From Deltaproteobacteria bacterium (lineage in GTDB: Bacteria > Desulfobacterota > Syntrophobacteria > Syntrophobacterales > Thermodesulforhabdaceae): a DNA stretch of 58,234 nucleotides. A program made the position numbers and the translations under genes. This document shows, piece by piece, positions 1 through 58,234 of this stretch. How positions within the stretch are numbered: position 1 is the first letter of the stretch; the number at the start of each line of letters is the position of its first letter. The notes beneath the pieces were generated by a model that was given only the letters and a program-made list of their open reading frames with translations, was not told where the DNA came from and searched no databases. The DNA lies in the NCBI GenBank assembly GCA_019309115.1, contig JAFDGW010000010.1:1-58234 (forward strand), written 5' to 3'.

Positions 1-1
1 A

Positions 2-136
2 GCCTCAGGGATCTTTCAGAAGAAGACTGAGCCAGTAAGGGAACAAGTTGTTCCGGTACTGGATAACACCGAAACACACAAGGCCCACCAAGCCAAAGCC
101 ATAGCCTCGAAGACCAACCGGGGCACACCGATTTAG
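2..136 (+). CDS. 3' end of an unidentified protein (cut by window edge)
   Basis: A frame is open from the first bases of the window to a TAG at 134-136 and gives 44 residues ending in TNRGTPI. The tail is hydrophilic, with no recognisable motif or membrane segment. A hairpin-forming repeat follows five bases after the stop, which fits a gene end. It lies on the island side of the tRNA-integrase junction, so it may belong to an integrated element. I do not recognise the family, and the frame could be open by chance. Confidence 0.25.
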   Translation, partial: ASGIFQKKTEPVREQVVPVLDNTETHKAHQAKAIASKTNRGTPI

Positions 137-140
137 GTAT

Positions 141-171
141 GCACTAAACAATAGCTATGATAATTTAGTGC
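141..171. repeat. 8-bp inverted repeat, possible terminator
   Basis: GCACTAAA at 141-148 is perfectly complementary to TTTAGTGC at 164-171 across a 15-base loop. It sits just downstream of the reading frame that ends at 136. No T-run follows, so it is only a weak candidate terminator. Confidence 0.3.
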
Positions 172-466
172 CTTCCAGAAGCCAGAATTTAGCCTCAGAA
201 CGCACGAAAAGAGAAAGACAATGGGAAATATGGCTTTTTCTTTCCACGGCCAAAATTCGGCAGAACAAGGCTAATTTTTACGGTTCGACCGGTATATATT
301 CCTACGAGATAACCGTAATATATGCAACGCAAGAAATTACCAAGGGAAATCCTCAAGAGATGTGCTGACTGTCCAGTAAAAAATTATGCCAGTATCGCTC
401 GAACGCTGCGCTGTCCCGTGCCGCACTGGTAACCTACAAGAAAAGGACCCAGGAAAACAGGCCTAC
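172..466. other. Gap with no supportable gene
   Basis: This stretch lies between the partial frame at the left edge and the 3' end of the integrase. It contains open frames of 60-90 codons, but none has a convincing ribosome binding site or family signal. The octamer CTGTCCAG at 369-376 is followed by an A-run. Its inverse recurs on the other side of the integrase at 1764-1771, preceded by a T-run. Confidence 0.5.
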
Positions 467-1648
467 TCACGAGGTCAATACCAGTTGGTCCACAAAATCA
501 GCCCAGGTCTGCATCATTTGTCTGCGCTGCTCGAGAAACCTTGTCCGGTTATAGGCATTGCCCAGCCTGTCGGGCACCTTATGTGCCAGTTGATGCTCGA
601 TAACATCAGGCGGAAAACCCAGCCTTTCATGAAGAAGTGTTCTTGCTACGGCTCTAAAGCCGTGTGATGTGAGCTCTTTTTTGGTGTCTATGCCCAACGC
701 TTTTAGTGCTGCATTCATTGCCATATCAGATAGGGGCCGCTGTGGCGTCCTGTAGGATGGAAACACGAAGGGACCTTCTGGCCGGGTGATGGGCTCCAGC
801 ATTTTGAGGATGGTAATGACCTGGCGGCTAAGAGGCACAATGTGCGGAGTTTTGGTCTTGGACACAATAAAGCGCCATTCCTGGGCTCTCATGTCTATAT
901 CTTCCCATTTCATACTTCTTACTTCCCCGGGCCTTTGGAAGGTGTAGGCCAATATCTTGAGAGCACTTCCAACGATGAGATTAGGATATGTCCAAACCAG
1001 CTTGAGAATGCGGGCGAAATCCTCGGGTGTTGTGGGAGCGGGACGGTGGTTGTATCGCAAAGGCGGAAGCAGTCCCTTTAACGGGTAGCATGGGTCGGCC
1101 TGGAGTTTCCCCTGTGCGATTGCATATCGGCAGACCTGGCCTATTGTTTGTAGGGTCTTGTGTGCTGTTTCTGTTTTTCCTGCTTCGTGTATCTTCCGAA
1201 CGCAAGCCATAACGTCTTCTGGCGTGATGTCGCCTATATATTCATTGCCAAAGCAAGGGTAGATGTGGTTTTCCAAGTGCCCCCTGATTTTTTGTGCATG
1301 TTTTGTACTCCAGGACGGTTTCTTGATCATAAACCATTCTTCGGCAATTGCCTTGAAAGTATACTCTGCACGGGCTTTCTTTTCCTTTCTTTGAGCGCTA
1401 GGGTCCAGCCCTGCTTTTATCATCTGGCGGTATTCCAGAGCCTGCTTCCTGGCCATTTCAAGGGTTACTTCAGGGTATTTCCCTAATGATAACGTCTTCC
1501 TTTTGCCTTGGTAACGGTAGTCTATTCGCCACAGTTTGGACCCATTAGGCATTATAAGGCAGTATAACCCAAGTCCACTACCGTCATAGAGCTTATAGGG
1601 CTTGCCTTTGGGCTTTGCGTTTCTTATTTGCGTATCACGAAGAGCCAT
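467..1648 (-). CDS. int: Tyrosine recombinase / P4-type phage integrase
   Basis: This 393-residue protein begins with the N-terminal region typical of P4-like integrases (DUF4102: LTxTxIRNAKP-like start, then YDGSGLGLYCLIMPNGSKLW). A SAM-like core-binding domain follows, then a C-terminal catalytic domain. Catalytic-type residues are visible in RPGEVRSMKW (Arg), LTSHGFRAVARTLL (His-x-x-Arg) and the late tyrosine in GNAYNRTRF. The family cuts and rejoins DNA at tRNA-embedded att sites. I chose the ATG at 1648 because AGGGGA lies upstream at normal spacing; a TTG 26 codons further upstream is in frame but weaker. The gene reads away from the tRNA-Arg 200 bases away, the usual layout for an island integrase beside its attachment site. 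The protein looks full length with no frameshift. Confidence 0.93.
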   Translation of the reverse strand: MALRDTQIRNAKPKGKPYKLYDGSGLGLYCLIMPNGSKLWRIDYRYQGKRKTLSLGKYPEVTLEMARKQALEYRQMIKAGLDPSAQRKEKKARAEYTFKAIAEEWFMIKKPSWSTKHAQKIRGHLENHIYPCFGNEYIGDITPEDVMACVRKIHEAGKTETAHKTLQTIGQVCRYAIAQGKLQADPCYPLKGLLPPLRYNHRPAPTTPEDFARILKLVWTYPNLIVGSALKILAYTFQRPGEVRSMKWEDIDMRAQEWRFIVSKTKTPHIVPLSRQVITILKMLEPITRPEGPFVFPSYRTPQRPLSDMAMNAALKALGIDTKKELTSHGFRAVARTLLHERLGFPPDVIEHQLAHKVPDRLGNAYNRTRFLEQRRQMMQTWADFVDQLVLTS

Positions 1649-1850
1649 AAGGCTTTCCCCTGTCCTGACGGTATAAATCAATCCACAAAGGCCTTTCTTG
1701 CCTGGCGGTATCTTCTTTACCGTCAAAAATACCGTCGTAAGGGGTGTATGTCAATAGATTTTTCTGGACAGAGTTGAACGTTTGATGTATCAAGAAGCCT
1801 TGATTTTGCTTGCTTTGTGGAATGGTGTTGAATTTCTATACACTAACAGT

Positions 1851-1871
1851 TGGTGCCCCCGGCAGGATTCG
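1851..1871. other. Probable island attachment site in the tRNA-Arg 3' end
   Basis: P4-type integrases usually recombine within the 3' part of a tRNA gene, and this tRNA 3' end points at the integrase. The tRNA is intact, so the island would lie to the left. No second copy of the tRNA 3' sequence is visible in the 1850 bases to the left, so the other boundary would be outside the window. The exact crossover is not determined. Confidence 0.35.
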
Positions 1872-1927
1872 AACCTGCGGCACCGAGATTAGGAATCTCG
1901 TGCTCTATCCTCCTGAGCTACGGGGGC
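1851..1927 (-). tRNA. tRNA-Arg (anticodon CCU)
   Basis: On the minus strand the sequence folds as a complete cloverleaf. The acceptor strands GCCCCCG and CGGGGGC pair perfectly, the D-arm starts GTAGCTCAG, and the anticodon stem GAGAT/ATCTC encloses a loop with CCT. The T-arm carries GGTTCGAATCC, and the discriminator A is followed by an encoded CCA. It decodes AGG arginine codons. It is the likely integration target of the adjacent integrase and remains intact. Confidence 0.96.
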
Positions 1928-1950
1928 TTCAATATTTGACCGCTAGCGGC

Positions 1951-1978
1951 ATTCTACCAGCTTTTTTCACGTCATCAA
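1951..1978 (-). promoter_or_regulatory. Candidate sigma-70 promoter of tRNA-Arg
   Basis: On the minus strand TTGATG (1973-1978) and TAGAAT (1951-1956) are separated by 16 bases. They sit about 25-50 bases upstream of the mature tRNA 5' end at 1927. Confidence 0.45.
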
Positions 1979-2169
1979 GAAGAAAAAGCTTGCTCACTAG
2001 ATAACCATAGGTACAAATTTGATCGAAGATTTTTGCAGGACTAAGGATGCGGATTTTGAGTAATAAGCAAGCTATTTCTCGGAAGTTCTCAATTTGAGAT
2101 AGACGAATAGTTCAAAATGTGTAATTGATAATGATATTAACCAACAACTCTTAGAGTGGGAGGACTCAC

Positions 2170-2589
2170 ATGGAAAGAAAAGCCAAGTATAGGCTGATGG
2201 TGACTCGTCGTGAAATGCTTTACGTTCACGACGAATTTGATCACACCTTGATGCTTGTTGAAATGGAAGGTGAACCTATTGAGTACCAACCCGGTGTAGC
2301 CGGCAAATTTGTTTCTAGACGCTCAGTTACATTCCATGACCGCATCCGTGGTAATGGTCCCATGCAGGGATATGCTGTGACCACCTTTGAATATGGCACT
2401 CTTTACAGCAAATTTGAGGGACACAGGGACGCCGAATCAAAGCTCACGAAAGGCACCTGGACTATTTACAAGGGACTAGGCAAACTCGCTGGTATTACCG
2501 GTTCCGGCAGTTTTACCGTAACTCCTGGTGAAAGAGACCGTGAGTATATCCTTGAAATTGAAGGTGAATACGAACTTCCGGAAGCGTAA
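2170..2589 (+). CDS. Small AOC-barrel-like protein (DUF3224-type), function unknown
   Basis: The protein has 139 residues, with no signal peptide or membrane segment. Its pattern of short beta strands, with a repeated G-T-W-T-I-Y-K-G-L-G-K and G-I-T-G-S-G-S-F signature near residues 98-118, resembles the allene-oxide-cyclase-like / DUF3224 barrel family. Those bacterial members have no established activity. The ATG is preceded by GGGAGG at good spacing. It is a single-gene unit: a tRNA lies upstream on the other strand and a strong terminator hairpin follows. The family call rests on motif resemblance only. Confidence 0.7.
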   Translation: MERKAKYRLMVTRREMLYVHDEFDHTLMLVEMEGEPIEYQPGVAGKFVSRRSVTFHDRIRGNGPMQGYAVTTFEYGTLYSKFEGHRDAESKLTKGTWTIYKGLGKLAGITGSGSFTVTPGERDREYILEIEGEYELPEA

Positions 2590-2609
2590 TAATATTATGA
2601 TCAATGCTC

Positions 2610-2656
2610 GGCTCGTAACAGAGTATGCCGTATCTGTTGCGAGCCCGTCTATTTTT
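2610..2656 (+). terminator. Rho-independent terminator after the barrel-like gene
   Basis: A 13-bp stem with one G-U pair forms from GGCTCGTAACAGA (from 2610) and TCTGTTGCGAGCC (to 2645), with a 10-base loop. It is followed by CGTCTATTTTTCC. It lies 20 bases after the stop codon at 2589. Confidence 0.8.
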
Positions 2657-2826
2657 CCAACAGGATACGGTTCATGTTGTCAATCTAAGGAATTTCATAG
2701 TGGAGGTTTACAGCACATCAGAGATTCCGCTCAAATTTACATAATTTACCAAAAAACTGGACAAAATACGCCTCAGAAAAGCGATACAAAACTTGTGTTG
2801 TTTTTTCGAACACATTCACACAAAGT

Positions 2827-4221
2827 CTAATGATCGTATGTTTTCTCCTCTTTCATGGGTAGAACAAAGTAAAAAGAATTACCATATTGTTCGGGTTCGC
2901 AACCTACGTGGCCCCCATGAATTTCAACCACATTCTTCACAAAGTTCAGACCATGCCCAGAACCGGCCGTTCTGGATTTTGCGTTATCCGCACGGTATCC
3001 CTCTTCAAAAACCTTTTTCGCTTCTTCTTCCGGTAGTGGCTTTCCAGTCGTAAATATGGAAAACTTCACACCATGAAGGCCCTCGCCAAAGTAATTTTTC
3101 AAAATCTGGCTGTCGTAAGACATCAATTTGACCTTATTACCCAGCGGGTCCTCTATCTCCTCAGTGTATTTCAAAGCGTTGGAGAAAAGATTGTCAAAAA
3201 CTTGAGATATAAGCCCTTTATCAACCAGAAGGGTTATTTCTCTATCCGTTAAATTGTCCAGGGTCTTATTAATTTTGATACCTCTTTTGGCAAGTATAGG
3301 TTCATATCTGTCAAGAAGAGGCTCAATAATTTCTTCCTTGAAATTGCAGGGTTGCTTTTTTAAAACATAGGTGCCATGCACAAAGTGATCACGACGAAGT
3401 AACGTTTCCAAAAAGAGGCTGGTGTGAGTGTAATGTTTTTCAAGAGCCTGGGTTTCTTCTTCCAGCCTATCGTTATTGGTGGCCAACTGATGGTAAATTT
3501 CGCAGATTTCTCGAGCAATCTGAATGTTCTGCATTTGTTCTTGTGAAAAAATTATGAGATCTCTTATTCTCTTCTGCAAATCGCGATAAGCTCCTGAAAG
3601 TTTTTTCATTCTGCGAAGATAGAGTTTGTAATAAAGATTGGGCGAAATGACATTATGCTCTATGTCTGCCACAAGCTGGTTGATGAACTTTAGATGTTCT
3701 AAATTCTGCTGAATAAGAAGTTTTTGATGCAAATTGTATCCTATCCTGTTGGCAAACTTTTGAAGAAAGAAAATATCTTCTTCTCTCAACTCCGACGAAG
3801 ACAAAACTTCGAAAAGCCCCAATATGCCGTTAATTCCTGAATAAGGCATCCACTGAGTTAGTGCCTGGTTTCCCCTAATGGGAAATGCCCACCCATAGTC
3901 ACTCTGGAAAGGTTTATCCCTTAGCTCAATAACCTTGCTTCGTTCCTCTCTATCTTCCACAAGCCCCTCAGAGCTTGTACACACTTTCTCTAATTTCTTG
4001 TTCCTGGGATTTACCACGTAAAGGACAGAATCCAGATCAAAAAATACCTTGGGCACGGCAACGGCTATCAAAAAAAGATGATCTAGTGCAGTCGACTCCT
4101 GCGCCAGATCGAAAAATGTGGCAAAGGCTTCCTCCTGAAGCCTTTCAAAATTATACCGCTGATAATCCTGTTTCTTTTCCTCTACTCGATCTATAACCTC
4201 TCTAAGGGTTAAATGTCCCAT
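2827..4221 (-). CDS. Cytosolic GAF-type sensor histidine kinase
   Basis: The 464-residue protein has no transmembrane segment, so it senses something inside the cell. Residues about 30-170 look like a GAF-type sensory domain. A helical dimerisation region follows with His189 in the motif IEHNVISPN, then a coiled-coil stretch to about 270. The HATPase domain has an N-box (QVFDNLFSNALKYT, about 340-353) and a G-box (GSGHGLNFV, about 420-428). The H-box departs from the usual HExxxP pattern, although a proline is kept. No response regulator is adjacent, so it is an orphan kinase. The ATG at 4221 is the only well-placed start. The signal and partner cannot be read from the sequence. Confidence 0.85.
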   Translation of the reverse strand: MGHLTLREVIDRVEEKKQDYQRYNFERLQEEAFATFFDLAQESTALDHLFLIAVAVPKVFFDLDSVLYVVNPRNKKLEKVCTSSEGLVEDREERSKVIELRDKPFQSDYGWAFPIRGNQALTQWMPYSGINGILGLFEVLSSSELREEDIFFLQKFANRIGYNLHQKLLIQQNLEHLKFINQLVADIEHNVISPNLYYKLYLRRMKKLSGAYRDLQKRIRDLIIFSQEQMQNIQIAREICEIYHQLATNNDRLEEETQALEKHYTHTSLFLETLLRRDHFVHGTYVLKKQPCNFKEEIIEPLLDRYEPILAKRGIKINKTLDNLTDREITLLVDKGLISQVFDNLFSNALKYTEEIEDPLGNKVKLMSYDSQILKNYFGEGLHGVKFSIFTTGKPLPEEEAKKVFEEGYRADNAKSRTAGSGHGLNFVKNVVEIHGGHVGCEPEQYGNSFYFVLPMKEEKTYDH

Positions 4222-4270
4222 AAGCTCAAGCCTTCAAACCGAGTTAGTAGCAAAAACAGCTTACCTGAAT

Positions 4271-5332
4271 TTATTGTACTGCTTTTTCCAGTGCTTGAAA
4301 AATATCCATTTCACGATCCCACTCGTGCTTCAATTCTCGACCCATAAGTGACTGAACTGCTTCTCCAGGATCAGCGTTTTCATAAAGCACTTTATACACC
4401 AGTTCACAAATGGGAAGCTCCACACCCAGTTTCCGGGCAAGAAAATAGACTGACTTCGCTGTCTTGACACCTTCAGCTACCATCTTCATATCGGCAAGAA
4501 TTTCATCCAGTTTTTGCCCCTGTCCGAGCTTATAGCCTACGGTGCGATTTCTGCTGAGATCCCCCGTGCATGTCAACAAAAGGTCTCCTACGCCTGGAAG
4601 CCCAAGGAATGTCATAGGATGCGCCCCCATGGCTATACCAAGCCTGGTCATTTCTGCCAGTCCTCTGGTTATTAAAGCAGCTCGCGTATTATGTCCAAAT
4701 CCCATACCATCACAGGCGCCAGCTGCAAGAGCGATCACATTCTTCACAGCTCCGGCAATTTCCAGCCCAATTACATCGGTGCTAACGTAAACACGGAAAT
4801 AATCGGTTGCAAAGACTTGCTGAGCCATCTGCGCCGTTGTAATGTTCTTACAGGCCAGAGTAACAACCGTGGGGAGCCTACGAACCACTTCACGGGCAAA
4901 TGACGGACCCGAAAGGCAACAAAAATGCACATCTTCCCTACCAGATGCAATTTCCCTCCACACACCAGACATGGTGAGCAAGGTATCATTTTCAATGCCC
5001 TTCGTGGCGCTTACCACAACGGCATCTTGATCCAAATACGGCACAACCTTTTCCGCTACTTCCCTGTACACATGGGATGGAACGACCATAACAACCAGCG
5101 AATGATTAACAACCACCGGTGCAAAGGCCGTATGCGGAACAACCCGCTCATGTATTGGCACTCCCGGAAGATAAAAAGTATTTTCACGCTTTTCGGCAAT
5201 ATCTCTGCAGAGTTCCGGCTCATAAACCCACATATCAACAGTATAGCCCTTCTCTGCCAGCAGGTTGGCAAGAGCTGTTCCCCAGCTTCCGGCTCCAACT
5301 ATTCCTACTCTTTCAACACTTTTTTCCCCCAT
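4271..5332 (-). CDS. gpsA: Glycerol-3-phosphate dehydrogenase [NAD(P)+]
   Basis: GpsA reduces dihydroxyacetone phosphate to sn-glycerol-3-phosphate, the backbone for phospholipids. The 353-residue protein opens with the Rossmann motif GIVGAGSWGTALANLL. It carries ATKGIE and LSGPSFAREV, the catalytic-lysine region EIAGAVKNVIALAAG, and GFGHNTRAALITRGLAEM, all diagnostic of the family. The frame is open further upstream, but ATG 5332 is right: the gyrA stop lies one base before it, and the end of gyrA supplies the GAGGAG ribosome binding site. Translation is therefore probably coupled to gyrA. It is the last gene of a gyrB-gyrA-gpsA unit. Confidence 0.96.
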   Translation of the reverse strand: MGEKSVERVGIVGAGSWGTALANLLAEKGYTVDMWVYEPELCRDIAEKRENTFYLPGVPIHERVVPHTAFAPVVVNHSLVVMVVPSHVYREVAEKVVPYLDQDAVVVSATKGIENDTLLTMSGVWREIASGREDVHFCCLSGPSFAREVVRRLPTVVTLACKNITTAQMAQQVFATDYFRVYVSTDVIGLEIAGAVKNVIALAAGACDGMGFGHNTRAALITRGLAEMTRLGIAMGAHPMTFLGLPGVGDLLLTCTGDLSRNRTVGYKLGQGQKLDEILADMKMVAEGVKTAKSVYFLARKLGVELPICELVYKVLYENADPGEAVQSLMGRELKHEWDREMDIFQALEKAVQ

Positions 5333-5333
5333 A

Positions 5334-7769
5334 TCACTCCTCTGCTTCTGCTGAATATTCCTTATCGACTTCTTGTACAACAGCAACATCAACGACGATT
5401 TCGTCTCTATCAAGATCCATAAGCTTAACACCCTGCGTTGCTCTGCCTTGTTCTTTAATGTCGGAAGCATGAAGGCGAATAAGCCTCCCCAGGTTCGTGA
5501 TCAAAAGCACCTCATCATCCGAGTTAACAAGGCAAAACCCGGTAGCAGGACCGTTTCTGTCGGTCACATTCAGGTTTATAATACCCTTGCCACCTCGCCC
5601 CTGAACTCTAAACTCACTGGTCGGCGTTCTCTTACCAAAACCCTTCTCGGAAACCACTAAAATGGACTCCTGTCCGTTAAAGACTTCCATGCCTATTAGG
5701 CTGCTACCTTCCACATCCATACCCTTAACGCCCCGAGCCGACCGTCCCATAGGCCTAACCGACTTTTCGTCAATGAGAATGGTTTTTCCGTTTCGGGCCA
5801 TGAGAAAAAGCTTATCTTCTCCAGACGTCAGTCGTGCCCTTATAAGCTCGTCACCGTCATTCAACGATATAGCTCTAATACCGGTGCTGATGGGGCGAGA
5901 AAAAGCGTCAAGGGCAACCTTTTTTACAATACCCTTCTTTGTTGCAAACATTACATACACATCCGGACTGAACTCACGTATCGGCAAAAGAGTAGCAACA
6001 CCTTCTTCTTCCTGAAAGCTCAACAGATTGACTATCGCTCTACCCTGAGCATTGGGAGAAGTCTCAGGCACATCTCGCACATTCAGCCAGTAAAGCCTAC
6101 CCTGGTTGGTAAACACCAACAAGACATCGTGAGTGGATGCAGTAAGCACCGTAAGAGCAAAGTCCTCCTCCCGGGTGGTAAGTCCTCGTCTTCCCTTTCC
6201 TCCTCGTCTCTGGCTTCGATAAACATCCAGCGGTGTTCGCTTTATGTAGCCGTGGCGGCTCAAAACAACCACGACCTCCTTTTCTGGCACCAAATCTTCC
6301 CAATCCAGATCGCCTTCGTCTGGTATTATTTGGGTTTTTCTTGAATCTCCGAATTTCTCAATCAACTCACCTAGTTCGTCTTCTATTATCCGGTCAACTA
6401 GTGCTTGGGATGAAAGAATCTGTTTGAAAGATTCAATATTTTTTAAAATCTGCTTGTACTCTTCCAGTATCTTGTCACGCTCAAGGGCCGTAAGGCGCTG
6501 AAGTTTCAAATCCAGAATAGCCTGCGCCTGTACATCTGCAAATCCGAACCTTTCTACAAGCTGCTTTCTGGCTTCCCCCGGCCCCGGAGCCTTTTTAATG
6601 AGCTCAATGATTTCATCTATGTGATCAAGGGCTTTCTTAAGACCTTCCAGAATATGAGCCCGCGCTTCTGCCTTACGCAAATCATATTCGGTACGCTTTA
6701 CGATTACTTGGCGTCGGAAGTTAACAAAATTGGCGAAGACTTCCCGGAGCGTCAAAACCTGAGGCTTGTTGTTCACAACGGCAAGCAAGGTTACTCCAAA
6801 GGTTACTTCGAGCGGGGTGAATTTGTAAAGCTGATTTTCGATGACCTTTGGATTTGCGTCGGACCTTAGCGTAAGAACCACCCGCATCCCTTCCCTGTTC
6901 GATTCATCACGTATATCAGAAATACCATCAATCCGCTTTTCCTTGACAAGGTCTGCAATTCGCTCCAATAATCTGGCCTTATTTACCTGAAACGGAATTT
7001 CCGTAATAACCAGTGCTTTCCTTTTTCCGCGAATATGCTCCACCTGTACACGTCCCCGCACCTTTATTGCACCCCGACCTGTGGAATACGCGGACCGTAT
7101 GCCGTCAGTTCCATAAATTATTCCTCCCGTGGGGAAATCGGGGCCGGGCAGGATATGGAATATCTCATCTAAAGATATGTCGGGGTTCCTTATAAAGGCT
7201 TGAAGAGCTCGACAAAGTTCCGTCATGTTGTGAGGCGGAATATTGGTGGCCATGCCAACCGCAATGCCCGAAGCACCATTCAGGAGCAGATTGGGAACCT
7301 TGGTGGGCAGCACTGTTGGCTCCCTTAGAGAATTATCATAATTAGACTGAAATGGCACAGTATCCTTTTCTATATCCTGAAGGAACTCGTGAGCTAATCG
7401 AGCCATGCGAACTTCTGTGTACCGCATAGCCGCCGGAGGATCCCCGTCAACGGAACCGAAATTTCCCTGACCGTCAACCAGCGGATAACGCATTGAAAAA
7501 TCCTGAGCCATTCGGACCAGTGCGTCATAAACGGCGGCATCGCCATGAGGGTGGTATTTACCGATTACGTCTCCAACAATGCGAGCAGACTTTTTGTACG
7601 GCTTATTATAGTCGTTCCGCAGCTCGTACATCGAATAAAGAATACGCCTGTGAACGGGCTTTAAACCATCTCGCACATCCGGGATGGCTCTCCCGATGAT
7701 GACACTCATTGCGTAGTCGAGATAGGAAAGCTTTATCTCATCCTCAATATTTACAGTTTTTTTCAACAT
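5334..7769 (-). CDS. gyrA: DNA gyrase subunit A
   Basis: GyrA is the breakage-reunion subunit of the A2B2 gyrase that introduces negative supercoils. The 811-residue protein has the winged-helix region with the quinolone-determining stretch [17 protein letters not shown], and the catalytic tyrosine in [10 protein letters not shown]. The C-terminal beta-pinwheel carries the GyrA-box QRRGGKG (about residue 525), which separates gyrase from topoisomerase IV. The tail ends in a short acidic stretch. In the quinolone region the residues after GDAA are VYDAL. A GGGAGAGG ribosome binding site precedes ATG 7769, 12 bases after the gyrB stop. It is co-transcribed with gyrB and gpsA. Confidence 0.98.
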
Positions 7770-7781
7770 CGCCTCTCCCTG

Positions 7782-10286
<2,505 letters not shown>

Positions 10287-10306
10287 TCATAATATGTTGT
10301 TTGCGA

Positions 10307-10335
10307 ACTATACCATTTTTTACGCCTTTTTCCAA
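10307..10335 (-). promoter_or_regulatory. Candidate promoter of gyrB-gyrA-gpsA
   Basis: On the minus strand TTGGAA (10330-10335) and TATAGT (10307-10312) are separated by 17 bases, about 70 bases upstream of the gyrB ATG. The match to sigma-70 consensus is good at -10 and moderate at -35. Confidence 0.45.
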
Positions 10336-10394
10336 ACCGACCACCGCAGCTCCTCAACCTTTGAAAAACGAAATTTGCAAAGATTTACAAATAA

Positions 10395-10423
10395 TTGACA
10401 TGACATAAGTAACCATATATTAG
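10395..10423 (+). promoter_or_regulatory. Candidate promoter of glnS
   Basis: A perfect -35 TTGACA at 10395-10400 is followed by an AT-rich -10 region. TATATT at 10416-10421 gives a 15-base spacer, and TATTAG at 10418-10423 gives 17. It would produce a leader of about 150 bases before glnS. Confidence 0.5.
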
Positions 10424-10462
10424 TGAGTCCACTGAGTAACCGTAATTTCGTTCAAAATCTGA

Positions 10463-10533
10463 AAAGGAGGCGATAATACTGAGACTTTTGAAACATTCCA
10501 GCCGGGTGGATACTGGGTAATCCCAATTCCGCC
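10463..10533 (+). other. Structured leader of glnS with an unused ribosome-binding-like motif
   Basis: AAAAGGAGG near 10463-10470 is a near-perfect Shine-Dalgarno sequence, but no ATG, GTG or TTG lies at usable spacing. A CTG at 10479 would open a 13-codon frame. Downstream, GGTGG (10505-10509) pairs with CCGCC (10529-10533) around a TGGG/CCCA inner stem. The remaining sequence between gyrB and glnS (10239-10581) holds the two divergent promoters and no gene. Confidence 0.35.
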
Positions 10534-10581
10534 ACGTAAAGAATCGAAATGAAAACGAAATTGCACCGAAACGGGAGTTGA

Positions 10582-12279
10582 ATGACTATGTCCACGAGGA
10601 AGTACTCACCTCCACCCAACTTTATCAAGGACATCATAGATGATGATCTCCGAACCGGAAAATATGAAGGACGTGTCCACACTCGCTTTCCACCAGAACC
10701 TAATGGCTATTTGCACATAGGTCATGCCAAGTCAATCTGCCTGAATTTCGGCCTGGCTGAGGAATACAACGGCAAATGCAATCTCAGGTTTGACGATACA
10801 AATCCGGAAACGGAAAATGAAGAATTTGTAAAGGCCATACAGGAAGACGTAAAGTGGCTTGGTTTTGACTGGGAAGACAGAATGTACTTTGCATCAGATT
10901 ACTTCGAGCAACTATATCAGTACGCCGTGGAACTGATAAAAAAAGGCAAAGCTTACGTAGATAGCCTCAGCCCGGAAGAAATCCGGGAATACCGCGGAAC
11001 GCTCACTGAACCTGGCAAGGAAAGCCCATATAGGAACCGTTCTGTTGAAGAAAATTTGGAACTTTTCGAAGCTATGCGAAGAGGCAAATTTCCTGAGGGC
11101 GCTCACGTTTTAAGAGCAAAAATAGACATGGCTCATCCCAACCTCAACATGCGCGATCCAGTTATGTACCGCATCAAGCATGTCCCTCACTATAGGACAG
11201 GAACACAGTGGTGCATATACCCGACTTACGACTTTACTCATTGTTTGTCGGATTCAATCGAACGGATAACTCATTCGATTTGCACGCTAGAGTTCGAAGA
11301 CCACAGACCGCTGTACGACTGGTTCCTAGACGAATTGGAAGTTTATCATCCCCGGCAAATTGAGTTCGCACGGCTCAATCTGACTTATACAGTCCTCAGT
11401 AAGCGCTATCTCTCGATACTCGTTAACGAAGGGTACGTAAAGGGCTGGGATGATCCTAGAATGCCGACGATCCGAGGCTTGCGAAGACGGGGCTACACAC
11501 CTGAAGCAATTCGAGACTTTTGTGAGCGAATCGGCGTTGCCAAGCGAAACAGCATTGTTGACATCGCTTTGCTCGAACACTGCATCAGGGAAGACCTGAA
11601 CAAGCGTGCTCCAAGAGCCCTAGTTGTCCTGAATCCCCTTAAACTGGTTATCTTAAACTATCCAGAAAACCAGGTGGAAGAATTGGAAGCGGTAAACAAC
11701 CCTGAAGATCCCGCAATGGGCACCCGAAAGGTTCCCTTTTCGAAGGTATTGTACATAGAAAGGGATGATTTCATGGAAAATCCTCCCTCCAAATACTACC
11801 GCCTGGCACCGGGGCGAGAAGTTCGGCTGAGGTATGGATATTACGTTACATGCGTTGATGTTATAAAAGATCCTGGTAGTGGTGAGGTGGTCGAGGTTCA
11901 TTGCACTTATGATCCGGCAACACGGGGGGGCTGGAGTCCTGATGGGAGAAAGGTCAAAGGCACGATTCATTGGGTGAGTGCTGATCATGCAATACCAGTG
12001 GAAGTGCGCCTGTACGATCACCTTTTCACCAAAGCTGATATGGTTAATCTGGAAGAAGATGAAGATTTTAGAAAGTATATAAATCCCGACTCTCTCAGGA
12101 TTCTCTATCCCTGTTATGCGGAGCCAAGCTTGGCCAATGCCCCCGTGGAAAGTAGATATCAGTTTGAACGAGTGGGGTATTTCTGTGTGGATCCGGATTC
12201 GACTCCGGAAAGACTCGTGTTCAATCGTATTGTTGGCCTCAGAGATACATGGGCAAAAATTCAGAAGAAGTTTTCATGA
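10582..12279 (+). CDS. glnS: Glutaminyl-tRNA synthetase
   Basis: GlnS charges tRNA-Gln directly with glutamine. The 565-residue class I enzyme has the HIGH signature in [15 protein letters not shown] (residues about 38-51) and a KMSKS-equivalent VLSKR near residue 270. GlnRS-specific stretches [15 protein letters not shown] and [17 protein letters not shown] distinguish it from GluRS. The C-terminal half is the two-barrel anticodon-binding domain. Its presence suggests direct glutaminylation. GGGAG at 10573-10577 would suit either ATG 10582 or ATG 10588. The stop overlaps the start of cbiD as ATGA. Confidence 0.97.
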
Positions 12280-13487
12280 GAAGCAAACGGAAAGCTCTAC
12301 GCAAGGGATTTAGTTCTGGGACAGCCGTTACAGCATCTGTTTTAGGTTCACTTAGATCGCTTTTGATGAACAGTAAGCTTGTTCCAGATGACAATGCCAG
12401 GACTGGAAGAGCCTGGGTAGCACCAAGACTGCCAATTGGAATTTATCTACCAGTTAAGGTCGAAGTCATCGAAGTTGATCACAAGCAAATGATGGCAGTC
12501 TCTCAGGTTCTAAAAGACGGCGGAGACGATCCGGATATAACTCACGGGGCATACTTCAAAACCACAGTCAGATTATTTCGAGCCGGCAATGGCAAAGGTG
12601 GAATCCTGCTTCAGGCTGGCCAGGGAGTTGGCATCGTAACAAAAGAAGGATTGCCCGTAAGAGTTGGCGAACCCGCTGTAAACCCCGTGCCACGCAGGAT
12701 GATAAGGGAAAATGTGGAGCACCTGATAGAGCAAGTTTCATCGCTCGAGTGCAGGAACTTGCCGACAATCGATATCCCTACAGTGAAAAAGGCTTTATAT
12801 CTTCCTTTTCGAAGTCAAACATGCCATGCTCTTGTTATCTCTGTAACCGTTGAAGTACCGGGTGGAAAGCAACTTGCTGCTCGCACGCTTAACCCTCGCC
12901 TAGGAATTACAGGTGGTATATCCATCCTTGGCACCACAGGCTTGGTTGTCCCCTACTCACACGAAGCTTTCAAAGAAACCATAGCCTCAGCAATGACCTT
13001 CGCACGACGGAATAATTGCAAAACCCTGGTTCTGAGCACCGGGGGAAAAAGCGAAAAGCTGGCCAGAGCAATACTACCCGAGCTGCCCGATGCATCATTT
13101 ATCCAAATTGCAGATTTTTACGAATTTTCACTTAAAAAGGCGCAAGAGTTCGGTTTCAGGCACGTTATTCATTCCGTCTTTTTCGGGAAGACCGTTAAAA
13201 TGGCGCTGGGATATAGGTACACTCACGCCCATAGCTCAACACTCGACCTTGGACGACTGGTTGACTCATGGTTGACCGATCTGGTGGACAAAGACCTGGC
13301 CAATAGGATACGAAATTGTAACACCGCTCGCCACGCTTTTGATGTTCTGAATGAATACGGACGACCGGATGTGGCAAAAAGGATTGCTCAGCTTGCAGTG
13401 ACAATGTCTCGTAGATTTGCACCAAAACTAAAAAAGATTGAATTACTCCTTTTTAATTATGATGGTGAACTAATATGCCGGATTTAA
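12276..13487 (+). CDS. cbiD: Cobalt-precorrin-5B (C1)-methyltransferase CbiD
   Basis: CbiD methylates C-1 in the anaerobic, early-cobalt route to cobalamin, coupled to ring contraction. The 403-residue protein has the diagnostic N-terminal [12 protein letters not shown] and GDDPDITHG, then [19 protein letters not shown] and the late [13 protein letters not shown] region. I start it at ATG 12276, which forms a 4-base ATGA overlap with glnS; an ATG 27 bases upstream is also open. The next gene overlaps its 3' end by 13 bases, so the two cobalamin genes are translationally linked. No other cobalamin genes are in the window. The GGDDPD and TTGLV segments match the family well. Confidence 0.93.
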
Positions 13488-14710
13488 CTGCCAGCCAATG
13501 GAACCCGCCTCAAATTGTATTGATCGGAGCGGGCATGGACATTGATACATTCAAGAGGTGCTACGCTCATTGGCTGGCTCGTGCAGAGGTGGTCATTACG
13601 GGTGCACCGATCCTGCAAGAGCTAACATTGCCGGAAAATGTGAAGGTTCTAGAGATCAAACCGCCCGTGCTTGAGCTTGTAAAAAAGCTAGATCGGTTAG
13701 CTCAAAAGCGTCGCGTGCTGGTTATAGCCTCCGGAGATCCCCTCTTCTTCGGTATAGGGAGATTACTGTCAAAGCATCTGGATCATACCAGACTCAAAAT
13801 TATTCCCAACATTACAGCCGTGCAGTATCTCTTTGCCAGATTGAAAATTCCCTGGGATGATGTAAAGTGTTTGAGCTTACACGGCTCAGCAGAGTCTCGC
13901 GAGTTTTTCTTCTGGCTCAGGCTTGGCAAGAAAGTGGCTCTTCTTACGGATCCAGTGAACAACCCTACAAAAATAGCGGAAATACTTTTGCAACATAACT
14001 TCAGGGCATGTCAGCTGGCAATTGGAGAAGCTCTGGGAAGCGATCGTGAAAAGGTAACCGTTGCCACACCTGAGGAAGCATTTGCAAAACACTGGAACCA
14101 ACCGAACATAGTGGCAATTCTACCCTATGGAAAAGTCAACAACGAGGGGGGATTTTTCGACGAGGCGCAATTGTCACATCAAGCCGGTCTGATAACCAAG
14201 CGTGAAATCCGGGCCGTGGTGTTGGCAATGCTTCGCCTGAATCCGGGAAACATATTATGGGACATTGGTGCCGGGAGTGGCTCCGTTTCCATCGAAGCTT
14301 GTTACTCAACACCGCTAGCACGGGTTTATGCCGTCGAAAAGAATCCGACCACTTTTAAACACCTTGTCAATAACGTGGCCGCTTTTCACTGCGGAGAAAT
14401 CGAGGCGGTGCAGGAGGATGCGGTGGATGCGGTGAATCACCTGCCCGAACCAGATCGGATATTCATCGGCGGCGGAGGAAAAGATTTGCCGGCAATTTTG
14501 GAAGGAATACACAATCGTCTTCAGGGCCGGGTGCCTCTTGTACTCACAACAGTGCTTTGGGATTCGCTGGAAAATGTAAAGAACTTCGCCAAGTCGAAAG
14601 GATACAATTTTTCGGCCGTGCAAGTTGATGTTCAAAGAAGCAAGCCAATTTCAGGATCTTTCCGGTTTGATAGCCTTAACCCTGTCTTTATAGTGCACCT
14701 CGAAAGGTAG
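13475..14710 (+). CDS. cobL: CbiE-CbiT fusion (CobL-type precorrin-6Y/7 methyltransferase-decarboxylase)
   Basis: The protein methylates C-5 and C-15 of the corrin precursor and removes the C-12 acetate carboxylate. The N-terminal half (to about 215) is a tetrapyrrole methylase, with VLIGAGMD at the start and VIASGDPLFFGIGRLL. The C-terminal half (about 225-411) is a Rossmann methyltransferase with ILWDIGAGSGSVSIEA. The two activities are separate proteins in Salmonella (CbiE, CbiT) and fused in CobL. It starts inside the end of cbiD (13 bases overlap) in another frame. A mixed CbiD plus CobL set is consistent with an anaerobic pathway in this lineage. Confidence 0.93.
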   Translation: MPDLTASQWNPPQIVLIGAGMDIDTFKRCYAHWLARAEVVITGAPILQELTLPENVKVLEIKPPVLELVKKLDRLAQKRRVLVIASGDPLFFGIGRLLSKHLDHTRLKIIPNITAVQYLFARLKIPWDDVKCLSLHGSAESREFFFWLRLGKKVALLTDPVNNPTKIAEILLQHNFRACQLAIGEALGSDREKVTVATPEEAFAKHWNQPNIVAILPYGKVNNEGGFFDEAQLSHQAGLITKREIRAVVLAMLRLNPGNILWDIGAGSGSVSIEACYSTPLARVYAVEKNPTTFKHLVNNVAAFHCGEIEAVQEDAVDAVNHLPEPDRIFIGGGGKDLPAILEGIHNRLQGRVPLVLTTVLWDSLENVKNFAKSKGYNFSAVQVDVQRSKPISGSFRFDSLNPVFIVHLER

Positions 14711-14735
14711 CACGACATTTTACTGGAATCTCGCT

Positions 14736-15527
14736 TTAATTCTTTTGTCCTTGCCTATTGCTTTCATTTGCTTCTCTTAAAAGCTTCACAACTCTCTCTT
14801 CGCAATACCACTCAATCTGTCTGCAAATTCCCATAATTATTTTAACGTCCCTTGCCCGAAGTTGCATCCGACCGAAAAAGCGTCTTATGTTCATCATCCA
14901 GTATTCCGGATTTTCTGGATTGATGAAGTTAATCTTCGTAAGGGTTTTTGAAAGATAACTGTACATTCGTTCCAGCTCAAAGCTGGATGCAAGCCTGGGC
15001 ACAAATTCAGGCTCCGTAACCATAGAAGCTGTGAATATCTCATAAAGAATAATCATAACGGCCTGAGCCAGATTCAGGGACGCAAATTCGGAAGAAGTTG
15101 GAATCGTTACGAGGACGTGACAGTACTTGAGTTCCCGGTTGGCGAGCCCTCTGTTTTCTGGTCCGAATAAAAGGGCTATCCGATTGCTCTGACTGATAGA
15201 CACCAGTTTTTCCGCTACTTCACGAGGGTTAGTAATGGTTCTGCGCTGGGATCCACGTCTTGCTGTGGTGCCGACAACATACTGAAACGGGCCAAGCGCT
15301 TCTTCAAGATCGTCGTAGATCTCCATATTTGCTACCACGTCCTCGGATGCGTGCGTTGCCATCTTGAGGATTTTGGTAAGATCGCAGTTCAATGGATCCA
15401 CTACAATAAGCTGCTTTACACCCATGTTTTTGCAGGCTCGCGCCACGGAACCGATATTTTCGGGAAAATGAGGTCTATGCAACACTACGGCAAAGTTATC
15501 CAGATTTGCCCTGTGCTTCTTTACCAC
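14736..15527 (-). CDS. trmJ: TrmJ-type tRNA/rRNA 2'-O-methyltransferase (SPOUT)
   Basis: The 263-residue SPOUT protein has the three TrmH-superfamily motifs in the TrmJ form: RPHFPENIGSVARACKNMG near the start, LLFGPENRGL at about 146, and PTSSEFASLNLAQAV at about 170. A helical C-terminal extension follows, as in TrmJ. TrmJ methylates the ribose of residue 32 in tRNAs; the exact target here is inferred. The GTG at 15527 has GAGGTG upstream and lies 15 bases after the pgpA stop. It is the last gene of the queF-to-trmJ run and converges with cobL. Confidence 0.88.
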   Translation of the reverse strand: MVKKHRANLDNFAVVLHRPHFPENIGSVARACKNMGVKQLIVVDPLNCDLTKILKMATHASEDVVANMEIYDDLEEALGPFQYVVGTTARRGSQRRTITNPREVAEKLVSISQSNRIALLFGPENRGLANRELKYCHVLVTIPTSSEFASLNLAQAVMIILYEIFTASMVTEPEFVPRLASSFELERMYSYLSKTLTKINFINPENPEYWMMNIRRFFGRMQLRARDVKIIMGICRQIEWYCEERVVKLLREANESNRQGQKN

Positions 15528-15542
15528 TCGTCTTTCACCTCA

Positions 15543-16061
15543 CTAATGCAACAAACCAGCGTAATTCCCCAACCGCCAGATAATCCAGAGTGAACAAAAT
15601 GCGTACAACCCGCTGACTACATCATCTCCCATGACCCCAACAAAACTAGGATACCTTTTATCAAGCCATGAGGCACCGGGTGGCTTCAGGATGTCAAAAA
15701 TTCTAAAGGCAAAAAAACCTGCCACAGCGAGAAACCATAAGGGATAACTCTTTCCGGTGATAAGCACAGTCGTTAAAAAGCCAGCCACTTCATCAAGTAC
15801 AAACTGCTGCGGATCGCTCTGATCGCTATGATTTTGTATAACGGGCAGAGAGAAACAAGCGGCAATCAATACTGCAACCAGTCCGCCAAGAAGTGCCAGT
15901 CTGAAGGCCGTGTTGCTCTCGGTTAGGCTGTAAACCGCGGCAGCAAAAACGACTCCACCAAGGGTTCCCCATGTTCCAGGCATTTTGGGAAGGTAGCCAA
16001 GCCCAAAACATGTGCCCACAAGATACGCCACTTCGACCTTTCTGGATTCATTCTTCTTCAC
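15543..16061 (-). CDS. pgpA: Phosphatidylglycerophosphatase A
   Basis: PgpA dephosphorylates phosphatidylglycerol phosphate in the inner membrane. The protein has three to four membrane segments and the family motifs GLGYLPKMPGTWGTL, FVLDEVAGF and FRIFDILKPPGASWLD, with the metal-binding GVMGDDVVSGL. I choose GTG 16061, which overlaps the MFS stop as GTGA and gives 172 residues, the usual family length. The longer ATG-initiated frame would run 70 bases into the MFS gene with a cysteine-rich non-homologous N-terminus. Downstream is trmJ. Confidence 0.92.
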   Translation of the reverse strand: MKKNESRKVEVAYLVGTCFGLGYLPKMPGTWGTLGGVVFAAAVYSLTESNTAFRLALLGGLVAVLIAACFSLPVIQNHSDQSDPQQFVLDEVAGFLTTVLITGKSYPLWFLAVAGFFAFRIFDILKPPGASWLDKRYPSFVGVMGDDVVSGLYAFCSLWIIWRLGNYAGLLH

Positions 16062-17269
16062 TTTTTGATTACCCCATCGGAACTTGCCACAGAAACATTT
16101 GCATAGAGTGAATGAACAAAAGGCCAAAAGGCAAGGGACGCTATTACGAAAAAAAGCCCCGTATAAATGAATGCTCCCCGGTAACCTTCCGTTGCAGCTA
16201 TAATTCCAGCAACAAAGTTACCCACAAAAATCCCTAAAGTACGCACGCTGTACACAATGGCGGAATTGCCACCCATGCGCCCCTGAGGAAACAACAGAGC
16301 CGTTAACATGCCCATCGAAAAAATTGCCGGTGTATCCCCAAGGGTATGCAAAATGCGGGCACCTATCATTTGAACGAGGTTGTCGGCGTAAGCTGTTGCA
16401 ATGTGAAAGACAGACGAAATCAGAAGTCCTCCTATGAGCAAGGGAGTAATTCTGCCCTGTACATCGAATCTATGGCCCGTGAATGGAGAGAGAAAAGCCA
16501 TCCACATGCCAACGGCCATGTAAACTATGCCGATCTCTCTCGTGCTGAAGCCCAGTTCCTTCTTCATGAGCACCGAAAAGCCTGTTTGTTCCACACCAAA
16601 GTGCATCCCGTAAATGAAATAGATTATCAGAAAGAGCAGAGCCCTGGGCTGTACGATGTCGTCCCGATATTCGTTCCATCGAAAGGCATAAATCGGGCTG
16701 TCCGGAAGTAAGGAAAAAAACAAAGCAAGTATTGCCGTTACAACCAACGAAGCGCTTAAAACAAGCTGGTAATCCCCGCAATGGTGTAGCTGAGCTCCTA
16801 TGAGCGGTCCAAAACCAAATCCAAGGAAAAAGCCCATTTGGTAGAGAGAAATCCTAATACCTCTTTTGTCCTCAGGGATAACTTTAAGAAACAGTGCAAA
16901 AAGCACTATCTGAAAAATAGACAATCCTAAACCCCCGACAAAGGCACAGATTGCAAGCCAGAAAGGCAAAGTCAGATTCTTGATACCCACAATGTGAAGC
17001 AAAATAAAAAAAATACCGAGGAAAAGGGTTTTTTTGGGGCTTACCCGGTCTGCAAGCATACCGAACGGAATAATGAAACCCAATCCACCAATGGAATAAG
17101 CACCTATGATGAAACCGGCCATTTTGGACTGAATTCCTAGTTTCGACAGGTAAATAGGTAGAAAAGCCAGCACCATCCATAACAGGCAGGTCATGGTAAA
17201 GGAACAGCAAAAGAAAAGGATCATATGCCAGTTATTAAATCTAATGGAAGAGTTGTGGTAACTGCCCAT
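16058..17269 (-). CDS. Major facilitator superfamily transporter
   Basis: This is a roughly 404-residue inner-membrane protein with about 12 hydrophobic segments in two sets of six. The MFS loop 2-3 signature is present as GMLADRVSPKKTLFLG, and a second-half equivalent as GHRFDVQGRITPLLIG. The substrate cannot be told. It lies between the queuosine-precursor transporter and pgpA in an overlapping run, but that does not define a role. ATG 17269 has an AAGAGA upstream. A GTG at 17287, overlapping the preceding stop, is also possible. Confidence 0.85.
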   Translation of the reverse strand: MGSYHNSSIRFNNWHMILFFCCSFTMTCLLWMVLAFLPIYLSKLGIQSKMAGFIIGAYSIGGLGFIIPFGMLADRVSPKKTLFLGIFFILLHIVGIKNLTLPFWLAICAFVGGLGLSIFQIVLFALFLKVIPEDKRGIRISLYQMGFFLGFGFGPLIGAQLHHCGDYQLVLSASLVVTAILALFFSLLPDSPIYAFRWNEYRDDIVQPRALLFLIIYFIYGMHFGVEQTGFSVLMKKELGFSTREIGIVYMAVGMWMAFLSPFTGHRFDVQGRITPLLIGGLLISSVFHIATAYADNLVQMIGARILHTLGDTPAIFSMGMLTALLFPQGRMGGNSAIVYSVRTLGIFVGNFVAGIIAATEGYRGAFIYTGLFFVIASLAFWPFVHSLYANVSVASSDGVIKK

Positions 17270-17279
17270 TTCAAATCTC

Positions 17280-17921
17280 TTAAACACTTTCTTTTATTTC
17301 CCATTTGCCCGTGATCAACCTCACGCCGAGGTAAACGAATGGAGTATCGAGGGCGGCAATGAAAAGTTTTACAAGATATTGGGATACGAGCATTTTAAAG
17401 ACTACAGCTTCAGGGAAAATGCCTACAAACGCAACGCTGATAAATATTGCCGTATCGATGAACTGAGATGCCATTGTTGAAAGGTTATTTCGAAGCCAGA
17501 GGTGATGTCCTTTTGTCTTTTTCTTCCACAGGTGAAAAGCCCATATATCGTGAGTTTGTGAAGCAAGATAAGCCAAAAGGCTAGCGAAGACAATTCGCGG
17601 AGTAAAACCGAAAACGTCAACGTAAGCCTTATTTTTCTCAAAGAAGGACGCCGGTGGATACACAACGACTAGCAGAGAAAACAAAACGAGAATTATCGAT
17701 GCTCCAAAGCCGACTCTAATCACGCGGGATGCCACATGTTTACCGTAAACTTCAGAAATTATGTCTGTGAATGCAAAACTCAGCGGGTAACAAAAAACAG
17801 CTATTGGTACCACAAAGGGGCCGACCTGAACAAGCTTTCCTGCAATCACGTTGGATATAACCACGATGGCAACAAAAAGGCCCGTGAGGTAAAGCAAGGT
17901 ATCTTCGAATTTACGCATCAT
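17280..17921 (-). CDS. yhhQ: Queuosine precursor transporter (YhhQ/VUT family)
   Basis: The 213-residue membrane protein has about six hydrophobic segments and the VUT/DUF165 signatures [21 protein letters not shown] and the [20 protein letters not shown] stretch. The family imports 7-cyano- or 7-aminomethyl-7-deazaguanine. Its start overlaps the stop of queF by four bases (ATGA), so the salvage transporter and the preQ0 reductase are made together, which strongly supports the role. The 3' end touches the MFS gene. Confidence 0.92.
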
Positions 17922-18313
17922 TCTACCCCCAAGCTACCGATTTGCGTCGTAGTAAGAAACCCTCCCCTGATGTTGTAAGTAATCGTCACTTTAAGCCTCT
18001 CGGTTTCAAGTAGCTTTTTCAGGTCCTCGTAAATCCTCTTTGTGGCTTCCTCCTGATATATCCCCACATTTCGAAAACTGACGAAATAATACTTCAGGGA
18101 CTTAAGTTCCACGATTTTCCCGCCGTCAGGGAAGTATTCTATGACCACGCGTCCTATGTCCGGTAAGCCAGAGAAAGGACAAACTGCTGAAAATTCCTCT
18201 GTCTCTATCCTGATTAACTCTTCCCTTCCCTCGAAGGGAATCGGCTCAAGAAAATCTGGCCTTATTGCTTCTTTGGGTTCAAAATTGAATACTCTTCCTT
18301 CTGCTTTGGGCAT
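17918..18313 (-). CDS. queF: NADPH-dependent 7-cyano-7-deazaguanine reductase (short, unimodular QueF)
   Basis: QueF reduces the nitrile of preQ0 to the aminomethyl group of preQ1 for queuosine synthesis. The 131-residue protein is the short YkvM-type form. It has the catalytic cysteine in [14 protein letters not shown], the QueF motif around [14 protein letters not shown], and the ITYNIRGG region near the end. A G-rich stretch provides the ribosome binding site before the ATG. It leads a run with yhhQ, the MFS gene, pgpA and trmJ. I looked for a preQ1 riboswitch in the leader and saw none. Confidence 0.95.
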
Positions 18314-18481
18314 GTGCCTATCCCCCCCAACTTTGTCGTTCTAATTGGCATGGTTTATCCTTTTATCCTAAATTAGCTTGTCGGACAAATGCCCTGACAA
18401 TATGTTTGCACTAAAACTACCAAAGTATTATGTTTTAAAGAGATTAATCGAGAAAACAGCAACGTTACCAGGAGGCTAAAA

Positions 18482-19144
18482 ATGAAAAGGGGCATGGTAG
18501 CATTATTGGCACTTTCTCTGGTGTTGGCCGGATGTGCGTCAACCGGGTACCCACCGTCAAGGTCTCAGCAGGGAGCGCTTCTGGGCACCGGGATAGGTGC
18601 TGCGACGGGGGCAGCTTTAGGCGGAGCCATCGGAGGCAGCGGTGAGGCGGCTTTACTGGGTGCAGCGGCCGGCGCAGTAGTCGGCGGCATAACGGGCGGG
18701 ATGATAGGCAGTTACATGGACAAACAAGAGCAAGAATTACGTCAAGCACTGGCAAACGTTGAAGCTGCAAGCATACAACGAGAGCAGAACATTCTCGCTG
18801 TAACCTTCCGGTCAGATGTCCTTTTTGATTTTGACTCGGCCGTTTTGAAACCCGGAGCATACGATGAACTGGACAGGGTTGCTCATGTGTTGAGGAGATA
18901 CCCTCAAACTAGAATCAGGATTGAAGGTCATACCGATAGTATAGGTTCTGAAGAATACAACAGACGGCTGTCGGAACGGAGGGCTATGGCCGTACGAGAT
19001 GCGCTGGTTCAACGCGGTGTCGATCCTAGACGAATTCAGGTGATAGGCTACGGCGAATCTAGACCCATAGCAACCAATCAAACGGAAGCAGGAAGACAAC
19101 TCAACAGGCGTGTAACAATTGTGATTATACCTGAACAGGCCTGA
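18482..19144 (+). CDS. OmpA-family outer-membrane lipoprotein with glycine zipper
   Basis: A lipoprotein signal with lipobox LVLAGC puts the mature N-terminal cysteine near residue 18. A glycine-rich zipper (about 32-80, repeated GAxxG and GGxxG) likely inserts in or against the membrane. The C-terminal OmpA domain carries LFDFDSAVLKPGA, EGHTDSIGSEEYNRRLSERRA and NRRVTIVI. It binds peptidoglycan and resembles YiaD. ACCAGGAGG lies before the ATG. Its last 20 bases overlap the convergent TrmH-type gene. It is probably structural, tethering the outer membrane to the wall. Confidence 0.93.
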   Translation: MKRGMVALLALSLVLAGCASTGYPPSRSQQGALLGTGIGAATGAALGGAIGGSGEAALLGAAAGAVVGGITGGMIGSYMDKQEQELRQALANVEAASIQREQNILAVTFRSDVLFDFDSAVLKPGAYDELDRVAHVLRRYPQTRIRIEGHTDSIGSEEYNRRLSERRAMAVRDALVQRGVDPRRIQVIGYGESRPIATNQTEAGRQLNRRVTIVIIPEQA

Positions 19145-19901
19145 CACGCCGTCGCCATTCGTAAAGGGCAATGGAAACCGCCACAACAACATTAAGGGAT
19201 TCCAACACCGGCGAGGTAGGGATTCGTAGGCTCTTGGCTTTAAGCTCCGTTGGAATTCCCGGCCCTTCAAGGCCGGGAACAAGCATGAAAAGGTCCGGAA
19301 ATTCAAAAGATTCGATGTCAAGACCAGCTACATCGAGCCCAAAAAGATGGGGAAAGTAAGGTAAATTTTTCAGAGAAGGCCCCCTGTAAAGGGGAGCCTT
19401 GAAAATGGCCCCAGAAGATGCGCGAATTGACTTATGATGATATGGATTTGCCGCCTCTTCTAGAAGTACCACCTGTGTTACATCAAAACCAACACAGCTC
19501 CTTATAACGGCGCCAACATTCGCAGGATCCTGAAAAGGTACAAAAAGGATGCATCCATGCGACGGCACTTGTTGCGGATTCCAGGTTGGAATCTCAGGTG
19601 TACGAAGCACCAAAAAGGGTTGATCAATCCCGAACACGTCTATTTTCCCAAAAAGATCACTACCCAGTACATAGACTGGGATAATGGAACTATCATCAAC
19701 TGTTTCTGTGATCTTGCTCAAGTGCTTCTTCTTAGCACAAACAGCGTACACGAGATCACTTCGTTCTCTAGAAACTTCTGAAACAATTTTCCTTCCAAAA
19801 ACAAGGCTCTTACCGTATTTTTTTACTCCCTTACCGGAAAGAATCGATTTTAGCTGTTTGTAAAAAGGATTGCTCTTGCTATGAATTTCTCTAAGCCTCA
19901 C
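19125..19901 (-). CDS. TrmH/SpoU-family RNA 2'-O-methyltransferase
   Basis: The 258-residue SPOUT protein starts from a GTG and has an N-terminal substrate-binding region (EIHSKSNPFYKQLKSIL). The SAM domain follows, with DPANVGAVIRSC, IRASSGAIFKAPLY, LVPGLEGPGIP and SPVLESLNVVVAVSIALYEW. The family methylates ribose in rRNA or tRNA; which position is unknown. The 3' end overlaps the lipoprotein gene by 20 bases. The 5' end overlaps the divergent RluA-type gene by 21 bases, which is unusual. Confidence 0.88.
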   Translation of the reverse strand: MRLREIHSKSNPFYKQLKSILSGKGVKKYGKSLVFGRKIVSEVSRERSDLVYAVCAKKKHLSKITETVDDSSIIPVYVLGSDLFGKIDVFGIDQPFLVLRTPEIPTWNPQQVPSHGCILFVPFQDPANVGAVIRSCVGFDVTQVVLLEEAANPYHHKSIRASSGAIFKAPLYRGPSLKNLPYFPHLFGLDVAGLDIESFEFPDLFMLVPGLEGPGIPTELKAKSLRIPTSPVLESLNVVVAVSIALYEWRRRVRPVQV

Positions 19902-20687
19902 CTTCCTCTCACCCGCTTCGTTAATAACGACGGTGTCCCTTTTTTCTTCTTACCCGATTGGCCCATATTTTTCCTAGATAATCACGTCCTGGTTCTCTAT
20001 AAACCTGCAGGACTTCTATCGCAAGGGGACTCATCCGGTAAAGTTTCTCTCCTGGATTTGGTTCGAAGATGGATAAAAATTGCTTACCGAAAAGCCGGCA
20101 ATGTGTACCTCGGGCTTGTACATCGCCTGGATAAGCCAGTGGCAGGCATTTTCACCGTGGCGAGGACTTCCAAGGCGGCTTCTAGGCTTTCCGAGCAATT
20201 CCGCAACAAGACGATTCGAAAAGAGTACATCGCGGTAGTAGAAGGCGTTCCACGACCCAGATGCGGCACAATAAAACACTGGCTTATTCGTGTCGGCGGC
20301 AAAACCATTTCGACACCCCGCTACACAAAAGCACATGCAAAAGAAGCAGTGCTTGAGTACGAAGTCCTGGAATCTATTGGCAAGCGCAGCCTAATTCGTG
20401 TTCTTCCGGTGACTGGCAGAAAACACCAAATAAGAGCCCAGCTTGCAGCAGCAGGTCATCCAATACTGGGAGACATGCTTTATAAATCATCACATAGACT
20501 TGCCAAAAATGCCATAGCTCTTCTGGCAAGATCCATTACATTTATACATCCTACTCTCAAAAATAAGATTACTCTCTCATGCCCATATCCTAAAGGCTGG
20601 CCATGGCCTGAGGTGCAAGGCAACTTGTTTTGGGACTGGGACGAGATTAAGAACAGCTTAAGTTTGGCAGAGGCAGATTACGGATAG
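19881..20687 (+). CDS. RluA-family pseudouridine synthase
   Basis: The 268-residue protein isomerises uridine in RNA. The catalytic-Asp motif is HRLDKPVAGIF, preceded by ILDNHVLVLYKPAGLLSQGD-like sequence and followed by KEYIAVVEG and TGRKHQIRAQLAAAGHPILGD, the classic RluA block. There is no S4 domain, so it resembles RluC/D catalytic cores or the short RluA class. Its ATG lies inside the start of the divergent TrmH-type gene. No later in-frame start exists before the conserved region. Its promoter must therefore lie in that gene. Confidence 0.9.
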   Translation: MNFSKPHLPLTRFVNNDGVPFFFLPDWPIFFLDNHVLVLYKPAGLLSQGDSSGKVSLLDLVRRWIKIAYRKAGNVYLGLVHRLDKPVAGIFTVARTSKAASRLSEQFRNKTIRKEYIAVVEGVPRPRCGTIKHWLIRVGGKTISTPRYTKAHAKEAVLEYEVLESIGKRSLIRVLPVTGRKHQIRAQLAAAGHPILGDMLYKSSHRLAKNAIALLARSITFIHPTLKNKITLSCPYPKGWPWPEVQGNLFWDWDEIKNSLSLAEADYG

Positions 20688-20771
20688 ATAAAAGGTGATA
20701 TAAATTGACACGGTAGTACACAAGCATTTACCGTAAAGGCGGTATCTGATCATCATGTAGGGATGTAAAAA

Positions 20772-23090
20772 ATGCCAATAGCATTTCTGAGGAAAATTGC
20801 GGTTTTCCTGTTCTTTGTTTTTCTGAGTCTGGTTGCGCTTTGCGTAGGCCTGGGATTGGTTTTTTATTCATCCATTGAAGAAGGTCTGCCTTCAATTGAA
20901 TCTCTTAAACATTACCGACCACCGGTGGTTACCACAATGTACGGGGCTGATGGCTCAATAATTGCCGAATTTTATCATCAGAGGCGTTATATAGTACCGT
21001 TTCGGGAAATACCGCGTCACGTGAAGCAAGCATTCCTTGCCGCCGAAGACGCTAGGTTTTACGAACATCCCGGGATAGACATCTGGGGAATCATAAGAGC
21101 AGCAATTGTAAACATCAGAGCGGGAACGATAGTACAAGGTGGAAGCACCATAACACAACAGGTAGTGAAGGCTTTGTTGCTCTCACCCGAACGTACACTA
21201 AGAAGAAAACTGAGAGAAGCCTTGCTGGCTTATAAAATCGATCAAACCCTTTCTAAGGACGAGATTTTTAATATCTATCTAAACCATGTCTATTTCGGCG
21301 CAGGAGCCTACGGCGTTGAAGCTGCTGCTAGAGTCTATTTTGGAAAACATGTTCAAGACCTCACTGTGGCCGAAACAGCCATGCTTGCCGGCCTTCCGAA
21401 AGCGCCGTCTCGCTTCAACCCCTACAAAAATCCAAAGGCTGCAAGAGCCCGCCAGCTTTATGTGATAAGACGAATGGAAGAGGAACATTTTATAACGCCA
21501 GAGGAAGCAGCACAGGCTCGAAAAGCACCTCTTATAACAAGAAACCGCATGACGGATTCCCTCCCGCACCTGAACCACTTCGTAGAGTACCTTCGTCAAA
21601 AGTTAATTGATCAATTTGGGGAAAAAACCTTTTACGAAGATGGACTTCAGATTTACACGACCCTCGATCCCAGGGCTCAAGCTCTAGCCCAGGACGCTCT
21701 GATAAAAGGCTTGAAGGCTTACGATAAGCGACACGGTTTTCGTGGACCTAAAAGAATTTTGACCAAGGATGAAATTCAAAGGTGGAAGGCCAATGCTTCC
21801 ACAAAACACACGGGTCCTACTAAAATAGGCAAAACCACAGAGGCCCTTGTGATCTCCCAAGACGACCGCACCAGAACATTTCAGCTCCTTATTGGAAAAT
21901 CCGTTGCATGGCTTCAAAAAGACGGGTGGAAATGGACGGGATACAGTTATCGCTCTTTGAAAAGAATTTTGCCTCCTGGCGCCATAGTGGACGTTGTTCC
22001 TAAAAGGAAGGTGAACAACGAATGGATTGTAAACCTTGACCAGACACCCGAAGTAGAAGGTGCCGTGCTGTGCGTTAACCCTCACACTGGGGAAGTTCTG
22101 TGCATGGTGGGAGGCAAAGACTTCTCGAAGAGCCAGTTCAATCGCGTCACCCAACCAAAAAGACAGCCCGGATCGGCTTTCAAGCCCATAATATATTCCG
22201 TTGCAATAGAACAGGGTTTTACGGAAGCGTCGATTCTGGTTGACTCTCCAGTTATCAGGCCCGATCCCAGCCTTCAAGGTCCCTGGAAACCGGCAAATTA
22301 TGACGGTAAATTTATGGGACCGGTAACGCTTCGCAAAGCCTTAGCCCTATCCAGAAATGTAGTAGCGATAAAACTGCTCGACACCGTTGGAATAGAGCCG
22401 GTTATATCCTACGCTAGAAAAATGGGCATAATGTCACATCTAACCCCAACCCTGTCACTGGCATTAGGGGCGTCGGGTGTTTCTCTGTGGGAACTTGCCC
22501 ACGCGTACACCACTTTCGCAAATAGCGGATCGACTCCGGTATTCCGGTGTATAACCAGAATTCTTGACAGGGATGGAAAAACAATTATGCAAACAATGCC
22601 AGAATCCAGACCAGTTCTGAGTCCTGAAACGGCTTATATCATAACAGACATGTTGAAAGCCGTGATACGGGAAGGAACGGGACGATACGCAAGGCGGTTG
22701 AAAAGACCTGCCGCCGGTAAAACCGGTACAACTAATGATTTTCGTGACGCTTGGTTTATGGGCTACACGCCTGATCTTTTTGTCGGAATATGGGTCGGCT
22801 ACGATAATTACGGAAAATCCCTGGGAAAAAATGAAACAGGAGGACGAGTTGCCTGCCCAATCTGGACGGATTTTATGATACGATGGTGCAAGGGAAAGCC
22901 CATCAAGGATTTCCCCACCCCTTCGGGAATAGTCTTCGTCCGGGTAAACTTAGGCAACAACGAAGGAATCAAATTTCTACCGTTTAAAATCGGATATGTG
23001 CCGAAAATTCTTTCAGATGTGAATAAAGTTGCCCCTCATAGAGAACAGGAAAGCGATGAATCATCCATATACAAGTCAGAACTCTTCTGA
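20772..23090 (+). CDS. mrcA: Penicillin-binding protein 1A (bifunctional transglycosylase/transpeptidase)
   Basis: The 772-residue class A PBP has one N-terminal membrane anchor (about 7-32). The GT51 glycosyltransferase domain carries EDARFYEHPGID, GGSTITQQVVK and YLNHVYFGAGAYGVEAA. An OB-like linker follows, then the transpeptidase with the SxxK serine in PGSAFKPIIYS, SxN in LALSRNVVA and KTG in AAGKTGTTNDFRDAWF. It polymerises and cross-links peptidoglycan on the outer face of the inner membrane. The end overlaps the DinG-type gene by about 35 bases. Confidence 0.96.
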   Translation: MPIAFLRKIAVFLFFVFLSLVALCVGLGLVFYSSIEEGLPSIESLKHYRPPVVTTMYGADGSIIAEFYHQRRYIVPFREIPRHVKQAFLAAEDARFYEHPGIDIWGIIRAAIVNIRAGTIVQGGSTITQQVVKALLLSPERTLRRKLREALLAYKIDQTLSKDEIFNIYLNHVYFGAGAYGVEAAARVYFGKHVQDLTVAETAMLAGLPKAPSRFNPYKNPKAARARQLYVIRRMEEEHFITPEEAAQARKAPLITRNRMTDSLPHLNHFVEYLRQKLIDQFGEKTFYEDGLQIYTTLDPRAQALAQDALIKGLKAYDKRHGFRGPKRILTKDEIQRWKANASTKHTGPTKIGKTTEALVISQDDRTRTFQLLIGKSVAWLQKDGWKWTGYSYRSLKRILPPGAIVDVVPKRKVNNEWIVNLDQTPEVEGAVLCVNPHTGEVLCMVGGKDFSKSQFNRVTQPKRQPGSAFKPIIYSVAIEQGFTEASILVDSPVIRPDPSLQGPWKPANYDGKFMGPVTLRKALALSRNVVAIKLLDTVGIEPVISYARKMGIMSHLTPTLSLALGASGVSLWELAHAYTTFANSGSTPVFRCITRILDRDGKTIMQTMPESRPVLSPETAYIITDMLKAVIREGTGRYARRLKRPAAGKTGTTNDFRDAWFMGYTPDLFVGIWVGYDNYGKSLGKNETGGRVACPIWTDFMIRWCKGKPIKDFPTPSGIVFVRVNLGNNEGIKFLPFKIGYVPKILSDVNKVAPHREQESDESSIYKSELF

Positions 23091-25017
23091 AATGCACGAT
23101 TTCTTTTGTCCTGGAGGAAATCTATCCAAAGTTCTGGACGGTTATGAATTTCGTTTTGAACAACAACAGATGGCGGAAGCCATATATCGCACCATCTCTG
23201 AAGGAAACCTTCTGGTGCTGGAAGCGGGAACGGGCGTTGGTAAAACGTTAGCATATCTGTTACCACCCATTTCGGCAAAAAAGAAATTACTGGTCTCAAC
23301 GGCCACTAAAACCCTTCAGGATCAGATAATCAAAAAGGATCTACCGTTTCTAAAAAAGCATTTTTTCCCAGGCCTCAACTTCACACTGCTTAAAGGACGG
23401 CAAAATTACCTCTGTAAAAGGCGGCTGCTTCAGTTGCAATTTCAGTCGACGTTCCAAGACATCGAGGTTCTCGACAAATTCAAGAAAGTCTTAAAGTGGG
23501 CAAAATCCACAAAAACCGGTGATCTCTCAGAAATCCTCGATCAGTCAAACGGCATGATACACGCCATGATTGCATCGTCGTCCGAAACCTGCCGTGCATC
23601 TGGTTGTGCCTTTTTTGACTCGTGCTTCATTATGGATGCGAGACGGCAAGCAGGAAAAGCAGACGTTGTAGTGGTTAATCATCACCTTCTATGCGCCGAT
23701 ACCTTTCTGAAAATCGAGGATCTGCCCGACGTGATACCTCCCACGGACGTGCTGATTGTTGACGAAGCTCACAGGTTTCCGGAAGTCATGAAATCAACCT
23801 TTGGGATACATTTCGGAAGTAAGCATTTTAAAACATTTTCAACTATGCTGAAAAGCGTTGCTGCCGCTTTTCCGGAAGAAACCGCGGAAATCATCAAATG
23901 TCTTGCGCAAGTAGAACTTGTCATTTCAGAAGTATCCCGGTTCATTATTGATCGCTCGGGCAAACACAGACGTTTTCTGCTGGATGTAATAAGCAAAGAC
24001 AACACTTTTCATCGACTTATTAGACAGGCAATAGCCGGATACGAATCATTGATAAACCGGCTTGAAATTGCCGAACTCGACATATTGAAACCCCTAGAAG
24101 ATCTGGCGACAAGAGACAAAGAAAATCTGGCCTTCTTTGCCACAGAAAGAGATGATAATTATGTTTATTGGGTAGAAGTGTCGGAGCGGCAATTCACCCT
24201 GCATGCTACTCCCATTGATCTTTCTAACTTCATGACCAAAACTCTGGAAATATATCCTTGCTCAATTTTTACTTCTGCGACTATGGCGATTAACACGGGG
24301 GAAAGCACTGAATTCGATTTTTTTCTTCGCTCTGCCGGCATGAAAAATGCGAAAACAAAAACCATGCGGCTTGGCTCGCCCTACCGCTACGACGAACAGA
24401 TGATAATCTTAGTACCCCCGCCCGGCTTTCCTGAACCATCCGACGAGAATTTTGTAGAAAAAATCATCGAGATATCGGAACGAATCATTGCTACCGTACC
24501 TGGTGGCACTCTGTTTCTTTTTACCAACTACAAAAATATGAAAACTTTTGCGGAAGCTATAAAAAACACCGTTTCTGTGCCCGTTTATGTTCAAGGAACG
24601 GAGCCAAGGCAAACCATTTTGGAAAAATTTAAGGAAAATCGTCGATCTGTTTTGATTGCAACCCGAACATTCTGGGAAGGAATTGATGTTCCCGGGGATA
24701 GTCTCCAGGCACTACTCATTGAGAAGCTACCTTTTGAACCCCCAGACGATCCCTTGGTCATGGGAGAATCGAACTTCTACAAAAAAAGGGGTGAAAATTA
24801 CTTTCGTCGGTTCTCAATACCTCGAGCAATCCTTAGCCTCCGACAGGGAGTAGGCAGACTAATTCGTTCATCTAGGGATCGAGGCATCGTTGCTATCTTT
24901 GATGTGCGACTCAGGACGAAATTCTACGGCAGGTATTTTTTGAATAATCTACCCGGATGTCAAATTGTAGACAGGATTGAAGAACTAGAAAAATATCTCG
25001 GAAAGGAGCAACCATGA
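23056..25017 (+). CDS. dinG: DinG/YoaA-type ATP-dependent DNA helicase
   Basis: The XPD-like superfamily 2 helicase (about 653 residues) has Walker A EAGTGVGKTLAYL, a DEAH box in LIVDEAHRF, and helicase motifs V-VI in ATRTFWEGIDVPG and LRQGVGRLIRS. Cysteines at CKRR, ETCRAS, GCAFF and DSC mark the Fe-S cluster typical of DinG. It unwinds DNA in repair of R-loops or damaged forks. There is no N-terminal exonuclease domain. ATG 23056 has AGGAAAG upstream and lies in the end of mrcA. It is linked by ATGA overlap to moaC. Confidence 0.9.
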   Translation: MNHPYTSQNSSEMHDFFCPGGNLSKVLDGYEFRFEQQQMAEAIYRTISEGNLLVLEAGTGVGKTLAYLLPPISAKKKLLVSTATKTLQDQIIKKDLPFLKKHFFPGLNFTLLKGRQNYLCKRRLLQLQFQSTFQDIEVLDKFKKVLKWAKSTKTGDLSEILDQSNGMIHAMIASSSETCRASGCAFFDSCFIMDARRQAGKADVVVVNHHLLCADTFLKIEDLPDVIPPTDVLIVDEAHRFPEVMKSTFGIHFGSKHFKTFSTMLKSVAAAFPEETAEIIKCLAQVELVISEVSRFIIDRSGKHRRFLLDVISKDNTFHRLIRQAIAGYESLINRLEIAELDILKPLEDLATRDKENLAFFATERDDNYVYWVEVSERQFTLHATPIDLSNFMTKTLEIYPCSIFTSATMAINTGESTEFDFFLRSAGMKNAKTKTMRLGSPYRYDEQMIILVPPPGFPEPSDENFVEKIIEISERIIATVPGGTLFLFTNYKNMKTFAEAIKNTVSVPVYVQGTEPRQTILEKFKENRRSVLIATRTFWEGIDVPGDSLQALLIEKLPFEPPDDPLVMGESNFYKKRGENYFRRFSIPRAILSLRQGVGRLIRSSRDRGIVAIFDVRLRTKFYGRYFLNNLPGCQIVDRIEELEKYLGKEQP

Positions 25018-25493
25018 GAGATCAGGAATGGAGTCACATTGATGAAAAAGGCCATGTTAGAATGGTTGATATTACCGAAAAACCCAGAACATCTCGAGAA
25101 GCGAGAGCTGAAGGGAAAATAATTGTGAGTCCCAAAGTCATGTCCAGCATTATTGGCGGAACGGTTCCCAAAGGTAACGTTTTTGAGACTGCCAGAATTG
25201 CAGGAATTCAAGCGGCAAAAAAAACGTGGGAACTGATCCCCCTTTGTCATCAGCTACAATTAACATCAGTAAACATAGATTTCGAGATAAAGGAAGATAA
25301 ATCCGCAATAATAATCCGTTCTCTGGTAAAAACCACTGATCGCACCGGCGTTGAGATGGAAGCATTGACGGCTACGGCCGTTGCCGCTCTCACGATTTAC
25401 GACATGTGCAAGGCACTTGACAAAACTATGACTATTGACCAAATACAGCTTACTTACAAAAGTGGAGGAAAGAGCGGAACATTCGAGCGCTAA
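25014..25493 (+). CDS. moaC: Cyclic pyranopterin monophosphate synthase MoaC
   Basis: MoaC converts the MoaA product to cPMP in molybdopterin biosynthesis. The 159-residue protein shows VDITEKPRTSREARAEG at the N-terminus, then PLCHQLQLTSV, DRTGVEMEALTA and ALTIYDMCKALDK, all diagnostic. Its ATG overlaps the helicase stop (ATGA). No other moa genes are in the window, so it is an isolated pathway member. The region around the stop leads closely into dksA. Confidence 0.97.
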   Translation: MRDQEWSHIDEKGHVRMVDITEKPRTSREARAEGKIIVSPKVMSSIIGGTVPKGNVFETARIAGIQAAKKTWELIPLCHQLQLTSVNIDFEIKEDKSAIIIRSLVKTTDRTGVEMEALTATAVAALTIYDMCKALDKTMTIDQIQLTYKSGGKSGTFER

Positions 25494-25509
25494 CGGCAGG
25501 AGAAACGCA

Positions 25510-25872
25510 ATGGATCAGGAGACTCTGGCATATTTCAAAAAGCTTCTCGAGGAGAAACTCCGGGAATTGCTTAAAGAGGCTGAAAAAACGGTGCAGGAAA
25601 TGACGGGCGAGACTATAACTTTTCCGGATCCTGCAGACCGAGCTACAATGGAAATGGACAGAAGCTTTTTGCTTCGCATTCGAGATCGGGAACGAAAGTT
25701 GATTGCTAAGATAAGGGAAGCTCTGGAACGTATCGAAAATGGAACGTTTGGAATATGTGAGGAATGTGGGGACGAGATAGACATAGAACGGCTCAAGGCG
25801 CGACCTGTCACCACACTCTGCATTGAGTGCAAGCGCAAGCAAGAAGCACTTGAAAAAATTCGCGGAGAGTGA
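25510..25872 (+). CDS. dksA: DksA/TraR-family RNA polymerase-binding regulator
   Basis: The 120-residue protein has an N-terminal coiled coil with the tip motif DPADRAT, which matches the DxxDxA tip that acts in the RNA polymerase secondary channel. A C-terminal zinc finger follows with CEEC and CIEC 21 residues apart. That fits a true DksA that mediates ppGpp effects. ATG 25510 has GGAG upstream; the open frame extends 25 codons upstream into moaC but with no binding site. It is co-transcribed after moaC. Confidence 0.93.
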   Translation: MDQETLAYFKKLLEEKLRELLKEAEKTVQEMTGETITFPDPADRATMEMDRSFLLRIRDRERKLIAKIREALERIENGTFGICEECGDEIDIERLKARPVTTLCIECKRKQEALEKIRGE

Positions 25873-25873
25873 A

Positions 25874-25901
25874 CCACTCCCCCCAGCTTATAATGGAGTG
25901 G
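25874..25901 (+). terminator. Weak hairpin after dksA
   Basis: CCACTCC (25874-25880) and GGAGTGG (25895-25901) pair around a 14-base loop directly after the dksA stop. No clear T-run follows, so termination is uncertain. The convergent livF ends 68 bases further on. Confidence 0.35.
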
Positions 25902-25968
25902 AATGCTCTCCTGCGGGTTTTCATTCCCTCCCGGATGGGGTCTTCTCGCTCGCAAATGATAAAAATTG

Positions 25969-26685
25969 TTACACCCCGAGGTAGGCTTGTTTTATTTCCT
26001 CGGATTTTTCCAATTGCTCGGCAGGGCCTTCCATTATAACCTTGCCTTCGGCTAGTACGTAGGCGTAGTCGCTCACTGAAAGAGCTAGATGGGCATTCTG
26101 TTCTACCAGAAGCATCGTGACGCCTTCCTCTCTCAATTTTTGAATGATCTTGAAGATTTCTATAACCAGGAGTGGAGCAAGCCCAAGGCTTGGTTCATCC
26201 AGGATAAGTAACTCAGGTTTTGCCATTAGACCACGTCCAATGGCTAACATTTGCTGTTCACCACCACTCATAGTACCGGCTTTCTGATACAGTCGTTCTT
26301 TTAGAGTAGGAAAGAGCGTGAGCACATGTTCCATGTTTGTTTTAAGTTCAGCTCGAGCCCTACAGCTAAACGCTCCCATCTCCAGATTTTCCAGAACGGT
26401 CATTTCAGGAAAAATCATGCGTCCTTCGGGTATCATCACAAGCCCTTTTGAAGCCAGCGCATGGGTAGATAGTCCCGTAACGTCTTCACCCTTAAAGATG
26501 ATCTTTCCATTACGGAGCGGAAGTAAGCCAGCTATGGCCCTTAACAGGGTGGTCTTTCCCGCACCGTTGGCTCCCAGTATCGTTGTCAACCTCCCTGGAA
26601 AGACTTCCACGCTCACACCCCACAATATCTGGACCTCACCGTAACCCGTCTCAAGCCCATCTGCTTTTAAAATAGGCTCAGCCAT
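25969..26685 (-). CDS. livF: Branched-chain amino acid-type ABC transporter ATP-binding protein LivF
   Basis: The 238-residue ABC ATPase has Walker A LGANGAGKTTLLRA, signature TMSGGEQQMLAIGR, Walker B LLILDEPSLGLAP and the switch His in LLVEQNAH. LivF-type features include LxTGYGxVQILWGVS near the start. I choose ATG 26685 because GGGGGAG lies eight bases upstream; a GTG two codons earlier is too close. Its start overlaps livG. It is the last gene of livKHMGF and powers import through LivH-LivM. Confidence 0.95.
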   Translation of the reverse strand: MAEPILKADGLETGYGEVQILWGVSVEVFPGRLTTILGANGAGKTTLLRAIAGLLPLRNGKIIFKGEDVTGLSTHALASKGLVMIPEGRMIFPEMTVLENLEMGAFSCRARAELKTNMEHVLTLFPTLKERLYQKAGTMSGGEQQMLAIGRGLMAKPELLILDEPSLGLAPLLVIEIFKIIQKLREEGVTMLLVEQNAHLALSVSDYAYVLAEGKVIMEGPAEQLEKSEEIKQAYLGV

Positions 26686-27445
26686 TATCACGTCTCCCCC
26701 GCCTTTCTTTTAGCAATTTGAGAGCAAGATCAGGATCACCAAGATAAGCCTCCACGACTTGAGGATCGTTGGCTACTTCTTCAGGAGTTCCTTCAGAGAT
26801 TTTTTTTCCGTAAACGAGAGCAATAACCCTGTCGGATATATTCATTATAGCGTGCATGAGATGCTCTATCATCAAAATGGTTATGCCCTTTTCCCTAATT
26901 GCCGATATAACTTCCAGCATTTGTGAAACTTCTGCCGGATTCAACCCTGCAAGTACCTCATCAAGTAGCAACACATCCGGATCCGCTGCAAGTGCGCGTG
27001 CAAGTTCCAGTCGCTTCTTCTCCGGCACATTGAGCTTCCCTGCCAAAAGGTCGGATCTGTCGTCCAGATTCACAAACTTCAAAACCTCATGAGCCTTTTC
27101 ACGGGCACTTGATAGGTTTGCATTGGCTTTTCCAAAACAGGCACCCACCATAACGTTTTCCAGAACTGTCAAATCACTGAGGGGTTTAACAATCTGATGA
27201 GTTCGTGCAATTCCGAGTCGGGCTCGTGAATTGGGAGGATGCTTGGTTATATCCTTCCCGTTGAAGCGAACAACTCCTCTATTAATGGGAAACACTCCAC
27301 TTATGGCGTTGAAAAGGGTTGTTTTGCCCGCTCCGTTGGGACCTATTATGCCGAGAATCTCGCCCGCTCTGACACCGAAGGTTATGTCGCTAAGGGCTAC
27401 AAGTCCGCCAAATCTCTTGGTGACGTTTTCAACTTCTAGAATCAT
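26678..27445 (-). CDS. livG: Branched-chain amino acid-type ABC transporter ATP-binding protein LivG
   Basis: The 255-residue ABC ATPase has Walker A IGPNGAGKTTLFNAISG, the LivG-typical GIARTHQIVKPL, a variant signature LNVPEKKRLELARALA and Walker B LLLDEVLAGLNP. The ABC signature is degenerate (no LSGG), as in many LivG proteins, where the motif is xxYGxQRRLE-like. It overlaps livM by four bases and livF by eight. Confidence 0.94.
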   Translation of the reverse strand: MILEVENVTKRFGGLVALSDITFGVRAGEILGIIGPNGAGKTTLFNAISGVFPINRGVVRFNGKDITKHPPNSRARLGIARTHQIVKPLSDLTVLENVMVGACFGKANANLSSAREKAHEVLKFVNLDDRSDLLAGKLNVPEKKRLELARALAADPDVLLLDEVLAGLNPAEVSQMLEVISAIREKGITILMIEHLMHAIMNISDRVIALVYGKKISEGTPEEVANDPQVVEAYLGDPDLALKLLKERRGRRDNG

Positions 27446-28404
27446 TCCAGAATCTCCCTCGCTCGTTTCACCTTCTCACGCACATACCCGATTATACCTT
27501 CCGGCACGAACAGCACAATTAACAACAACACCACACCCGATATGGCCATGTGAAGATCCTTGAAAAGCGGATTTACCAGCAAAAAGCCCTTCAGTCGCTC
27601 ATAGACGATTGCTCCTGTAACCGCACCGGTTACAGTTCCGTAACCGCCAAGCATCACCATGAAAATCATCTCTATCGACTTCAGAAGGTGAAAAGCATCA
27701 TGAGGCTCTATATTGCCGGCCTTGAAGAAGAAAACAGCTCCAACCATGCCGGGGAAAAAGGCAGAAGCTGCATAGGCAAGGCTCTTGTACAAACGGGCAT
27801 TAACACCGAGAACTATGGCAGCGTCTTCGTCTTCACGGATAGCCATTAATCCCAGGCCAAATTTGGATTTTTTTATGGCATAAGCTGCTACTACTGTAAC
27901 AATGGCAACCGCCGCCATAACGTAATAAGAAAACCATATAGCTTTAGCAGCCCCGCCGTAAGCCTTGTAGATCTTAAAGTTGAAATAAAGCCCTTCTGCT
28001 CCGCCGATGAAATTCAGATTATTAACCAAAGCCTTGATAGCTTCATTTACGCCTATGGTAGCAATGGCAAAGAACGCACCTCTCAGCCTCAGAACGGCTT
28101 CTCCAAGCAGAAAGGCCGTCAAAGCAGATGCTAGACCGCCCGTAATCATGGCAGGAATTAAATGCCAGCCGTGAAAGTGCATAAGGTAAAAAGCCACATA
28201 ACCGCCAATACCATAAAAGACAATGTGGCCAAAGCTAACATAACCGGTATAGCCAAGAATTATGTTAAGACTAACGGCTAGCGATAAGTACATCAATACG
28301 AGAAAGGCACCTTCCCGTGCCGTAACCGATCCCGTAAGGGCCGGAGTTGCAACGATAATAATTAAAATTGGCAGAAGGCAGAATAAAGTCTTTGCACTCT
28401 TCAT
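27442..28404 (-). CDS. livM: Branched-chain amino acid-type ABC permease LivM
   Basis: This is a 320-residue inner-membrane permease with about nine hydrophobic segments. The family stretches NIILGYTGYVSFGHIVFYGIG and RLRGAFFAIATIGVNEA, and the EAA-like loop around AIREDEDAAIVLGVN, identify LivM. I take ATG 28404; a TTG six codons earlier overlaps livH by 14 bases. It pairs with LivH to form the channel. Confidence 0.93.
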   Translation of the reverse strand: MKSAKTLFCLLPILIIIVATPALTGSVTAREGAFLVLMYLSLAVSLNIILGYTGYVSFGHIVFYGIGGYVAFYLMHFHGWHLIPAMITGGLASALTAFLLGEAVLRLRGAFFAIATIGVNEAIKALVNNLNFIGGAEGLYFNFKIYKAYGGAAKAIWFSYYVMAAVAIVTVVAAYAIKKSKFGLGLMAIREDEDAAIVLGVNARLYKSLAYAASAFFPGMVGAVFFFKAGNIEPHDAFHLLKSIEMIFMVMLGGYGTVTGAVTGAIVYERLKGFLLVNPLFKDLHMAISGVVLLLIVLFVPEGIIGYVREKVKRAREILE

Positions 28405-28408
28405 AGCA

Positions 28409-29266
28409 TCATCTCTTTGCAAGGATTCCCGTTGGTTTGACTATGAGAATGAATACTAGAATGACAAATTCAAGGAATGGAACATAGCTGGTAGGGATTT
28501 TCAAGGTCACTATGTTTTCAATAAGGCCCAAAATCAGACCCCCGATAAGTGCTCCCAATGGACTACCGAGCCCGCCTAGTACGCAAATCACAAAGCTCTT
28601 TAGTTCGTATCCACCACCTGAAAGAATCGTAAAGGGAAAGATCGTCGCCACTAGGGCGCCGGCAGACATTGCTAGAGCAACCCCCACGCCAAAAGCAACA
28701 GCGATGGTCAAGGTGGTGTTCACACCCATCAATTCAGCCGCTGCCCTGTTCATGGAAACGGCACGAATAGCTTTACCGTGCCAGGTTTTGTACAAAAAAA
28801 GGTATAGTGCCGCCGTAAAAACTACAGAAAATACTCCTGTCAAGATTCGGGTTGTTGGCAGGACTGTTCCAGCTATGCTAACAGATCCCATAGCTATATC
28901 AATGGCTCTGGGATTGGTGGTGAAGAAGAAAGTCCCTAATCCTATAATAACCAGACTGACAGAATATGTGGCAAGAAGAGTAGAAAGCTCAGGAGCAGAA
29001 AGAACACGGTGAAGTGCCACAAAATAGGTTAGTGCACCGATGCCAACTCCAACCACCAAAACCAAAAAAACACCGATAAACGGCGAAATGTGAATATATT
29101 TTGCTATAAAGTAAGAAGAAAACATCCCGAGAGCAATGAATGCCCCATGCGACAAATTAATAACGTTCATAACACCCCAAATCAGGTTAAGTCCTATGGC
29201 GGCAAGTCCATACAAAAGCCCCAGTAAAACACCACTAAAGATTGCACCAATCCACGCAGCTGACAC
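28409..29266 (-). CDS. livH: Branched-chain amino acid-type ABC permease LivH
   Basis: The 285-residue permease has about eight hydrophobic segments and typical LivH motifs LIWGVMNVINLSHGAF and the RAVSMNRAAAELMGVN cytoplasmic loop. GGLGSPLGALIGGLILGLIE lies near the end. The start is GTG 29266 with AAAGGAG upstream. A strong hairpin separates it from livK. Specificity of LIV systems in this lineage often differs from amino acids, so the substrate is open. Confidence 0.94.
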   Translation of the reverse strand: MSAAWIGAIFSGVLLGLLYGLAAIGLNLIWGVMNVINLSHGAFIALGMFSSYFIAKYIHISPFIGVFLVLVVGVGIGALTYFVALHRVLSAPELSTLLATYSVSLVIIGLGTFFFTTNPRAIDIAMGSVSIAGTVLPTTRILTGVFSVVFTAALYLFLYKTWHGKAIRAVSMNRAAAELMGVNTTLTIAVAFGVGVALAMSAGALVATIFPFTILSGGGYELKSFVICVLGGLGSPLGALIGGLILGLIENIVTLKIPTSYVPFLEFVILVFILIVKPTGILAKR

Positions 29267-29337
29267 CCGCCTGCACTCCTTTTCATTCTTTTTTTACCTG
29301 TCTGTCTTTCTGACCAAAAATTGCTTTTTTTAACCAC

Positions 29338-29360
29338 CTGGTGGCGGGACCGCTCACCAG
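29338..29360 (-). other. Intercistronic hairpin between livK and livH
   Basis: CTGGTG and CACCAG pair in a stem extended by GCG/CGC with one bulged A. It lies in the 134-base livK-livH gap. No T-run follows in the minus-strand direction, so it looks more like an mRNA processing or stability element than a terminator. It would allow the binding protein to be made in excess over the permease. Confidence 0.5.
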
Positions 29361-29400
29361 AACCCAAGGGGGCACGTAACCTCGCCCCCCACTTAGAACT

Positions 29401-30645
29401 TTAATACTTGGAAGAGAAAGGATACACAAGATCGGCCGACTTGGCTTCTAGTGGCCATACCACTTCCTTCTCCATTTTTCCGCCCTTTTTCTGCCACTGG
29501 AGATAAACCATAGAATGGCCCATCTGTCGACCGTAGTAATCGCCGGTATCGAATTTAATCCTTCCGTAGAAGGTTGTAATATCAAGGGTTTCCAGTGCTT
29601 TCCTGACATCCTCCGTTTTAATCGAACCCGCCATTTCTATAGCCTTTTGGAGAACCAGTGCTGATACGTAACCCCCCGCTGCATGATACCCTGGTTCGTA
29701 GCCATAAGCCTCCTTGTAAGCCTCAACAAACTCGCCGAGATCTGGGCCGTACCACTCACTTTTTGCAGTCTCCTTACTAAACTTAGCCAGAGGTTCCCAC
29801 TGAGAAGGGCCAGTCACATACAGAGCTGCCTTGCCCAGTTCGCTGAACTCTGGAACAGCCGGTGCAACCAAAAGTGATACAAGTTTGACATTTATCTTCT
29901 GTTCAAAGAGTTGCTTTGAAAATGTCTCACCGTCGGCGAAATGACCTCCACCAATGATGGCATCAGGCTGAGTGGCTTTAATTTTGTTGATGAAGCTCGT
30001 GAAATCAGTCGTGCCCGAGTCGTATGCTTCAAAAAGAACTACCTGAAAACCGTTCTGTTCCGCATATTTTTTGGCAGAAGTGCATACGGACTTGGCAAAC
30101 TTAGAGTTTTCGTAAACCACCGCCACTTTCTTCGCTTTGGGATCAAAATGTGCCAGTATGTCCAATGCACCGGTTAGATACCTGCTGGCGGGAGTATAAA
30201 TCTGGAATACGTGAGTATAACCCTTGTTGAAAATGCTATCCGATGCCGCTCCCGTAGCCATCATGATCCTACCGTACTGCTCAGCAATAATAGCAGCAGA
30301 AGCAGTAAGACCACTGGAATAAGGACTTATGAGGAAGTCGGCTTTGTCCTGATTGATAAGTCTCACATAGAGTTGCTGGACACGATCCTTACTGCTTTCG
30401 TCATCATAATATTTGAGCCTGACTTTGAGTTTCTTATTCAGAGCCTTTACAAAAATTCCACCTTGGGAATTCACCTGTGAAGCCCAAAGCTTTAACCCTT
30501 GGTATTGTTCCTTAGATTCGGAGTTAAACTTCCCCGTCTGCGACATGGTAAACCCGATAGTCAGGTAATCAGAAGATGCCGCCGCTGGAACAAGTCCGGA
30601 GGCAAAAAACAAAAAGGTAATTAATAAAACTACCGCTTTTTTCAT
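29401..30645 (-). CDS. livK: LivK-type periplasmic substrate-binding protein
   Basis: The 414-residue protein has a cleavable signal peptide (basic MKK, hydrophobic core, AAAS around residues 22-25). The type I periplasmic binding fold has IGFTMSQTGKFNSES at its start and a long C-terminal lobe. It delivers the ligand to LivHMGF. It belongs to the amidate/LIV branch of binding proteins rather than the short E. coli LivJ type, so the substrate could be an amino acid, an amide or another small acid. GAGGAGG precedes the ATG. Confidence 0.92.
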   Translation of the reverse strand: MKKAVVLLITFLFFASGLVPAAASSDYLTIGFTMSQTGKFNSESKEQYQGLKLWASQVNSQGGIFVKALNKKLKVRLKYYDDESSKDRVQQLYVRLINQDKADFLISPYSSGLTASAAIIAEQYGRIMMATGAASDSIFNKGYTHVFQIYTPASRYLTGALDILAHFDPKAKKVAVVYENSKFAKSVCTSAKKYAEQNGFQVVLFEAYDSGTTDFTSFINKIKATQPDAIIGGGHFADGETFSKQLFEQKINVKLVSLLVAPAVPEFSELGKAALYVTGPSQWEPLAKFSKETAKSEWYGPDLGEFVEAYKEAYGYEPGYHAAGGYVSALVLQKAIEMAGSIKTEDVRKALETLDITTFYGRIKFDTGDYYGRQMGHSMVYLQWQKKGGKMEKEVVWPLEAKSADLVYPFSSKY

Positions 30646-30710
30646 GGTATCCTCCTCTATCTCAACAGGTCAATACTACGCCAACCAACACAAAATCACA
30701 CAGCACCCTT

Positions 30711-30739
30711 TATGTAGCATCGAACTTTTTTTAGCTCAA
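30711..30739 (-). promoter_or_regulatory. Candidate promoter of livKHMGF
   Basis: On the minus strand TTGAGC (30734-30739) and TACATA (30711-30716) are separated by 17 bases, about 65 bases upstream of the livK ATG. The TetR-type palindrome lies about 60 bases further upstream. Confidence 0.45.
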
Positions 30740-30800
30740 GAAACAATTGAATTCACTGCCTGCTTGCTCTTGACAAATACGGCTTTTTTTGAGATTGGAC

Positions 30801-30814
30801 TGACTGGTCCGTCA
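30801..30814. promoter_or_regulatory. Candidate TetR operator between livK and the regulator gene
   Basis: TGACTGGTCCGTCA is an imperfect palindrome with TGAC/GTCA half-sites, similar in form to operators of TetR-family fatty-acid regulators. It lies in the divergent region, 32 bases before the tetR ATG and downstream of a TTGACA at 30770-30775. A role is inferred only from its position and shape. Confidence 0.4.
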
Positions 30815-30845
30815 GAACTGAAAAACGAAAAGAGCAAAAATAACG

Positions 30846-31676
30846 ATGGGCAAAACCGAAAGTGTCGATATAAAGGCCGTCAGGAAACTAGCAGATAAAG
30901 TAAAGCAACTCTCGGACAATATCGAAAAAGAGAGGTTAATCCAGAATTTCCTAGAGAGTGTTGTAGAAGAAGACAAGGATGTGCACCCTTTGATGGAGGA
31001 ACTGCAAAAACACCTGCCGGAATGCTTACCGTTTTTGCGAGGGCTTCTCCAAGGTTTTAACTTGGCGTCAGGCCGTTCAAAAGGGAAATGTTATCAAAGC
31101 TATGACCATACTGAAATCAGGGAAAGAATATTGGACGCAGCCCTAAAGGTTTTTTCCACCAAAGGCTACTACGAAACAAAAATGGATTGGATTGCCCGTG
31201 AAGCGGGTGTCGGAAAGGGCACATTGTACCGCCACTTTAAAAGTAAAGAAGAATTGTACCGGTATTTGATAGACTCAAGGCTCAGCGAACTTAAAAACAA
31301 GATCAATGAAATTATACACACCGACAAGGATGTTCTGGAAATTTTGTCGGAATGTTTTGCTGAGTATTTCCGGTTTTTCCAGCATTACCGGGGTCTCTAT
31401 CGGCTGATCCTTAGTGAAGAAGTTCCCTTCGAAGGTGGCAAATATATAAAGGCCGCATTAAGAAATATTTATCCAATTAAACATAAACTTTTTAACGCAG
31501 CCCAAAAAGGCCAGTTCAAACAGGTTAATTTCGAAACGGCTTTCTATGGTTTCATGGGATTTCTGCACGGGGTGGTTCAGAAATGGCTCGACCATGGTTG
31601 TAACTATGATCTTATGGATGAACTGCCCGTGGTAACGGAAATCCTTTTGCACGGGGTTAAAACCGAAAGGAGGTAA
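30846..31676 (+). CDS. TetR-family regulator with long N-terminal extension
   Basis: The 276-residue protein has a TetR helix-turn-helix at about residues 88-140: [23 protein letters not shown], then [22 protein letters not shown] helical ligand-binding domain follows. The first 85 residues are an extra charged helical region not usual in the family, which normally starts with the DNA-binding domain at residue 10. It is divergent from livKHMGF and five bases upstream of acpP, so it may control both. The ligand is unknown; an acyl-CoA or organic acid is plausible but inferred. Confidence 0.9.
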
Positions 31677-31681
31677 AAGGA

Positions 31682-31933
31682 ATGGACAAAGAAGCCATCA
31701 AACAAAAAGTGATCGATCTGATTGTAGAAAAACTGGGGGTTGAACGTGAAGACATTGTACCCGAAGCCCATGTAATTGACGATCTCGGGGCAGACTCGCT
31801 GGATGTTGTGGAACTTGTAATGGCCTTAGAAGAAGAGTTTGACATCGAAATCCCCGACGAGGATGCAGAAAAAATTCGAACCGTCCAGGACATTTTTGAC
31901 TACATAGACAGGGTAGTTTCTGAACAACAATAA
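31682..31933 (+). CDS. acpP: Acyl carrier protein
   Basis: This is an 83-residue acidic protein with the phosphopantetheine serine in [21 protein letters not shown]-type sequence (serine about 41), close to the type II fatty-acid ACP consensus. The ATG follows AAAGGAGGTAAAAGGA. The gene starts five bases after the tetR stop. It is not in the usual fabDGF context, so it is either the sole relocated AcpP or a second, specialised ACP; the window cannot decide. Confidence 0.93.
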
Positions 31934-31943
31934 TCAAAAACCT

Positions 31944-31979
31944 GGCAAAAGGGCTGCTAAAGATTTATGCCCTTTTGCC
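31944..31979. terminator. Bidirectional terminator after acpP
   Basis: GGCAAAAGGGC (31944-31954) and GCCCTTTTGCC (31969-31979) form an 11-bp perfect stem. TATTTGTCTTTTTCC follows on the plus strand. On the minus strand it begins at the stop codon of the 62-codon gene, so one hairpin probably ends both transcripts. Confidence 0.8.
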
Positions 31980-32167
31980 TATTTGTCTTTTTCCTCCAGA
32001 AACTTTTCAGGATCCACAACTCTAGCGTTTACTAGGGTTTTTTTTATGGCCCAGAAGATTTCGGAAAAATGAGTTTCAAAATTAGATGGAGAGATCCGCC
32101 CCAGTTCAATGAACTTAATTATAACTTCTTTTGCAACCTTCAATATCCGTTCGTCATCTGGATGCAT
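31979..32167 (-). CDS. Small conserved-looking hypothetical protein (62 residues)
   Basis: The protein starts MHPDDERILKVAKEV, has a charged amphipathic N-terminal half and ends in KFLEEKDK, with no membrane segment or cysteine. AGAGGGAATT lies directly before the ATG as a ribosome binding site. The stop is embedded in the shared terminator hairpin. I do not recognise a family. The codon pattern and good start signal favour a real gene. Its upstream region carries the nested inverted repeat at 32193-32253. Confidence 0.65.
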   Translation of the reverse strand: MHPDDERILKVAKEVIIKFIELGRISPSNFETHFSEIFWAIKKTLVNARVVDPEKFLEEKDK

Positions 32168-32192
32168 AATTCCCTCTCATAAAATCAACTTT

Positions 32193-32253
32193 GGGGAGAT
32201 CACCTTCTCCAAGGAAGGAAGGCCGGACAGACTACTGGAGAAGCGGTCTCCCC
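32193..32253. repeat. Nested inverted repeat, possible switch-like RNA
   Basis: GGGGAGA (32193-32199) pairs with TCTCCCC (32247-32253), and CTTCTCCA (32204-32211) pairs with TGGAGAAG (32236-32243) inside it. On the minus strand two small alternative hairpins (GGAGA/TCTCC twice) can form instead. It lies about 25-85 bases upstream of the 62-codon gene and would be in its leader. Confidence 0.5.
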
Positions 32254-32441
32254 TGGTGCGAGATACCCCAGAAAGGCATCCCGCCCGCGTGTATTTTATC
32301 CTTCCCGGTGGATCTAGCAACGATTAAATTTGGAATTGCCAATGACACTGCTAACCTACGTTTGTTAAAATTTTCGTAGCACTTTTACAACCTGTTGATC
32401 CTGCTAAATAAATTATTTTAACAACTCCATGTTTCTGTCCG

Positions 32442-33620
32442 CTACCGCCTGTAAAGTTTTTCAAGCTTTTTTTCGAGATACTCCACCCGAAACTCCATGA
32501 GAATTTCAACAAAAGCCGAATCAGTTACAGGATCACCTGGATGATAAAACAGGTGGCTCCGACAGGAACAGTCGGACACACCGAAGCCTGGAACGGCGTC
32601 AAAATGGTTCGCAAGAGCACGGGCGATATGGCACTCGGGGGCTTCGGGAAGGCGTATTGGAAGAGGTCTAACTCGAGTTGCCACAGATGTGAGACGATCA
32701 ATGTGCCAGTGAAATTTTTTGCGCTTCCGCCTGTGATAAGCCATACGACTCTGCAGATTTCTCCTGGCCCTGCCGACATACATGTAGGTCCCGGGTGGGA
32801 AATAACGAATCGAGCCGTTTTTCCTGAAGCTCAAGTGTTTGGGCTGCGGAATTGAGACGAGAAGAATATAACAACCCGAATCGACAGCGTGCTCTTCGAT
32901 AAACGGCCAAGGTATAATAAGAGGTTTAACGGAAGAAACCTGAAAAGATAGGTCTTCATATTCCACAGAAATAGCCGAAACCTGAAGCTTGCTGCGAGCG
33001 GCAAGAAGCACTCTGACGAAATCAGTGTCCACGTGGACATTGGGCATGAAATAGCGAGCGTGAGGCCATTGCACGACGAAAAGCATTGCTCCTCGTGCAC
33101 GTTCTGGCAAAGCTCCTGCAAGTTCAGCCACATGGCGTGAACCCCGAGAAGTTTCCGCATCCGGGAACATGGCCATGGAGGAACCGAACAAAGTACACGT
33201 CTTGACCTCAAGAAAGATTTTTTCCCTGGTATTTATTGCCCTGCGGGGTGCCAGCAGGAAATCTATGCGACTGTGTCCTATTGAAACTTCGGATCTCTCC
33301 ACCGAGCATTCTTCGTAGCCCGGAATGCGTCCTTCATCAAGAAGCCTCTCCACAATCCTGTTTGTGAGCTGCGTGTGCAACATGACGGGATGACCATTTT
33401 TCTCAACTGCCATGACGGTGTAAGGAAGCTTTCCCGAGCCTTCAGAGACCTTGAGCCACACGGTTCTTCCAGGAAGCAGCAATTCCCAGAGGCGGCCGGA
33501 ATTAGGCAAATGAGCCTTTACAATATTTCCTGCCAGCTGACATTCCACGACGAAACGATTGAGCCGCCGTAGGAAGCGAGAGCGTTCCATTATCCATTCC
33601 CCAAATCTAATTGCTGGCAT
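32442..33620 (-). CDS. sfsA: SfsA nuclease-like domain fused to a DUF123 (GIY-YIG-like) domain
   Basis: Residues 1-225 are SfsA: RFLRRLNRFVVECQL, KAHLPNSGRLWELLLPG, RIDFLLAPR, IFLEVKTCTL and FPDAETSRGSRHV, with the acidic and lysine residues of a PD-(D/E)XK-like core. Residues about 249-375 are a DUF123 domain: GCYILLVSI, FPPGTYMYVGRARRNL, KKFHWHIDRL, ECHIARAL and VPGFGVSDCSCRSHLFY. SfsA was named for maltose regulation, and DUF123 resembles GIY-YIG nucleases and occurs beside endonuclease III in archaea. The fusion suggests a nucleic-acid role. At 392 residues it is far longer than SfsA alone (about 235). ATG 33620 keeps the conserved IRF start. Confidence 0.88.
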   Translation of the reverse strand: MPAIRFGEWIMERSRFLRRLNRFVVECQLAGNIVKAHLPNSGRLWELLLPGRTVWLKVSEGSGKLPYTVMAVEKNGHPVMLHTQLTNRIVERLLDEGRIPGYEECSVERSEVSIGHSRIDFLLAPRRAINTREKIFLEVKTCTLFGSSMAMFPDAETSRGSRHVAELAGALPERARGAMLFVVQWPHARYFMPNVHVDTDFVRVLLAARSKLQVSAISVEYEDLSFQVSSVKPLIIPWPFIEEHAVDSGCYILLVSIPQPKHLSFRKNGSIRYFPPGTYMYVGRARRNLQSRMAYHRRKRKKFHWHIDRLTSVATRVRPLPIRLPEAPECHIARALANHFDAVPGFGVSDCSCRSHLFYHPGDPVTDSAFVEILMEFRVEYLEKKLEKLYRR

Positions 33621-33627
33621 TGCTATA

Positions 33628-33741
33628 CTATTTCAATTTGACCACCTCAGGATATATCTTTACCCATTCTTCCTTAAACTTAACAAGGGCTTGCCTGGCT
33701 TCTTCATAGTCCGTGGGGCTTCCTTCCCTTCTCCTTTGAGG
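33628..33741 (-). pseudogene. Possible remnant of an IS256-family transposase
   Basis: A 37-codon open stretch on the minus strand, ending at a TAG at 33628-33630, reads SPTDYEEARQALVKF and then EEWVKIYPEVVK. That resembles the APTxEEAxxALxxFxxxWxxKYPxVV block of IS256-type transposases. It is stopped on both sides and lacks the rest of the gene. The match is short and judged by eye. Confidence 0.35.
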
Positions 33742-34049
33742 TTAACAGCATTCATCGGTAGGAAGGTCTCTTTTTCCCCTCATGTCAACCGGACGCAATT
33801 AATGAAACACCACCTCATATTCACGATCCTATTTTCTCGAACGGTCTCTAACACATTTGACACAATTTAAGCGTTCCTTTATTATTCTAATTGTCTTAAA
33901 TTTTGGATTTCAAAGCTATGTAGTTTGGTCTAATATCGGGAGTAAAAGCGAATATTTGGTAAAATGTGTGAGAAATCTCACATTTTCCAGGAAATGCTAT
34001 TCATTAGTCAGAATATTCTGCTTTAGAGAACAATTAGGGAGGGAAAAGC
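33742..34049. other. Gene-poor gap before the methyltransferase
   Basis: Together with 33621-33741 this makes a 430-base stretch without a supported gene. It is AT-rich. Two plus-strand frames of 77 and 103 codons overlap here, but neither has a ribosome binding site or a recognisable product. The near-palindrome at 33961-33986 lies in it. Confidence 0.5.
33961..33986. repeat. Near-perfect palindrome upstream of the methyltransferase
   Basis: AAAATGTGTGAG and CTCACATTTT pair around AAAT with only a two-base bulge. It lies 64 bases before the ATG at 34050. It could be an operator or a transcript hairpin. Confidence 0.5.
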
Positions 34050-34829
34050 ATGCAATTATCAAAATACAACATAAAATTCCCTTTAATTGAGCCAAATCGA
34101 CTGGATCAAGACGAGGCATTCTTTTTTCTGTTTGAAAACGGAAATAAAACCAAAATACGCTTCCACGAATACGCGGAAATATACAAGCGTCCAGGGCTTT
34201 ATGAGCAGCTATTTTATCGACGACTCAAGTGTTGTTCTCCTCAGAAGGTTGTAGAAATACTGACCAGGGTTCTCAAAGATAATCTAACTCACGTGACAGA
34301 ACTCCGAGTGCTTGATCTTGGGGCGGGAAACGGCATGGTAGGAGAACAGCTTCACGCTCACGGAGTTGCTCGCGTTGTGGGGGTGGACATAGTGGAGGAG
34401 GCTCATATTGCATGTGAGCGGGACAGGCCCGGGATTTATGACGCCTATTACGTTTGCGATTTTACAAAGCTTGAAGAGTCCTTCAGGGACCACATAGCTT
34501 CTTGGCAGTTCAATTGCCTGACATGTGTAGCGGCGCTTGGTTTTGGTGACATTCCCGCCCGGGCTTTTTCCAACGCCTTCAATCTTATTTGCGATTCAGG
34601 ATGGATAGCTTTTAACATAAAGGATACCTTTGTCCTGAGAGAAGACAGAACAGGTTTTTCCAGACTTATCAGGGCCCTGATCAATCACGGAGTTCTTGAA
34701 ATCCATCATCTGGAAAGGTATCGCCACAGGATATCCATAGATGGGCGACCTCTGTTTTATTATGCTATAGTAGGTAAGAAGATAGATAATATACCAGAAG
34801 ATATAATTGATTCCATTAGAGTGTCTTAA
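34050..34829 (+). CDS. Class I SAM-dependent methyltransferase, substrate unknown
   Basis: The 259-residue protein has Rossmann motif I as [17 protein letters not shown] (about residues 84-99) and an acidic motif II at [11 protein letters not shown] later hydrophobic strand reads [12 protein letters not shown]. The N-terminal 80 residues are helical and charged. It resembles small-molecule or thiol methyltransferases, but nothing fixes the substrate. AGGGAGGG precedes the ATG. The next gene is a broken metK, the source of SAM, although the link may be chance. Confidence 0.75.
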
Positions 34830-34833
34830 AATC

Positions 34834-34861
34834 CGCCAAAAAGCCCAGGGCGATTTTGGCG
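34834..34861 (+). terminator. Hairpin after the methyltransferase
   Basis: CGCCAAAA (34834-34841) pairs with TTTTGGCG (34854-34861), and GCCC/GGGC pair inside it. It begins five bases after the methyltransferase stop. No T-run follows, so it may terminate weakly or serve as a leader hairpin for metK. Confidence 0.5.
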
Positions 34862-34894
34862 AAATTCTAAAATTTTACAGGGGAGGTTGCTTTT

Positions 34895-35757
34895 ATGTCC
34901 ATGAGTCGCTAAACCCGGGAGAAGGCCTCTTCGAAGAAATGGGTGCCGGCGACCAAGGACTCATGTTCGGCTTCGCCTGCGATGAAACTCCCGTCCTCAT
35001 GCCCATGCCCATCTACTACGCCCACAGAATCACAAAAAAACTCTCCGAAGTAAGAAAAAACGGCGCCCTCGACTTCCTTCGCCCAGACGGTAAAAGCCAG
35101 GTAACCGTCGAATACGAAAACGGAACCCCTATCCGAATTGATGCAATCGTCGTCGCCGCTCAGCACACACCAAACGTCTCCTATAACACCATCAAAGAAA
35201 GCATCATCGAAGAAGTTATAAAAAAGGTCATCCCAGAACACCTCATAGACAACAAAACAAAATTCTTCATCAACTCAACCGGCCGCTTCGTGATCGGAGG
35301 ACCCATGGCAGACACAGGCCTCACAGGTCGTAAAATAATCTGCGATACCTACGGCGGTCAGGGTAGCCACGGAGGCGGATGCTTCTCCGGCAAAGACCCC
35401 ACAAAGGTCGATCGAAGCGCCTCCTACATGGCAAGGTACGTCGCTAAAAACATAGTCGTAGCAGGTCTCGCCAAAAAAGTCGAAATCCAGGTGGCCTACA
35501 GCATCGGTGTTGCCGAACCCGTAAGCCTCATGGTCAATACCTTCGGAACCGGCACAATAAAACCCGATGATAAAATCGCCGAAATCATCAAAGAAATATT
35601 CAGCTTCAAACCCGCTAACATGATTAACCACCTCAAACTCCTCAGACCCATCTACAAAAAAACCGCCTGCTACGGCCACTTTGGTAGAAACGACCCAGAC
35701 TTCACATGGGAAAAAACCGATATGGTCGACTTACTCAGAGAAAAAGCCGGGCTCTGA
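34895..35757 (+). pseudogene. metK: 5'-deleted S-adenosylmethionine synthetase
   Basis: From about 34897 the frame encodes residues equivalent to about 108-384 of Met[67 protein letters not shown] and [10 protein letters not shown]. The first 100 or so residues, including the HPDK catalytic motif, are absent. A strong AGGGGAGG lies eight bases before ATG 34895, but that frame stops after five codons. This looks like the original start followed by an out-of-frame deletion. Third codon positions are dominated by C and A, unlike neighbours. A transferred copy, a recent deletion or an assembly error are all possible. It cannot make SAM alone. Confidence 0.8.
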
Positions 35758-35774
35758 CAAATGAATGGTATGGG

Positions 35775-35800
35775 GTTACTAACAGTTACTTGATTTTTTG
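35775..35800 (+). terminator. Weak terminator after metK
   Basis: GTTACT and AGTTAC pair with one mismatch around AAC, followed by TTGATTTTTTGATTTTATTT. The stem is short, but the T-rich tract is good. It begins 18 bases after the metK stop. Confidence 0.4.
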
Positions 35801-35856
35801 ATTTTATTTGCTTATTTGGATGCATGTACACAAGCGAGTTATGGTGTTATAGATTT

Positions 35857-36027
35857 ATGAGCTGTGGGCAACCCGAGGGGCGTGTCTCCGACGGTGTCAG
35901 GCAACGTAAGCCGTTACGTCTGACTCCACAGCTCATTGAAATGGATGTTCATCTGAGCAGAAATAGGAAGCTGTTAGTAGGAAAAAGGTAACGGCTGTCC
36001 AGAAACCCAAGAACGGTGGTTTCTTTT
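35857..36027 (+). ncRNA. Candidate structured non-coding RNA of unknown class
   Basis: ATGAGCTGTGG (35857-35867) and CCACAGCTCAT (35926-35936) form an 11-bp perfect closing stem. Inside it GTCAG (35896-35900) pairs with CTGAC (35920-35924), and ACGTAA pairs with TTACGT around GCCG, a three-way-junction shape. A second hairpin, AGAAACC/GGTTTCT at 36001-36024, followed by TTTTG, could end the RNA. It matches no riboswitch I can name. A palindromic interspersed repeat is the alternative. Confidence 0.35.
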
Positions 36028-36283
36028 GTGAGGAGAGGTGGGGGATTGAGTGAGCCTGTTAGTTTATATTCTGGTTTCTTCCTTTCTTCGTGGGACTCAG
36101 TCTAACTATCAGGCAACGCAGTAAGAACTTGAAGAGGCAAACGGAAAGGAGGAAGATGAGGAAGCAGTAGTTGAGCAGAACTACTTTTGTTATTATATGT
36201 TCTACTGCCATATCGTAAGATTTAGCATTTTCTTTATTACCATAGCTATTTTTTGTTTTTTCCTATATCTTGCTCGAGCGTAG
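36028..36283. other. Gene-poor gap upstream of the ilv promoter
   Basis: No supported gene. The decamer TCAGGCAACG at 36109-36118 repeats the one at 35897-35906. A 28-codon hydrophobic frame (36197-36283) has no ribosome binding site. It is part of the 662-base stretch between metK and ilvB. Confidence 0.5.
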
Positions 36284-36312
36284 TTGACACCACCCTTTTT
36301 TTTAATTAGAGT
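36284..36312 (+). promoter_or_regulatory. Candidate promoter of the ilv-psd-pssA-leu cluster
   Basis: TTGACA at 36284-36289 and TAGAGT at 36307-36312 are separated by 17 bases. The spacer includes a T8 run. The predicted leader to ilvB is about 100 bases. Confidence 0.5.
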
Positions 36313-36360
36313 TCAAAGCTCCCAAATTTTACAATTAAGTTGTCATTTTAGGTGTTCACA

Positions 36361-36423
36361 ATGACAAAAAATGGTTTAGGAAAGTTAAACATCTCAATTG
36401 AAAAGGGGTGTAATTTTTCATGA
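36361..36423 (+). CDS. 20-codon upstream ORF overlapping the ilvB start
   Basis: ATG 36361 follows TTTAGGTG at workable spacing. The frame reads [16 protein letters not shown] to a TGA that overlaps the ilvB ATG as ATGA. IlvB's own ribosome binding site (AAAAGGGG) is about 13 bases from its ATG, rather far. The short frame could therefore couple ribosomes into ilvB. It has two Leu and two Ile codons, so it is not a clear attenuation peptide. Confidence 0.3.
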
Positions 36424-38132
36424 AACTCAGGGGAGCCCAAATATTTTTTGAGTGCTTGAAAAAAGAGGGGGTTGAAGTCATTTTTGGCTATCCCGGTGGT
36501 GCGGTGTTGGATATTTATCATGAAATGCCGAACTACGATATCCGTCACATTCTGGTTCGTCACGAGCAGGGTGCCACTCACATGGCCGACGGCTATGCGA
36601 GGGCATCGGGTAAGGTAGGCGTTTGCCTGGTAACGTCGGGTCCTGGAGCAACTAATACGGTAACCGGCATTGCAACAGCATACATGGATTCCATCCCTAT
36701 AGTGGTATTTACCGGACAGGTTCCAACACCTCTAATAGGAAACGACGCCTTTCAAGAAGTGGACATTGTTGGAATTACCCGCCCCTGCACTAAACATAAT
36801 TACCTTGTCAAAGACGTTCGGCATCTTCCGCGTATAATCAAGGAAGCCTTTTACCTTGCTCGATCTGGACGTCCCGGCCCCGTGCTGGTGGATCTACCCA
36901 AGGATGTAATTCAGGCATCTAACAACTTCTCCTATCCCAACGAAGTGGAACTGAGAGGTTACAAACCCACCGTTGAACCTCACAAAGGCCAGATAAAACG
37001 CGCTGCAAGAGAACTCCGTAAGGCAAAAAAGCCGGTTATATACGCAGGTGGTGGAGTGATACATTCCAGCGCGAACAAAGAACTCACCCGCCTTGCCGAG
37101 ATGCTTCAAATACCCGTAACAACAACACTCATGGGACTGGGTGCTTTCCCGGCCGTAACGAAAAAAGGTTCCAAGGAACTACATCCGCTGTGGCTGGGTA
37201 TGCTCGGAATGCATGGTACTTATCGTGCCAATATGGCTGTAACCAACTGCGATGTGCTTTTTGCGGTAGGCGCTCGTTTTGATGACAGGGTTACCGGGAA
37301 GGTTGAGGGGTTTGCACCAGAAGCGACCATAATTCATATCGACATAGACCCGACGAGCATAAGTAAAAACGTGAAAGTTGACATACCGATTGTAGGTGAT
37401 TGCAAACGTGCACTAAGGCAATTGATTAAAATCTTTGAGGAAGAGCCTGTTGAGGACCTGGAAGCCAGAAGGGCCCCCTGGTTGGAGCAAATTCGGGAAT
37501 GGCGGGAAACATATCCGCTTGCTTATGAGCAAAAAGGTGACATCATAAGGCCTCAGTTCGTGGTGGAAAAAATATATGAGTTGTCCGAAGGGAATGCCAT
37601 TATAACCACCGAAGTCGGTCAAAATCAGATGTGGGCCGCTCAGTATTACCACTTTACCGAACCGAGAACCCTTCTAACATCCGGTGGACTTGGAACTATG
37701 GGCTACGGCCTTCCGGCCGCTATTGGTGCTCAGGTAGCCTGTCCAGATAAGCTGGTTATAGACATAGCCGGTGATGGTAGCATCCAGATGAACATTCAAG
37801 AGCTATCCACTGCAGTTTGTAACGATCTACCTGTTAAAGTAGCAATCCTCAATAACAGTTATCTCGGTATGGTGCGTCAGTGGCAGGAACTTTTTTACGA
37901 AAGGAACTATTGTGAAACCTGCCTAAGAGGGTCCCCAGATTTTGTAAAACTTGCGGAAGCCTATGGAGCCGTGGGCTTCAGGGTAGCAAAACCCGAAGAG
38001 GTTGAACCGGTGCTTAAAGAAGCTTTCTTGGTTAAAAAGCCAGTTATTATTGATTTTATTGTGGAAGAAGAAGAAGGCGTGTATCCTATGGTGCCGGCAG
38101 GAAAAACAATAAACGAAATGTTGCTGGTGTAG
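36420..38132 (+). CDS. ilvB: Acetolactate synthase, large (catalytic) subunit
   Basis: The ThDP enzyme of branched-chain amino acid synthesis condenses two pyruvates, or pyruvate with 2-oxobutyrate. The 570-residue protein has the ThDP glutamate in [19 protein letters not shown]/central-domain sequence around GLGAFP, and the ThDP-Mg motif in [15 protein letters not shown] followed by [12 protein letters not shown]. The QFFER-type region and the tail YPMVPAG are typical of anabolic AHAS. It is followed four bases later by the regulatory subunit ilvN. Regulation may involve the upstream short frame. Confidence 0.97.
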
Positions 38133-38136
38133 AACA

Positions 38137-38682
38137 ATGAGCGGAAATTACAGAAACAATCATGAACCTCGTCATACAATAGGCGTTCTTGTTGAAAACC
38201 AGCCGGGAGTTCTTTCCAGGGTGGCAGGTCTGTTCAGCGGACGCGGATTCAACATCGAAAGTCTCACCGTGGCGGAAACGAACGAGCCCGGAATGTCCAG
38301 GATTACCCTGGTAACAACCGGTGATCAGTACATTGTTGAACAGATCATAAAGCAGTTAAACAAGCTGATAAACGTAATTAAGGTTCTTGACTTTAGTGAC
38401 ACTGAATTTGTCGAGCGGGAAATGGCTTTGATTAAAGTTAGAGCGGACGGTCGAAGCAGGGCGGAAATCCTCAGAATTGTTGACATATTCCGAGCCAAGG
38501 TCGTTGATGTATCGCCTAATTCGTACATCATAGAAGTTACCGGGGATGAAGGGAAAATTGCGGCTATACTCGAATTGCTCGGACAGTTTGGGATACTTGA
38601 ACTTGCCCGAACGGGCAAGGCCGCCATGGCCAGAGGGAAAAAGGACATCCACAAGAAGAAGAAAAATGATAACGGAATGTGA
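38137..38682 (+). CDS. ilvN: Acetolactate synthase, regulatory (small) subunit
   Basis: IlvN binds valine and activates and feedback-inhibits IlvB. The 181-residue protein has an N-terminal ACT domain, HTIGVLVENQPGVLSRVAGLFSGRGFNI, and ESLTVAETNEPGMSRIT. A C-terminal ALS_ss domain follows (REMALIKV, GKIAAILELLGQFGI). The tail is unusually basic (KKDIHKKKKND). It starts four bases after ilvB. Confidence 0.96.
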   Translation: MSGNYRNNHEPRHTIGVLVENQPGVLSRVAGLFSGRGFNIESLTVAETNEPGMSRITLVTTGDQYIVEQIIKQLNKLINVIKVLDFSDTEFVEREMALIKVRADGRSRAEILRIVDIFRAKVVDVSPNSYIIEVTGDEGKIAAILELLGQFGILELARTGKAAMARGKKDIHKKKKNDNGM

Positions 38683-38745
38683 CAGAATTGAAATGAACTG
38701 GCCGTAGCAGATGTTTTTGTAGAAAATTCAAGGAGGGATTGGAAA

Positions 38746-39753
38746 ATGCGCATTTTTTACGAATCTGACGCAGACCTGGCGATGTTGCATGGAAAGGTGG
38801 TAGCTGTTGTGGGGTATGGTAGTCAAGGGCATGCTCAGGCTCAAAATCTTCGAGATTCCGGGGTCCAGGTCATTGTGGCACAGCGACCGGGCAGCAGAAA
38901 CTACGATCAGGCTGTCGAAGACGGTTTTGAACCTGTTTCTGTCGAGGAAGCAGCAAGCAAAGCAGATATTGTCCAATTACTCATCCCCGATCATGTTCAG
39001 GCAGACGTTTATAATAAAGCAGTAGCACCTCACATGACCGCCGGAAAAACGCTTATGTTTTCCCATGGCTTTAATATACATTACGGCCAGATTGTTCCCC
39101 CTAAAGACGTTGACGTGATAATGGTTGCCCCAAAGGGACCGGGTCATCTTGTAAGAAGTGAATTTGTGCGTGGTGCAGGGGTTCCAGCTCTGGTGGCGGT
39201 CCATCAGGATGCTACGGGCAAAGCCTTGGATATTGCCCTGGCCTACGCCAAGGGCATCGGCGCAACCAGAGCCGGGGTCATTGAAACGACCTTTAAGGAG
39301 GAAACGGAAACGGATTTGTTTGGGGAACAGTGCGTTTTGTGTGGGGGTGTTTCTGAACTGATTAAAGCAGGTTTTGAAACACTCGTAGAAGCGGGTTATC
39401 AGCCGGAAATTGCCTACTTTGAATGTTTGCACGAACTGAAGTTAATAGTAGATCTTATATATCAGGGTGGCATATCTTATATGCGTTATTCCGTGAGCGA
39501 TACCGCTGAATATGGTGATCTCACGAGGGGACCAAGAATTATATCAGAAGAAACCCGCCAAACAATGAAGGAAATCCTCAAGGAAATTCAAACTGGCGCA
39601 TTTGCTAAGGAATGGATAGTTGAAAACAAGGCGGGGCGTCCCATGTTTCAGGCGCTCCGGAAGTGCGGGCGTGAACACCTGATAGAGCAGGTAGGTAAGA
39701 CATTGCGATCCATGATGCCCTTCCTTGAAGCCAAGGAAGCTCCGGCGGATTAG
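38746..39753 (+). CDS. ilvC: Ketol-acid reductoisomerase, class I
   Basis: The 335-residue enzyme performs the Mg2+ and NAD(P)H dependent isomerisation-reduction of acetolactate. It has the Rossmann motif [34 protein letters not shown], and the metal-binding [12 protein letters not shown] and [13 protein letters not shown]. The beta2-loop is [12 protein letters not shown]; cofactor preference cannot be told from it. AAGGAGG precedes the ATG. It is co-transcribed with ilvBN and followed by psd. Confidence 0.98.
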
Positions 39754-39757
39754 AAAA

Positions 39758-40408
39758 ATGCGGGGTGACTCCATTCCGATCGTTCGTGAAGGATACCCCT
39801 TTATAGGTCTGGTAGCTTTCCTAACTTTCATACTGGCGATATTGCACCTCCAAGTTCCAGCCCTGCTCGGGCTGGCAACAACCTTTTTTGTCACTTACTT
39901 TTTCCGTAACCCAGATCGGATTGTACCCACCGATCCGGATGCCGTTGTGGCTCCCGCCGATGGTAAAGTCATTGCCATAGAAACAAACAAGCCCGCCTTG
40001 CCTTTCTTTTCCCAAGAAGAATTCACTCGGATAAGCATTTTTATGTCAATTTTCGATGTTCACGTAAATAGAGCTCCATGTGCCGGATGCATAGAAGATA
40101 TGAAATATTTCAGAGGAAAGTTCATAGCAGCCCAAAAGGAGAAATCTTCCGAGAAAAACGAGCGAAATTGTATCTTGCTGAAGACTAAGTCTGGAAGTCC
40201 GGTGGTGGTTGTGCAGATTGCAGGGCTTATTGCAAGACGCATTGTTTGCTGGAAAAAGGTTGGAGAAGGTGTTAATGCGGGGGAACGCATAGGAATGATC
40301 CGATTTGGATCCAGGGTGGATGTTTTCGTGCCCGCCACATGGCGTCTCGAAGTTCGGGTGGGAGCCAGGGTTAGGGCCGGTGAGGATGTAATATGCAGAC
40401 AGATATGA
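39758..40408 (+). CDS. psd: Phosphatidylserine decarboxylase proenzyme (short form)
   Basis: Psd makes phosphatidylethanolamine at the inner membrane. The 216-residue protein has N-terminal hydrophobic segments (REGYPFIG to about 45), FFRNPDR, VVAPADGKV, SIFDVHVNRAP, and the self-cleavage site RFGSRVDVFVP that generates the pyruvoyl group. It is the short PSD-A type. I use ATG 39758, five bases after ilvC; a TTG inside ilvC is less likely. It overlaps pssA by 16 bases. Confidence 0.95.
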   Translation: MRGDSIPIVREGYPFIGLVAFLTFILAILHLQVPALLGLATTFFVTYFFRNPDRIVPTDPDAVVAPADGKVIAIETNKPALPFFSQEEFTRISIFMSIFDVHVNRAPCAGCIEDMKYFRGKFIAAQKEKSSEKNERNCILLKTKSGSPVVVVQIAGLIARRIVCWKKVGEGVNAGERIGMIRFGSRVDVFVPATWRLEVRVGARVRAGEDVICRQI

Positions 40409-41232
40409 AGAAAAAAGCACGTACTAATAAAAGAAGGAAAAAGAGTCGTGATCGACGGAAAGGGATTTATATATTACCAAATCTGTTGACCACAGGAAAC
40501 CTCTTTGCCGGGTTTGTTTCTATCGTAAGTACGATAGACGGTCAGTACGAAAAGGCTGCCATAGCTATATTGATTTCCTGGATCTTCGACATACTGGACG
40601 GAAAGGTTGCCCGGCTGTCTCAATCGGCCAGCAGGTTTGGCATAGAGTATGATTCGCTGGCAGATCTAGTGGCTTTTGGTGTAGCACCATCAATCTTGAT
40701 TTACCTTTGGGCACTAAAACCTCTGGGGCGAACAGGATGGTTGGCCGCTTTTGTGTTCATGGCCTGTGGGGCTTTGAGGCTTGCGAGATTCAACGTCCAG
40801 GCATCTACGGAAGCAAAGCACTTTTTTACCGGTTTACCCATCCCAGGAGCGGCAGGTTTCATAGCCACCATCACGCTATTTCTATACCCCAAGGTACCAA
40901 ATCCAGGGGTTACCTTTTCGTGGGTCCTCCTGTGTTTGACCTTTATCATCGGCCTTTTGATGGTAAGCAACATCAAGTACAGCGCTTTTAAGGAACTGGA
41001 CTTCGTAAAGGCAAGGCCAGTACCGGTTATTCTTGCGTTCGTTTTAATTCTGGTTACAGTTGCGGCAAAACCAAGACTAATGCTATTTGCCATCCTGACG
41101 GCTTACGTTCTTTCTGGCCCATCTTTCCACATCACAAACCTGTTCAAATATCGTCAAATAGGACGTGATAATTCGTCAGCTTCAGATCAGCTAAACGAAA
41201 ATGAACACATAGCGGAAAGGGAAGCCAAATGA
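40393..41232 (+). CDS. pssA: CDP-diacylglycerol-serine O-phosphatidyltransferase
   Basis: PssA makes phosphatidylserine, the Psd substrate. The 279-residue membrane protein has a basic N-terminus (KKKARTNKRRKKSRDRR), LPNLLTTGNLFAGF, and the CDP-alcohol phosphotransferase motif DGKVARLSQSASRFGIEYDSLAD. Several hydrophobic helices follow. It overlaps psd by 16 bases and leuC by four. The order ilvC-psd-pssA-leu links membrane lipid and amino-acid genes, a known arrangement in related bacteria. Confidence 0.95.
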   Translation: MQTDMKKKARTNKRRKKSRDRRKGIYILPNLLTTGNLFAGFVSIVSTIDGQYEKAAIAILISWIFDILDGKVARLSQSASRFGIEYDSLADLVAFGVAPSILIYLWALKPLGRTGWLAAFVFMACGALRLARFNVQASTEAKHFFTGLPIPGAAGFIATITLFLYPKVPNPGVTFSWVLLCLTFIIGLLMVSNIKYSAFKELDFVKARPVPVILAFVLILVTVAAKPRLMLFAILTAYVLSGPSFHITNLFKYRQIGRDNSSASDQLNENEHIAEREAK

Positions 41233-42500
41233 GCGGACAAACACTGGCGGAAAAAATTCTTTCGACCCATACTGACAACGGCGTAGCTAGAGCTGGTGAT
41301 TTGGTTGAGGCAAGGGTTGATTTCGCCTTTGGAAATGACGTAACTGCACCTATTGCTATAAAAACTTTCAAAGAGGCTGGGGCAAAAAAAATTTTCGATC
41401 CATTGAGGTTAGCTCTTATCCCTGACCATTTCACGCCAAATAAGGATATAGCTTCTGCAAATCAGGTAAAAGTACTGAGAGATTTTGCGCGAGAATTTGG
41501 CCTGCCTTATTTTTTTGAAATCGGGCGGGTGGGAATAGAGCACGCGTTACTTCCCGAGCAGGGACTTGTGCTTCCCGGAGATGTAGTTGTTGGTGCTGAC
41601 AGCCACACATGCACCTATGGGGCATTGGGAGCATTTGCCACCGGAGTAGGCAGCACCGATCTTGCGGCGGTAATGATGACCGGGCGAGTGTGGTTCAGGG
41701 TGCCTGAATCCATAAAGTTTGTTTTTAAAGGGGAATTACCCCGGTGGGTTGGTGGCAAAGACTTGATTCTCTATACCATAGGTCAGATAGGTGTTGACGG
41801 GGCGCGGTACAAAGCCATGGAGTTCGATGGTGAAGTTATAAAAAGTCTTTCCATGGCGGACAGATTCTCGTTATGCAATATGGCTATAGAAGCTGGGGCA
41901 AAGGTGGGGCTAATCGCACCCGATGCAATAACGGAAGAATACGTCAAGCAAAGAGCCCAGAGACCGTACAGGTTCTATCAAAGCGATCCGGACGCTCGTT
42001 ATGAAAAAATATACGAATGGGACGTTTCATCACTGGAACCTCTGGTTGCTTTTCCTCATCTTCCTGAAAACATCCATTCCGTATCGGAGGCGACCAATAT
42101 TGATATAGATCAGGTTGTTATAGGTTCCTGTACTAACGGGAGACTGGAAGACCTTAGAATCGCTGCAGAAATTCTAAAAGGCAAAAAAGTCCATCCCCGC
42201 GTCCGATGCCTTATCTTTCCGGCAACTCCCACGATCTACAAACAGGCAATGAGAGAAGGACTGTTCGAAATATTTACCGAGGCCGAAGCAGTTATATCTC
42301 CGCCGACCTGTGGCCCCTGTCTCGGTGGACACATGGGGATACTTGCGAAAGGCGAAAGGGCTTTGGCCACGACAAACCGAAACTTTGTCGGACGAATGGG
42401 TGATCCGGAAAGTGAAGTCTATCTTTGCAACCCTGCCGTTGCGGCGGCATCAGCAGTCCTGGGACGGATTGCTCACCCTGATGAAGTAATGAATGAGTAG
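41229..42500 (+). CDS. leuC: 3-isopropylmalate dehydratase, large subunit
   Basis: LeuC with LeuD isomerises 2- to 3-isopropylmalate using a 4Fe-4S cluster. The 423-residue protein has [22 protein letters not shown], the cluster cysteines in [13 protein letters not shown] and [13 protein letters not shown], and [12 protein letters not shown]. The length fits the archaeal-like/HacA class rather than the 470-residue E. coli form. The ATG overlaps pssA as ATGA. No leuA is seen before it. Confidence 0.97.
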
Positions 42501-42516
42501 TGGAGGAATTTTCACT

Positions 42517-43017
42517 ATGAAAATATCAGGACGAGCGTGGATATTTGGAAATGATGTTGACACGGATGCGATTATTCCAGCGAGATATCTTAACACGAGC
42601 GACGAAAATGAACTGGCAAAGCATTGTATGGAAGATGCCGACCCGACTTTCGCCAGTAGTGTACAATCTGGAGACATAATAGTTGCCGGAAAGAATTTCG
42701 GCTGTGGATCTTCCAGAGAACATGCTCCCATTGCCATAAAAGCAGCAGGAGTATCCTGTGTAATCGCCGAAAGCTTCGCCAGAATATTTTACCGCAACGC
42801 TTTTAATATGGGCTTGCCCATCCTGGAATGCCCAGAGCTGATAGGTGAAGTACAACAGGGTGATATGTTATCTGTTGATTTATCCACAGGCATAATAGAA
42901 AACAAATCCAGTTCGAAGACTTATCACGCCAAACCTATCCCACTCTTTATGCAGGAACTGGTGCAGGCTGGCGGATTGATCCCGTACATAAAAAAGAAGA
43001 TGAACAATCGAAGTTAG
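42517..43017 (+). CDS. leuD: 3-isopropylmalate dehydratase, small subunit
   Basis: The 166-residue partner of LeuC has [52 protein letters not shown] and a typical swivel fold. ATG 42517 has GGAGG 10 bases upstream. An ATG at 42493 in the end of leuC lacks one. The size matches the short HacB-like class. It is followed by leuB. Confidence 0.96.
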
Positions 43018-43042
43018 TAGAATTCAATCGGAGGAAAGCAGT

Positions 43043-44113
43043 ATGTCAAAGAAGTCTTACAAGATTGCCGTGATCCCTGGTGATGGAACAGGTCCAGAAG
43101 TTATTCGAGAAGCAGTTAAGGTGCTTAATGCTGCGGCTGATAAAGAGGAAATAACCATAGAATGGGTGAACTACGATCTCGGCGGAGACAGGTATCTTAG
43201 AACCGGTGAAATCTTACCAGATGGTGTTGTAGATGAACTCAAACAAATGGACGCAATTTTGCTCGGAGCCATTGGCCATCCGGATGTACCTCCAGGGATA
43301 CTCGAACGAGGTCTTTTGCTTGAACTGCGCTTTCAGCTCGATCAATACGTCAACCTAAGACCGGTTGTTCTCTATCCCGGCGTTGATACTCCTTTGAAAG
43401 ACAAAAGTCCTGAAGACATAGATTTCGTGGTGGTTCGTGAAAATACGGAGGGTCTTTACTGCGGTGCGGGGGGGTTTCTACGCAAGAACACCCCTTATGA
43501 GGTTGCTGTTCAAGAATCAGTGAACACAAGAATGGGTGTTGAAAGATGTATTCGATTTGCCTTCGAGTATGCCAAAAAACGTAATAAAAAGAAAAAGGTA
43601 ACACTCTGCGGGAAAACTAACGTTTTGGTTTATGCTTTTGACCTTTGGGAAAGGACCTTTAACGAAGTGGCAAAAGATTACCCAGATGTTGAAGCAGATT
43701 ACGCTCATGTGGATGCTATTTGTATGTGGATGGTTAAAAATCCTGAATGGTTTGATGTAATTGTCACCGACAACATGTTTGGCGATATTATCACCGATCT
43801 AGGCGCCATGATTCAAGGTGGAATGGGAATTGCCGCGGGTGGTAATATTAACCCGGAAGGTGTTTCCATGTTTGAGCCCATCGGAGGTTCGGCACCAAAG
43901 TACACTGGGAAAAATATGATAAATCCTTTAGCTGCGATATGTGCCGGGCAAATGATGCTAGAACATCTCGGAGAAGAATCGGCCGCCGATCGAGTGTTAA
44001 GAGCGGTTAAAAAAATAGTTGCTCGGGACATAAAAAACCTCGGTGCCGGCAAGATGGGTATGACCACTTCAGAAGTCGGCGATAGAGTAGCCGAATATGC
44101 CGTTCAGGATTGA
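43043..44113 (+). CDS. leuB: 3-isopropylmalate dehydrogenase
   Basis: The 356-residue beta-decarboxylating dehydrogenase has [62 protein letters not shown] and [15 protein letters not shown]. The LLLELR and NLRPV region favours isopropylmalate over isocitrate, and the leuCD context agrees. Homologues of this subgroup are sometimes annotated as tartrate or isocitrate dehydrogenases, so a wider range is possible. TCGGAGGAAAG precedes the ATG. Confidence 0.94.
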
Positions 44114-44132
44114 AAAGGTGGAGGAACAAACA

Positions 44133-45155
44133 ATGGCTGAAGGACTCAATGTAGCAGTTGTCGGCGCAACCGGAGCAGTTGGCAACATGATGATAAAGGT
44201 GCTTGAGGAAAGAAGTTTTCCAGTCAGCTCCATCAAGCTCTTGGCATCAAAGCGATCCGCCGGCAAGAAGTTGAGTTTCCGCGGTAAAGCCGTTGATGTT
44301 CAGGAACTTACAGAAGATTCCTTCGATGGTATGGATTTGGCCCTCTTTTCTGCCGGCGCTTCTGTAAGTCGAAAATTTGCACCCATAGCCGCATCCAGGG
44401 GTTGCGTTGTCGTTGACAATTCCAGCGCTTTCCGCATGGATCCAAATGTGCCCCTCGTTGTGCCGGAAGTTAATCCGAAAGCACTCAAAAACCACAAAAA
44501 TATTATAGCCAATCCTAATTGTTCAACAATTCAGATGGTTGTTGCTCTGAAACCTCTTCATGATCGTGTAGGAATAAAGCGCATAGTGGTAACCACCTTT
44601 CAAGCAGTGTCCGGCACAGGGCAAAAAGCAATCGTGGAACTGGAAGAACAGGTAAAAGCCTGGTTCCAGGGAAAGCCAATTGAAAAAAAAGTCTATCCCC
44701 ATCAGATACTTTTTAACTGTTTGCCTCATATTGGAAGCTTCCTGGATAATGGTTTTACTGAAGAAGAGATGAAAATGTTAAATGAAACCAGAAAAATATT
44801 CGACGATCCATCTATAGAAGTTTGTGCTACCACCGTTAGGGTTCCCGTTTTCTATGGACATTCGGAATCGGTAAACGTTGAGTTGAAAGGCCCTCTTAGT
44901 GTGGAGGAAGTAAGAGAACTTCTGGAAAGTGCTGAAGGGGTCAGGATGGTTGATAATCCTTCCGCGGCTCAATATCCGTTGCCAATTGATGCAGCGGGAA
45001 GTGACCTAACCTTTGTTGGTCGTATAAGGAAGGATCCCTCGGTGGAAAACGGCATAGTCATGTGGATAGTAGCCGACAATATACGAAAAGGAGCCGCTAC
45101 CAACGCGGTACAAATTGCCGAAATACTGCTAAGAGAAAATCTCCTGAAAAAGTGA
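44133..45155 (+). CDS. asd: Aspartate-semialdehyde dehydrogenase
   Basis: Asd reduces aspartyl phosphate on the way to lysine, threonine and methionine. The 340-residue protein has VAVVGATGAVGNMMIKVLEER, NNSSAFRMDP-like VDNSSAFRM, the catalytic cysteine in NPNCSTIQMVVAL, and the substrate region RVPVFYGHSESVNVE. ATG 44133 has GGTGGAGG upstream; an earlier ATG overlapping leuB is less likely. Its stop overlaps rsmD as GTGA. Confidence 0.97.
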   Translation: MAEGLNVAVVGATGAVGNMMIKVLEERSFPVSSIKLLASKRSAGKKLSFRGKAVDVQELTEDSFDGMDLALFSAGASVSRKFAPIAASRGCVVVDNSSAFRMDPNVPLVVPEVNPKALKNHKNIIANPNCSTIQMVVALKPLHDRVGIKRIVVTTFQAVSGTGQKAIVELEEQVKAWFQGKPIEKKVYPHQILFNCLPHIGSFLDNGFTEEEMKMLNETRKIFDDPSIEVCATTVRVPVFYGHSESVNVELKGPLSVEEVRELLESAEGVRMVDNPSAAQYPLPIDAAGSDLTFVGRIRKDPSVENGIVMWIVADNIRKGAATNAVQIAEILLRENLLKK

Positions 45156-45715
45156 TAACCGTAACGGGAGGGAAATTTAAAGGCAGAAGGCTACGAATTC
45201 CTCAAGGTCGGGGCGTAAATGTGCGTCCCACAACAAATCGAGTCAGACAGGCACTTTTTGATAGTTTGGGACATGAAATATACAAATCGTCAGTATTGGA
45301 TCTTTTTGCAGGAAGCGGTGCTCTAGGCATTGAAGCCATAAGCAGAGGTGCTACGCGGGTGGTTTTTGTTGAAAATGATCGCCGCGCTTGCGCAATAATC
45401 AAGGCCAATGTGCGTGATTTGGGAATTCAGAAATCATGTGAAGTATTGTGCAGTCATTACATACCTGCTTTGAAAAGATTGGCCCGTCAAAGGAGGTTAT
45501 TTGATATTGTTCTTTCTGATCCTCCGTACGAAGCAAATGTGGAAGAGTCTATCTTAGAACTCGCTCTTCCTGTTCTGAAGAAGAACGGCTTGCTAATATT
45601 GGAAAAGACTACACGGAAATGTTTTGAAATTAACAGCTTAAAGTGGCAAATGTTCAAAATCAGAAACTTTGGAGATACAGCTCTCTACTTCTTGAAACTC
45701 GCGAATAGTCTTTAA
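45152..45715 (+). CDS. rsmD: 16S rRNA (guanine-966 N2)-methyltransferase RsmD
   Basis: The 187-residue methyltransferase has the family N-terminus VTGGKFKGRRLRIP and RPTTNRVRQALFDSL. SAM motif I is VLDLFAGSGALGIEA and the catalytic motif is LSDPPYE. The start GTG overlaps the asd stop by four bases, and the conserved region begins directly after it. A longer frame inside asd has no homology. It is followed by coaD, a common pair. Confidence 0.94.
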   Translation: MITVTGGKFKGRRLRIPQGRGVNVRPTTNRVRQALFDSLGHEIYKSSVLDLFAGSGALGIEAISRGATRVVFVENDRRACAIIKANVRDLGIQKSCEVLCSHYIPALKRLARQRRLFDIVLSDPPYEANVEESILELALPVLKKNGLLILEKTTRKCFEINSLKWQMFKIRNFGDTALYFLKLANSL

Positions 45716-45726
45716 GGAGCATGCGA

Positions 45727-46242
45727 ATGGAAGCACAAAAATGTACTCTAGCTGTTTATCCAGGATCCTTTGATCCTATAACTAACGGTCATCTGGATTT
45801 GCTTAGAAGGGGCCTGAAGCTGTTTGACAGAATTGTAATTGCTGTAGCTATTAACCCGGCTAAACGTCCCCTTTTCAGCCTAGAGGAACGTCTTGAGATG
45901 ATCAAACAATCACTGGAAGATTTTCCTTTCAAAGACCGAGTTGACGTTGACGTTTTTCCTGGACTTTTGGTGGATTATGTAAAGAAGGTTGGAGCAAAAG
46001 CAATCCTGCGTGGGCTTCGAGCGGTCAGCGATTTCGAATATGAATTTCAAATGGCACTCATGAACAGGAAGCTCTGCGGGGATGTGGAAACTTTTTTTCT
46101 GATGACCGGAATGCGGTGGATTTACATAAGCTCTAGAATAATTAAAGAAGTGGTTATGGCGGGAGGTTCTGTTACGGGGTTAGTTCCGGAACCTGTAGAA
46201 AAAAAATTGCTGGAAAAGCTCTCCCAGGAAACCACGAGATGA
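45727..46242 (+). CDS. coaD: Phosphopantetheine adenylyltransferase
   Basis: CoaD makes dephospho-CoA from 4'-phosphopantetheine. The 171-residue protein has YPGSFDPITNGHLDLLRRG, AVAINPAKRPLFS, LRGLRAVSDFEYEFQMALMNR, and ISSRIIKEV with GGSVTGLVP at the end. AAGGAG is seven bases before ATG 45727 but only one before ATG 45721, so I prefer the second. It ends the ilv-to-coaD run. Confidence 0.97.
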   Translation: MEAQKCTLAVYPGSFDPITNGHLDLLRRGLKLFDRIVIAVAINPAKRPLFSLEERLEMIKQSLEDFPFKDRVDVDVFPGLLVDYVKKVGAKAILRGLRAVSDFEYEFQMALMNRKLCGDVETFFLMTGMRWIYISSRIIKEVVMAGGSVTGLVPEPVEKKLLEKLSQETTR

Positions 46243-46328
46243 GTGTGATTGTTTTCTCTAATTGCTTCAATGACCGATACTTAAAGTCATTCCCGGCACA
46301 AACTGTTGCCGAACTACAAAAAAAATAT

Positions 46329-46357
46329 TTCACAAGTCCCCAACTTTGTGCTATAGG
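46329..46357 (+). promoter_or_regulatory. Candidate promoter of the F0 operon
   Basis: TTCACA (46329-46334) and TATAGG (46352-46357) are separated by 17 bases in the 191-base gap before atpZ. Match to consensus is moderate. Confidence 0.4.
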
Positions 46358-46433
46358 AGTTTACCGTGGTGGGCGAAGGTGAATCAAACCCTTAGCTTAT
46401 GGGGCCAACTGGTGGGGACGGCATAAGGACAAA

Positions 46434-46682
46434 GTGAGCCCATCTGAAGATTTTAAAAAAAAGAGAACCTTTGTTGAGTATCTCGCCCTTGTCAGCCAGT
46501 TGGGCCTCACAATGGCAGGGTCGATACTTCTTTGTTTTGCTGTGGGTTTTTTTCTAGACCTGTGGCTAGGTACAGGCGGTATTTTTCTGGTGATTTTCAT
46601 ATTGCTTGGTGTTGTTGGTGGTGGGGTCACGGCATACAGGCAAATAATGGATCTTGAGAGGAAGCAACGTAGTGATAACTAG
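46434..46682 (+). CDS. atpZ: AtpZ-type small membrane protein of the ATP synthase operon
   Basis: This is an 82-residue protein with two hydrophobic segments (LGLTMAGSILLCFAVGFFLD and a following one to about 65) separated by LWLGTGG. This is the AtpZ/AtpI-Ca2+/Mg2+ transporter-like family that precedes ATP synthase genes. Its role is thought to be c-ring assembly or Mg2+ uptake. It starts from a GTG with TAAGGA upstream. It overlaps atpI. Confidence 0.85.
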   Translation: MSPSEDFKKKRTFVEYLALVSQLGLTMAGSILLCFAVGFFLDLWLGTGGIFLVIFILLGVVGGGVTAYRQIMDLERKQRSDN

Positions 46683-47088
46683 CGACATGGAAATGGAATC
46701 GGGAGCAAAGGCGGCTGTTGAATACCGGAGGTTTCACACGCGGTTGTCACGCCAGGCTTTCTTGGTCGTTGTAGTACTAGGCTTGCTATTTTTTGTTTTA
46801 GGGTTTAAGAATGTCGGACGTGGGTTGGTCCTTGGTGGCTTATTTAGCATAGCGAACTTTATTGTAATGGCACATTTACTCCCTTTGCAGATAGGACTTC
46901 AAAAAAAGAAAACGACAGTGGTTGCTTTTGCTTCCTTTACAGGACGCCTCTTTTTTCTTGCTTTTCCAATCGTTGTTGGTTTTGAAAGTGACCGCTTCAA
47001 TGTGGTCTCGGTAATTATAGGTTTGTTTGCAGTGCAGTTTTTCATATTTCTCGATAGGCTTGTTTTGATAAGGTTTAAAAAGGCTTAA
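46672..47088 (+). CDS. atpI: ATP synthase subunit I (AtpI)
   Basis: The 138-residue protein has four hydrophobic segments, the last ending VQFFIFLDRLVLIRFKK, in the position and shape of AtpI. AtpI assists c-ring assembly. The sequence is weakly conserved, so context carries much of the call. GTG 46672 with AGGAAG upstream overlaps the end of atpZ; a TTG at 46654 and an ATG at 46687 are alternatives. Confidence 0.8.
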   Translation: MITSDMEMESGAKAAVEYRRFHTRLSRQAFLVVVVLGLLFFVLGFKNVGRGLVLGGLFSIANFIVMAHLLPLQIGLQKKKTTVVAFASFTGRLFFLAFPIVVGFESDRFNVVSVIIGLFAVQFFIFLDRLVLIRFKKA

Positions 47089-47104
47089 AAAGTGAGAGGC
47101 CCTT

Positions 47105-47779
47105 ATGGAAGAATTGGGTAAAATCTGGGTTTGGTCAATTAAACTTGCGGGTTATCAGTTGACGTTTAACGTGACGACCATTCTAATGACCCTGATTGTA
47201 ATGGGCATCTTGATTATCTTTGCTCATTACGCGTCTCGAAATGCGGGGATGGTTCCTCACACTTGCCAGCTTATTGGGGAATTTTTCGTTGGCAACTTTT
47301 GGAAGCTTACAGTGGACGCCCTTGATGAAGAAATGGCAAAAACCTATTTTCCACTTATTTGTGCTTTGTTCATGTTTCTATGGTGTTGTAATGTTCTTGG
47401 AATTCTACCAGGTTTGGAAGAACCAACAAAAGATCTTAATACTCCCTTAGGGCTGGGAATTATGGGTTTCTTTCTGGCCCACTACGCGGGAATAAAAACG
47501 AAGGGGTTTAAGGGCTATATAAAAGAGTACTTCCAACCCATATTTTTCATGGCACCTTTGAACGTGGTTGGGGAACTAGCAAAAGTGATTTCTATATCTT
47601 TCCGTCTTTACGGAAATATAATGGGAGGTTCTATAATAATAATTGTGGTGTCTTATCTCGTTTATGACCTTATTTTGCCCCCGTTTCTTTACGGATTTTT
47701 TGGATTATTTGTTGGTACAGTGCAGGCTTTTGTATTTACAATGTTAACTCTAGTTTACATTTCGGTGCAGGTAAAATAA
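47105..47779 (+). CDS. atpB: ATP synthase F0 subunit a
   Basis: The 224-residue membrane stator has about five helices and contains the essential arginine in SFRLYGNIMGG, followed by a last helix with GTVQAFVFTMLTLVYISV, including the conserved glutamine. The ion half-channels form at its interface with the c ring. It lies directly before the two rotor genes. The short N-terminus is typical of this lineage. Confidence 0.95.
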   Translation: MEELGKIWVWSIKLAGYQLTFNVTTILMTLIVMGILIIFAHYASRNAGMVPHTCQLIGEFFVGNFWKLTVDALDEEMAKTYFPLICALFMFLWCCNVLGILPGLEEPTKDLNTPLGLGIMGFFLAHYAGIKTKGFKGYIKEYFQPIFFMAPLNVVGELAKVISISFRLYGNIMGGSIIIIVVSYLVYDLILPPFLYGFFGLFVGTVQAFVFTMLTLVYISVQVK

Positions 47780-47780
47780 T

Positions 47781-48263
47781 ATGATAGAAGCCAGTCTTAT
47801 CAAAGCAGCAGCGTATTTGGGAGCCGCGATTTCAGTGGGAGCGGCTGCAATTGGTGCGGCGCTTGGTGAAGGCTATGCAGCAGGAGAAGCCAACGCAGCC
47901 ATTTCTTACAGACCTCGCTACTCAGCTCAGGTTTTAACGACCATGCTTGTCGGACAGGCAGTAGCGGAAACCCCTGGCATTTTTGGATTGGTAGTGGCTA
48001 TAGTTTTAATATTTGCCGCCCCCAGTCAGGTTCCGCTGACCAAGGCTTTTGCTTATGTGGGTGCCGGTTTTTCCATGGGGTTTTCCGGAATAGGTCCAGG
48101 ACTTGGATCCGGGTTTCCCGTTGGTAGTGCCTGTCAGGGAATTGTCAGGCAGCCTGAAATGAGTGGGGATTTGATGAAGGTAATGCTTATAGGACAGGCC
48201 ATATCTCAGTCCACGGCCATATATGGTTTAGCCGTGGCTTTAGCTTTGATTTTGCTGGCTTAA
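47781..48263 (+). CDS. atpE: Duplicated V-type-like rotor subunit c (four helices)
   Basis: The 160-residue protein is two c-type hairpins in tandem. Hairpin 1 (1-80) has GAALGEGYAAG and GQAVAETPGIFGL with Glu30 and the ion-binding-position Glu63. Hairpin 2 (85-160) has GPGLGSGFPVG and GQAISQSTAIYGL, with Ser110 and Gln143 at the same places, so it lacks the carboxylate. The two hairpins share a common plan, so this is an internal duplication. V-type c/K subunits and the Acetobacterium woodii c1 subunit have this one-site-per-four-helix form. It starts two bases after atpB. Confidence 0.9.
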   Translation: MIEASLIKAAAYLGAAISVGAAAIGAALGEGYAAGEANAAISYRPRYSAQVLTTMLVGQAVAETPGIFGLVVAIVLIFAAPSQVPLTKAFAYVGAGFSMGFSGIGPGLGSGFPVGSACQGIVRQPEMSGDLMKVMLIGQAISQSTAIYGLAVALALILLA

Positions 48264-48277
48264 CAAAAACCACATAA

Positions 48278-48562
<285 letters not shown>

Positions 48563-48583
48563 AAACCCAACAAGGTGCAAACC

Positions 48584-49009
48584 ATGATAAGCCTTAACGC
48601 GACGATTTGCGTGCAGGTATTACTGTTTTTAGTGTTGTTGTTCATTTTAAATAAAAAAATGATCCAGCCGTTGTACAAAGTGATCCTGGAGCGGCAAAAT
48701 TACGTTAACGATAAGCTCCGGGAGTTCGAAAACCTTGAGAAGAAACTCCGCGACCTAGAGTCAGAGTATGAGCGAAGATTACAGGAAGCCCGCACTGAAG
48801 CACAAACGGCCAGAAATAGATTAAAGGAAGAAGGTATTGAATACTTTCGGCAAACGATGGCAGACGTGCAAAAAATGGTCAGCGAGATGAGGCAAAAGGT
48901 AAGGGCCGACATGGAAGAGGAGCTCAACAGAGCACGACAAAATCTCCATGAAGTTGCGGAATCGCTGTCATACGATTTCGTGGAGAGAATTCTCGGCCGT
49001 AGGTTGTGA
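48584..49009 (+). CDS. atpF': ATP synthase F0 subunit b'
   Basis: The 141-residue protein has one N-terminal helix (VQVLLFLVLLFILNKKMIQPLY) and a long charged coiled coil, the peripheral-stalk b' type. ATG 48584 has AAGGTG upstream; a GTG three codons earlier is possible. Its end overlaps the open start region of the b gene. Two unlike b subunits imply a heterodimeric stalk. Confidence 0.9.
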   Translation: MISLNATICVQVLLFLVLLFILNKKMIQPLYKVILERQNYVNDKLREFENLEKKLRDLESEYERRLQEARTEAQTARNRLKEEGIEYFRQTMADVQKMVSEMRQKVRADMEEELNRARQNLHEVAESLSYDFVERILGRRL

Positions 49010-49035
49010 TGCGAAATATCAAGGGGAACGGGGTT

Positions 49036-49626
49036 ATGGGTAATCGAAAAAAGATTATTTTGTTCTTCTTGCTTTATGGGATGTGGTGGGCTGGCCCTGC
49101 ATTGGCCGCAGAAACAGTTTTCGGGATTGACAGACATCTATGGAGTTCCTTCTGGCGGGTGGCCAATTTCCTTATCCTGGTTTTTCTTTTGTACCGCTGG
49201 TTAAAGCAGCCGGTCGCGGATTTCTTCAAACACCAGCACAACGAAATTGTTGGCCAGTTAGAATCGATAAAGCAAACGGAAAACAAGCTGGCGGAGCGGG
49301 AAAGACAACAGCAAGAGCTTTTTGATAAGCTTGATGCCAAAATTGCTGAAATTAAATCCTACTACGAAGAGGTTGGTAAAGAAGAAAAGGAACGGCTATT
49401 GAGAGAAGCCGAAGTTCTCAAGAAAAAGGCTCTGGCTGATGCTGAAGCGGCAGCAGAAAGGGAGTTCGAGGAGGCTAAAAAGAAATTTCGAGAAGAGGTG
49501 GTCGAGGAAGCAGTAAAACTCGCAGAACAGCGCATAAGGGAACAGATAGGGTTGGAAGATCACAAAACTTTGATAGAACAGTATATAGCTATGCTGGAAA
49601 AGACAGCTCAGAAGCAGTATAGTTAG
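49036..49626 (+). CDS. atpF: ATP synthase F0 subunit b
   Basis: The 197-residue protein has an N-terminal hydrophobic signal-like segment (IILFFLLYGMWWAGPALAAE), then the membrane helix VANFLILVFLLYRWLKQPV, and a coiled coil to the end. The extra N-terminal segment is common in this lineage. AAGGGGAACGGGG supports ATG 49036; ATG 49009 is also open. No subunit delta or F1 genes follow; a rhodanese gene is next. Confidence 0.9.
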   Translation: MGNRKKIILFFLLYGMWWAGPALAAETVFGIDRHLWSSFWRVANFLILVFLLYRWLKQPVADFFKHQHNEIVGQLESIKQTENKLAERERQQQELFDKLDAKIAEIKSYYEEVGKEEKERLLREAEVLKKKALADAEAAAEREFEEAKKKFREEVVEEAVKLAEQRIREQIGLEDHKTLIEQYIAMLEKTAQKQYS

Positions 49627-49681
49627 TAACTATGCCCGAGCGACAAATTGGAAGACATTCTAGTAAAGTAGAGTATGGGAT

Positions 49682-50074
49682 ATGGAAAAAGTATTAAAAA
49701 GTTTAACATTAGATTTTTTTGGAAGGGGGAAACATAAAACATCTCCCCATGCGTTTTTTCAGGTTCAAGACGGTTTCCTGCTGGATGTCAGGTCCAGGGA
49801 AGAAGCGGAATCAATTTCTATAAGGTTGGAACACCATGCCAACATAGAATGCAAAAACATACCGATAAACGAAGTTCCTGATAGGATTGATGAAATTCCC
49901 AAGGAGAAAACCATTGCTGTCTTTTGCCCGGCTGGAGTCAGGTCATCTATAGTTTATGCTTATTTGCTGTCGAAAGGGTATTCAAACGTTCGAATCCTTG
50001 AGGGTGGATATGCTGCATTAACTGAAGAGTTGAAACCGGGCAAGGTTCTAAAAATTCTTCAGGGCCAGGGGTAA
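49682..50074 (+). CDS. Single-domain rhodanese-like protein
   Basis: The 130-residue rhodanese fold has DGFLLDVRSREEA, the active-site cysteine in VFCPAGVRSS and SNVRILEGGYAALTEE. It would transfer sulfane sulfur or act as a persulfide carrier. The gene is eight bases before a TSUP permease, a pairing that points to sulfur-compound handling. It has no signal peptide, so it is cytoplasmic. Confidence 0.9.
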   Translation: MEKVLKSLTLDFFGRGKHKTSPHAFFQVQDGFLLDVRSREEAESISIRLEHHANIECKNIPINEVPDRIDEIPKEKTIAVFCPAGVRSSIVYAYLLSKGYSNVRILEGGYAALTEELKPGKVLKILQGQG

Positions 50075-50082
50075 ACCATACA

Positions 50083-50889
50083 ATGTTGACTCTGGCTGTC
50101 GTTAGCCTTCTCATCTTTACCGTGGCCGTCACCATGACGATGGTCGGCAAAGGGGGAGGTAATTTTTATGTTGTGATTCTGGCTATGGCCAATATTCCTA
50201 TGCATGAAGCGGCCACAACGGGCCAGTTCATTCTTTTTTCAGCTTCCGTTGCTGCGATGGTCATCTTTCAAAAAAGCAAATCAATATCATGGGCCCTGGC
50301 CATACTTATTGGAACTCTTACTGCTCTGTCGGCGTTGGGGGGAGGGTATTTTTCTCACCTGTTCAGCGGCTTTACGCTAAAATTAATATTTGCCGTCATG
50401 TTGTTTATTGCCGGCGTGCTTATGCTGGTTCCCGTCCCGGAAAATAGAGACATTCTGAAAGTCAAACACTTTGGAGTAGTAAATGTCAAATGTGGTGATG
50501 AAATCTATAAAGTTAACCTGGGAATTGTGGTGCCGGTTACCATTTTAACCGGTTTCGCTTCCGGAATGGTTGGTGTGTCGGGTGGATCTTTTTTGGTTCC
50601 CCTTATGGTGTTGGCCTGTGGCGTGCCGATGCATACAGCAGTTGGAACTGCATCTACTTTGATAGCGTCAACTGCTTTTATGGGCTTTGCAGGTCATGCT
50701 ATTCGAGGTGATTTTAATCCAAGGTACGCCATTCCGCTGGCTCTAGTTACGATTGTGGGTGGCATTGTAGGTAGCAAATTCTCTTTGAAATCAAAACCCA
50801 AAAGTTTGAAAAAGCTTTTTGCCTATACAAACTGGATCGCCGCTATTTTTATGGTCTTTAACGCCCTTCGCACAAAAGGCATAATTTAA
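50083..50889 (+). CDS. TSUP (TauE/SafE-type) membrane permease
   Basis: The 268-residue membrane protein has about eight helices in two repeats. Each repeat carries the family glycine-rich turn, first as MVGKGGGNFYVV and then as GMVGVSGGSFLVPLM, with conserved HxAxxTG and HTAVGTAST segments. TSUP proteins move sulfite, sulfoacetate, thiosulfate or similar anions. The rhodanese upstream favours a sulfur substrate; this is inference. Confidence 0.9.
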   Translation: MLTLAVVSLLIFTVAVTMTMVGKGGGNFYVVILAMANIPMHEAATTGQFILFSASVAAMVIFQKSKSISWALAILIGTLTALSALGGGYFSHLFSGFTLKLIFAVMLFIAGVLMLVPVPENRDILKVKHFGVVNVKCGDEIYKVNLGIVVPVTILTGFASGMVGVSGGSFLVPLMVLACGVPMHTAVGTASTLIASTAFMGFAGHAIRGDFNPRYAIPLALVTIVGGIVGSKFSLKSKPKSLKKLFAYTNWIAAIFMVFNALRTKGII

Positions 50890-51044
50890 CAGAACATCGA
50901 AACTCAAGATTAAAATCAGACACCGACTACCCTCTAACAACTGGGCTTAACGTCCAGAGTCGCTTGCGGATGTGAAGCAAACTTAAAAGGGGCAATAGAT
51001 TGTTGCTTCTCTAAGACAAGATTGATGATCGTTTGTCATGTAAT

Positions 51045-51668
51045 TTAGGTATTTCGTTCAACGCCCTCAACCAGATCAATCACGAGGTCAACGGCTTGTT
51101 CAAAACCAAGCTTGCTCAAGTTTATGATTAAGTGGTAGAGATGAGGATCGTTCCAGGAACGATTGAAGTAATGTTCAATATATTTTGCCGATTCTGTTTC
51201 TTCCCTTTCTATAAGTTCAAGTGCTCCTCTATCGTCCAAGTCCAATTTCTCCTTCAGGATTGCAATTCGTTCCTCGATATTCTTTACGATTCTCACATGA
51301 ATAGCTCTAGGGTGATCGGCAAGTATGCATTGCCCGCCCCAACCTACTATAATAACGTTGTCCTGTTTGGCAGCCTTTATCACCAGATTTTTAATTACTT
51401 CAAAATAATTCTGATCGTCCAACCTACCGTAGTCACGACTCACCACCTTTTGAATGGTACTGGCAGTATATTTGTCAATGAGCCTGAGAAGCCGTGACTC
51501 CCTACCCCTCCTTAAAATAGAAGCTTCCGTTTCGGATATGTTTAATTGCCTTGCTGCTTCTGCTATAAACTCTTTGTCAAGTATGGAATATCCCAGTCTT
51601 TCTGCCAGCTTTTCCGCAAAGACTTCACTTTCTGCCGCAAATTCTTTGCTGATAGTCACAATAGCCAT
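51045..51668 (-). CDS. Cytidylate-kinase-like protein with a degenerate P-loop
   Basis: The 207-residue protein begins MAIVTISKEFAAESEVFAEKLAERLGYSILDKEFI, the layout of the CMP-kinase-like (PF13189) family. In it the usual glycine-rich P-loop (GSGG-type) is replaced by AAES. A middle segment NVIIVGWGGQCIL and the LID-like RIVKNIEERI remain. Nucleotide kinase activity is therefore doubtful. It stands alone between the TSUP permease and ffh. The start ATG is clear. Confidence 0.75.
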   Translation of the reverse strand: MAIVTISKEFAAESEVFAEKLAERLGYSILDKEFIAEAARQLNISETEASILRRGRESRLLRLIDKYTASTIQKVVSRDYGRLDDQNYFEVIKNLVIKAAKQDNVIIVGWGGQCILADHPRAIHVRIVKNIEERIAILKEKLDLDDRGALELIEREETESAKYIEHYFNRSWNDPHLYHLIINLSKLGFEQAVDLVIDLVEGVERNT

Positions 51669-51912
51669 GATTCTCTCCCGCCTTATTAATCCATTTGACC
51701 TGAACCCTTCAAAGCTACCTTGTCTTAAAAAGTCAACAATCTATTTTTATGATACTGTCAGCCAGGGTTTTGGGCAAGAAAGAGATAGCGTTTACGGTGG
51801 ATACACACCGAAGTTTACTTTTTCACAAAAATATGAGTAACTATGGCATATTATCCATGATCAAAAGGTAGGGTTTTGGGGCTATTAAATATTATGGAGG
51901 TTGAGCAACACT

Positions 51913-53268
51913 ATGTTTGATAACCTTACACTTCGTCTTGAAAAGGTCTTTCGGTTCCTGAAAGGTCAGGGCAAACTCAACGAGCAAAATATAAAGGAGG
52001 CCCTCCGAGAAGTACGGCTGGCCTTGTTGGAAGCGGACGTTAACTACGGTGTGGTCAAAAATTTCATCTCTCGGGTTAGGGAGCGAGCCCTTGGACAGGA
52101 AGTAATGGCCAGTCTTACGCCAGGACAGCAGGTGATAAAAATTGTACATGAGGAACTGATAGAACTCCTCGGTGGAAGCGCAGTTCCTCTAAATCTCTCC
52201 GCACCCTCCCCCGCCGTAATCATGATTGTCGGGCTTCAGGGTTCCGGTAAAACCACAACAGCTGCAAAGCTGGCATTAAAGCTCAAAAAAGAAAAAAGAA
52301 GCCCTTACCTTGTACCAGCAGATATTTATCGTCCGGCGGCAATCAAGCAACTCAGAATTCTGGCAGAACAGGCGGGAGTGTCTTTTTATGAAGCATCAAC
52401 GCACCAAAAACCCGAAGATATAGTAAAAAAAGCCCTTGATCACGCAAAAACCATAAAAAGTGATACCGTGATAGTTGATACAGCCGGTCGGCTTCACATT
52501 GATGAGGAGTTAATGGAAGAGCTGGTACGGCTCAAGTCTATTCTCTCACCGGCGGAAATATTACTCGTGGCCGATGCCATGACTGGTCAGGAAGCCGTCA
52601 AAATATCCCAGGAATTCCATGAAAAACTTGGTCTAACCGGTGTTGTTCTTTCCAAATTGGACGGCGATGCGAGAGGGGGTGCTGCTCTGTCGATCAGGGC
52701 AGTAACAGGATGCCCCATTAAGCTTGTAGGTACGGGTGAAAAACTCGATGATCTTGAGACTTTTCACCCAGATCGCATGAGTTCTCGTATTCTGGGCATG
52801 GGTGATGTACTGACCGTTATTGAGAAAGCTCAAGAAGCCATAAATGAAGAAGATGCCGAAAGGTTGGTAAAAAAGCTCCAGGATGATACGTTCACCCTCG
52901 AAGATTTCCGTGACCAGCTCCGACAAATAAAAAAGCTCGGCTCCCTTGAACAAATTCTAAGCATGCTCCCCGGAATGGGAATGCTCAAAGAATTGAAAAA
53001 CATGCAAGTTGATACCAAGGAACTTGTCAAAGTGGAAGCAATCATTAATTCTATGACCAAGGAAGAACGACGTAATCCGTCAATTTTGAATGCAAGCAGA
53101 AAGCGTCGTATCGCTAGGGGTAGCGGTACAACCGTGCAGGACATTAACCGGCTGCTGAAAGGTTATGAGCAAGCCAGGAAGATGATGAAACAGATAACGG
53201 GTACAACAAAGCGAAAGGCTAAAAAGGGCAAAAAGAAGCGCAAGAAACGCGCATTTTTTCCTTTTTAA
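51913..53268 (+). CDS. ffh: Signal recognition particle protein Ffh
   Basis: Ffh binds 4.5S RNA and signal sequences and targets ribosomes to FtsY. The 451-residue protein has the N domain, the GTPase motifs GLQGSGKTTTAAKLA, PADIYRPAA, DTAGRLHIDEEL and SKLDGDARGG, and a methionine-rich M domain with LPGMGML and ARGSGTTVQDINRLL. The tail is very basic. I take ATG 51913; a TTG four codons earlier directly abuts GGAGG. It leads a translation gene run. Confidence 0.97.
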   Translation: MFDNLTLRLEKVFRFLKGQGKLNEQNIKEALREVRLALLEADVNYGVVKNFISRVRERALGQEVMASLTPGQQVIKIVHEELIELLGGSAVPLNLSAPSPAVIMIVGLQGSGKTTTAAKLALKLKKEKRSPYLVPADIYRPAAIKQLRILAEQAGVSFYEASTHQKPEDIVKKALDHAKTIKSDTVIVDTAGRLHIDEELMEELVRLKSILSPAEILLVADAMTGQEAVKISQEFHEKLGLTGVVLSKLDGDARGGAALSIRAVTGCPIKLVGTGEKLDDLETFHPDRMSSRILGMGDVLTVIEKAQEAINEEDAERLVKKLQDDTFTLEDFRDQLRQIKKLGSLEQILSMLPGMGMLKELKNMQVDTKELVKVEAIINSMTKEERRNPSILNASRKRRIARGSGTTVQDINRLLKGYEQARKMMKQITGTTKRKAKKGKKKRKKRAFFPF

Positions 53269-53349
53269 TCCCAATGAAATGGGCTATATGACGAAACTCG
53301 GTTTTGTGGGTTGAAGCGAGACGAATGTAAAAGGAGGTTAAGTAAAAGT

Positions 53350-53616
53350 ATGCCTGTTAGAATTCGACTTGCGCGGCACGGAAGAAAGAAAAGACCTTTC
53401 TACTGGATAGTTGCAGCACATTCGGAAGCCCCCAGAGATGGAAGGTTTCTTGAAAAGCTGGGCACTTACAATCCCCTAACTGACCCGGCAGAAATCGTAA
53501 TAAAATGGGATCGTCTTCAGTACTGGTTGGCTCAGGGAGCTGAACCCACCGACACGGTGAGAAGTCTCATCAGAAAGTATGAAAAAACGATGGCGGAAAA
53601 GGCTGAATCGGCTTAA
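53350..53616 (+). CDS. rpsP: 30S ribosomal protein S16
   Basis: The 88-residue protein starts [21 protein letters not shown], the diagnostic S16 start, and continues with [13 protein letters not shown] and a basic C-terminus. AAAGGAGG precedes ATG 53350; the frame is open further upstream with no homology. It follows ffh by 81 bases and precedes khpA. Confidence 0.98.
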
Positions 53617-53660
53617 TGTTTCATTAACTGAGCGGACACAGAGGTTGGAGGGAAGCAGGT

Positions 53661-53894
53661 ATGTTGAGAGAGCTGGTTGAGCAAATGGCTAAGGCTTTGG
53701 TGGATCATCCAGATCGCGTACAGGTGTCTGAGATAGAGGGTGAACAAACATCTGTGATAGAACTCAAGGTAGCTAAAGAAGATTTGGGAAAGGTCATTGG
53801 TAGACAGGGGCGAACAGCCCGGGCTATGCGAACAATTCTGAGCGCGGCTTCCACTAAATTAAACAAGAGGGCGGTGTTAGAAATCATTGAATAG
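53661..53894 (+). CDS. khpA: KH-domain RNA-binding protein KhpA
   Basis: The 77-residue single KH domain has [23 protein letters not shown], with the GxxG loop GRQG. In this place between rpsP and rimM it is the conserved KhpA (YlqC), an RNA chaperone-like protein that partners KhpB in Gram-positives. Its role here is inferred. GTTGGAGGG precedes the ATG. The stop directly abuts rimM. Confidence 0.94.
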
Positions 53895-54410
53895 ATGAAA
53901 GGTCAAAAGATGGTGCCCGTGGGCAAGATTGTTCGTGCCCACGGCATTAAAGGTTCTGTCAAAGTTTTACCTTACGGTGAAAGCCTAGAATACGCCAGAA
54001 AAGGTGATGTAATCTACGAGGGTTCTCAATTCTTGGCCTACACTATTCGTTCTGTACAGAGGCACAAACGGTGCTGGATTATCACCTTTGAAGAAATACG
54101 AGATCGATCATCGGCAGAAGAACTGGTCGGGTCAGAGCTGTATATTCCAGAGGATAGCTTGCCAGAAACCGACGAAGATGAATATTACTATTACCAGTTA
54201 ATAGGTTTGAGGGTTGAAACCACGCAAGGAAAATTCTTGGGAATACTCCGCAATATTATAGAAACCGGCGCTAATGATGTTTATGTTGTTATAAAAGACA
54301 AACATGAAATTCTAATACCAGCTATAAATGATGTGATCAAATCGGTCGATCTTGAGTTGGGCATCATGATTGTTGATCCTCCTGAAGGGCTTGTGGACGA
54401 TGATTATTGA
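53895..54410 (+). CDS. rimM: Ribosome maturation factor RimM
   Basis: The 171-residue protein has VPVGKIVRAHGIKGSVKVLP in the N-terminal barrel and a C-terminal PRC barrel with YYQLIGLRVETTQG, ETGANDVYVV and ILIPAINDVI. It assists maturation of the 30S 3' domain and binds S19. It starts on the base after the khpA stop and overlaps trmD by 11 bases. Confidence 0.95.
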   Translation: MKGQKMVPVGKIVRAHGIKGSVKVLPYGESLEYARKGDVIYEGSQFLAYTIRSVQRHKRCWIITFEEIRDRSSAEELVGSELYIPEDSLPETDEDEYYYYQLIGLRVETTQGKFLGILRNIIETGANDVYVVIKDKHEILIPAINDVIKSVDLELGIMIVDPPEGLVDDDY

Positions 54411-55134
54411 CATTCTCACAATCTTTCCTTCCTTTTTCAACACTCCCCTGAAAGAGAGCCTGCTGGGTAAGGCCATCGAAAAAAGAATCATCAGCATACG
54501 GGTGCACGACATAAGGCAGTATGCCACCGACAAACACAAGACGGTGGACGATAGACCTTATGGTGGCGGTGCTGGAATGGTCATGAAGGTGGAACCTATA
54601 GTAAGAGCAATCGAGGCATTGCAGAAATTGCCACCTAAGGGATGGATTCTCCTCCTGTCACCTCAGGGGAACATCTTTACTCAAAAGAAAGCTCGTCAAC
54701 TGAGTTCACTACCAAGGCTAATCCTCATATGCGGACGTTACGAAGGGATTGATGATAGGATTAGTAATTTCATCGATGAGGAAATATCAATCGGAGATTA
54801 TGTTCTTAGTGGCGGAGAAGTGGCAGCACTTGTCTTGATAGACGCCGTAGCCAGGCTCATACCTGGAGTGGTAGGCAATGTTGAATCGGTGATCTCAGAA
54901 TCCTTTGAACGATGCTTGCTTGAATACCCTCAGTTCACAAGGCCCCGAGACTTTCGAGGATATAAAGTCCCTGAAATACTGATTTCAGGAAATCATGAAG
55001 CCATAAGACGATGGCGGATAAAACAATCCATCCTGAGAACCAAGAAAAGAAGACCGGATTTGTTTTCCAAAGCCGTGCTGACAGATGAAGAAAAGGCCAT
55101 TCTGCACGAAATTGAGGAAGGAAATGATCAGTGA
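54400..55134 (+). CDS. trmD: tRNA (guanine-37 N1)-methyltransferase TrmD
   Basis: The 244-residue SPOUT enzyme prevents frameshifting by methylating G37. It has IDILTIFPSFF at the start, RPYGGGAGMVMKVEP, LSPQGNIFTQKKA, CGRYEGIDDRI, GDYVLSGGEVAALVLIDA and SGNHEAIRRWR. ATG 54400 overlaps the end of rimM; the longer frame adds ten non-homologous residues. Its stop overlaps the next start as GTGA. Confidence 0.97.
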   Translation: MIIDILTIFPSFFNTPLKESLLGKAIEKRIISIRVHDIRQYATDKHKTVDDRPYGGGAGMVMKVEPIVRAIEALQKLPPKGWILLLSPQGNIFTQKKARQLSSLPRLILICGRYEGIDDRISNFIDEEISIGDYVLSGGEVAALVLIDAVARLIPGVVGNVESVISESFERCLLEYPQFTRPRDFRGYKVPEILISGNHEAIRRWRIKQSILRTKKRRPDLFSKAVLTDEEKAILHEIEEGNDQ

Positions 55135-55706
55135 GCCAGGTGTATATTGGGCTGGTCCATTATCCCGTACTTAACAGGAAAAACGAGGTAATAGCGTCAG
55201 CCATAACAAGTATCGACCTTCATGATTTGGGAAGATTGGCCTGCACTTATGATTTGCCCACCTGTTACATTATTACCCCCCTCGTCGATCAGCAGGACCT
55301 GGCAAAGCGCTTAATTAAATATTGGTGCGAAGGCACAGGCAAAGAACATCATCCAAACCGAGCTGAAGCTCTGGAACTGTTGAAACTTGTCAACACCACG
55401 GAAAAAGCTGTGGAAGATATAGAATCTCGTGAAGGCGTCAATCCCGAAATATGGGCTACATCTGCAAGAAAACGAGAAAAGAAAGCCCATTTGTTTACCT
55501 ATCGAGAAGCAAGGATCCATCTTGCCTCGTCGTCTAACCCTGTCCTTCTTCTTTTCGGAACTGCATGGGGACTTGCCCCCGACCTCATTGAAAAATGCGA
55601 CAGAATTCTAACTCCAATTCTCGGAAAATCTAATTATAATCACTTGTCTGTTCGCTGCGCTGCCGCTATTATACTCGACCGCTTGCTCGGCAGAGAAGAT
55701 ACTTGA
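55131..55706 (+). CDS. SPOUT-type RNA methyltransferase (PF09936 family)
   Basis: The 191-residue protein starts from GTG with YIGLVHYPVLNRKNEVIASAIT and SIDLHDLGRLACTY. It ends with LLLFGTAWGLAPDL and NHLSVRCAAAIILDRLLG, the layout of the PF09936 SAM-dependent methyltransferase family often found after trmD. The RNA target is not established. It overlaps trmD by four bases and precedes rplS by 23. Confidence 0.88.
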   Translation: MSQVYIGLVHYPVLNRKNEVIASAITSIDLHDLGRLACTYDLPTCYIITPLVDQQDLAKRLIKYWCEGTGKEHHPNRAEALELLKLVNTTEKAVEDIESREGVNPEIWATSARKREKKAHLFTYREARIHLASSSNPVLLLFGTAWGLAPDLIEKCDRILTPILGKSNYNHLSVRCAAAIILDRLLGREDT

Positions 55707-55729
55707 AATAAAACACGGAGGATAGAACA

Positions 55730-56086
55730 ATGGGTTTCGACGTCATAGAACGCATAGAACGTGACCACATGAGAATGGACATTCCACAATTTCGGGTAGG
55801 CGATACAGTACGCGTCTATACGAAGATTCGGGAAGGAGACAAAGAAAGGATACAGGTCTTCGAGGGGGTTGTCATTCGCAAACGCAGAGGACGCACCAAT
55901 GCAACATTTACTGTAAGAAAAGTATCTTATGGCATAGGTGTGGAACGAATCTTTCCCCTGCATTCACCTCAGATAGATAAAATTGAAGTTGTCAGGCTTG
56001 GTAAAGTTCGCAGGTCGCGGCTTTACTATCTGCGAGGTCGAATTGGTAAAGCGGCGAGGATCAAAGAAAGAATCGTCAAGCGTTAA
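55730..56086 (+). CDS. rplS: 50S ribosomal protein L19
   Basis: The 118-residue protein has [55 protein letters not shown] and [20 protein letters not shown], all conserved L19 segments. CACGGAGGA precedes the ATG. It ends just before or slightly inside the start region of rnhB. Confidence 0.98.
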
Positions 56087-56783
56087 AACACAGAAAGTAC
56101 CATCCCCGGTTTTGGATCTTTATGAATTCGACGAGAAATTCCAAAACCGGGGATTTAAGCTCATAGCCGGCATTGACGAAGCAGGCCGTGGGCCATTAGC
56201 AGGGCCAGTGGTAGCCGCAGCGGTTGTGTATACCTCGTCGGCCCGTGTGCCCGATGGCATAAACGATTCAAAAAGGGTAAAAGAAAGTCAAAGGAAAGTC
56301 CTGTTCCAGGAAATCCTGAATTCTGGGGCTTTTGTAGGTATTGGTTATGCTTTACCTTACGAAATAGATTCTCTGAACATCTTACGAGCTACCCTGCTCG
56401 CAATGTCAAGAGCCCTCTCGGCTCTGCCCCTAAGCCCAGACCTGGTCCTAGTAGATGGTAATTATGAAATTCCCTGTGGTAAAAACCTCACACAGATCGC
56501 AATTATTGGCGGAGACAGAAAAAGCCTGGCTATTGCTTCTGCATCAATCATTGCCAAGGTTTTTCGCGACAGAGTTATGATACTTTATGATAGACTATAT
56601 CCGGAGTATGGCTTTGCAAAGCATAAAGGATATCCGACAAAACAGCATATTGAGGCCCTGAAGAAATACGGGCCCTGTCCAATACACAGAGAAAGCTTTC
56701 GCACTGTGAGGCAATGTTCAGAAAAAGCAAAGGAAAACAGTCAGAAGATGTTGCAGCTCAGTTTCTTAGACAAAAGGGCCTGA
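56043..56783 (+). CDS. rnhB: Ribonuclease HII
   Basis: RNase HII removes RNA residues from DNA-RNA hybrids. The protein has the catalytic Asp-Glu motif [39 protein letters not shown], and the later acids in [17 protein letters not shown] and RDRVM, with GYPTKQH and IHRESF near the end. The start is uncertain: no ATG is in frame before the conserved region. TTG 56043 (inside rplS, with GAGG upstream) and TTG 56113 (within an inverted repeat) are options. The 3' end runs 70 bases into yraN. Confidence 0.92.
56102..56154. repeat. 15-bp perfect inverted repeat at the start of rnhB
   Basis: ATCCCCGGTTTTGGA (56102-56116) and TCCAAAACCGGGGAT (56140-56154) are perfectly complementary across 23 bases. 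It begins 15 bases after the rplS stop and lies within the rnhB reading frame. It could attenuate between rplS and rnhB or hide the rnhB start. Confidence 0.85.
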
Positions 56784-57079
56784 AAATTATAAACAAAAAT
56801 GTACAAACGCGATTTGGCGAAATTGATATTGTAGCCCTGGATAGAAATACGATTGTTTTTGTGGAAGTAAGGTCAGTGTATGGATCTCGTTTTGGCGATC
56901 CCGCCGAATCTATAAATTTTCGCAAGAAAAAGCGTATACTTACCTCGGCAATGATGTACTTGAAATTGAATCCCGATTACCAGAATCTTCCCGTAAGGTT
57001 CGACTTTGTGGGCATAAGGTGGACAAAAGACAAACCGGAAATCAAATGGGTTCGAAGTGCCTTTGATGGACTAGATTAA
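56714..57079 (+). CDS. yraN: YraN/UPF0102 endonuclease-like protein
   Basis: The 121-residue protein has [40 protein letters not shown] and FRKKKRILTSAMMYL. This is the UPF0102 pattern, a Holliday-junction-resolvase-like PD-(D/E)XK fold with GEIDIV and FVEV. Function is not established. It overlaps the end of rnhB by 70 bases in another frame, and its conserved region starts at once, so the overlap is real. It is two bases before rsmI. Confidence 0.9.
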   Translation: MFRKSKGKQSEDVAAQFLRQKGLKIINKNVQTRFGEIDIVALDRNTIVFVEVRSVYGSRFGDPAESINFRKKKRILTSAMMYLKLNPDYQNLPVRFDFVGIRWTKDKPEIKWVRSAFDGLD

Positions 57080-57081
57080 CT

Positions 57082-57957
57082 ATGAAGCAGAAGACAGGTA
57101 AGCTTTATATCGTTGGGACCCCGATAGGAAATCTTCAGGACATAACCTACCGGGCTGTGGAAACCTTGCGATCCGTATCAACAATATTTGCAGAAGATAC
57201 AAGACATACGAGGAAACTCCTTTCAGCATACGACATACATAAACCCCTGTACCCTTACCATGATCACAGTTCAGGAAAGGTGATAGAGTACATAATTTCT
57301 CGAGTGCGCCGTGGCGATTCAATCGCTATTGTGTCAGATGCAGGAATGCCAGGATTTTCTGATCCTGGCTACGAGCTAATCAAAAAGGCCATAGACGAAA
57401 AAATCCCAATAAGCATAATTCCAGGACCATCAGCAATTCTAACGGCTTTGCTTCTCTCCGGCCTTCCGCCTTATCCTTTCTCTTTCTTGGGATTTCCTCC
57501 ACCCAGGGGATCAAAACGAAGAAGTTTTTTCGAAAAATACTCAGACGTTAGGTCAACGCTTGTGCTGTTCGAAGCACCGCATAGATTTCACAAAACACTT
57601 GAGGATATCCATCGTTATTGGGGAAACAGAAAGCTTGCTGTAACCCGGGAACTAACCAAGATTCACGAGCAGGTTATAAGGGGCAAAGTGGAAGAAATCC
57701 TGTCAAAAACTCCCGAAACGATTAAGGGCGAGATAACGTTGGTTGTTGAAGGTGCTGGCGAGGACAAAGAGCACACCCAGGATGACTCTTGGATTGATGA
57801 ACTCGAAACCTTTATTCACTCCAAAAACTTGTCCGCCTCTGAAGCTGCAAGGGTATTTGCCCGTGAACATGGACTTTCCAAAAAAATGGTCTATAAAAAA
57901 ATCCTGGAACTTCGGGAAGATAAGAACGATACAAAGGTCAACATCACGCCAGACTAA
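57082..57957 (+). CDS. rsmI: 16S rRNA (cytidine-1402 2'-O)-methyltransferase RsmI
   Basis: The 291-residue tetrapyrrole-methylase-fold enzyme has YIVGTPIGNLQDITYRAVETL, AEDTRHTRKLL, SDAGMPGFSDPGYEL, PGPSAILTALLLSGLP and FEAPHRFHKTL. It modifies C1402 in the decoding centre. It has a C-terminal extension with a helix-turn-helix-like SEAARVFAREHGLSKKMVY, usual in the family. It ends the translation gene run. Confidence 0.96.
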   Translation: MKQKTGKLYIVGTPIGNLQDITYRAVETLRSVSTIFAEDTRHTRKLLSAYDIHKPLYPYHDHSSGKVIEYIISRVRRGDSIAIVSDAGMPGFSDPGYELIKKAIDEKIPISIIPGPSAILTALLLSGLPPYPFSFLGFPPPRGSKRRSFFEKYSDVRSTLVLFEAPHRFHKTLEDIHRYWGNRKLAVTRELTKIHEQVIRGKVEEILSKTPETIKGEITLVVEGAGEDKEHTQDDSWIDELETFIHSKNLSASEAARVFAREHGLSKKMVYKKILELREDKNDTKVNITPD

Positions 57958-57989
57958 GAGTTTTATGATATGTATTTAAACATAGACAC

Positions 57990-58018
57990 TTGACATAAAT
58001 ATAGTTAAGTCATAAACT
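57990..58018 (+). promoter_or_regulatory. Candidate promoter of the IS607-type transposase gene
   Basis: TTGACA at 57990-57995 and TAAACT at 58013-58018 are 17 bases apart. TATAGTT (58000-58006) and AACTATA (58015-58021) form an inverted repeat across it. Start of transcription would be almost at the ATG, so the mRNA could be leaderless. Confidence 0.4.
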
Positions 58019-58025
58019 ATACTTG

Positions 58026-58234
58026 ATGGAAGAGAGATATCTTACACCAAAGGAAGCAGGAAAGCTGTTAGGTGTTTCTACGAGAACCATACAGAGATGG
58101 GACAAGAAAGGTTTGATCAAAGTTGTTCGCACACCAGCAGGAAGAAGACGTATTCCCTTATCTGAAGTTAGAAGGATTCTTGGAGAGAGGCAGAAGGCAA
58201 AAAGGGCTGTGATTTATGCAAGGGTTAGCTCTCA
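58026..58234 (+). CDS. tnpA: IS607-type serine transposase TnpA, 5' part
   Basis: The frame is open from ATG 58026 to the window end and gives 69 residues. A MerR-like helix-turn-helix (YLTPKEAGKLLGVSTRTIQRW, then TPAGRRRIPLSEV) is followed by RAVIYARVSS, the start of a serine recombinase catalytic domain. That N-terminal HTH plus serine recombinase order is the hallmark of IS607 TnpA. There is no ribosome binding site before the ATG. The element continues beyond the window, and its TnpB partner would be expected there. It inserted just after rsmI. Confidence 0.88.
   Translation, partial: MEERYLTPKEAGKLLGVSTRTIQRWDKKGLIKVVRTPAGRRRIPLSEVRRILGERQKAKRAVIYARVSS

Follow-up and report, generated by a model that had tools for sequence, protein, structure and literature searches.

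What is the strongly structured segment (35857-36027) that lies between ilvB and a truncated metK, in a gene-free stretch of the DNA of a Deltaproteobacteria bacterium of the family Thermodesulforhabdaceae? An earlier note on this DNA (a stretch of 58,234 nt, hereafter the window) had proposed a lone intergenic RNA of no known class. The gene-free stretch was confirmed, and so was the perfect 11-bp closing stem, in which ATGAGCTGTGG (35857-35867) pairs with CCACAGCTCAT (35926-35936) on direct reading of the sequence. The segment 35857-35935 folds at -35.4 kcal/mol (z = -2.78), with 3 out of 200 shuffles equally good, and the 201-nt stretch as a whole gives a z of -2.19. The Rfam scan suggested in that note returned no match at the locus: at gathering level, the sole match in the window is a tRNA (1854-1927), and none was found in 35700-36430 with E up to 10. 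The metK frame upstream (34807-35757, + strand, same strand as the feature; TIGR01034, profile positions 109-375 of 377) lacks roughly 108 residues at its N terminus. A related stretch of metK, 74% identical in DNA to that of the window, is present at C25:17367-18208.

The structured candidate forms the right half of a repeat of 222 bp (35773-35994, + strand) that is dispersed in the genome. Of 21 rows that matched in a DNA search of the bacterium's genome (G000; 72 contigs totalling 2.51 Mb), 17 are places where this repeat occurs, the window being one of them. The other four rows correspond to the second metK copy, to a different repeat on contig C23 (see below) and to two short fragments of the left end, from copies already included in the count. 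From the same genome, a covariance model of the RNA retrieved 22 matches, 18 of them with E<=1e-11. Eight copies are exactly 222 bp long; they start with GGGTT or a GGGTT-like motif (GG first) and end with ACGG, so that a GG dinucleotide is found at both ends in 8 out of 8. The remaining copies are truncated or longer. When the joined flanks of 10 copies were compared with the loci extracted around the copies, no match spanning an empty site was found. On contig C2, a 911-aa ORF with no Pfam match (L018:3065-5797) enters a left-truncated copy, which provides its last codons. By eye, the flanks of two other copies (L014, L013) resemble IS200/IS605-type right ends; miniature elements may therefore cluster at other TnpB ends.

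These copies bear directly on the proposal of a stand-alone host RNA. A riboswitch or small RNA of metK or ilvB would agree with the location between these two genes and with a fold stronger than that of shuffled sequences, but the copies lie beside unrelated genes (rplQ, rplY, a sigma-70 gene, dnaJ and others), none occurs in four other genomes of the family, and Rfam gives no match. A metK/ilvB riboswitch is therefore ruled out by the dispersed copies, and any host RNA of this kind, which would require co-option of just the window copy, is extremely improbable. The earlier note had itself named scattered copies as the mark of a repeat element, and scattered copies are what we found, together with a conserved fold. 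The orphan-RNA reading of the locus is thus removed as false. The second, terminator-like hairpin that it described does exist (about 36001-36027, + strand, paired in the fold) but lies beyond the end of the repeat, in host DNA, and was not flagged by terminator prediction; it is perhaps the old metK terminator.

The same note had also pointed to the recurrence of TCAGGCAACG, which indeed occurs exactly twice in the window (35897 and 36109), against a chance mean of 0.14. The second occurrence, however, belongs to an unrelated repeat remnant (36058-36275, no strand assigned) that is 82% identical to a piece of contig C23, and this C23 homologue reads CCAGGCGACG at the position of TCAGGCAACG. 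The recurrence is therefore ruled out as a part of the feature and is, from these sequences, most likely due to chance. This remnant is itself dispersed and looks transposase-like by eye only; the 143-aa ORF overlapped by its C23 copy (L024:2969-3186) has no Pfam or NCBIfam match.

We then looked at the origin of the 222-bp repeat. Contig C65 (L025) carries a 2.1-kb element with an IS607-type transposase gene and a broken tnpB, to which the repeat is related at both extremities. The left end of the C65 element (L025:1198-1233) is 78% identical to that of the repeat over 36 nt, and its final 46 nt are 79% identical to the right end of the repeat. In the window, the left end runs to the decayed start of tnpA (35773-35840, + strand, inner limit approximate). 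It is followed by a TnpB tail remnant of 26 residues (35851-35928, + strand), which overlaps the RNA and matches the C-terminal query from the C65 TnpB at residues 164-189, with 77% identity (tblastn). Two longer copies (L019 and L020, on C25 and C1) retain 16-23 residues of tnpA and, from their sequences, look like intermediate deletions. The repeat is thus non-coding, multi-copy and deletion-derived from a larger element, as are MITEs.

The C65 TnpA (204 aa) looks intact and reaches 186 bits with NF033518 (cut-off 110). It combines a Resolvase domain (PF00239) with a MerR-type domain (PF12728), and such a serine (resolvase) TnpA with a MerR-like domain places the parent in the IS607 family. 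Its tnpB is no longer intact: it contains an in-frame stop and changes frame. The C-terminal piece of the protein matches Cas12f1-like_TNB above cut-off; taken alone, this piece scores 84.2 bits with guided_TnpB, below the whole-protein cut-off of 100, and 34.5 with IS607_TnpB (cut-off 350). The best profile for the piece encoded at L025:2605-3294 is Cas12f2, at 95 bits, below the cut-off of 450. The structured RNA spans the 3' end of this tnpB and is 87% identical to the repeat over 86 nt. In the G000 assembly, no intact tnpB of the C65 kind was found: the C-terminal and the N-terminal part each gave a single match, and a second copy of the N-terminal part was sought in G000 and not found. 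Several contigs break in or near the repeat (C13, C19, C21 and C65), so an intact tnpB could be hidden in this genome. At the end of the window (58056-58232), a MerR-type domain shares about 41% identity with the beginning of the C65 transposase and possibly marks another IS607 element.

To examine the distribution of the element, we searched other genomes. Of 59 genomes searched for the repeat DNA, G000 alone gave a match. From 395 genomes of the phylum, only two match the TnpB C-terminus at E<=1e-20, namely G000 and G285, and three match the RNA model. Among these three, G285 gives two strong matches; the third (G073, E 4.7e-4) was judged spurious, being an A+T-rich stretch with neither TnpB nor DNA similarity to the element on C65. 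On one G285 contig (C83), the tnpB 3' end and the RNA, taken together, match the C65 element with 80% identity over 284 nt; on another (C142), which begins 28 residues upstream of the RNA, identity is 83% over 214 nt. In the C65 parent and in the G285 C83 element, both relatives of the autonomous type, the RNA is therefore found at the tnpB 3' end and at the right end of the element. Within families, one out of five genomes matches in that of G000 (G000 itself) and one out of two in that of G285. A contig search with the TnpB C-terminus yielded 12 distant TnpB relatives, nearly all from Micrarchaeota (31-50% identity). Plasmid records gave nothing, nor did viral contigs searched with one exact degenerate pattern.

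Since the same RNA extends across the tnpB 3' end in the C65 parent and in G285, it is best read, on this sequence evidence, as a TnpB omegaRNA (reRNA) scaffold of the IS607 type. The earlier description of a structured RNA without an Rfam match therefore stands, now with comparative support, but the RNA would belong to a known class. We consider, with a probability of about 0.9, that a 222-bp IS607-family element, non-autonomous and derived by deletion, encodes such a scaffold at its right end, and that this right end is the feature in question.

We next compared the copies at the RNA level. The predicted core (35857-35936; this and the following features are all on the + strand) is bounded by the closing stem and contains, according to the comparative fold, hairpin A (35877-35880/35886-35889) and hairpin B (35896-35902/35918-35924). 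In the loop of hairpin B, CCGTTAC (35911-35917) would form the 5' half of a pseudoknot, whose 3' half in the alignment is GTAACGG (35988-35994); the latter includes the terminal GG and ends the scaffold. This GG (35993-35994) is presumed, by analogy, to be the right crossover dinucleotide. The guide predicted from IS607 TnpB architecture, with an assumed length of about 20 nt, would occupy host DNA at 35995-36014.

In a first alignment of 13 sequences (A1), 99.7% of 351 cells show the proposed pairing and three pairs are changed on both sides. A second alignment of 18 sequences (A2), which adds partial and decayed copies and leaves out truncated copies on C37, C49 and C21 as well as weak matches (C37:54, C70:54, C3 and G073), is paired in 97.6% of 463 cells, with six pairs changed on both sides. 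None of 500 shuffles of A2 reaches its count of both-side-change cells or its covariation score, in a comparison that ignores relatedness. As the miniatures are close kin, the main independent comparison is that of the miniatures with the tnpB elements of C65 and G285, and it reveals a U-A to C-G change in the closing stem and another such double change in the pseudoknot. The seven pseudoknot pairs are intact in 16 out of 18 sequences, the exceptions being C2 (6/7 pairs) and C36 (3/7 pairs), and when the 78-nt core was subjected to simple shuffling, 104 of 20,000 shuffled sequences contained a perfect 7-nt complement of the tail. The comparison thus supports the three helices and the pseudoknot; conservation inside the tnpB 3' end could partly be coding conservation. 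The nested ACGTAA/TTACGT hairpin of the earlier note is present in the letters of the window, but its pairing is not conserved: the 85.9% of 78 cells that pair do not exceed the level of shuffles, and one pair is broken in 7/13. The pseudoknot was preferred to it.

A pseudoknot that joins a hairpin loop to the nucleotides next to the guide, here predicted from the alignment, is a feature of omegaRNAs. According to the available text of PMC10711439, IS607 elements recombine at GG dinucleotides, the nucleotide flanking their right end is part of the reRNA scaffold, and a pseudoknot between guide-flanking nucleotides and the apical loop is required. In its structural points, this published design fits the element described here. 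This agreement is relevant to another interpretation, in which the repeat is mere DNA whose palindromes serve transposase recognition, the RNA fold having no role. The right end does double as a transposase end, the copies are without tnpB and the tnpB of the assembly is broken. However, the pseudoknot joins distant parts whose two sides change together and matches the known reRNA design (PMC10711439), and the closing stem stops 58 nt short of the right end of the element. We therefore regard a role as DNA alone as unlikely.

The genomic setting was surveyed for 15 copies by taking the nearest upstream ORF of at least 120 aa (at L011, an antisense ORF overlapping the element was taken as spurious). 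Such an ORF is present for all copies except that on C49, and it has the same direction as the RNA in 14 out of 14 cases. Twelve of these genes have family matches, those of L018 and L020 having none: an Rnf subunit, two FKBP-type isomerases, a CobB/CobQ-type amidotransferase, a sigma-70 factor, ribosomal protein L17 (behind RNA polymerase alpha), a thioesterase, ribosomal protein L25, an outer membrane efflux protein, FtsJ, DnaJ and metK. A downstream gene is in view for 12 copies, 7 in tandem and 5 convergent. Since the latter are uninformative, the sense count that matters is 7 out of 7. It might be argued from these counts that the host has recruited the copies as sense 3' UTR elements, which would process its mRNAs or make them more stable. 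Nevertheless, the GG target is strand-specific, so that the bias might arise from target choice alone, and the C65 parent is antisense to its nearest upstream ORF of size. Co-option of this kind thus seems quite improbable. The same arrangement is open to a more speculative interpretation, which we find doubtful: lying in sense behind housekeeping genes (rpoA-rplQ, rplY, the sigma-70 gene, dnaJ, metK), the copies would form a dispersed set of guide RNAs made by read-through, each supplying TnpB in trans with a guide from its own flank, and one nuclease would protect, or would once have protected, many gene-less insertions.

Under the preferred reading, an IS607-type omegaRNA scaffold on a miniature element, the 222-bp form has kept both ends of the parent and lost tnpA and nearly all of tnpB. 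Its scaffold consists of the closing stem, two hairpins and the pseudoknot, which ties the guide-adjacent 3' end to a hairpin loop. The sequences establish the repeat, its limits, its relationship to a tnpA-tnpB element and a fold with compensatory changes; the steps that follow are inferred. The copies would be moved in trans by the IS607 serine transposase through GG crossovers, and their RNA would be produced by transcriptional read-through. A TnpB of the same family might then bind this RNA, take the host DNA just past the GG as guide (from 35995 for the window copy) and cut empty sites, so that the insertion would be protected. TnpB processes its own mRNA into omegaRNA, and cleavage of empty sites has been viewed as a means of transposon retention, as set out in the available text of PMC10278001. 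As the assembly yielded a single tnpB of this family, a broken one, the guide function may be extinct in G000. The RNA family, having no match in the Rfam search, would help annotation to spot TnpB guide scaffolds without an adjoining tnpB. If the copies prove to be transcribed, one could test whether transposons without genes retain a guide RNA because TnpB, acting in trans, prevents their loss.

MITEs and PATEs are non-autonomous derivatives of insertion sequences. Like these, the element described here is short, multi-copy and gene-less and has the ends of its parent; unlike them, it is without long terminal inverted repeats and keeps a full guide-RNA scaffold. Stand-alone omegaRNAs and gene-less relatives of IS605 have already been described, and we therefore claim no novelty of kind. 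As for IS607 miniature elements, the available text of PMC3852290 and PMC3542288 describes no guide scaffold, and our literature search, of largely non-subscription sources, found no description of such elements with one. The ISDra2 TnpB omegaRNA (IS200/IS605 group) also has a pseudoknot (PMC10097598, available text); it shares with the RNA reported here a pseudoknot near the guide and a guide outside the element, but IS200/IS605 elements use a Y1 transposase, whereas a serine recombinase and GG ends are found here. RAGATH-18 is a different class of IS607 reRNA (PMC11061315, available text), likewise placed at the right end of IS607 TnpB elements with stem-loops and pseudoknots. According to the same text, it is independent of the coding sequence, whereas the present RNA overlaps it; the latter has no Rfam match (E up to 10) in a library that may not contain RAGATH-18. 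A close parallel concerns IS607 elements such as ISXfa1, the latter using a GGG target motif according to the available text of PMC10711439. Both have a serine transposase, GG at both ends, a right-end reRNA crossing the boundary and a pseudoknot; in contrast to the ISXfa1 type, the abundant form here is without tnpA and tnpB, and its RNA, with no match in Rfam, overlaps the 3' end of tnpB.
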